A stretch of 35,756 nucleotides of DNA from Gammaproteobacteria bacterium. Its GTDB lineage: Bacteria; Pseudomonadota; Gammaproteobacteria; S012-40. The position numbers and the translations under genes were made by a program. Shown here in pieces: positions 1 to 35,756 of this stretch (within the stretch, counting starts at the first letter, position 1; each line of letters starts with the position of its first letter). The stretch spans positions 1 through 35,756 of the forward strand of contig JAOUHV010000031.1 in NCBI GenBank assembly GCA_029884425.1. Direction: 5' to 3'. Below the pieces are notes generated by a model. That model did not search any database. It saw only the letters and a program-made list of their open reading frames with translations, and was not told where the DNA came from.

Positions 1-1647
1 ACATTCGCCTCTCAGACTGAACCGGCGGTAAGTCACTTCAATCCCATTGAACCGTTTAATACGGGTCTGTACGTCATCCGTGAACAGGATAAAACCCAGG
101 TCAATCCTGGCGATGCGTTGCAATACCGCATTACCGTGGAAAACACCACCAACCTGGCGATAAACAACATCCAGCTCAGCGAGCTGCTACCAGCGGGATT
201 TCACTACGAAACGGCCTCAGCAAAATTCAATGGCAACCTGATTGTTCCTGATATTTCCAGCAACGGTCGTCAGCTTCATTTCAATCTGGGGACACTAGCT
301 GAAAAAACTCAAGCGCATATCGATTACGTTGTTTCCATTGGCGCCATACACAGCGGAAACTATCTCAGCCAAAGCCAAGCTACAGGCAACAGTGGCAGCA
401 TTCAATCCAATATTTCCAAATTGAATGTCACGCTGATTGATGAACTCATGATGGACAAAGCCGTCATTATCGGCCAGGTACACGTACAGGGCAGCAACAC
501 GTCAAAAGATACCACTGCAACACTCAAAGGCATTCGTTTTTACATGGAAGACGGCCGTTATGCATTAACGGACGACAAAGGTTTTTTCCATTTCGATCAC
601 GTCACACCAGGCAGCCACGTTGTACAACTGGACACAACAACATTACCCGCAGGCTACTCCCTGGTAACGGATGACCTAACCACTCGCCACACAGGCAATG
701 CCGAATCAGAATTGATCGACCTGCAAGAAGGAACGATATGGCGAACCGACTTCAGCATACAGAAAATTCATGACTCAGCATTACCTCAGGAGAAATTAAA
801 AATAACGGAGACTGTCACCGCTGACACCTTCAATCATTCGTGGTTGGCTGATAAAAATGATCAACCTGAATGGTTATTTCCCATACTCAATACTCTGCCC
901 GCAGCGCCTGGCATCGATGTTGTCATCAAACATGGCACTCAACAAACTGTCACTCTCACGCTCAATGGCAAACAGGTTTCAGCGAACAATATTGTCAGCA
1001 CCATCTCAAACAACAACGGCGCTACCATTACCCGCTGGCAAGGAATCAATCTGGCTGATGGCAGCAACACACTGCAAGCCATCATTTACCAGAATGATCG
1101 TGAAATTTCGCGATTAAATTTGATCACCCATCTCTCAACCGCAGCAACCCAAGCCCGCGTGATCAAGGAAAAATCCACGCTATTGGCCGATGGTATAACT
1201 CAACCGGTTATCGCAATTCGGTTGACAGACAAAGACGGCTTTCCCGTGCGTCCAGGCAGCAGCGGGGACTATCGACTGGGCCAACCCTATCTGCCGGTAC
1301 GTGACGACCTGGAATCGCTGGCCAACATGCCTGGCTCTCCCAGCGTACGAGACAAATACACCGTCGGTGACGACGGCATTGCCTACATCAAACTGCAACC
1401 CACCACCCATGCCGAAAATGTGAATATCTCGCTCATGCTGGCCAACAACCAGGCAACGCTCGTGGAAGCAAAACTGCACAGTGTCCCTCGCGAATGGATT
1501 ATTGTCGGCCTCAGCGAAGGTAGTGCAGGCTACCACCAGATTCAACGTCATGTTGAGCCACTGAATGGATCATCATCCGAACACGACCTCTACAGTGATG
1601 GTCGTGTTGCCTTTTCGCTCGAGGAAAAATCAAGGGTGAATGGCTGA
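1..1647 (+). CDS. Surface/outer-membrane protein, N-terminal part (5'-truncated, frameshifted)
   Basis: The frame is open from the first base of the window, so the true start lies upstream. The first internal start-like codon is a TTG at 118. The early part (to about residue 145 from base 1) resembles a DUF11-type beta-sandwich, with phrases such as VENTTNLAINNIQLSELLPAG. It is followed by a Cna-B/SdrD-like fold (GIRFYMEDGRYALTDDKGFF). Further Ig-like beta-rich segments follow. The stop at 1645 is premature: the next frame continues the same protein (KIKGEWLMTMAYDS) into a beta-barrel domain. In related long proteins these parts are one polypeptide spanning periplasm and outer membrane. The exact role is unknown; adhesion or surface display is an inference. 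No signal peptide is visible because the 5' end is missing. Confidence 0.75.
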   Translation, partial: TFASQTEPAVSHFNPIEPFNTGLYVIREQDKTQVNPGDALQYRITVENTTNLAINNIQLSELLPAGFHYETASAKFNGNLIVPDISSNGRQLHFNLGTLAEKTQAHIDYVVSIGAIHSGNYLSQSQATGNSGSIQSNISKLNVTLIDELMMDKAVIIGQVHVQGSNTSKDTTATLKGIRFYMEDGRYALTDDKGFFHFDHVTPGSHVVQLDTTTLPAGYSLVTDDLTTRHTGNAESELIDLQEGTIWRTDFSIQKIHDSALPQEKLKITETVTADTFNHSWLADKNDQPEWLFPILNTLPAAPGIDVVIKHGTQQTVTLTLNGKQVSANNIVSTISNNNGATITRWQGINLADGSNTLQAIIYQNDREISRLNLITHLSTAATQARVIKEKSTLLADGITQPVIAIRLTDKDGFPVRPGSSGDYRLGQPYLPVRDDLESLANMPGSPSVRDKYTVGDDGIAYIKLQPTTHAENVNISLMLANNQATLVEAKLHSVPREWIIVGLSEGSAGYHQIQRHVEPLNGSSSEHDLYSDGRVAFSLEEKSRVNG

Positions 1648-1650
1648 TGA
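1620..1650 (+). other. Frameshift junction joining two halves of one gene
   Basis: Reading frame 1 ends EEKSRVNG-stop, while the frame used downstream reads KIKGEWLMTMAYDS just before and across the ATG at 1647. Adding one A to the run of five A's at 1625-1629 would fuse the frames without loss (EEKIKGEWLM). This is either a one-base deletion in the cell, a homopolymer sequencing error, or, less likely, ribosomal slippage at GAA-AAA. Confidence 0.8.
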
Positions 1651-3938
1651 CCATGGCTTATGACAGCAACAAACAATCGATCAATACCACAACCAACAAC
1701 CTGTTTCAGGAGTTCAATCCAAGCAGCTATTACACCATCTATGGTGACAGCGCCTACAACGGCCACGATGCGCCTAGCAGCGATAAAATTTATCTAAAAC
1801 TGGAAAAAGAAGACTATTACGTCCTGTTTGGCGATTACAACACCGGCATGAACAAAACAGAACTCACCAAATACGATCGCACGTTTACTGGCATCAAATC
1901 CCGTTACCAACGCGACGGCGTCGACATCATTGTGTTTAGCAGCGACACCGATCAGATATTTTTAAAACAACAAATTCGTGGTGAGGGTCACAGCGGCCCC
2001 TATCGCTTACAAGGAAAAAATATTGCTCTTAACAGCGAGCGTATCACCCTGGAAGTACGCGACCGCTACCGCAGCGAAATCGTGTTGGAAACCCACACAC
2101 TGACGCGTTACGCCGACTATGACATCAACTACATGGATGGTACGCTTACTTTCCGTGAGCCCGTGTTCAGCGTCAATCCAGATCTCAATCCACAATTCAT
2201 CATTGTCCGCTACGAATCCATTGATAGCAGCCAAGGCGGAAATATCACTGGTGGCCGTAGCGAAAAACAAGTCAGTGACAACACCCGAATCGGTATCAGC
2301 TTCGTCAATGAAGATTACGTCGGCGAAAAATCAACGCTTTATGGCGTGGACATCCAACAACGCATCAGCGAAAACACCCGCCTGCGACTGGAGTCAGCCA
2401 ATATTTACAGTGAAGAAATTTTTATGTCGCGAAATAAGGATGCTGCAAACTACGTTGAGTTAAATCATCAAAGCAGCCGCTGGAATATCCGCACTTACGC
2501 TCGCACCCAAGACGATGGCTTTGGCCTGGGACAGGCCGATATCAGCGAAAATGCCACTAAAAAAGCGGGCATCGACAGCAATTATCGCGCGACAGAAAGA
2601 ATCAACATCAACACCCAGGCAAATTATCAACAACTCACTCTCTCCCAGGCAGAGCGTTCATTGATCCAAACCGAAGGACAATACCGCTTCACCGGTGGTC
2701 ATGCCAGTCTGGGCGCGCGCGCAGTTCAGGAATTACCCGCCGACGGCCAGGTGCTGGACACACAGCAAATCACCTCGGGTATTCGCAAAGAATTATTCGA
2801 CAATAAAATCGCCGTCAAACTTAACCACGATCACAATCTGGGTGACAACAACATCGACTATCCGAACAAAACAGTGAGCGGCATTGATTACAATTTCAGC
2901 CGAACCACCACCTTGTTCGTTGAACATGAACTGGCTGACAGCGAGCTTCGCAGCACCCAAAGCACCTTGATCGGTGTCAAAACCTCACCATGGAAAGGCG
3001 GCGAAATTTACACTGGCATTCGCCAGCGTCAGGACAACACCAACGAGTCCACCACCGCCAACGCGGCACTCAAACAAAAAATTGTACTCACCAATGCACT
3101 CAGCATCAGCTTTGGTATGGAACAATCCAAACTCGTGAGTCAGCACACTGCCGAGCCTATCAATCCCAATGCACCTTACGCAGTGGGTGGCAGCGAAGAA
3201 TTTACTGCCGTATCCGCCGGTATGACATACGCACCCGGTGGCTGGACATGGTCCGGTCGCGGTGAAGCACGGGTTGCCAGCAGTGAATATCGAGCCTTGC
3301 TGCAAAGCTCGCTGAAAACCGCCATCGGCAGCGACCTGACCTTGCTCACCGGTTTGCGCAGCAACTATGCCCAGCAACGACTCATTCGCAGCCATCAAAC
3401 TGATCATGACCTCAGCCTGGGTCTGGCATATCGTCCCATCAACAGCCGCTGGACCGTGTTTGACAAACTGGCATTGCGCATTGAAGAAAATCGCGGCGAG
3501 TTTGACACCGAAGAACAGCGCATTGTTAATTTGCTCAGCCTGAACTATCGCCAGCGTCCTTGGCAAGTCAGCATGCAGTATGGCGCGAAAACCGTTGGCC
3601 ACACCATCGGCTCACTCAGCTACGATAATGTTGTTGAATTGATCGGCAGTGAATTGCGCCGAGACATTAATCCTCGCTGGGATATCGGCGTGCATGGTCG
3701 AGTGTTGCGCGCCAGCCTGCAGCAACAGCAAGACTACAACCACGGCTTTTCCGTGGGACATACTTTCGACAAATACATCTGGCTTAGCACCGGCTACAAT
3801 TTCAGTGGTTTTGTGGACAAGGATTACTCGCGAAACAACGTCACTCGCGCCGGCCCCTACATCCAGTTCCGCATGAATTTTGATCAACACAGTGTTCGCC
3901 AACTTTTCCAGTCCGAACCCGACAGTGATCGTCAGTAA
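1647..3938 (+). CDS. Outer-membrane beta-barrel half of the surface protein
   Basis: This is the 763-codon continuation of the upstream frame. Its ATG at 1647 overlaps the upstream stop, but homology-like text runs upstream of that ATG, so it is probably not a natural start. The first about 190 residues contain a conserved-looking block (YYTIYGDS, YYVLFGDYNTG, DYDINYMDGTLTFREPV) that commonly precedes the barrel in DUF11/SdrD-type long proteins. The rest shows alternating beta-strands with many aromatic and Asn/Gln/Ser residues, typical of a porin-like barrel. It ends in a plausible last strand (GPYIQFRMNF) followed by an 18-residue tail. If translation depends on the frameshift, the barrel would lack its own signal peptide and not reach the outer membrane. 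Confidence 0.75.
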   Translation: MTMAYDSNKQSINTTTNNLFQEFNPSSYYTIYGDSAYNGHDAPSSDKIYLKLEKEDYYVLFGDYNTGMNKTELTKYDRTFTGIKSRYQRDGVDIIVFSSDTDQIFLKQQIRGEGHSGPYRLQGKNIALNSERITLEVRDRYRSEIVLETHTLTRYADYDINYMDGTLTFREPVFSVNPDLNPQFIIVRYESIDSSQGGNITGGRSEKQVSDNTRIGISFVNEDYVGEKSTLYGVDIQQRISENTRLRLESANIYSEEIFMSRNKDAANYVELNHQSSRWNIRTYARTQDDGFGLGQADISENATKKAGIDSNYRATERININTQANYQQLTLSQAERSLIQTEGQYRFTGGHASLGARAVQELPADGQVLDTQQITSGIRKELFDNKIAVKLNHDHNLGDNNIDYPNKTVSGIDYNFSRTTTLFVEHELADSELRSTQSTLIGVKTSPWKGGEIYTGIRQRQDNTNESTTANAALKQKIVLTNALSISFGMEQSKLVSQHTAEPINPNAPYAVGGSEEFTAVSAGMTYAPGGWTWSGRGEARVASSEYRALLQSSLKTAIGSDLTLLTGLRSNYAQQRLIRSHQTDHDLSLGLAYRPINSRWTVFDKLALRIEENRGEFDTEEQRIVNLLSLNYRQRPWQVSMQYGAKTVGHTIGSLSYDNVVELIGSELRRDINPRWDIGVHGRVLRASLQQQQDYNHGFSVGHTFDKYIWLSTGYNFSGFVDKDYSRNNVTRAGPYIQFRMNFDQHSVRQLFQSEPDSDRQ

Positions 3939-3950
3939 CATTCGCTACAG

Positions 3951-3966
3951 GCAAAATTTATTTTGC
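3951..3966. terminator. Weak hairpin between convergent genes
   Basis: A 6-bp inverted repeat (GCAAAA / TTTTGC) with a 4-base loop lies between the barrel gene and the convergent isomerase gene. It is A+T-rich and short, so it is only a candidate bidirectional terminator. Confidence 0.3.
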
Positions 3967-3971
3967 TCGCG

Positions 3972-4319
3972 TTATTCATTCAATGAATGCTTGGCATAAC
4001 TGCTCGCATCCATGTCGATCACTTCCACCGTTGTCACCACCGCGCCAGGCAAATGAATTTTCAACGCCGCCAGCACTGCCGAGCTTAACTGTTTTTTCTG
4101 CTCGGCATTACGCCCCGGCTTGATGCGCAACTGGGCATGAACAAAACCCTGCGCTTCGCCCCCCACCAGATAATGAGCCACCGGCCAGGCGCGCACCTTG
4201 ATGTGACCAGGTTTGAACAGGGCCGTGGCCTGCACCGCGTCATGTACCGCTGACAACATCGGCCGGATTTGTGCCTCGGGCAGCAATCCCTGGGCATATT
4301 CAACAATCACATGGGGCAT
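3972..4319 (-). CDS. 5-carboxymethyl-2-hydroxymuconate isomerase family protein (tautomerase superfamily)
   Basis: A 115-residue protein beginning MPHVIVEYAQ. In the CHMI/4-oxalocrotonate tautomerase superfamily the proline after the initiator Met is the catalytic base. This favours the ATG at 4319 over the GTG two codons upstream. The length and the beta-alpha-beta pattern (HAQLRIKPGRNAEQKKQLSS) fit the CHMI family, which isomerises homoprotocatechuate-pathway intermediates. No other gene of that pathway is nearby, so the physiological substrate is unknown and a promiscuous tautomerase is possible. It is divergent from rlmG with 118 bp between them. Confidence 0.75.
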   Translation of the reverse strand: MPHVIVEYAQGLLPEAQIRPMLSAVHDAVQATALFKPGHIKVRAWPVAHYLVGGEAQGFVHAQLRIKPGRNAEQKKQLSSAVLAALKIHLPGAVVTTVEVIDMDASSYAKHSLNE

Positions 4320-4381
4320 ACGCACACTCGTCTATGATCAAAACGCCAGTGTAGCCAAAAATCCACCGACTCGGCCAACCT

Positions 4382-4410
4382 TTGGCGACACCGGCAAATT
4401 GGCTTACACT
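4382..4410 (+). promoter_or_regulatory. Candidate sigma-70 promoter of rlmG
   Basis: TTGGCG at 4382-4387 and TACACT at 4405-4410 are separated by exactly 17 bases. The pair lies 27 bases upstream of the rlmG ATG in the divergent intergenic region. It is identified by pattern only. Confidence 0.45.
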
Positions 4411-4437
4411 ACGCGCAGTTTTCACCGGACCCCGATC

Positions 4438-5571
4438 ATGTCGACATTGTGCGTGCCTCAAGGCGATTTTGCTCTGCAGCGTTTTCCGCATCACCCCAAG
4501 GACAACTTGCGCGCCTGGGATGCGGCCGACGAATACCTGTTGCAACAAATCGCCGATGAAAACCGGCTGCGCGACGGTGTCCGAATCCTGATTCTCAACG
4601 ACAGTTTCGGAGCCTTAGCCGTTGCCCTGTCCCACTGGCAGCCAACCATCCAGTCCGATTCGTGGCTGGCTCATGCAGGCATACGCGATAACCTGCAACT
4701 CAACGGGCTGGCCGCTGAGGGTGTGCGATTGCATCACAGCCTGGCGCAGCTGGGTGGCCCGTTTGATCTGGTGCTGATGAAGCTGCCGCACAATCAATCC
4801 ATGCTGGAAGACCAACTGCATAGGCTGCGCGATGTGGTCAGTGCGGAAACGCGCATCATCGCTGCGGACATGGCCAAGCAAATTCACACGTCGACGCTGC
4901 AGTTGTTTGAAAAAATTCTCGGCCCAACCCGTACCTCGCTGGCGCGCAAAAAAGCACGGCTGATTTTCTGTGAGAAAGACGAATCATTGCAGCCCGGCCC
5001 AAATCCCTACCCAAAAAGCTACCTGCTGGATGGAACCAGACACCTGATTTTGAATCACTCCGGAGTATTCTCGCGGGAGAAACTCGACATCGGCAGCCGT
5101 TTTTTTCTTGAGCACCTGCCTGTCATGCCGGAAGCAAAACACATTGTCGATCTGGGTTGCGGCAACGGCGTAGTCGGTCTGATGGCGGCAGAAAAAAATC
5201 CGCAGGCGAATCTGATTTTCAGCGACGAATCATGGATGGCGATGGCTTCGGCGCGCGCCAATTTCGAAACGGCCTTTGCAGGTAAACGGCAGGCCGAGTA
5301 TCGCTGGACCGATTGCCTGAGCGGCGTGGCGGAGAACAGCGTGGATTTGGTGCTCAACAATCCCCCCTTCCACCAGCAAACCGTGGTCGGCGACTTCATC
5401 GCCAAACGCATGTTTCGCGATGCCAGGCAGGCATTGCGTCCCGGCGGTCAGTTATGGGTGATTGGCAACCGCCATCTGGGCTATCACGTGATACTGAAAA
5501 AACTGTTCGGCAACGTCCACACCGTCGCCAGCAATCCCAAATTTGTCATTCTGCAGGCAAGCAAACCTTAA
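4438..5571 (+). CDS. rlmG: 23S rRNA (guanine-1835-N2)-methyltransferase
   Basis: A 377-residue protein, almost the length of E. coli RlmG. The N-terminal half is the catalytically inactive methyltransferase-like domain (LQRFPHHPKDNLRAWDAADE, ILNDSFGAL). The C-terminal half carries the SAM-binding motif DLGCGNGVVGLMA and the NNPPF motif, which contacts the target guanine in N2-guanine methyltransferases. The start is the ATG at 4438: an in-frame extension upstream would run through the promoter and the divergent gene. RlmG methylates G1835 in domain IV of 23S rRNA. The RsmC paralogue (16S G1207) has the same architecture, but the N-terminal sequence reads closer to RlmG. The 3' end overlaps the convergent GIY-YIG gene by 26 bp. 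Confidence 0.9.
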   Translation: MSTLCVPQGDFALQRFPHHPKDNLRAWDAADEYLLQQIADENRLRDGVRILILNDSFGALAVALSHWQPTIQSDSWLAHAGIRDNLQLNGLAAEGVRLHHSLAQLGGPFDLVLMKLPHNQSMLEDQLHRLRDVVSAETRIIAADMAKQIHTSTLQLFEKILGPTRTSLARKKARLIFCEKDESLQPGPNPYPKSYLLDGTRHLILNHSGVFSREKLDIGSRFFLEHLPVMPEAKHIVDLGCGNGVVGLMAAEKNPQANLIFSDESWMAMASARANFETAFAGKRQAEYRWTDCLSGVAENSVDLVLNNPPFHQQTVVGDFIAKRMFRDARQALRPGGQLWVIGNRHLGYHVILKKLFGNVHTVASNPKFVILQASKP

Positions 5572-5809
5572 TCAACCGTTCCTTGGCTGGCCGACTCAGC
5601 CGCTTGATCTGTGCCTCACGGATACTGGCGGCAGAGCGATCTGCACATGCCTCGTGGTACACCAGCGCCACTGGCCGACGACTGCGGGTATAACGCGCGC
5701 CCAACGCGCTGTCGTTGTGTTCCTGCAACCGACGCTGCAGATCGGTGGTAATGCCGGTGTACAGACTCTGATCCGCACAGCGCACCATGTACACGAACCA
5801 ATCGCTCAT
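5546..5809 (-). CDS. GIY-YIG nuclease-superfamily protein (UPF0213/YhbQ-like)
   Basis: An 87-residue protein beginning MSDWFVYMVRCADQSLYTGIT. The ATG at 5809 is chosen because it has a GGGAGAG-type ribosome site just upstream and matches where this family begins. The GIY-YIG core is visible as VYMVRC...LYTGITTDLQRRLQEHN, with Arg and His at the expected positions and a later conserved Glu in REAQIKRL. These small stand-alone domains are thought to be DNA/RNA-processing nucleases, but their role is poorly known. It converges on rlmG with overlapping 3' ends. Its upstream region is abruptly replaced by an IS256-family transposase remnant, so its original promoter may have been lost. Confidence 0.85.
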   Translation of the reverse strand: MSDWFVYMVRCADQSLYTGITTDLQRRLQEHNDSALGARYTRSRRPVALVYHEACADRSAASIREAQIKRLSRPAKERLIKVCLPAE

Positions 5810-5840
5810 CTGCTCTCCCGCCCAAAACCGACAGTCTGCC

Positions 5841-5915
5841 ACGCCGCGCCACTGGAAAACGGCCTTGAATCGATTGATGATCGAGTTCGAAGACCGCTTG
5901 AAGGATGTCGTTTAA
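5841..5915 (+). pseudogene. C-terminal fragment of an IS256/Mutator-family transposase
   Basis: A short open frame ends PRHWKTALNRLMIEFEDRL and stops with TAA at 5913. The W-K-x-A-L-N-x-x-x-I-x-F-x-x-R pattern is the usual extreme C-terminus of IS256-family transposases. It is followed at the expected distance by an IS256-type end. Everything upstream of about 5841 in this frame belongs to the GIY-YIG region, so only about 25 codons remain. Identification rests on pattern recognition of a short stretch plus the adjacent terminal repeat. Confidence 0.6.
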
Positions 5916-5923
5916 TTCCAGCA

Positions 5924-5948
5924 GTTACACAGAATTATTTACAGGGTC
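5924..5948 (+). repeat. Right terminal inverted repeat of an IS256-family remnant
   Basis: GTTACACAGAATTATTTACA followed by GGGTC resembles the right end of IS256-family elements. Its reverse complement shares AATTCTGTGT, at the same distance (12 bases) from the outer tip, with the element end at 35684. The two aligned ends match at about 17 of 25 positions, so they belong to related but not identical elements. The outer tip lies 32 bp from the stop codon of the SIR2 gene. Confidence 0.6.
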
Positions 5949-5980
5949 GGGGAAAAGGATCCAAACTCCCCATTGCCCCC

Positions 5981-8900
5981 TCAGATAATCCCCAACCCTT
6001 GAGCAGTCCCCTGCAACTCGGCCCATACATCAGGATCAACCTTGTCTTCAGGGAGCCTTTGAATCACTTTATCAAACCCGTAGTAAACGTATTTAGGGCT
6101 GCCTGTCTTCATCAATAATACAAGGAGTTTCGCGACGTCATTTGGATAGCGCTCATCTAAATTTTCCTTCATCAAATCGTGTCCAACTGACAGGTGTTCA
6201 AAAGGGGACAACGGCAATTTTCCAGCAATACGCACTGCTTCGGGGAAAATCGCTTTCAGCCGTAATGGCCACTCCAGCATCACGTTGACTTCGCCACTCG
6301 TTAGCGCTTTCGGTATACCGTGGATACGACCCTCCCAGTAGCTTTTCAACCACTTTCCCCACAGTTCTGCTTGCTGTTCTTCGTTCAACCCTCTAAGTAA
6401 ATGGCCGACATGTCGGGCAAAGTTTCGCCAGTCTTCCTCTTCGCCCCCCTTATAGAAGGCTGGAATAGCCTCTTTCAGCGGATCGTCCAAGTAAAAAATA
6501 ACCAGTACAGCGAAAAACTCTGCAAAGCGATCTCTGTAGCTAGCGAGTTCAGTATTGAGACAAGCTGCAGCCTTAAGGAAGAGCGGATGAAGAACATCGA
6601 ATACCCTTTGGTTCAGACGGCCCCAACTCAGAAAACCATCCCAACTCTGCTGCATCCGCAAAGAATTGTTGTCTCTATCAAAACAAGGCAATAACTCTCT
6701 TTCCGTCCACGCATGATCAATCGACAGAAAGTATGAAAACTGACTTGCTATAACTGTTAGGGCGACTCCACTTGCTGGAGTATGCTCGTGAAGGACCCGT
6801 TCTAAAATCTTCGAGTATTGATCAGGTAATGATTCCGGCTTCTCCTTCTGGGCTTTCCACCATAGGCTAAGCCCGTGCACCCAAAATTCGGCCAAAATGC
6901 CGGCAGGGCTATTGATCGCGAAAAGTAACCAATCATCTTTTTCCTCGGGATATTCCTCAACACTCACATGAGGCCAGAGCAACATTGCGACTTCGTGTGC
7001 TTGGTTCAAATAACCCACAGCATTCAGCTTTCCGTCACCTTCGACCAACGCATATAAACATCGGGAAATATCGTAAGAGAAGCGAGGAAAAAGCCTTTCA
7101 TCGGCCAGCCAATGCAACGAATCTGCGCGATAATCTTGATTGTCAGGCCAATCTTTCCATGCATCAATCAAAGCCCCCCACAGATCAGACTGCCATTCAT
7201 CTTTATCAGCAAGCTCTTTTGCTAGAGAAGTACCCCATGGTGGGTTGTTTTTCACCGCTTCAGACAGCGTCTGACACATACCTCTTCTGTCTGGGCCTCG
7301 AAACTCATTCCCCTTAAAAGAAAGTAATTGTTCAAACCATTCAGACGCAGAACGCGCAAGGAGTTCATTTACTGACCACGGACTGACTGGACCAACCCAT
7401 TCTCCACCTGATTTCCAATACGTAAAATCCTGATGCTCACTAGGTTGCAGATCAGGAAATTTTTCAGCAAGAGCGTTTAACTCATTTTCTAGAAGCTCGC
7501 ATTCTGGGTCGGCTTTTCGAAGCCAATCAAGCCAATTGAACTTCACATACGCAGCCCGTTCTTCTAGGGCCCCTGTTTCAGGATTGGGCCATTCATATGC
7601 TAGAACTTCTTTGACAAGGCGCCCACGGGAATCTGCATCGAGTTTCGGGTAAATCAATCCCATCAACCGGAATATTTCATGGTGTGATGGCACTTCATGA
7701 AGATTCATTTCATTCAGAAAAATATCTAGTTTTGCCTCAGCATCGATATCTCCTCTTTCTGCAAGAAAGTGAACGCAAAGCCTACGAAATAAAGGAACCT
7801 CTGAATTACAGTGTTTCAGGAAAAAGCTGTGCGCGTAGAGAAGTTTCGTTTCTCCCAAGCTTTCCAAACAGTCACGAGCTACATTGATCAACACATCTTC
7901 AGCATCTTGAATGCGGTCTTGCTCATGAGGCTCAATAGCTGACCTTCCATAAGACATGCGATCCCAGTTCTCATCAGACTTCCCCCATAGCCACAAAATG
8001 CGATGAATCCGTTCGATCTGATAAACAGACTTGTCAAGCAACGAAATAGCAACTTCATGGAGAATGGGTTTGAGATGTTTTTCGTAGAACTCATTTAAGC
8101 ACCAATGATCCCCATTTATTTTGTACTCAATATCAAGCTTTAACGTCTCATTGCTGATTTCTTCATCCTCATGCCAGTTGAACTCCTTTTTTACCTTTAA
8201 CCGACATTCAACAAGTTTGATAAACAATTCGATTAGGCACTTAGAATTGCCCGCTTCAGAACAGCGTTCCCCCAATAGACCAATTACGAAATCATCCGAA
8301 ACAGTCGGATAGGCAGACAAGAGCACTGAAACCCATTTAGCTAGAGTTTCGGGAGAAAAATGATCAGACGATTGCTTATCCATCCCAATCTCTTGACCCA
8401 AAATCCACCAAAAGTAGTTATTGACCTTCAGGCCGTGATTGGCAATAACTAGTATCAACTCATTAGGAAACTGGTACGCATAATTTTTTGCCAGCCAGTT
8501 TGCCAATACTTGGTCTCTCTCATTGAGTTTGCCGTCAAGGAATAGGTTATCCAGCACTCCCCGGCTATCTAGCCAACTCAACCAGTCCTTATCGGATGCA
8601 GTGTTAGTGAAAAATCGAACTTTCTTTTCGTCAGACAATGCATCGAGAATTTGGTGTTCACTCTCCTCATCTTGCGGAGGCTTTACAGCTGCTAACCCAG
8701 TTAACTCGCGTTTCCAATCCAGCATTGTCCGAGATAAATAGTTAGCCAGCTGTTCAATGCCGCTACAGAGCACTGTATAATCGCGTTTGCCGGGTTTTGG
8801 GAACGAAATAGGCTCAATGCCACGTGCCAGCCACTCTCCCTGTTCAACATCCTCACCGATTAGCGTAAATCGCTGGCCGACAGTGCTTTCAGGTAGGGCG

Positions 8901-9520
8901 CGCGAAAGATATTCTAAAACAATATCTTCATGGCTGTAGCCGACGAACAAGACCGTGTAGGTGCGAAAAAGGTCTACAAGAAATCGTCGTGCCCATCCTT
9001 CGGTCAAGTAACCTCGCCCAAAGTCCGCATCTGTGACCACCATTCCCCTAATATGGTCCAGATGTCCATGCACATGGACGATTCCGGCAAAATCGGATCC
9101 CAATGGCAAGGCAGGTGATCGGTATATATCTGGTAAGTTGCCAAATTGAGCCATCGCCGCCTCTTCGAACAACGAATCAAAATTCGTTGTAACGATACGT
9201 ACCAAATCGTGTTTCGAGAACAAACGCACTAGATTGGTGTGGAGAGGAGCAAAATGACCAGAAGGAAGCGTCAGTGAATTAGATACGCGCTCATGGACGG
9301 CAACACCGCTTCTTAACAAACGACCCAGAAACCTATCGGTAGGCTCGTTTTCGTTCCTTTCTTCGCCGCTTCCTGCGGCAACTATTTTGGCAAGTCGGTT
9401 GAAATCTGGGAGATTTGCTGGCTCCCCCATTGATACGCCCGCACCAGCAAAGACAACACATTTACCAGCACGTAAACTCGCTATCAGCTCATCAGGAAAG
9501 TTGATCGAATTGAACTGCAT
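5981..9520 (-). CDS. SIR2-domain anti-phage defence-type protein, 1179 aa
   Basis: The N-terminal about 270 residues form a SIR2/sirtuin-like Rossmann domain: GAGVS at 26-30, TTNFD at 111-115, catalytic-type HG at 151-152 and GYSHED at 194-199. These are the positions used for NAD binding and hydrolysis in defence sirtuins (DSR1/DSR2, ThsA). The remaining about 900 residues are a long helical, Trp- and Leu-rich region without recognised motifs, as expected of a sensor/scaffold part; it may match DUF4020, but this was not searched. The likely role is phage-triggered NAD+ depletion and abortive infection (inference). ATG at 9520 has an AGGAA ribosome site. The gene is more A+T-rich than its neighbours, sits beside an IS256 remnant and lies downstream of a Fic gene on the same strand, all suggesting horizontal transfer. 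Confidence 0.8.
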   Translation of the reverse strand: MQFNSINFPDELIASLRAGKCVVFAGAGVSMGEPANLPDFNRLAKIVAAGSGEERNENEPTDRFLGRLLRSGVAVHERVSNSLTLPSGHFAPLHTNLVRLFSKHDLVRIVTTNFDSLFEEAAMAQFGNLPDIYRSPALPLGSDFAGIVHVHGHLDHIRGMVVTDADFGRGYLTEGWARRFLVDLFRTYTVLFVGYSHEDIVLEYLSRALPESTVGQRFTLIGEDVEQGEWLARGIEPISFPKPGKRDYTVLCSGIEQLANYLSRTMLDWKRELTGLAAVKPPQDEESEHQILDALSDEKKVRFFTNTASDKDWLSWLDSRGVLDNLFLDGKLNERDQVLANWLAKNYAYQFPNELILVIANHGLKVNNYFWWILGQEIGMDKQSSDHFSPETLAKWVSVLLSAYPTVSDDFVIGLLGERCSEAGNSKCLIELFIKLVECRLKVKKEFNWHEDEEISNETLKLDIEYKINGDHWCLNEFYEKHLKPILHEVAISLLDKSVYQIERIHRILWLWGKSDENWDRMSYGRSAIEPHEQDRIQDAEDVLINVARDCLESLGETKLLYAHSFFLKHCNSEVPLFRRLCVHFLAERGDIDAEAKLDIFLNEMNLHEVPSHHEIFRLMGLIYPKLDADSRGRLVKEVLAYEWPNPETGALEERAAYVKFNWLDWLRKADPECELLENELNALAEKFPDLQPSEHQDFTYWKSGGEWVGPVSPWSVNELLARSASEWFEQLLSFKGNEFRGPDRRGMCQTLSEAVKNNPPWGTSLAKELADKDEWQSDLWGALIDAWKDWPDNQDYRADSLHWLADERLFPRFSYDISRCLYALVEGDGKLNAVGYLNQAHEVAMLLWPHVSVEEYPEEKDDWLLFAINSPAGILAEFWVHGLSLWWKAQKEKPESLPDQYSKILERVLHEHTPASGVALTVIASQFSYFLSIDHAWTERELLPCFDRDNNSLRMQQSWDGFLSWGRLNQRVFDVLHPLFLKAAACLNTELASYRDRFAEFFAVLVIFYLDDPLKEAIPAFYKGGEEEDWRNFARHVGHLLRGLNEEQQAELWGKWLKSYWEGRIHGIPKALTSGEVNVMLEWPLRLKAIFPEAVRIAGKLPLSPFEHLSVGHDLMKENLDERYPNDVAKLLVLLMKTGSPKYVYYGFDKVIQRLPEDKVDPDVWAELQGTAQGLGII

Positions 9521-9570
9521 GGAAATTCCTTTGTGTTATTCCGATCCAAACCCCAGATTATCTATACAAA

Positions 9571-9717
9571 CTATACGCAACTTGAATTTTGATCCTGTGT
9601 TAGCCGAGAGTGCCAATTTGCATTAATCAATTCAACTAATTCTAAGGCGGCTCCCACGACATATCTGCCGTTGGAAGTGGACGCTCTGAAGGACGGCACC
9701 GGATCGCCCTCAGCCAT
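9571..9717 (-). CDS. Small ORF of 48 codons between fic and the SIR2 gene, unrecognised
   Basis: An ATG at 9717 overlaps the end of the Fic frame by 8 bp (GATGGCTGA contains both the start and the Fic stop). It opens an uninterrupted 48-residue frame beginning MAEGDPVPSF and containing YVVGAALELVELIN. It stops at 9571, about 50 bp before the SIR2 start. The overlap suggests translational coupling, and the composition looks protein-like, with an amphipathic helix. No family is recognised. It could be a genuine small partner protein, the 3' remnant of a lost gene, or chance. Confidence 0.35.
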   Translation of the reverse strand: MAEGDPVPSFRASTSNGRYVVGAALELVELINANWHSRLTQDQNSSCV

Positions 9718-10873
9718 CTACATCAACACACCCAGGCCACAACTGATTTTTATCATCCAGTCTCACGACACCTAACTCACGCAACTTTATTAAATCACGT
9801 TGCTTGGTTTTATCCGTCAGCTTCACATACAGACCCAGATACCAGGGAGACTTTCTTAAATCGGCAAGTAATACTGGTTTGCCCGATGCCATGATTTGGC
9901 TGACGATGGCATACTGTCTGGGATTGATTATTTTTTCATCGCTCAAGCGCTTTACTTCATTCTCAAACAGAATCAACCCAATGAGTGCATTTACCCGGTC
10001 GTGCAGGCCGTTGATGCTGGCCAGCATACCTTCCAGGAAAAAGGCAACGAAGTCTGTATTTGGCGCCTCAGCCTTTTTCTCGGTCTGCTTTCGGGTGGTA
10101 TTGAACAGTGTGAAATAAGCGTGAATGTGTTCAAAGTAATAACGTGCCTGGGCAAAAGGGGCGTACTTGTAGCCTTCTGCCTGAAGCAGGGTTGCCTCTA
10201 ACACCCGGCCCACACGACCATTGCCATCCCAGAAGGGATGAATCAGCTCGTAATAAAGATGTACCAGCGGTGCCCGAATTAAAACTGGCACCCCCTGCGC
10301 TGCCAATTGTTGGTGCCACTCGATAAGAGCATCCAGCAGTCGCTCAACGTCTTTTCCATACTGAGGGGGCTTATAGACACCGCCATGCTCCTGATTCCCT
10401 ACCCGGGTAACTACATCCTTGGGATTATCTCTAAGCACTCCTGGCCGGTTGTGCTGATCGGGAATCTGGTCAGTGACTGCGGCGTGGATTCTCTGAATAA
10501 ACCCCACATTTAGCTGCCAACCAGATTCGGCGGCAGCCTGCTGGGCCAGTTCATAGGCACTTTTGAGATTGATGGCGCGACGCTGTTCAACGTCCTGCAC
10601 CTGGGCTGGCATGAGGTCCAGCGCTTCTTCAGTCTCCTCGACAGAAAGAGTGCCGCCCTCAATGGAGTTGGTGCCAAAGATACTGCTGACGACAACCTCT
10701 TTTTCCAGTCGATTGGCCACCTGGGACAAAGGCGAGCTTTTAAAGCGCTTATGGGCATCATTCACGCGCAGCAACAGGCTTTCCAACGCAGCCATATCCA
10801 CGCCAACCTGGAAGACAAATGGGCCGAAACGATCGGTTTCCACCCTCATTTGGGGACTATTATCCTCTGGCAC
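9710..10873 (-). CDS. Fic-domain protein (probable AMP-transferase) with N-terminal inhibitory motif and C-terminal winged helix
   Basis: The canonical Fic loop HPFWDGNGR begins at His212 (numbering from the GTG at 10873). The motif TNSIEG at 68-73 fits the [S/T]xxxE[G/N] inhibitory helix of class II Fic proteins, with Glu72 as the inhibitory residue. The C-terminal 70 residues (YAIVSQIMASGKPVLLADL...) look like a winged helix, often seen in this subfamily. Fic enzymes usually transfer AMP from ATP to Ser/Thr/Tyr hydroxyls of target proteins; the target here is unknown. The start is uncertain: GTG at 10873 or ATG at 10849, neither with a strong ribosome site. A palindrome lies about 75 bp upstream. 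It probably shares mRNA with the small ORF and perhaps the SIR2 gene. Confidence 0.88.
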   Translation of the reverse strand: MPEDNSPQMRVETDRFGPFVFQVGVDMAALESLLLRVNDAHKRFKSSPLSQVANRLEKEVVVSSIFGTNSIEGGTLSVEETEEALDLMPAQVQDVEQRRAINLKSAYELAQQAAAESGWQLNVGFIQRIHAAVTDQIPDQHNRPGVLRDNPKDVVTRVGNQEHGGVYKPPQYGKDVERLLDALIEWHQQLAAQGVPVLIRAPLVHLYYELIHPFWDGNGRVGRVLEATLLQAEGYKYAPFAQARYYFEHIHAYFTLFNTTRKQTEKKAEAPNTDFVAFFLEGMLASINGLHDRVNALIGLILFENEVKRLSDEKIINPRQYAIVSQIMASGKPVLLADLRKSPWYLGLYVKLTDKTKQRDLIKLRELGVVRLDDKNQLWPGCVDVDG

Positions 10874-10889
10874 GAAAAAAGTCTCGAAA

Positions 10890-10977
10890 AATGTCCACTG
10901 AAAAAAATAAAATTACTATTTTAATTCAATATGTTAAATAAAATTAATACGACACAGTGTCGTATTTAATGTCCACT
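10890..10977. repeat. 10-bp direct repeat flanking the fic leader
   Basis: AATGTCCACT occurs at 10890-10899 and again at 10968-10977, bracketing a very A+T-rich segment that contains the palindrome. The repeat could be a regulator half-site pair or a target/attachment duplication. Function is unknown. Confidence 0.4.
10947..10965. promoter_or_regulatory. Perfect 19-bp palindrome upstream of fic, candidate operator
   Basis: ATACGACAC-A-GTGTCGTAT has 9-base arms around a single central base. It lies between the Fic start and the DUF2058 promoter, within an A+T-rich tract suitable for a minus-strand promoter. The form suits a dimeric repressor, possibly autoregulation through the Fic winged helix (inference). 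There is no T-tract directly after it, so a terminator is less likely. Confidence 0.5.
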
Positions 10978-11108
10978 CAGCATACCTTGTGTACTGGGTA
11001 ATTGCCATCATTACCAGGATTTAACGCTGAACCTTGATTCGAACCCTGGGAAGGTCGCCCTTCAACGGCTCTGAAGGCCAGCGGCGGGCATTTCGGCTCA
11101 CACGCTGC

Positions 11109-11114
11109 TATAAT
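11109..11114 (+). promoter_or_regulatory. -10 element for the DUF2058 gene
   Basis: A consensus TATAAT lies 34 bases before the GTG start. No good -35 box is visible 17 bases upstream. The 10978-11108 stretch otherwise holds only a weak hairpin (11059-11077) and a short tRNA-T-arm-like string. Confidence 0.45.
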
Positions 11115-11147
11115 CGCCGCATTTTTTAACCAGCGGAGCACTTAACC

Positions 11148-11783
11148 GTGAGCATTTCCATCAAAGATCAGCTGTTGCGTGCCGGTCTGGTCACAGAAGA
11201 ACGAATCAAAAAAGCGGAAGAAAAGCCCCAGCGCAAGCCGCAGCCCAAGAAAAAGCCCGCGCAACCCCACAAACGTCGCCCCGTGGCCGCCAAACCCAAA
11301 GCCGCCCCTGCGCCGGTCGAACCCGTACTCAGCGCTGAAGAGCGTGCAGCCGCCAAGGCCCTAAAACAAAAGCTGCGTGAGTTTTTGCGTGAACATCGCC
11401 TGAACAAAAACCAGGTCGATGACGAGGTTAAACAGGCGCTGGGCAAAACCGACGCCCCGGCTGAGGCAGACAACGGCGAAAGCCCTCCCCCGCCTGCGGC
11501 CCCGACCGGCCCGGTGGCAGATATCAAGTATTATTTTCAACTGCAAGGCCGCGCCCACCACCTGTACCTGACGGCGGAACAGCGCCAGGGCGTCATTGCC
11601 GGCGAGTTGAGCATTCTGGTGCGCAATGAACGCTATTACCTGCTAACCGCTGCCGACCTGGCCACCGCTCGCGAAATGGCACCGGAATCGGTCGTTTTCA
11701 CCGCCACAGACAGCGACAGCGAAACCACCGATGCCGACGATCCCTACGCGGCCTTTCGGATACCGGATGACCTTCACTGGTAA
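11148..11783 (+). CDS. yaiL: DUF2058 family protein (YaiL-like)
   Basis: A 211-residue protein starting at GTG 11148 with GGAG nine bases upstream. The N-terminus SIKDQLLRAGLVTEERIKKAE is followed by a Lys/Pro/Ala-rich basic linker (about residues 25-60). A helical segment REFLREHRLNKNQVDDEVKQAL and a folded C-terminal domain (IKYYFQLQGRAHHLYLT...YLLTAADL) follow. It ends DDPYAAFRIPDDLHW, a close match to the C-terminal signature of YaiL/DUF2058. The family is described as nucleoprotein/polynucleotide-associated but has no settled function. It is a monocistronic unit with its own promoter-like -10 and a strong terminator. Confidence 0.85.
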   Translation: MSISIKDQLLRAGLVTEERIKKAEEKPQRKPQPKKKPAQPHKRRPVAAKPKAAPAPVEPVLSAEERAAAKALKQKLREFLREHRLNKNQVDDEVKQALGKTDAPAEADNGESPPPPAAPTGPVADIKYYFQLQGRAHHLYLTAEQRQGVIAGELSILVRNERYYLLTAADLATAREMAPESVVFTATDSDSETTDADDPYAAFRIPDDLHW

Positions 11784-11811
11784 TAACTCTTTGAAATAGA
11801 TAGTTTTTCCC

Positions 11812-11839
11812 AAAAAGCCTGGCTCAGTCCAGGCTTTTT
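11812..11839 (+). terminator. Rho-independent terminator after the DUF2058 gene
   Basis: An 11-bp perfect stem (AAAAAGCCTGG / CCAGGCTTTTT) with a 6-base loop ends in a T-run, 29 bp after the stop codon. Symmetric A and T runs make it potentially bidirectional. Confidence 0.85.
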
Positions 11840-11903
11840 GCGTTGTGACGCCATTCAAAATTTTCAACAAATTTCCTCAAGAACATACTGGACAGGACGT
11901 TAT

Positions 11904-11952
11904 TTTGGGATATTATTCCCAAATGAGAGATTCATTGGGATTAATTTCCCAA
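11904..11952 (+). promoter_or_regulatory. Two tandem TTGGGA-N6-TCCCAA palindromes, candidate operator
   Basis: The first copy (11904-11923) has arms TTTGGGA/TCCCAAA; the second (11935-11952) has arms TTGGGA/TCCCAA. Both have 6-base A/T-only spacers. Their centres lie exactly 30 bp apart, close to three helical turns, so two dimers would bind on the same face. They sit 70-118 bp before the first DUF5666 start. No known regulator was matched. Confidence 0.6.
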
Positions 11953-12021
11953 GAATTTTTCTTCTTGGCCGATAACAGAAGTGAGACGACAGCACAGCCG
12001 CACAACCTTAGGAGATTCACC

Positions 12022-13485
12022 ATGAAAAACCGTACTTTCAACTACAGCATGACCGCCCTTTCCGTTGCCCTAGCCCTGGGCCTGACCGGCTGCCTTGGCG
12101 GCTCCGACGACAAACCACTGGATACCACCCTGCCCACCCCCAAAGTGACACAAGGCGTGATCACTGGCTTTGGTAGTGTGTTCGTCAATGGCGTGGAGTA
12201 TGAAACCGATGTTGCCTCTATCAACGTAGATGGTCTTGCCGGTAACGAAACCCAGCTGAAACTGGGCATGGTGGTCAAACTCAAAGGCTCGGTCAATGCC
12301 GATGGCTCCACCGGCAACGCCCTGAGCGTAGATTTTGCCGATAACCTGGAAGGCACGGTAGCTGCCAACAACATCGGCATCGACAACACGCTAACCGTCA
12401 TGGGTCAAACCGTCACCATTACCGCAGACACCGTGTTTGAAAGCTCAGTTGCAGGTCAACTCTCCCCCGCTGACATCGCAGCCGGCAACATTGTTGAAAT
12501 CAGCGGTTTCACCAGCGGCGACGGCAATATTTTCGCCACTCGCGTGGAAGTGAAAAAACAGGCCCATGTACAGGGTGATGAAATCCAGTTGAAGGGGCTG
12601 ATCAGCATGCTAGACAGCACTGCAAAAACCTTCAAATTGGGCGGAATGACCATCGACTATAACCAAGCTGCAGAAGTTCCTGCTGTAATCGCGAACGGTT
12701 TGTACGTCGAAGCCAAAACCACTTCCGCACCTGCCGGCAACACCTTCGTCGCCAGCAAAATCGAAGTGGAAGGCAATGGCGAACTGGGTGTCGAAGTCGC
12801 TGAAAATGAAGACATCGAATTGTCCGGTATGATTACCAGTGTCGGCACTCCTTCTCTCGATGGCCTGAGCGTTGATTTCACCATCAATGGTCAGTTGGCC
12901 AAACTGGTGGTTGAAGAAGCCGGCAAAATGGCGGAAGAATCAGCCAAACTGGTAGTAGGCGCTAAAGCCCGCATCGAAGGCAAGGGCGACGCCACTGGCG
13001 TGCTGATCGTCAACGAAATTGACTCCGGTATGGGCGACAGCGATCTGGAAATCAAAGGCTTTGTCGACAGCGTTGACGTTGCCAACAAGTCCGTCACCAT
13101 CCTGGGACAAACCATTTATCTCACCAATAACACCATGGTGAAAGATGATCTGGATGTGGGCGCACAACGCTACTTTGGCGTGGATGATTTAGTGAATGGT
13201 GACTGGATTGAAGTGAAGCTGGCCATTGACGCAGCCACAGGAAATCTGGTGGCACTCAATATGAAACGCGATGACGCCAGCGGCAACACGGAAGAGCTGA
13301 AAGGCAAAATCGTCGACAATACCACCACGCTAGGCCACATGATCATCGGTGATGCCTCTCTGGCCCCTACGATGAATTTGGATGTGTTGTCTAATGCTAC
13401 CGGCTTTGCTGCCGGGGACAAGGTAGTCATTACCGTCACCGAAAACGGCGGTGTACTGACTGCAACTAATGTTATCCTAGACTAA
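12022..13485 (+). CDS. DUF5666-domain lipoprotein (first copy)
   Basis: A 487-residue protein starting at ATG 12022 with AGGAG seven bases upstream. In-frame sequence back to 11845 would run across the operators and lacks a signal peptide at its start. A lipoprotein signal peptide ends with lipobox LTGC (Cys24), and the mature N-terminus is GGSDDKP. The rest is a series of about 70-residue beta-rich DUF5666 repeats, with GFGSVFVNGVEYET, KLGMVVKLKGSV, VEISGF and VEVKKQA recurring with variation. Residue 2 of the mature form is Leu, consistent with outer-membrane sorting by Lol. Function is unknown; the repeats resemble small OB-like barrels. It is a paralogue of the second copy downstream. Confidence 0.85.
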   Translation: MKNRTFNYSMTALSVALALGLTGCLGGSDDKPLDTTLPTPKVTQGVITGFGSVFVNGVEYETDVASINVDGLAGNETQLKLGMVVKLKGSVNADGSTGNALSVDFADNLEGTVAANNIGIDNTLTVMGQTVTITADTVFESSVAGQLSPADIAAGNIVEISGFTSGDGNIFATRVEVKKQAHVQGDEIQLKGLISMLDSTAKTFKLGGMTIDYNQAAEVPAVIANGLYVEAKTTSAPAGNTFVASKIEVEGNGELGVEVAENEDIELSGMITSVGTPSLDGLSVDFTINGQLAKLVVEEAGKMAEESAKLVVGAKARIEGKGDATGVLIVNEIDSGMGDSDLEIKGFVDSVDVANKSVTILGQTIYLTNNTMVKDDLDVGAQRYFGVDDLVNGDWIEVKLAIDAATGNLVALNMKRDDASGNTEELKGKIVDNTTTLGHMIIGDASLAPTMNLDVLSNATGFAAGDKVVITVTENGGVLTATNVILD

Positions 13486-13501
13486 TCTGCAAACGAGGCA
13501 T

Positions 13502-13527
13502 GGGGGAGTTTCGACTCCCCCTGTTTT
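13502..13527 (+). terminator. TTCG-capped hairpin just before the DUF6502 gene
   Basis: A perfect 8-bp stem GGGGGAGT/ACTCCCCC closed by a TTCG tetraloop is followed by TGTTTT. It lies 15 bp after the DUF5666 stop and ends 10 bp before the DUF6502 ATG. It can act as an attenuating terminator or as a translation-controlling structure. Confidence 0.7.
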
Positions 13528-13531
13528 AAAG

Positions 13532-14353
13532 ATGAGCGACGATAAACAAAAAATTCTTCACTCCGCCCTGGCAAAGCTGCTGACCCCACTGGTTCGGCTG
13601 ATGCTTCGCAACGGCGTGACACACGGCGTGTTTGAAGAAATCGCACGCAAAATCTACGTGGATGTGGCGGAAAAAGATTTTTCGCTGGACGATAAAAAGC
13701 AAACCACGACCCGTATTTCCACCATCACCGGTTTGAATCGCAAAGAAGTGGCCCGTCTGCAACAAATGGACGCCAGCAATGCTGATTACTCACTGAAAGA
13801 ACAACACCGCGTTGCCCGCGTTATCTTCGGCTGGATCAACAATCCCAGCTATCTGCAACTGGACGGTGATCCCAAACCCCTGAGCTTCGACAAAGACGAA
13901 CTCAACTTTTCTACCCTGGTCAAACAATACAGCGGCGACATGACACCGCGCGCAATCTTTGATGAACTGAATGCAAAAGGCGTCATCCAGATCGACGATG
14001 ACGGCCTGATCCACCTGCTGCAACGCGCCTACATTCCCACCACCAGCGAAGTCGACAAACTGAAAATTCTGGGGGTGGATGTCAACGGCCTGATCAGCAC
14101 CATTGACCGCAACATTTACCAATCCGAGAAAGAGCCGTTCTTCCAACGCAAGGTCTACTACGACAACCTGCCTGAAGAAGCCCTGCCGCTGATCAAAAAA
14201 TTGATCGCCAGTCGCAGCCAGGCGCTGATGGAAGAAGTTAACCGATTAATGGCCGAATATGACCGCGACGCCAACCCCAACAGCCAGGGGACAGGTCGCA
14301 AGGCCGCCGGCCTTGGTATTTTTTACTTTGAAGATGACTCCCAGGAGAAATAG
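13532..14353 (+). CDS. DUF6502 family protein, probable cytoplasmic regulator
   Basis: A 273-residue protein with no signal peptide or membrane segment. The N-terminal about 75 residues (LAKLLTPLVRLMLRNGVTHGVFEEIARKIYVDVA...) contain RISTITGLNRKEVARLQ, a plausible helix-turn-helix. The middle part, FSTLVKQYSGDMTPRAIFDELNAKGVIQIDDDG, resembles a second winged-helix-like unit. DUF6502 proteins are known mainly from their proximity to DUF5666 genes, as here. A DNA-binding role, possibly at the tandem palindromes upstream, is inference. No clear Shine-Dalgarno precedes ATG 13532. The stop is 3 bp before the second DUF5666 gene, so the two are co-transcribed. Confidence 0.75.
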   Translation: MSDDKQKILHSALAKLLTPLVRLMLRNGVTHGVFEEIARKIYVDVAEKDFSLDDKKQTTTRISTITGLNRKEVARLQQMDASNADYSLKEQHRVARVIFGWINNPSYLQLDGDPKPLSFDKDELNFSTLVKQYSGDMTPRAIFDELNAKGVIQIDDDGLIHLLQRAYIPTTSEVDKLKILGVDVNGLISTIDRNIYQSEKEPFFQRKVYYDNLPEEALPLIKKLIASRSQALMEEVNRLMAEYDRDANPNSQGTGRKAAGLGIFYFEDDSQEK

Positions 14354-14356
14354 ACC

Positions 14357-15751
14357 ATGAACGCCTTACGCCTTCTCCCCCTTCCCCTGTTGTTGGCCGC
14401 GTTGTTAAGCGGTTGCGCCGGCGGTGGCGAAACCGGCACCGGTCTGACCCCAACGACCGAGCCTGTCGTTTCCCTGGGCGCCATCACCGGTTTTGGCAGT
14501 GTTTATGTCAACGGTGTGCATTTCCAAACCACCGGTAGCAGCGTCAGCCTCAATGGTGCCGGCGCCAACGAAACTGAGCTGAAAATCGGCATGGTGGTCA
14601 AAGTACGCGGCAAGATTGATCCCGACGATCCATTAACCGGCGTTGCCAGCGCGGTTGAATATGACAACGAACTCAAAGGCGTAGTAACCGCTACCACCCT
14701 GGATCTCAACAACGTCGGTACCATTACCGTCATGGGACAAGTGGTCACCATCGATAATCAAACCCAAATCGAAGGCGCGCTTTCAATCGCCATCAACAAC
14801 GTAGTCGAGGTCAGTGGCTACGCCGATGGTCTGGGCAACATTCACGCGACTTTGGTTGAGGTTAAGAGTGCCAGCTATACCGCCGGCGAAGAAATTGAAC
14901 TGAAAGGTACCGTGAGTTTGCTAAGTCCAACCGCTAAAACTTTTAGTATCGGATCGCAGACAATCAGTTATGGCGGCATTGGCAACGTTACACTGCAAGA
15001 TGGGGCCTTGGTCGAGGTTAAGTCCACCAGTGGCTTTAGCGGCGGCGTGCTGATCGCCAATCGCATTGAAGTGAAAAGTGCCAGTGGTCGCGAATTTGAA
15101 GGCAAGGATGGCCAGGAACTGGAACTGGAAGGCATCATCAGTGCGGTTAGCGTTTCTCCAGCACCTCCTAGCTTTACCGTAAACGGCTACACCGTGCTGG
15201 TGCAGGACACCACACCGTACACCGTGGGCGCACGCATCGAAGTTAAAGGCAAGTTCGATGGCAATGGCAACCTAGTGCTGGAAAGCGCCGAGCAACACAT
15301 TGAGGCCGATCTGGACATCAATGGCCGTGTCGCGCTCAATTCGTCTATCCCCAGCGCTATCACAGTGTTTGGCAAAGATTTCATCATCAATAACCAAACC
15401 ATCATGAACGACAATCGCGATCAGGGGGGTTACACGCCCGAACATTATTTCGATATCAAAAAACTAGGTAACGATGATCGGGTGGAACTGAGCGCCTACC
15501 AGCAACCCAGCGGTAGCTGGATAGTGACTCGTTTGGATCGCATCAACGACAGCGCTGACCCGCTGCTGATACACGGCATCATCACCGCTACCAACGATCC
15601 GATCACTCCGACCACGCTGACAATCAAAAACAGCTTTGTCATCGACATTTCAACCGTTGCCGCCCAGCTGAGTGGCAAAACCGTGGGCGATGAGATTAAA
15701 GTTGAGATTAACGTCGTCGGCAACAATCTGGTCGCCACCGCGATTCACTAA
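14357..15751 (+). CDS. DUF5666-domain lipoprotein (second copy)
   Basis: A 464-residue protein starting at ATG 14357, with AGGAG inside the end of the DUF6502 gene nine bases upstream. A lipobox LSGC (Cys20) is followed by a Gly/Thr-rich linker. The body aligns by eye with the first copy from its start: GAITGFGSVYVNGVHFQT, ETELKIGMVVKVRG, ITVMGQVVTIDNQT, and repeating EIELKGTVSLLSPTAKTFSIG units. Several DUF5666 repeats cover the whole mature protein. It is probably anchored in the outer membrane. The sequence has diverged, yet the conserved repeat register suggests an old tandem duplication around the DUF6502 gene. Confidence 0.85.
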   Translation: MNALRLLPLPLLLAALLSGCAGGGETGTGLTPTTEPVVSLGAITGFGSVYVNGVHFQTTGSSVSLNGAGANETELKIGMVVKVRGKIDPDDPLTGVASAVEYDNELKGVVTATTLDLNNVGTITVMGQVVTIDNQTQIEGALSIAINNVVEVSGYADGLGNIHATLVEVKSASYTAGEEIELKGTVSLLSPTAKTFSIGSQTISYGGIGNVTLQDGALVEVKSTSGFSGGVLIANRIEVKSASGREFEGKDGQELELEGIISAVSVSPAPPSFTVNGYTVLVQDTTPYTVGARIEVKGKFDGNGNLVLESAEQHIEADLDINGRVALNSSIPSAITVFGKDFIINNQTIMNDNRDQGGYTPEHYFDIKKLGNDDRVELSAYQQPSGSWIVTRLDRINDSADPLLIHGIITATNDPITPTTLTIKNSFVIDISTVAAQLSGKTVGDEIKVEINVVGNNLVATAIH

Positions 15752-15765
15752 CACGGAAAAGACCA

Positions 15766-16125
15766 ATGGCCAAGCAGCGTATCAAACGGGAAATTTTTGT
15801 CAGCGAAGTGGCCGATGAGTTTTTGAAAAAAATCCGCGAGGATGGCGGTGACGACATGGCTTTCGCCGGCATTTTGTTTGAAATGGCGATTCAGATGGTG
15901 CGCACTGGCCACATCCGCTGGAACGCGCACGGTTTTGAGTGCACCACCGACAAGGGCGTGGTTACCATCAACATCGCCCAAGGTAATGCACCCCCTGCCG
16001 ACAAACCAGCGACACCGGTGGCCACCAACAAATCCCCCTCGCCGCTAGCCGATATCGCCAAATCCATGAAAGCCGGTGCCAGCAAGCCTGCAGCACCGGC
16101 AGACAAGAAAAAACTCGACGACTAG
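15766..16125 (+). CDS. Hypothetical protein, 119 aa
   Basis: It starts at ATG 15766, 14 bp after the second DUF5666 gene, with a GGAAAAG ribosome site, so it is the last gene of that operon. The N-terminal 75 residues look folded (EIFVSEVADEFLKKIREDG, FEMAIQMVRTGHIRWNAHGFE). The C-terminal 45 residues are Ala/Pro/Lys-rich and probably disordered. No signal peptide, membrane span or known motif is visible. The stop TAG shares the bases CTAG with the stop of the convergent kdsB gene. Function is not recognised. Confidence 0.7.
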   Translation: MAKQRIKREIFVSEVADEFLKKIREDGGDDMAFAGILFEMAIQMVRTGHIRWNAHGFECTTDKGVVTINIAQGNAPPADKPATPVATNKSPSPLADIAKSMKAGASKPAAPADKKKLDD

Positions 16126-16877
16126 GCCGTGGCCAGAATTTTCTGCACCGCGCGCAAATCCGCCTCGGTATCCACTCCCGGGCCGGGACGTTTTATTGCC
16201 TCAGCCACATGAATGCGTTCGCCGTTAAACAGCACCCGCAACTGCTCCAGTGACTCGGTCGTTTCCAGCACACAGGCCGGCCAGGTCACAAACCGCCCCA
16301 GAAAACCGGCACGATAACCATACAGACCAATGTGACGGAAGTGCGGCGAATTCGCGGCCAGCGACTCGGTAGGAAACTGGTCACGATTCCACGGAATCGG
16401 CGCGCGACTGAAATACAGCGCATAGCCCTGGGCATCAAACACCACTTTCACCACATTCGGGTCAAACAATTCTTCGGCGCTGGCCACGCGAGCACACACG
16501 GTGGACACGCTTGCTGCCGGACGCTGCAACAGATTGTTGGCCACCTGATCAATCACCTCGGGCGGCATCAGGGGTTCGTCACCTTGCAGATTCACCACCA
16601 CACGATTTTCGTCATATCCCTGTTGCTTCACCACTTCAGCCAGGCGGTCGGTGCCGGTCGCACAGTTCACCGAAGTCATGCACACCGGCGCGCCAAAACC
16701 ACGTGCAACTTCGGCGATGCGATCATCGTCAGTGGCGATGATAATGTCGTCTGCGCCGGATTTTTTGGCGCATTCAAACACATGCTGCACCAGTGGCTTG
16801 CCGTGGATATCACGCAGCGGCTTGGCTGGCAGACGCGTCGAGGCATAGCGGGCAGGGATGACGATGGAGTAGCTCAT
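16122..16877 (-). CDS. kdsB: 3-deoxy-manno-octulosonate cytidylyltransferase (CMP-Kdo synthetase)
   Basis: A 251-residue protein, normal KdsB length. The N-terminus SIVIPARYASTRLPAKPL is the CTP-binding signature. VNLQGDEPLMPPEVID holds the Mg-binding/substrate motif, and IHVAEA...GPGVDTEADLRAV is the typical C-terminus. KdsB activates Kdo with CTP in the cytoplasm for transfer to lipid A. Its ATG overlaps the stop of the upstream ycaR gene by one base, completing the lpxK-ycaR-kdsB order common in gammaproteobacteria. Confidence 0.95.
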   Translation of the reverse strand: MSYSIVIPARYASTRLPAKPLRDIHGKPLVQHVFECAKKSGADDIIIATDDDRIAEVARGFGAPVCMTSVNCATGTDRLAEVVKQQGYDENRVVVNLQGDEPLMPPEVIDQVANNLLQRPAASVSTVCARVASAEELFDPNVVKVVFDAQGYALYFSRAPIPWNRDQFPTESLAANSPHFRHIGLYGYRAGFLGRFVTWPACVLETTESLEQLRVLFNGERIHVAEAIKRPGPGVDTEADLRAVQKILATA

Positions 16878-17056
16878 CAGACTTCCTCGTCGGCTGGCAG
16901 CTCACGCGCCTCTTCTTCCAGCATCACCGGAATATCGTCGCGGATGGGAAAAGCCAGTCGGTCGGCCTTGCAGATCAGCTCTTTTTCCGCCTTTTTGTAC
17001 ACCAGCCGACTTTTGCAAATCGGGCAGACCAGAATATCAAGCAGTTTGGGGTCCAT
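16877..17056 (-). CDS. ycaR: Trm112/YcaR family small zinc-finger-like protein
   Basis: A 59-residue protein starting at ATG 17056 ([18 protein letters not shown]). A longer in-frame extension would lie inside lpxK and is rejected. CPIC and the later Cys in [21 protein letters not shown] match the Trm112/UPF0434 family, whose members bind and stabilise partner enzymes. It is located between lpxK and kdsB as in many gammaproteobacteria, 2 bp after the lpxK stop. Its precise role in the Kdo/lipid A context is not established. Confidence 0.9.
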
Positions 17057-17058
17057 GA

Positions 17059-18039
17059 CTAATCCTTCATTTTTTGAGCTAACAGCGCGAGCAGGGACTC
17101 GCGGAAATTCTCCGGCAACTGCGCCTGAATCGAAACGGCCCACAGGTTGTCGGTGGCGAATGTCAGGCATTTTACCGCATCTTTCTCGGTCATGAGTACC
17201 TCGCCCGAGGTCGGCAAATCCGTTGACTGATAGGCGTGATGATCCGCGAACGGCTGGCGCGAAATCGTCAGTCCCTGGCTCTCCAACTGCTGGAAAAACC
17301 GCTCAGGATGACCAATACCCGCCAGCGCATGCACCGGCCCGTCAAAGCTGTCGATACTGCGCAACACATGCGGATGGGTAAGCTGCCAGGCGCCGCCCAT
17401 CTGCAGCCGCATACTCACTTCACCCTTGGCGCGGCTGCCGTTGTTGATGACAAAATCAACCTCGTCCAGGCGCGAGGCCGGCTCGCGCAGGGGCCCTGCC
17501 GGCAGGCAACGACCATTGCCCAAGCGCCGCTGACCATCCACCACAACCAGTTCAATATCGCGTTCCAGCGCATAGTGCTGCAAACCGTCGTCAGCGATGA
17601 TCACATCAACCTTGTACTGCGCCAGCAGGTGCTGGGCGGCGCGGCTGCGTTTGGGGTCGACCACCAGCGGCACACCCGTGCGTCGGGCAATCAACAGCGG
17701 CTCATCACCACACTCGGTCACGGCAGTGGTCGCGCGCACTTTCAGTGGATACTGCGCCGCCCGTCCACCGTAGCCGCGACTGATCACCCCAGGCTTGTAG
17801 CCGGCATCGCGCAACATTTCCACCAGCCAGATCACCAGCGGCGTCTTGCCACTGCCGCCCACGCTGATATTGCCGACCACCAGCACCGGCACCGGCGCAC
17901 GATAGCTGCGCAAATGCCCCTGTCGATACAAACGTCGACGGGTCGTCGCCACCGTGCGGAAAACCGGCTCGAGCATGCGCGCCCATAACGGCGGCTGCGT
18001 ATCTTTTTGGTACCAGCGCTGTTCCAGCGAACTCACCAC
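17059..18039 (-). CDS. lpxK: Tetraacyldisaccharide 4'-kinase
   Basis: A 326-residue protein starting at GTG 18039, with a second GTG one codon later also possible. A P-loop [11 protein letters not shown] lies at 56-66. The motifs [20 protein letters not shown] and [25 protein letters not shown] are typical of LpxK. It phosphorylates the lipid A precursor DS-1-P at the 4' position on the inner membrane's cytoplasmic face. The hydrophobic stretch is an N-terminal amphipathic region rather than a clear membrane span. It overlaps the upstream waaA-like gene by 7 bp. Confidence 0.95.
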
Positions 18040-19184
18040 TCATACACCCTGTTCAACAAATCATCCAACATCGATTCCGCGGCACGGCGCTGCTGCCAAA
18101 ATAATTTTCGACAGGCATCGCCCTGCTGGCGCGCCACAAATGGCGACTGCATCAACCCCTGCCAGGACGCCAACAACCCGGCGACATCGGCGATGCGTTC
18201 AACCGTCACCGGCAACAGCAGCGACGGCGATGCCGTACATACCGCTCCACCTGCCAGCGCCTGCCACAATTCTTCACTGCGCAACAAATGCTGCGCTGTC
18301 ACCGAGACACTCAGCGGCGCCAGCCAGCGCGCTTCATCCACCACCACGATTGAACCCGGCGCTATCGCTTGTCGCCGCCAATGACTCAAGCGCTCGCTAT
18401 GCAATCCAAACGATTGCGTGATCTGATGCAGGGCTTCCGCATCATTCCAGTTCGCCGGCGTCAAACACAGCAACGATTGCTCGGCCAGCGAACTCGCCTG
18501 CCACTGCGCCAATATGTCCGGCGCGTCCGTCACATCAATTCCGTTCATCGCCCACAGTGGCATGTCGAGATGCTCACCGCGCACAATGCCGGCAAAACTG
18601 GGCTCCACCTGCTGCTGCACCAGCATGGTGTACGCATCTGCTGCCAGTGCAAACAACTGCCCCGGCGGTAAATCATTCGCGTTCAACGGATAACAAATTT
18701 CTACGCCGGGCATGGCCGGCATGGGATGCTGCTGAAACAACACAACGTGTTCCACCAACAATGGCAACAGGCGCAAAAAATTTTCGCCCGGCGTATCACC
18801 GACCGCAATGACGCCGTGGGGTTTTAAATTTTCAACCATGCGCTGAATTGATGCTGGGCGATCACAACACCCATAGCCCACGGCGATTTTACGCAAGCCC
18901 TTAAAACGCGGCGCGTAGATCTCTGGCAAATCCTGTTCAAACGTCAGCACCAATCGCACATCCTGGCGGCGATGACGAATTGCAGCGAGCAACTCTGCCG
19001 CCAGCAACACCGAACGAGATGACGCACCGGCACGCAGCCAAATCAATTTGCCGCGACCTTCTGCCGGTTTCACCCAGCCCCAGCGGGCATTGGCGCGCGC
19101 CTGTTGCCCAGCCCAGCGATCGCGCACATCCTGCAACCATAACGCAGGATAGCTGGCACCATAGGCGGCAGAAGAATCAACCAT
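18033..19184 (-). CDS. WaaA/KdtA-like glycosyltransferase homologue, probably degenerate
   Basis: A 383-residue protein starting at ATG 19184, 8 bp inside the end of msbA (a TTG two codons earlier is less likely). The pattern IWLRAGASSRS at 48-58 lies where WaaA has IWxHxxSVGE. The first half follows the WaaA N-domain (VLTFEQDLPEIYAPRF, GVIAVGDTPGENFLRLLP). The catalytic-base Glu of the SxGE motif appears replaced by Ser, and the C-domain motifs around the CMP-Kdo site are weak. The N-terminal membrane anchor is also absent. Its place between msbA and lpxK supports a lipid A/Kdo-related role, but activity is doubtful. A genuine waaA probably lies elsewhere in the genome. Confidence 0.55.
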   Translation of the reverse strand: MVDSSAAYGASYPALWLQDVRDRWAGQQARANARWGWVKPAEGRGKLIWLRAGASSRSVLLAAELLAAIRHRRQDVRLVLTFEQDLPEIYAPRFKGLRKIAVGYGCCDRPASIQRMVENLKPHGVIAVGDTPGENFLRLLPLLVEHVVLFQQHPMPAMPGVEICYPLNANDLPPGQLFALAADAYTMLVQQQVEPSFAGIVRGEHLDMPLWAMNGIDVTDAPDILAQWQASSLAEQSLLCLTPANWNDAEALHQITQSFGLHSERLSHWRRQAIAPGSIVVVDEARWLAPLSVSVTAQHLLRSEELWQALAGGAVCTASPSLLLPVTVERIADVAGLLASWQGLMQSPFVARQQGDACRKLFWQQRRAAESMLDDLLNRVYEW

Positions 19185-20931
19185 GGCCAAACTGAATGCG
19201 ATGCAAATTGGCGTAATGGCCGTTGCGCGCCATCAGTTCCTGATGCGTGCCTTGCTCCACTGCCACGCCATTATCCATCACCACAATCTGGTCGACATTT
19301 TCGATGGTCGACAAACGATGCGCGATCACAAACGTAGTGCGGTTTTTCATTAACTGTTCAAGCGCTGCCTGAATATGGCGTTCGGATTCTGAATCCAGCG
19401 CCGACGTCGCTTCATCCAAAATCAAAATCGGCGCGTCTTTCAAAATGGCGCGGGCAATTGCCAAGCGCTGACGCTGACCACCGGACAACAACACACCGTG
19501 CTCGCCCACCTGGGTATTCAAACCATCAGGCAAATCCTTGATGAAATCCCAGGCATAGGCAGCCTTGGCCGCCTCGATGATTTGTTCTTCAGTCGCCGTT
19601 TCCAGTCGACCATAGGCGATGTTGTGCGCGATGGTGTCGTTGAACAAGGTAATATCCTGACTGACCAACGCGATGTGCTTACGCAGTTCATCCATACGCA
19701 AATCGTTAATGTTGATACCGTCGATACTGATCACCCCGTTTTCCAGGTGATAGAAACGCGGCAACAAACTCACCAACGTGGATTTACCACTGCCGGAACG
19801 ACCAACAAAGGCGACTGACTTGCCCGATGGCACACTGAAATTCACGCCTTTGAGCACTTCGCCTTTGTCGCTGTCATAACTAAAACGAACATTCTCGAAC
19901 CGCACATCGCCACGCACCTGCGCCAGCGTTTGTGTGCCACGATCGATTTCTGCTTTTTCTTCAAGCAACCCAAAAATACTTTGCGCTGCGGCAACACCGC
20001 GCTGCAACACTACGTTCACCGTGGTCAGTCGTTTTAACGGTGGAAACAACATCAGCATCGCCGAAATAAACGACATGAACGTTCCCACCGTCATCACTTC
20101 TTCGCCGGGGCGGGTGGACAAATAAATAATCAGCGCCAACAGCAACGCTGCCACCAACTGCACGAAGGGCACATAGGCCGACTGCGTGCTGACGATTTTC
20201 ATAAACTGCTTGCGATTGTACTCATTGGCTTTATCAAAGCCTTGGCGCTCGTAATCCTTGCCGCCAAAAATTTTGACCACGCGCTGCGCTTCAATCGCTT
20301 CCTGGGAAATTTCCGTCACATTCCCCATGGAATCCTGCAAACGGCGCGAATCACGTCGTACCCGACGATTAATGCTGGCCACCATCACCGCCATAACCGG
20401 GCCGATGATTAAAAACACCAAGGTCATTTCCCAGCTGAGATAAAACATCCAGCCGATCAAACCAATCAACACCAAACTGTCCTGAATGATAATGGTCAAC
20501 GCCCGGCTGGAGGCATCGCTGACTTGCTCGGCATCATAAATAATTTTGGAAATAATTTGCCCGGACGCATTTTTGTCATAGAAGCGGGTGGGCAACAGCA
20601 GCAGATGATCAAAAATTTCGCTGCGCATATCCTTGACCACATGACGCCCAACCCACGACATCAAATAACTGGTCGCAAAGCTGCCGATACCACGCACCAG
20701 AAAAATACCGATCAACGCCAACGGAATCACGGTGATCCAGAACGGATCTTTCTCGACAAATGTGCCATCGAGCATGGGTTTGATCAGTGCGGCAAATCCA
20801 ACTTCTGTGGCTGCCACCATCGCCATGCCGATGATCACAATGATGAATGCTTTCCAGTAGGGTTTGACATATCCCAAAAGACGGCGGTAAACCGCTTTGC
20901 CGTCGTTTAAATCAATAGGCTTTTTTGACAT
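19177..20931 (-). CDS. msbA: Lipid A/phospholipid export ABC transporter
   Basis: A 584-residue half-transporter of typical MsbA length. An N-terminal membrane domain of about 320 residues has six hydrophobic segments. It is followed by an ATPase with Walker A GRSGSGKST (about residue 380), a Q-loop, signature LSGGQRQRLAIARA, Walker B ILILDEATSALD and the H-loop IAHRLSTIENVD. MsbA flips core-lipid A across the inner membrane as a homodimer. It lies directly upstream of the waaA-like and lpxK genes with overlapping ends, matching the known msbA-lpxK linkage. Confidence 0.95.
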   Translation of the reverse strand: MSKKPIDLNDGKAVYRRLLGYVKPYWKAFIIVIIGMAMVAATEVGFAALIKPMLDGTFVEKDPFWITVIPLALIGIFLVRGIGSFATSYLMSWVGRHVVKDMRSEIFDHLLLLPTRFYDKNASGQIISKIIYDAEQVSDASSRALTIIIQDSLVLIGLIGWMFYLSWEMTLVFLIIGPVMAVMVASINRRVRRDSRRLQDSMGNVTEISQEAIEAQRVVKIFGGKDYERQGFDKANEYNRKQFMKIVSTQSAYVPFVQLVAALLLALIIYLSTRPGEEVMTVGTFMSFISAMLMLFPPLKRLTTVNVVLQRGVAAAQSIFGLLEEKAEIDRGTQTLAQVRGDVRFENVRFSYDSDKGEVLKGVNFSVPSGKSVAFVGRSGSGKSTLVSLLPRFYHLENGVISIDGININDLRMDELRKHIALVSQDITLFNDTIAHNIAYGRLETATEEQIIEAAKAAYAWDFIKDLPDGLNTQVGEHGVLLSGGQRQRLAIARAILKDAPILILDEATSALDSESERHIQAALEQLMKNRTTFVIAHRLSTIENVDQIVVMDNGVAVEQGTHQELMARNGHYANLHRIQFGHG

Positions 20932-20946
20932 AGTGTATTTTTTGGC

Positions 20947-20960
20947 TCATGCGCGCATGA
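20947..20960. repeat. Perfect 14-bp palindrome between exbD and msbA
   Basis: TCATGCGCGCATGA reads identically on both strands and lies 16 bp upstream of the msbA ATG, within the only gap of note (66 bp) between exbD and msbA. It could be an operator or a structured leader, or chance in a short gap. Confidence 0.3.
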
Positions 20961-20997
20961 TCTGCGCGGCAAAAAGGTTAGGAAAAAGATACGCCAA

Positions 20998-21411
20998 CTA
21001 TTTGCTTTCCTGCTGAGTGGCAAAGGTCAAACGACTAAATCCCAGTTGTCGTGCCGCATCCAATGCGGTGATGACGGCCTGGTGAGGTGTTTTGCCATCA
21101 GCACTGAGTATCACCGGCAAATTACGATCATCGCCGGCCACTTTGGCCAACGCTCGTCGCAATGTATCTGGGTGGGTGTTCACCAGTTGCTGATGATTGA
21201 CGTAATAACGGCCAGTGGCATCGATGGTGATTTCAATGGTCCGGTTTAGAAGATTCGCCTCGGAACTGGACTTGGGCAAATCAATCCCGACTTCAAAATC
21301 CTGCTTGAACGTGGTCGACACCATGAAAAAAATCAGCAACAAAAACACCACGTCGATGAGCGGCGTAATGTTGATTTCTGAATCTTCAACGCGTCGCTTG
21401 CGAAAGTTCAA
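20998..21411 (-). CDS. exbD: ExbD/TolR family transport protein
   Basis: A 137-residue protein with a TTG start at 21411, GGAG seven bases upstream, and a 4-bp overlap with the exbB stop. The N-terminus RKRRVEDSEINITPLIDVVFLLLIFFMVSTTF is the ExbD/TolR cytoplasmic segment plus single membrane helix. The Asp of PLIDVVF is the conserved proton-path residue. The periplasmic domain follows. With ExbB it forms a proton-motive-force motor. No tonB gene is adjacent, so the driven partner is unknown; some exbBD pairs in this gene order are considered lipid- or envelope-related. Confidence 0.9.
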   Translation of the reverse strand: MNFRKRRVEDSEINITPLIDVVFLLLIFFMVSTTFKQDFEVGIDLPKSSSEANLLNRTIEITIDATGRYYVNHQQLVNTHPDTLRRALAKVAGDDRNLPVILSADGKTPHQAVITALDAARQLGFSRLTFATQQESK

Positions 21412-22034
21412 TGCCCAGCTCCCCGCGTTTCGCGTTCGCCATGAATCATTTCCACCAACCGGATCGATTCCTGCTCCATGGTAACAACATAATCATCAAT
21501 CCTCCGGCGAAAATAACGCAACGCCATCAGCGACGGTATCGCCACCGTCAATCCCGCCGCTGTTGTGATCAACGCTTCGGAAATACCTCCGGCCAGCACA
21601 CCCGGATTGCCTATGCCTTGGGTTGAAATCACGGTAAATACTTTGATCATGCCCACCACGGTACCAAGCAAACCCAACAGCGGTGCAATTTGCGAAATAG
21701 TGCCGAGCGGATTGAGATAGCGTTCCAGTTCATGCACGACGTGACGACCGGTTTCTTCGATGGCTTCTTTCATCACTTCGCGACTGCGATCAATATTGTC
21801 CAGACCCGCCGCCAATACCTGACCCAGGGGTGAATTGTCGCGCAACACATCCACCGAATGCTGATCCAGTTTATTGTGTTTGTACAATTGGTAAATGCTG
21901 CTCACCAAGTTATCGGGCACCACACGCTGACGGCGCAAAGTCCAGTAGCGTTCCCCGGTGATAGCCAATGCAGCGATGGAACAGAGGATAATGGGAACCA
22001 TTAACCAGCCACCGGAAATTACGATCTGTAACAT
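21408..22034 (-). CDS. exbB: ExbB/TolQ/MotA family proton channel protein
   Basis: A 208-residue protein. ATG at 22034 (MLQIVISGGWLMVPIILCSI) has AGAGG four bases upstream, better than the longer in-frame start at 22061. Three membrane helices are apparent: residues about 8-28, and two around IAPLLGLLGTVVGMIKVF and ITTAAGLTVAIPSLMAL. The GLLGTVxGMI and AGLxVAIP motifs are hallmarks of the family. It lies in the inner membrane with ExbD. It follows comEC in the same direction with a 17-bp gap. Confidence 0.92.
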   Translation of the reverse strand: MLQIVISGGWLMVPIILCSIAALAITGERYWTLRRQRVVPDNLVSSIYQLYKHNKLDQHSVDVLRDNSPLGQVLAAGLDNIDRSREVMKEAIEETGRHVVHELERYLNPLGTISQIAPLLGLLGTVVGMIKVFTVISTQGIGNPGVLAGGISEALITTAAGLTVAIPSLMALRYFRRRIDDYVVTMEQESIRLVEMIHGERETRGAGH

Positions 22035-22051
22035 GTCACCTCTGCAATTTT

Positions 22052-24355
22052 TTACTGCCAATGCCAGTAGCGTCGATACTGCTGCCGGTAAAGTTGCGGT
22101 TCACCGATGCCGGTTTGCCGCAATTGAAAACCAATATTTCCATCCACATCGCTGCGCAATGCCTGACTGCCCTGCGCCCGATAACGCGCCATCACCTGCG
22201 GTGATGGATGACCAAAACGGTTGTGGTATCCCACCGCGTACAGCACATATTCAGGCTGCACCGCTGCGACAAATTCCGCAGATGACGAAGTCTTGCTGCC
22301 ATGATGCGGCGCAACCAGAATATCCGCCTGCAAACGATCCGCATCGCGCTCCAGCAACTGTTGCTCGGCGCGCAGCTCAATATCACCCGCCAATAATACA
22401 CTACCGCCCGCCGATCTCACACGCAGCACACAGGATTGATCGTTTTCACTGCGCAATAATTGCCCGTCATGCGGATGCAGCATTTCAAAATCCACCCCGT
22501 CCCACTGCCAGTGTTGGCCAACGTGACAAGGCTCACTGCCCGGCAAACGCTGCGGTACCGAGGTCAGTAATCGTTTTACCGGCCACTGCCGACGCAAAAA
22601 TTCCACCCCACCGATGTGATCGTTATCTCCGTGAGACACTAGCAATGCATCAATCCGGGTCGCTGCCAGGGTCCGCAAAAACGGCCCGACGACCGACTGT
22701 CCCAGGTCCAGCTCATCACTGATCCGCGCCCCGGCGTCGAACACCAGCCAATGTTGCTGAGTACGCACTACAGCCGCCAGCCCTTGCCCCACGTCGAGCA
22801 AATAAAAATCCGCTTCACCTTCAGCAAGTTGATTCGGCGCAAGCGCCACCAGCGGTAACAAAAACACCAGCCCCAGGACTCGCCCCGGCCAGCCGCGCGG
22901 TGCCAACAATAACGCCACCCCCAGCATGGCCGCCAGCAGCACCCACGGCGCAGCGATCGCATGCTGCCACACCGCCAGGGGCCACGACGCCAGCCATTGT
23001 AGCAACAGCCACAACCAATCCATAGCACCGCTGACCAGGGCAAATATCCACGTTGCCAGCCACGGCCAGATAAACATCACGCCGCAACCGATCAACAAGG
23101 CCGGCACCACCAGCACACTCACCCACGGCACCGCCACCCAATTGGCCAGCGGCGCCAACAGCGATGATTGCTGAAAAAACAGCAAGGTCAACGGCAGCAG
23201 CGCCACCCCCAACGCCCACTGAATTCGCCCCCACTGTTGCCAGCGTGAATAACCACGCCAGCGATGCGCCAAAACATAGACAATCAATGTCACCGCCGCA
23301 AACGACAACCAGAATCCAGCGCTGAGTACCGCCAGCGGGTCCCAGCACAACACCGCCAACAAGGCCAGACACAGCACCTGTGATTTTGCCAGTGGCCGAA
23401 AAAAACACAGCGCCCACATCACCACCATGGTCATCACCCAGGCACGCTGGGTGGGCACCGCAAAACCTGCCAGCAAGGCATACAATGTCGCCGCCAGCAT
23501 CGCCGCCCATGCCGCGGCTTTTGGCGCAGGCAGACGCAAACATAACGCTGCCGAACGAGACCAAAGCCAGCGCGCCAGCCAAAACGCCAAGCCCGCCAGC
23601 AGCCCAATGTGCAGTCCGGATATCGCCATCAAATGATTGGTACCGGTGGCCATCAGCACTCGCCAATGCTCGGCAGTCATCAGCGAACGATCACCCATGG
23701 CTAGCGCGACCAACAACCCCTTGCTCACCGAATCTGGCAACGTCTGTTGCAGTCGATCAAATACCGCCTGACGCACCCGGTGCAGGGCGAAACGATGATC
23801 GACCTCCGGTAGCACTCGCGCCTGCTCTGCCGCAGTCACCGATCCTGTTGCCTTGATGCCTTGGGCAAACATCCATGCTTCGGCGTCAAAACTGCCGGGG
23901 TTGGCATTGCCATGCGGTCGCTGCAAGCGTACCGACAACTGCCAGCGATCTCCGGCACGCAACACCGGCCGTTCATGTCGAGAATCGTCACGCCAGCGCA
24001 GACGAACTTTGCCCTGCCAGGAATAGACATGCTCGTGCCACTGCAACTGCTCAACGTGAAATAAAAAACTGGCGCCTTGCTCATCGACTTGCGGCAACGA
24101 CGCCACCGCGCCGGTGATACGCAGGGTTTGTCGCTCCCAATCCGATGAAAATGGCTGCGACGCCATGTAAAGCCCGTAGGCATTGGCGTATAGAAAACCC
24201 ATCACCAATGCGGCGAGCAGTTTGGGGAAAATCCGGGGAAGAAAAATCAACGCCAGCGCCGGCAATCCTGCCCAGAGCCAGTCGCTGGAGATCAGTTGCG
24301 CCTGCTGCTGGCACAGCCAGCAACCAAAGGCAAACGCGATAATCCCTAATCGCAT
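22052..24355 (-). CDS. comEC: ComEC/Rec2 DNA-uptake channel
   Basis: A 767-residue protein. ATG at 24355 (MRLGIIAFAFGCW) is preferred for the GGGGAGG site just upstream. Domain order: N-terminal membrane helices with an OB-like DUF4131 domain (RITGAVASLP...GKVRLRWR), a Competence domain with many helices (ALAMGDRSLMTAEHWRVLMATGTNHLMAISGLH), and a C-terminal metallo-beta-lactamase domain with SHGDNDHIGG and APHHGSKTSSS. ComEC carries single-stranded DNA across the inner membrane during natural transformation; the MBL domain may degrade the other strand. It is embedded between lolD and exbB, an order seen in other gammaproteobacteria. Confidence 0.93.
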   Translation of the reverse strand: MRLGIIAFAFGCWLCQQQAQLISSDWLWAGLPALALIFLPRIFPKLLAALVMGFLYANAYGLYMASQPFSSDWERQTLRITGAVASLPQVDEQGASFLFHVEQLQWHEHVYSWQGKVRLRWRDDSRHERPVLRAGDRWQLSVRLQRPHGNANPGSFDAEAWMFAQGIKATGSVTAAEQARVLPEVDHRFALHRVRQAVFDRLQQTLPDSVSKGLLVALAMGDRSLMTAEHWRVLMATGTNHLMAISGLHIGLLAGLAFWLARWLWSRSAALCLRLPAPKAAAWAAMLAATLYALLAGFAVPTQRAWVMTMVVMWALCFFRPLAKSQVLCLALLAVLCWDPLAVLSAGFWLSFAAVTLIVYVLAHRWRGYSRWQQWGRIQWALGVALLPLTLLFFQQSSLLAPLANWVAVPWVSVLVVPALLIGCGVMFIWPWLATWIFALVSGAMDWLWLLLQWLASWPLAVWQHAIAAPWVLLAAMLGVALLLAPRGWPGRVLGLVFLLPLVALAPNQLAEGEADFYLLDVGQGLAAVVRTQQHWLVFDAGARISDELDLGQSVVGPFLRTLAATRIDALLVSHGDNDHIGGVEFLRRQWPVKRLLTSVPQRLPGSEPCHVGQHWQWDGVDFEMLHPHDGQLLRSENDQSCVLRVRSAGGSVLLAGDIELRAEQQLLERDADRLQADILVAPHHGSKTSSSAEFVAAVQPEYVLYAVGYHNRFGHPSPQVMARYRAQGSQALRSDVDGNIGFQLRQTGIGEPQLYRQQYRRYWHWQ

Positions 24356-24413
24356 GTGTCCTCCCCGCATCCTGCGAGAATGTGAATCCAATACTACGGT
24401 GCTTTAAATTTTT

Positions 24414-25106
24414 TTATACGCTGCGTTCAACCGGTTTCAATACGCCCTGATCCAGCATCAACACCCGATCCATGCGCTTGGCCAGATTGGGATCATGCGT
24501 CACCACCACAAAACTGGTTTTGAATTCGGCATTCAGCTCCAGCATCAGGTCATACACTTGATCAGCAATTTTGTAATCCAGATTACCGGTCGGCTCATCG
24601 GCCAACACGCATTGCGGTTTGTTTACCAGCGCGCGGGCAATCGCTGCGCGCTGCCGCTCGCCGCCGGACAACTCGCCAGGTTTGTGCTTCAAACGCTCAC
24701 CCAAACCAACCCGTTGCAACAACATCGCTGCTTCATCGCGTGCCTGCGCCACGCTCACGCCGGCTATCAAACGCGGCATGGCAACATTTTCCAGCGCAGT
24801 AAATTCCGGCAACAAATGATGAAACTGATAAACAAATCCCAAGTGGCGATTACGAAAACGCCCTTTTTCCTTTTCGCGCATTTGCGCCATGTTCTGCCCA
24901 AGCACACGCACTTCGCCGCGACTTGGTTTATCCAGACCGCCGAGCAAATGCAGCAGCGTCGATTTGCCCGAACCTGACGCACCAATAATCGCGATACGTT
25001 CGGCTTCACGCACCTGCAAATCAACACTGCTCAGTACGTCAACTTTCAAATGGCCGTCATCAAACGTCTTGCCCAGTTGTCGGCAATCAATCACCAACTC
25101 ACTCAT
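24414..25106 (-). CDS. lolD: Lipoprotein-releasing system ATPase
   Basis: A 230-residue ABC ATPase starting at ATG 25106; the longer in-frame extension lies inside lolC. Walker [10 protein letters not shown], signature [15 protein letters not shown], Walker [13 protein letters not shown] and the LolD-typical [23 protein letters not shown] are all present. It powers release of lipoproteins from the inner membrane to LolA. It overlaps lolC by 8 bp. Confidence 0.95.
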
Positions 25107-26346
25107 AGCGCAACGCCTCCGCCGGCTGCACGCGCGATGCGCGCCAGGCAGGATAAACCGTCGCCAGCAAACACAGCACAAACGCGGTAGAACTGATGGT
25201 ATAGACATCGGACCAGCGCATTTCCGAAGGCAATTCACTGATGTAATACACTTCCGCACTGAGGAATTGTGTGCCCAACAACTGCTCCAGCGCCGGCACA
25301 ATCGTCGGCACATTCAGCGCCAACAGCACACCGCCGACCGTGCCCAACAGGGTACCTACCACCCCGACCACCGAGCCTTGCACCATAAAAATGCCCATAA
25401 TACTGCCCGGCGAAATACCCAGGGTACGCAAAATCGCAATGTCAGACTGCTTGTCGACCACAGTCATCACCATGGTGGACAGCAAATTAAACGCAGCCAC
25501 TGCCACGATTAAGGTCAGAATCAAACTCATCACGGTTTTTTCCATTTGCACCGCACGGAAAAAATTCGAGTGCTGCCGTGTCCAGTCGCTCACCCAGTAT
25601 TCACCCGACAGGGAATCAATCAAATCCTTCACCACCAGCATTGACTGGAACATGTCCGCCAGTTTCAAGCGCACGCCACTGACTTCTCCCGGCATGCGAA
25701 ACAGCTTGCCGGCATCGTCGATGTGAATCAGTGCCAGGGCACTGTCGTATTCGTACATGCCTGCTTCAAAAATGCCGACCACGGTGAAACGCTTCATGCG
25801 CGGCATAATGCCTGCCGGCGTCACATTGGCCTGGGGCACAATCAGTGTCACCTTGTCACCGCGCATCACCCCCAGCAGACGCGCCAGGTCTTTGCCGAGA
25901 ATAATGCCGAACTCGCCCGGCACCAGACTGTGCAGTTCGCCGTGCACCATTTTTTCGCCCACATCCGACACCTGTGGTTCCTGGGCAGGCAATATGCCGC
26001 GCACCATGCTGGCCTGGACGTGATCGCCGACGCTCAACATGCCTTCCGCTGCGATGAACGGCGCATAACCCACCACTTGCGGATGCTGGGCAGCCAGTTT
26101 GGCGACGTGTTCCCAATCCTTCAGCTGATTGCCATCACCACGAATGGTGGCATGGGCTGTCATGCCCAGGATGCGTTCGCGCAATTCCTTTTCAAAACCA
26201 TTCATCACGGAAATAACCGTGATCAAGGCCGCCACGCCCACGGCCACACCGAGCATGGAGATCAGGCTGATGAAAGAAATAAAGTGATTCCGCCGCTTGG
26301 CGCGGGTATAGCGAAGACCAACAAAAATTTCGAGAGGTTTAAACAT
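25099..26346 (-). CDS. lolC: Lipoprotein-releasing system transmembrane protein (LolC/LolE)
   Basis: A 415-residue protein starting at ATG 26346 ([30 protein letters not shown]), the classic LolC/LolE opening; a longer in-frame extension overlaps the dapC promoter. One N-terminal helix, a large periplasmic domain, and three C-terminal helices ([58 protein letters not shown]) give the four-span MacB-like topology. Only one such gene is present beside lolD, so either a LolF-type homodimer or a distant second subunit is possible. No strong ribosome site is seen. Confidence 0.92.
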
Positions 26347-26423
26347 GCCGCAAATTAAATCACAAAAACAGCGACTTGTCCCTGTCCAAACCATTGGCGG
26401 TAGAACTTAGCATTCCCCTTGGT

Positions 26424-26429
26424 TATACT
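26424..26429 (+). promoter_or_regulatory. Candidate -10 box for dapC
   Basis: TATACT lies 37 bases upstream of the dapC ATG in the divergent lolC-dapC gap. A matching -35 is not convincing at 16-18 bases upstream. Confidence 0.3.
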
Positions 26430-26465
26430 ACGCGCCCTGGCGCTTTCCTCACATCTATAGATGGC

Positions 26466-27653
26466 ATGAACCCGAATTTACGCAAACTACAGCCCTATCC
26501 GTTTGAAAAACTGGCCAAACTCAAGGCGGGCATCACGCCGCCACAGTCGCTGGAACACATTGCGTTGTCCATTGGTGAACCCAAACACCCGGCGCCCGCA
26601 TTCGTCAAACAGGCATTTGCCGACCACATGGACGGTTTCTCTGGCTATCCATTAACCAAAGGCAGTGTCGAATTACGCCAATCCATCGCCCGTTGGATAG
26701 AGCGCCGCTTTGCCGCCCGCACCGACGTGGAAACCCAGATCATCCCGGTCAACGGCACCCGCGAAGCGCTGTTTGCCTTTGCGCAGGCGATCATCGACCC
26801 CACGCCAGACGCGCTGGTGATCAGCCCTAACCCGTTTTACCAGATTTACGAAGGTGCGGCGTTTTTGTCCGGCGCTGAACCCTGGTTCATGAACACCACG
26901 GCAGACACCGGCTACCTGCCCGATTTTTCTGCAGTGCCGGAATCAGTTTGGCAGCGCTGTCAGTTGATCTACGTTTGTTCACCGGGCAATCCTACCGGTG
27001 CAGTAATTCCTGAAGCACAACTGCTGCAATTGATCGAACTGGCAGACAAGTACGATTTTGTCATCGCCTCCGACGAATGTTATTCCGAACTTTATCCCGA
27101 TGAAGCCAATCCGCCGCTGGGCTTGCTGCAGGTTTGCGCCAAAATCGGTCGTAACGACTTCAAACGCTGCGTGGTATTTCACAGTCTGTCCAAACGCTCC
27201 AACCTGCCGGGCATGCGCTCTGGATTTGTGGCTGGCGATACGGACGTGCTCGCGCAATTTTTGCGTTACCGCACTTATCACGGCTGCGCCATGCCACCGC
27301 CGGCACAAATCGCCAGCACCGTCGCCTGGAATGACGAAACACACGTATTGGAAAATCGCGAGCTGTATCGCATCAAATTCGATGCAGTGCTGAAGATTCT
27401 GTCGCCCGTCATGGATGTCAAACAGCCTGATGCCGGTTTTTATTTGTGGGCGAAAACCACTATCGACGACACACTGTTCACCCAACAATTATTTGCCCAA
27501 CAAAATGTCACCGTACTGCCCGGCAGTTATCTGTCACGCGAAGCGCACGGCATCAATCCCGGCGCCAATCATGTCCGCATGGCATTGGTTGCCACGCTGG
27601 ATGAATGCGTAACCGCCGCCAAACGCATTCGCCAATTTATCGAATCCCTTTAA
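26466..27653 (+). CDS. dapC: Succinyldiaminopimelate aminotransferase
   Basis: A 395-residue fold-type I PLP enzyme starting at ATG 26466 (MNPNLRKLQPYPFEKL), which matches the DapC family opening; the longer frame upstream crosses the promoter region. Key features are ALSIGEPKHPAP, VNGTREALFAFAQA, SPGNPTGAVIP, SDECYSELYPDE and the Schiff-base lysine in SLSKRSNLPG (Lys243). It converts N-succinyl-2-amino-6-ketopimelate to N-succinyl-L,L-diaminopimelate. It heads the dapC-dapD-yffB-like-dapE cluster, which supports DapC over other class I aminotransferases. Confidence 0.9.
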   Translation: MNPNLRKLQPYPFEKLAKLKAGITPPQSLEHIALSIGEPKHPAPAFVKQAFADHMDGFSGYPLTKGSVELRQSIARWIERRFAARTDVETQIIPVNGTREALFAFAQAIIDPTPDALVISPNPFYQIYEGAAFLSGAEPWFMNTTADTGYLPDFSAVPESVWQRCQLIYVCSPGNPTGAVIPEAQLLQLIELADKYDFVIASDECYSELYPDEANPPLGLLQVCAKIGRNDFKRCVVFHSLSKRSNLPGMRSGFVAGDTDVLAQFLRYRTYHGCAMPPPAQIASTVAWNDETHVLENRELYRIKFDAVLKILSPVMDVKQPDAGFYLWAKTTIDDTLFTQQLFAQQNVTVLPGSYLSREAHGINPGANHVRMALVATLDECVTAAKRIRQFIESL

Positions 27654-27677
27654 ATTTTTTGAACTGGAGAAACACCC

Positions 27678-28502
27678 ATGAGCAACTTACAGAGCATTAT
27701 CGAAGAAGCCTTTGAGCGCCGCGCTGACATCACGCCGATGACCGTTGACGCGCAAACCAAAAGCGCCATCAAAGAAGCCATCAACCTGATCGACAGCGGC
27801 GCAGCGCGCGTTGCCGAAAAGAAAAATGGCGACTGGGTTGTCAACGAGTGGCTGAAAAAAGCCGTACTGCTGTCATTCCGTATCGAAGACAACAAAGTCA
27901 TCGACGGCGGTTTCTCCAAGTTTTACGACAAGGTTGAAACCAAATTCAATCACATGGATTCACGCGCGTTCGCTGAAAGTGGCATTCGCGTTGTGCCACC
28001 TGCCACTGTACGCAAAGGCGCCTACATCGCTCCCAACACCGTACTGATGCCTTCCTACGTTAACATCGGTGCCTACGTCGACAGCGGCACCATGGTTGAC
28101 ACCTGGGCAACGGTTGGTTCCTGCGCACAAATCGGTAAAAACGTGCACTTGTCTGGCGGCGTTGGTATCGGTGGCGTACTTGAGCCTCTGCAGGCTGCGC
28201 CTACCATCATCGAAGACAACTGCTTCATCGGCGCACGCTCTGAAGTTGTTGAAGGCGTGATCGTTGAAGAAGGCTCGGTTATTTCCATGGGCGTGTACAT
28301 CGGCAAGTCCACCAAGATTTACAACCGCGAAACTGGCGAAGTGACTTACGGTCGCATTCCTGCCGGCTCCGTGGTGGTTTCTGGCAACCTGCCTTCCAAA
28401 GACGGCAAATACTCACTGTACTGTGCAGTCATCGTCAAACAGGTAGATGCCAAGACTCGCGCTAAAGTTGGTATCAACGAACTGTTGCGCAACATCGACT
28501 AA
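27678..28502 (+). CDS. dapD: Tetrahydrodipicolinate N-succinyltransferase
   Basis: A 274-residue protein starting at ATG 27678 with a GGAG site. The left-handed beta-helix hexapeptide repeats are clear ([53 protein letters not shown]). It ends with INELLRNID. It uses succinyl-CoA to open and succinylate tetrahydrodipicolinate in lysine/DAP synthesis. The gap from dapC is 24 bp. Confidence 0.96.
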
Positions 28503-28503
28503 G

Positions 28504-28848
28504 ATGGTCACCATTTACGGCATTAAAAACTGCGACACCATGAAAAAAGCCATGCAATGGCTGACCGATCATGGTGTCGAGTTTCAGTTTCACGATGTGC
28601 GTAAAGATGGTCTGACCGACAACACCCTCCTGGCCTGGGAAAAAGAACTGGGCTGGGAGATGTTGCTCAACACTCGCGGCATGTTGTGGCGCAAAGTAGA
28701 TCAAGCGACCCGCGACAACATCCATCGCGACAGCGCCATTGCATTGATGCGCGACAATCCCGGCATCATCAAGCGTCCAGTGTTAGATCTGGGCAACAAA
28801 CGCATCGTTGGCTTCAGTGCCGACGGTTACGCCACTCTTTTTTCCTAA
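28504..28848 (+). CDS. ArsC/Spx-family thioredoxin-fold protein (YffB-like)
   Basis: A 114-residue protein starting at ATG 28504, one base after the dapD stop; the longer in-frame extension is inside dapD. YGIKNCDTMKKAMQWLTDHG carries the single cysteine of the ArsC/YffB family. HDVRKDGL and DNPGIIKRPVLDLG match the rest. A canonical arsenate reductase role is unlikely because the typical CX5R P-loop of ArsC is absent in this subfamily. yffB often precedes dapE in gammaproteobacteria; its substrate is unknown. Confidence 0.85.
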   Translation: MVTIYGIKNCDTMKKAMQWLTDHGVEFQFHDVRKDGLTDNTLLAWEKELGWEMLLNTRGMLWRKVDQATRDNIHRDSAIALMRDNPGIIKRPVLDLGNKRIVGFSADGYATLFS

Positions 28849-28853
28849 TTTGA

Positions 28854-29990
<1,137 letters not shown>

Positions 29991-30058
29991 TCCAGCAAAG
30001 TTTTTCGTGAAAGCATTTCGAACCATAAATACCGCATAAATTTCGATAAAAAGAACAC

Positions 30059-30087
30059 AACTTCGTTAACTTTGTTACGAAGTTTTT
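30059..30087 (+). terminator. Hairpin terminator after dapE
   Basis: Arms AACTTCGT (30059-30066) and ACGAAGTT (30077-30084) pair, and the inner AAC/GTT extends the stem past one bulged T to a TTT loop. The stem runs into a T-tract (30083-30087). It separates the dap cluster from the A+T-rich signalling operon. An operator role for the same palindrome cannot be excluded. Confidence 0.65.
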
Positions 30088-30152
30088 ACACCATCCACTG
30101 ATATACGCCTTGGAACTCTCCGATATAACAGAAGATTCTTGAGGCGTTGAAC

Positions 30153-33100
30153 ATGGACTCCAACATCCTAACCCAAAGTTATGATTTCAAATTAGTTGCA
30201 CTTTCATTCGTAATTGCAGCATTAACGTCGTTTGCGGCCATTCGGTTTTATCTGGTCATACAGCAATCCTCATCCAACAGAAAAACCTGGATAAATGCCG
30301 GCGCATTCACCCTGGGCACAGGCATATGGGGCATGCATTTTATTGGCATGATGGCATTAAAGCTGCCAGTTAACGTTGAATACAACGCCCTTGAGACACT
30401 GTTATCACTCGCAGCTGCACTCATCATTTCCAGAATAGCGCTCAGTCAATCCATTGAGAAAAGAATCAGCGCAAAAAACATTTTTGTCGCCGCAATCATG
30501 GCAAGCGGAATCAGTTCAATGCATTACCTCGGCATGGCTGCCATGCAGCTTCCCGCATCCATGCACCATGACAAATTTCTGGTCACGCTATCTGTCATCA
30601 TTGCATTCGTTGCCAGCCTGGCGGCACTGCGGATACTGGCACACTTATCAGAAAACCGATATCAACAATCTACCTATCAGTATGTGGCAGCATTTGTCAT
30701 GGCCATTGCCATTTGCGGCATGCATTACACTGGCATGGCCGCATTAACATTACATGCAGTCGAGCAGAAAGGGCTTAATGATATTCTTCATTTAAGCAAT
30801 GACACCATTGCCCTCATAACAGGCATGATATCAGTAATCATCTCATCACTGGGGATATACGCCACTAGGGAAGCAAGTAGGATCTCAACAAAGGCAAGAT
30901 TCAATTTTCTTTCGGTATCTATGATAATCATTTCAGCGATATCGATCTTTATCACGCTTACACTGGTCTATAACGCCCTGCTAAATATCGAAAAGGATAG
31001 ACTACAGTCTGAAGTCCTAGGCAAGGCACAATTCTTATCTTCCGTTGCACGCTTTGATGCCGAAAATAGCCAGCAAGATCACCCTCTGGGGGCGTTTGGC
31101 GCCACAATATCCCAATTCATTGAGAGTCGAAATGGGGTTGTTTCAGATGAATCACACACAAAATACACCTTGGTTGAAAAAGTCGATGGCAACATAAAAA
31201 TCATCTACAGCGACGATACCGATTTAAAGAATATAGACCAGGAAACCATCAACCAATTCACTCAATTCATGGATATTTCCTCAGGAAAAAGCAGTACACA
31301 TGAAGACATCCACCCAGTAACTGGAAACAACACCATCTATATTTACAAAAACATTCCAGAAATTAATTCCACATTAATCGCTTCATACAACAGTGATGCG
31401 CTATTAAATTCATTCTTATTTACCGCCACTGTATCAATTATTTGCGCCACACTCCTTATTATATTTTCCACAGGATTGTTCAATGGGGTAACATCGCCAA
31501 TAATTGACAATTTGAATTCAGAGATTGAGAAGAAGAATAATTTTCAACGAGAAATAGAGCACATTAACAACCAGCTTGAATTACGCATATCCGAAAGAAC
31601 CAACGATCTTAGGAATGCACTTAGCCAGGTTCAGATAGCCAATCGGTCGAAGTCAGAATTCCTGGCCAATATGAGCCATGAAATACGGACACCGATGAAT
31701 GGCCTTATCGGCATGCTGGAGCTTTTATCAGAAACAAGTCTTCAGAATGAACAACGTGATTTTGTCAAGACCGCATCTTCTTCAGCACTTTCGCTTCTTG
31801 TAATTCTTAACGATGTCCTTGATTTATCAAAGATAGAAGCTGGAAAAATAGATCTTGAATGCGTGGAATTTAATCTTAGAGATTCCATTGAAGATATTAC
31901 AGACCTCATGGCCTCCCAAGCACATAAGAAGGGACTTGAATTAACATGCTACACATCATCAAATGTACCTGAATTTGTCAAAGGCGACAGCACCAGACTA
32001 AAACAAATAATATCTAATCTTATCGGCAATGCCATTAAATTTACTGAAAAGGGTGAAGTTTCTGTCAAGGCATCTCTCCAAGAACAATCAGAAAACGATA
32101 TAGTTCTTCTGGTTGAAGTTTCAGACACTGGAAAAGGGATTTCAGAAGATAAACAAAAAATAATATTTGACGCGTTCGCACAGGAAGATGGCTCCACCAC
32201 AAGGAAATTCGGTGGCACTGGGTTAGGATTATCCATATCTAAACAACTTTGCAACCTTATGGGCGGAGATATCCTCGTTGAATCATCGCCAGGTTACGGT
32301 AGCCGTTTTCATTTCACCATAAAACTAATAAAAAGCAAAAGGACCAATGATTCCATCGCCGATTTTGAGGTTACTCAAAAAACGCCAATTCTTGTTGTAG
32401 ACGATAACAAAACCAATCTATCTCTTATATCAACCCACTTGGCACGCTGGGGATTTCCTCATAACTGCGTAACGAATGGACGAGATGCCATAGATGAACT
32501 AATCAAAGCTGCTGAAACCCACTTACCATACAAAATTGTCCTCATGGATGTTGCCATGCCTGACCTTGACGGATTAGAGACTAGCAGACTAATTAAATCA
32601 GATCCAAGAATAATGGAAACTAGAATAATTGTTCTCAGCTCATCAACAGAAACTCTTGAAATAAAGAAGTCAAATCTTATAGGTGTACACGAATTTATAA
32701 CAAAGCCTGTTAGAAGAAATATTTTATTAAACACAATTTTCAACACCCTAGAAAACCACAAAACATCAGGGCCAAACATCCAAACAGAGACACCCGAGAT
32801 TAACAACTCAGAGATAACTATATTGATTGCCGAAGATAATTCAATAAATCAAAAAGTAATATCTACAATGTTAATAAAGCAAAGAATATCCTTTGATATA
32901 GCCAATAATGGACTAGAAGCAGTAAAATTGGCCAAAAATAGAAATTATCACGCCATATTTATGGATTGCCAAATGCCGATCATGGACGGATATACCGCGA
33001 CAAGAGAAATACGGAATTCTGAAAAGAATAGAAATATCATCATTGCCATGACAGCCAATGCAATGAAAGGTGATAGAGAGAAATGCCTTGATTCTGGCAT

Positions 33101-33197
33101 GGACGACTACATTTCAAAACCAGTCAGATACGATCAGGTAACTACTATTTTGAAGAAATGGATAAAAAATTACAGTCCACTAAAAATGGCAGGGTAA
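30153..33197 (+). CDS. MHYT-domain hybrid sensor histidine kinase with two receiver domains
   Basis: A 1014-residue protein; ATG 30153 has GAGG eight bases upstream. Residues 1-245 form a seven-helix MHYT sensor with the motif repeated as GMHFIGM, SMHYLGM and GMHYTGM, suggested in the literature to bind metal or gas. A second membrane pair (about 255-275 and 425-445) frames an extracytoplasmic domain of about 150 residues of unrecognised type. A coiled coil leads to HisKA with phospho-acceptor His509 ([12 protein letters not shown]) and an HATPase domain ([12 protein letters not shown]). Two receivers follow with Asp799 and Asp938. It should feed the Hpt and REC-EAL proteins encoded directly downstream. 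The 3' half is much more A+T-rich than the MHYT part. Confidence 0.9.
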
Positions 33198-33201
33198 AAC
33201 A

Positions 33202-33546
33202 ATGTCAGATAGCGACGTAATCAACACAGAAATATATCATGAATTGCTTTCCATTATGGGAAACGAGGTTCATGATCTGTACAATGAATTCAAAAACAAT
33301 ACTCCACATATCATTCAGGATCTCAGTAAATATATTGCTGATAACGACTCCGACAATTCTGCCGCCAGCGCCCACCTATTAAAAAGCAGCAGCAGTAACT
33401 TGGGAATAATTCAAGTTGCAAGAGTGTGCGCAGACCTTGAATCACTTTCTAAAAAGAATGATTTACAATCTGCAAAAAACAAAATTACAGACCTTCAGTA
33501 TGAGTTTAACCGCTTTCTATCACACCAATTTGACATTGCTTGTTAG
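33202..33546 (+). CDS. Stand-alone Hpt phosphotransfer protein
   Basis: A 114-residue all-helical protein 4 bp after the kinase gene. AHLLKSSSSNLG carries the phospho-accepting His58 in the HxLKSSSxxLG signature of histidine phosphotransfer domains. It likely moves phosphate from a kinase receiver to the downstream REC-EAL regulator. AGGG lies upstream of ATG 33202. The kinase lacks its own C-terminal Hpt, which agrees with a separate Hpt completing the relay. Confidence 0.88.
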   Translation: MSDSDVINTEIYHELLSIMGNEVHDLYNEFKNNTPHIIQDLSKYIADNDSDNSAASAHLLKSSSSNLGIIQVARVCADLESLSKKNDLQSAKNKITDLQYEFNRFLSHQFDIAC

Positions 33547-33555
33547 AGTCCAATT

Positions 33556-35628
33556 ATGACACAGAAAAATATAACACTACTCATTGTTGATGATGACAAT
33601 ATTACAAGAAAACTTGTAACAAAATCCCTTTCAAAAGACGGATTTAATGTAATTGATGCAGCAGATGGCCAGACTGCAATTCATATTTGCAAAGAAAAAT
33701 GCCCAGACTTAGTAATTTTAGATGTAATGATGCCAAAAATGGATGGTTACACCACATGCAGATTAATTAGAGAATTTGCGGACGACGCCAGCCTTCCCAT
33801 TGTCATGCTAACTGGATCAAACGATGTTGAGTCAGTCGAAAAAGCCTATCAGGCTGGTGCCACTGACTTTATAACAAAACCAGTACAATGGACACTACTC
33901 AGCCAACGCGTAAAATATGCGATCCGAAATAGAGACATGAAAAAGGAAATAATAGTCTCACAAATAAAGAATCAACAAGCACAAAAACTGGCTAAGCTAG
34001 GATATATAGAAATAACCGACGACAAAAGAATAACATTTTCTAACGAAACAATAGAAATACTTGGAATTGAATCCAATGAATCATCTCTTTCCGAATTCAT
34101 TGACTCACTTTGCAATGATGACAAATCATCTGCAATGTCTACCATTGAAAATTCAATAAATAATAAAAAAGGATACATGACAGAATTCAGAATGATTATA
34201 AATAACCAAGAATCTTTCTTACTTAGCAACACAGAATATGTTATAGACAACTATACAAACGCAGGAAAATTAATTGGAACCATACAGGACATTACACAAT
34301 ACAAGGAAGTGTCAAAAAGACTCGATTATCAATTACGCTATGATAGCCTGACTGATCTACCAAACAGAAACTCGTTTAACAAGCACCTGTCTTCAGAAAT
34401 AGATAATGCATCCAAGAATGAGAAATTGCTTTCAGTTCTTCTCATATCTATTGATGAGTTCAAAAAGATAATAGAATCTTTTGGACATGAGAACTGCGAC
34501 AACATAATTCACACAATGTCAGACATTTTAAAGTCTATTTCTGAAAAGAATATTTTTATAAGCAGATTCTCAAGCGAATCATTTGCAATTATTGCAAGCA
34601 ACATAAGTCATATAGACAGCATTGATTCGCTATCAGAAAATATTTTAAAATCACTATCAAATAAAGATTACATGATTAACGAATCACCATTCCATATCAC
34701 CATTAGCATAGGTATTTCTGTCTATCCTCTAGAATCGGACTCTGAATCTGAACTTATGAGAGGAGCTGAAGTCGCCCTTCAGTATTCAAAACAAAATGGT
34801 GGAAATCAAGCTAACTACGTAACCAGCGAAATGAACAAAAGGAACCATGAAAAGTTCCAACTTGAAAAAGATCTTCGGGTAGCTTACGAAAAAAAACAAT
34901 TCGAGCTTTACTATCAACCAAAAATATGCTCTAAAACAGAACGAATTGTAGGTGCTGAAGCCCTTATACGCTGGCATCATCCTCAACGAGGACTAATTTT
35001 TCCGGACGTATTTATCGGTCTAGCTGAAGAAATTGGTCTTATATCAGACATAGGCTGCTGGGTTCTACGACAAGCCGCATCACAAGCAAAATACTGGTCT
35101 GACTCAGGCCTTGGTGATTTTGTTATTGGTGTAAATATGTCAAGCATTCAGTTCGCAGACCCGGATCTTCTGGAAAAACTTGAAATAATTGTTGAAGACA
35201 CAAAAATCTCTCCAAATCTTATCGACATAGAAGTAACAGAAAGTATTGCCATAAATAACTTTGAGGATATTCATGAAATCCTTACCGCCATTCAAAGCAT
35301 GGGGTTCCATACGGCTATGGATGACTTTGGAACTGGATACTCATCGCTAAGCTACTTGCAAAAGTTGCCATTGAATTCACTAAAAATAGACCGCGCATTT
35401 ATTAAAGACATAGGGAAAAACGGAGAAAATGGCGATATCGCATCTGCAATACTAGCGATGGCTCACAGTCTAGGATTAGAGGTTGTGGCCGAAGGCGTTG
35501 AAACGCTAGACCAACTTAACTTCCTTAGGAAACAACAATGCGACATTATTCAAGGCTATTACTACAGCAAACCTATCCCTGCTAGAGAGTTTGAAATATT
35601 CGCCCAAAAAATGCGCACGGCAGCATAG
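33556..35628 (+). CDS. Response regulator with PAS-like, degenerate GGDEF and EAL domains (c-di-GMP phosphodiesterase)
   Basis: A 690-residue protein starting 9 bp after the Hpt gene. The receiver (1-125) has DDDN and phospho-acceptor Asp56 (ILDVMMPKMDGY) and TKPVQW. A PAS-like segment follows (about 135-255, ending DITQYKEVSKRLDYQLRYDSLTDLPNR). The GGDEF active-site motif is replaced by SSESF at 339-343, so cyclase activity is unlikely. The EAL domain keeps EAL at 468-470, NMSSIQF, the ExTES-type Glu and DDFGTGYSS (Asp589-Asp590), so it should hydrolyse c-di-GMP. Phosphorylation through the upstream kinase/Hpt probably controls it. The gene is strongly A+T-rich with many AGA/ATA codons, unlike the chromosomal core. 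Confidence 0.92.
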   Translation: MTQKNITLLIVDDDNITRKLVTKSLSKDGFNVIDAADGQTAIHICKEKCPDLVILDVMMPKMDGYTTCRLIREFADDASLPIVMLTGSNDVESVEKAYQAGATDFITKPVQWTLLSQRVKYAIRNRDMKKEIIVSQIKNQQAQKLAKLGYIEITDDKRITFSNETIEILGIESNESSLSEFIDSLCNDDKSSAMSTIENSINNKKGYMTEFRMIINNQESFLLSNTEYVIDNYTNAGKLIGTIQDITQYKEVSKRLDYQLRYDSLTDLPNRNSFNKHLSSEIDNASKNEKLLSVLLISIDEFKKIIESFGHENCDNIIHTMSDILKSISEKNIFISRFSSESFAIIASNISHIDSIDSLSENILKSLSNKDYMINESPFHITISIGISVYPLESDSESELMRGAEVALQYSKQNGGNQANYVTSEMNKRNHEKFQLEKDLRVAYEKKQFELYYQPKICSKTERIVGAEALIRWHHPQRGLIFPDVFIGLAEEIGLISDIGCWVLRQAASQAKYWSDSGLGDFVIGVNMSSIQFADPDLLEKLEIIVEDTKISPNLIDIEVTESIAINNFEDIHEILTAIQSMGFHTAMDDFGTGYSSLSYLQKLPLNSLKIDRAFIKDIGKNGENGDIASAILAMAHSLGLEVVAEGVETLDQLNFLRKQQCDIIQGYYYSKPIPAREFEIFAQKMRTAA

Positions 35629-35683
35629 ATAAGATGGAGTTTCAAAAAATCACAAAAAAATTGCAGAAACTAATACATTTCAA

Positions 35684-35756
35684 GAGGGTGTTCAAAATTC
35701 TGTGTCAGTTATCAATCAAAGCGCCAAGTGACCATCCAATCGTCCCTCAAAATGAA
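35684..35756 (+). mobile_element. Left end of an IS256-family element (continues past the window)
   Basis: GAGGGTGTTCAAAATTCTGTG followed by TCAGTT is typical of the left terminal inverted repeat of IS256/Mutator-family insertion sequences. It shares AATTCTGTGT in the same register with the inverted right end at 5924-5948. The following about 45 bases would be the short leader before the transposase gene, which is not reached. The 56 bases before it (from 35629) hold no gene. Confidence 0.6.

Follow-up and report, generated by a model that had tools for sequence, protein, structure and literature searches.

Two palindromes at the predicted promoter of a lipoprotein operon

Which protein reads the two near-identical palindromes ahead of a lipoprotein operon in a Gammaproteobacteria bacterium (contig JAOUHV010000031.1), and what would its binding do? 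We analyzed the whole stretch of 35,756 nucleotides in which they lie (the window; Table 1), and we consider it likely that a dimer of DUF6502, a protein encoded in that operon, binds both palindromes, O1 and O2, and would thereby repress the operon. The window proteins are clear members of the Pfam families DUF6502 (PF20112) and DUF5666 (PF18914), neither of which has a recorded function; the DUF6502 member scores 254.7 bits against a cut-off of 27 and covers model positions 3-264 of 268. In the literature searched, we found no mention of DUF6502 and passing mentions only of DUF5666. For the motif, a strict literature search gave no match, and the matches listed by a looser search all appeared unrelated by title; a buried report is possible.

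An earlier note on this DNA had described a tandem pair of TTGGGA-N6-TCCCAA palindromes with common arms and a 6-base spacer, placed 30 bp apart on one face of the DNA. The arms (TTGGGA/TCCCAA) are indeed identical, both sites match the motif exactly, and they lie 30 bp apart from start to start; only the first coordinate was off by one (11905, not 11904). The phasing holds roughly, since a helix of 10.5 bp per turn makes 2.86 turns in 30 bp. Most other tandem pairs are spaced by 22-28 bp, and some by 38, 40, 46, 73, and 106 bp, so that the 30-bp spacing is not conserved and a fixed phasing is ruled out as a general feature. Under a Markov-1 model of the window, the exact motif is expected 0.0025 times per window, and none of 400 simulations contained a pair.

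The genes between 12022 and 16125 form an apparent operon, with intergenic gaps of approximately 46, 3, and 14 bp, and two exact TGGGA-N6-TCCCA sites precede its first gene, which encodes a DUF5666 lipoprotein. The sole sigma-70-like promoter that we found consists of a TGGACA box and a TATTAT -10 box inside O1, the former in the same register as in the rest of the family. The ATG lies about 100 nt downstream, and the operon mRNA is thus predicted not to be leaderless. Both the predicted -10 box inside O1 and the family-wide pattern described below place the operator on the core promoter of the operon that encodes its candidate regulator.

Beside the operon, on the minus strand, the window also encodes a 1179-aa SIR2-type protein (5981-9520) whose resemblance to the anti-phage protein Dsr1 scores far below the NCBIfam cut-off and, adjoining it, a Fic-domain protein (9710-10873) that resembles SoFic. 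These two genes are a possible defence pair.

Table 1. Coordinates of the operator, promoter and operon features in the window.
Feature	Position	Strand	Basis and remarks
Probable terminator hairpin AAAAAGCCTGG-CTCAGT-CCAGGCTTTTT	11812..11839		Read from sequence; sets apart the upstream DUF2058 gene
Predicted -35 box TGGACA	11889..11894	+	17 bp 5' of the start of the O1 core; TTGACA is most frequent at this position in other loci
Operator O1, TTGGGA-TATTAT-TCCCAA	11905..11922		Exact motif match; core TGGGA-N6-TCCCA; overlaps predicted -10 box
Predicted -10 box TATTAT, inside O1	11911..11916	+	Sigma-70-like promoter prediction
Operator O2, TTGGGA-TTAATT-TCCCAA	11935..11952		Exact motif match; same core; predicted early transcribed region
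DUF5666 lipoprotein gene, operon gene 1	12022..13485	+	PF18914, E 1.9e-33
DUF6502 gene, proposed operator-binding autoregulator	13532..14353	+	PF20112, E 9e-76; AlphaFold model with helix-turn-helix region
Second DUF5666 lipoprotein gene	14357..15751	+	PF18914, E 2e-33
119-aa ORF, probably last operon gene	15766..16125	+	ORF list; no match to Pfam or NCBIfam profiles

The motif follows DUF6502 across genomes

We compared genomes with and without DUF6502 in a class sample of 323 genomes, about 88-89 of which carry the gene. The exact 12-bp motif was present in 32 of the 89 DUF6502-bearing genomes and in 20 of the 234 others (p = 2.5e-8); it was absent from 57 of the 89, and the spacers in motif-bearing genomes that have no DUF6502 mostly contained G or C. 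Upstream of DUF6502, the exact core TGGGA-N6-TCCCA was found at 45 of 81 loci within 3 kb and at 33 of 81 within 300 bp, compared to at most 3 (3 kb) and 0 (300 bp) for 19 permuted arms at the same loci and at most 2 for other spacers. A prior-free count of palindromes upstream of DUF6502 in the class sample also ranked TGGGA-N6 at the top, with 31 genomes as against 4 for the best unrelated palindrome.

A second, named set of 80 loci, which partly overlaps the 81-locus class set, extends this pattern to other phyla. The exact upstream core was present in Gammaproteobacteria (28/30), Desulfobacterota (10/14), Nitrospirota (24/34), and Planctomycetota (1/1), and a de novo palindrome ranking put TGGGA-N6 first in each of the first three. 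Phylum labels are the titles of mostly metagenome-assembled records, and single cases such as the one in Planctomycetota may therefore reflect misbinning. The earlier note had taken the palindromes as strong evidence for a specific dimeric regulator of the DUF5666 operon and had named a lack of arm conservation in orthologous promoters as what would refute it; the arms and the 6-bp spacer are kept before orthologous operons across phyla, which strongly supports such a regulator. DUF5666-type genes occur in the same stretch as DUF6502 in 123 loci, and apart from DUF5666 no other gene family recurs in most DUF6502 loci. Judged by these comparisons, the TGGGA-N6-TCCCA core is a DUF6502-associated operator.

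Operator placement and spacer in the DUF6502 family

When DUF6502 promoters are aligned on the site, they show TTGACA, 17 nucleotides, and then a TATAAT-like hexamer inside the palindrome that ends in the palindrome's invariant T. Of 66 near sites, 43 have an ATG 18-20 nt from the beginning of the core; where the site embeds the -10 box, the ATG usually comes about 7 nt after it. Since the ATG sits where transcription should start, these direct DUF6502 promoters probably yield leaderless mRNA, and with the predicted -10 box under the site, a bound protein must compete with RNA polymerase. In several Nitrospira DUF6502 promoters (L204, L205, L207, and L223), a conserved stretch resembling ATTGCTTTTGATGAAAC takes the place of TTGACA ahead of the operator; these perhaps belong to another promoter type.

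A divergent DUF6502 clade is recognisable by a histidine where the predicted recognition helix begins (TG[IV]HR), and its de novo motif is (G)TGGGA-N5-TCCCA(C), with a spacer one base shorter. With at most one mismatch allowed, N5 sites were found at 18 of 35 loci of this H clade versus 0 of 152 remaining loci, and N6 sites at 0 of 35 versus 108 of 152. The two paralogues in one genome (G133) each match their own clade, L139 having an N6 site and L261 an N5 site. Outside the H clade, even with one mismatch allowed, 44 of 152 loci lacked a site within 400 bp; some of these carry one further upstream, before a DUF5666 gene. The N5/N6 split corresponds to a single change on the DUF6502 tree and thus represents one evolutionary event, not repeated covariation; for the same reason, an independent-contrast test of the spacer switch against the H residue had no statistical power. 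The Fisher p of 2e-16 for the split treats related sequences as separate counts and so does not add independent evidence. The split supports DUF6502 as the probable reader of the site, not as many independent cases would.

Candidate regulon

In a genome-wide scan, as proposed in the earlier note, the 2.9-Mb host genome contains 5 exact sites, all before genes and all with A+T-rich spacers, and the reversed control pattern gave 0. The three sites outside the window precede an ORF for half of an HDOD domain (C17), a DUF4382-like lipoprotein gene that scores below the Pfam cut-off (C28), and a sohB-type peptidase gene (C42). In relatives from the same family, several sites precede DUF5666 or DUF6502 genes. 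Sites away from DUF6502 precede stand-alone DUF5666 genes (L029, L280, L283, and L286). In three genomes (L038, L284, and L285) the operator lies at the start of genes for PF09826 beta-propeller lipoproteins, and in related genomes (L027, L031, and L033) a single operator is shared by the gene for an FAD/4Fe-4S oxidoreductase and that for a divergent membrane protein for which we found no Pfam match. This set of candidate targets outside DUF6502 would fit an envelope or redox response.

Relatives of the oxidoreductase also occur near DUF6502 in Nitrospira loci. Small HDOD proteins of about 100 aa, with the first part of the HDOD domain only, are encoded directly 3' of an exact operator in the host (L041:4728-5030, on C17 of G000) and in another genome (L035:934-1254, G004). 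Three genomes (G073, G098, and G310; loci L277, L278, and L279) lack a DUF6502 match and carry an exact site whose spacer core is A+T only, possibly by chance; a fourth (G011) also has the site and no DUF6502 match, in an assembly that is only 80% complete.

Fold of DUF6502 and comparison with HetR

AlphaFold predicts for the window DUF6502 (model pLDDT 87.7) a helix-turn-helix at residues ~31-84 that resembles domains of the sigma-region, DeoR, and TetR types, followed by a winged-helix-like part (~85-168). The best solved-structure match to the whole model was HetR, a protein of heterocyst-forming cyanobacteria whose three domains are a helix-turn-helix domain, a flap, and a hood (Foldseek E 5e-4, prob 1.00 for 4j00), and HetR chains (PDB 4j00, 4hri, 3qod, and 4yrv) were also the top rows of a structural aligner, over about 215 residues. 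The VIA aligner gave Z 7.4-7.8 with rmsd ~10-11 for the whole model (Z 7.8, rmsd 10.7 over 217 residues), and HetR again came top with residues 84-273 alone (Z 7.2-7.7, rmsd 10-11; Foldseek E only 0.33), Z values of 7.2-7.8 being in the range that this aligner calls middling. HetR is an auto-regulated master regulator of differentiation that acts as a dimer and reads GGG/CCC half-sites, with the consensus gggN5ccc, through Arg62, Glu71, and Lys73 (PMC4649674). In a hand alignment made by eye, which is not a test, HetR L70-E71-P72-K73-R74-V75 pairs with DUF6502 L68-N69-R70-K71-E72-V73, in which K71 is nearly invariant in DUF6502.

The resemblance to HetR lies in the predicted fold, at middling Z values, and in the GGG/CCC half-sites; sequence similarity is not significant. 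A PDB profile search with DUF6502 gave no HetR chain up to E 10, hhalign gave probability 0.3 and E 0.18 with only two sequences on the HetR side, and in hmmsearch HetR scored against DUF6502 at the level of shuffled controls; a plasmid search for further HetR sequences found none. These tests gave no sequence evidence of kinship, and the HetR link is therefore a lead. The spacing also differs from the HetR operator, being GGG-N8-CCC in the main DUF6502 clade and GGG-N7-CCC in the H clade versus GGG-N5-CCC. We tentatively entertain the possibility that the DUF6502 proteins are widespread transcription factors and remote homologues of HetR, with HetR as one branch of older autoregulators in Gammaproteobacteria, Desulfobacterota, Nitrospirota, and others, and with GGG-Nx-CCC spacings of 8, 7, and 5 by branch.

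Proposed mechanism and alternatives

The motif, its conservation, its link to the DUF6502 clades, and its placement on promoters were obtained by computation, and on this sequence evidence DUF6502 is the best candidate for the operator binder. Direct binding, dimerisation, repression, and release by a signal are steps that we infer. A DUF6502 dimer would read two GGGA/TCCC half-sites with its N-terminal helix-turn-helix. As O1 covers the predicted -10 box of the operon and O2 lies just 3' of the predicted start site, binding would block RNA polymerase, and DUF6502 would repress its own operon, including both flanking DUF5666 lipoprotein genes, until some signal releases it from the operator. 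Further targets in the host genome would probably include the DUF4382-like lipoprotein gene, the sohB-type protease gene, and the small HDOD gene.

The sites could instead be bound by another dimeric regulator, for example of the CRP/FNR type, with DUF6502 merely one of its targets. CRP-type sites have the same arm-N6-arm layout (TTGTGA-N6-TCACAA), CRP/FNR operators are similar in length and 6-bp spacer, and TGTGA-N6 was weakly present in our palindrome count (3 genomes). Their core, however, is GTGA and not the DUF6502-linked GGGA; the motif tracks DUF6502 across phyla, its spacer is 6 or 5 bases long depending on the DUF6502 clade it accompanies, a difference also seen between two paralogues in a single genome, and only DUF5666 otherwise recurs in most loci, all of which makes such a regulator quite improbable. 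The Pfam domains listed for DUF6502 members, a result that concerns DUF6502 only and not other host proteins, include no cNMP-binding or Crp-type helix-turn-helix domain. A rather unlikely variant is that DUF6502 binds but activates, or activates at some promoters and represses at others; HetR, the best fold match, is after all described as an auto-regulated master regulator (PMC4649674). Against this, DUF6502's own promoters combine a consensus -35 box with a near-consensus -10 box under the site, so that no activator would be needed and a bound protein would block.

We give very little credence to the palindromes acting as RNA hairpins, in an attenuator or terminator. Together with the GAATTTTTCT that follows it, O2 scores as terminator-like, but 0.6 hits of this kind are expected by chance in the scan and we judged this one to be a chance hit; moreover, the predicted start lies 3' of O1, no T-run follows the conserved sites, and the arms are kept as sequence. 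Genomes that lack DUF6502 do hold a few exact matches, whose spacers mostly contain G or C, and chance or base composition may account for these; but with 0.0025 simulated hits per window, controls near 0, and conservation across phyla, it is a negligible explanation for the operator. Repression by DUF6502 would thus resemble classical autorepression, in which a palindromic operator overlaps the -10 box of the gene for the repressor itself. The logic would be the same, with most direct promoters here predicted to give a leaderless start immediately 3' of the operator; unlike classical autorepressors, the DUF6502 family is not described as a regulator in the literature searched.

Implications

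DUF6502 thereby gains a testable predicted function, that of a DNA-binding autoregulator with a defined operator of 16-18 bp. The family occurs in other phyla besides the sampled class, which predicts a widespread and unstudied family of gene switches. Its regulon should be readable from sequence alone via the operator, and the operator link offers a handle on the DUF5666 lipoproteins, whose function is likewise uncharacterised. If the link to HetR were confirmed, the heterocyst regulator would gain relatives outside cyanobacteria.
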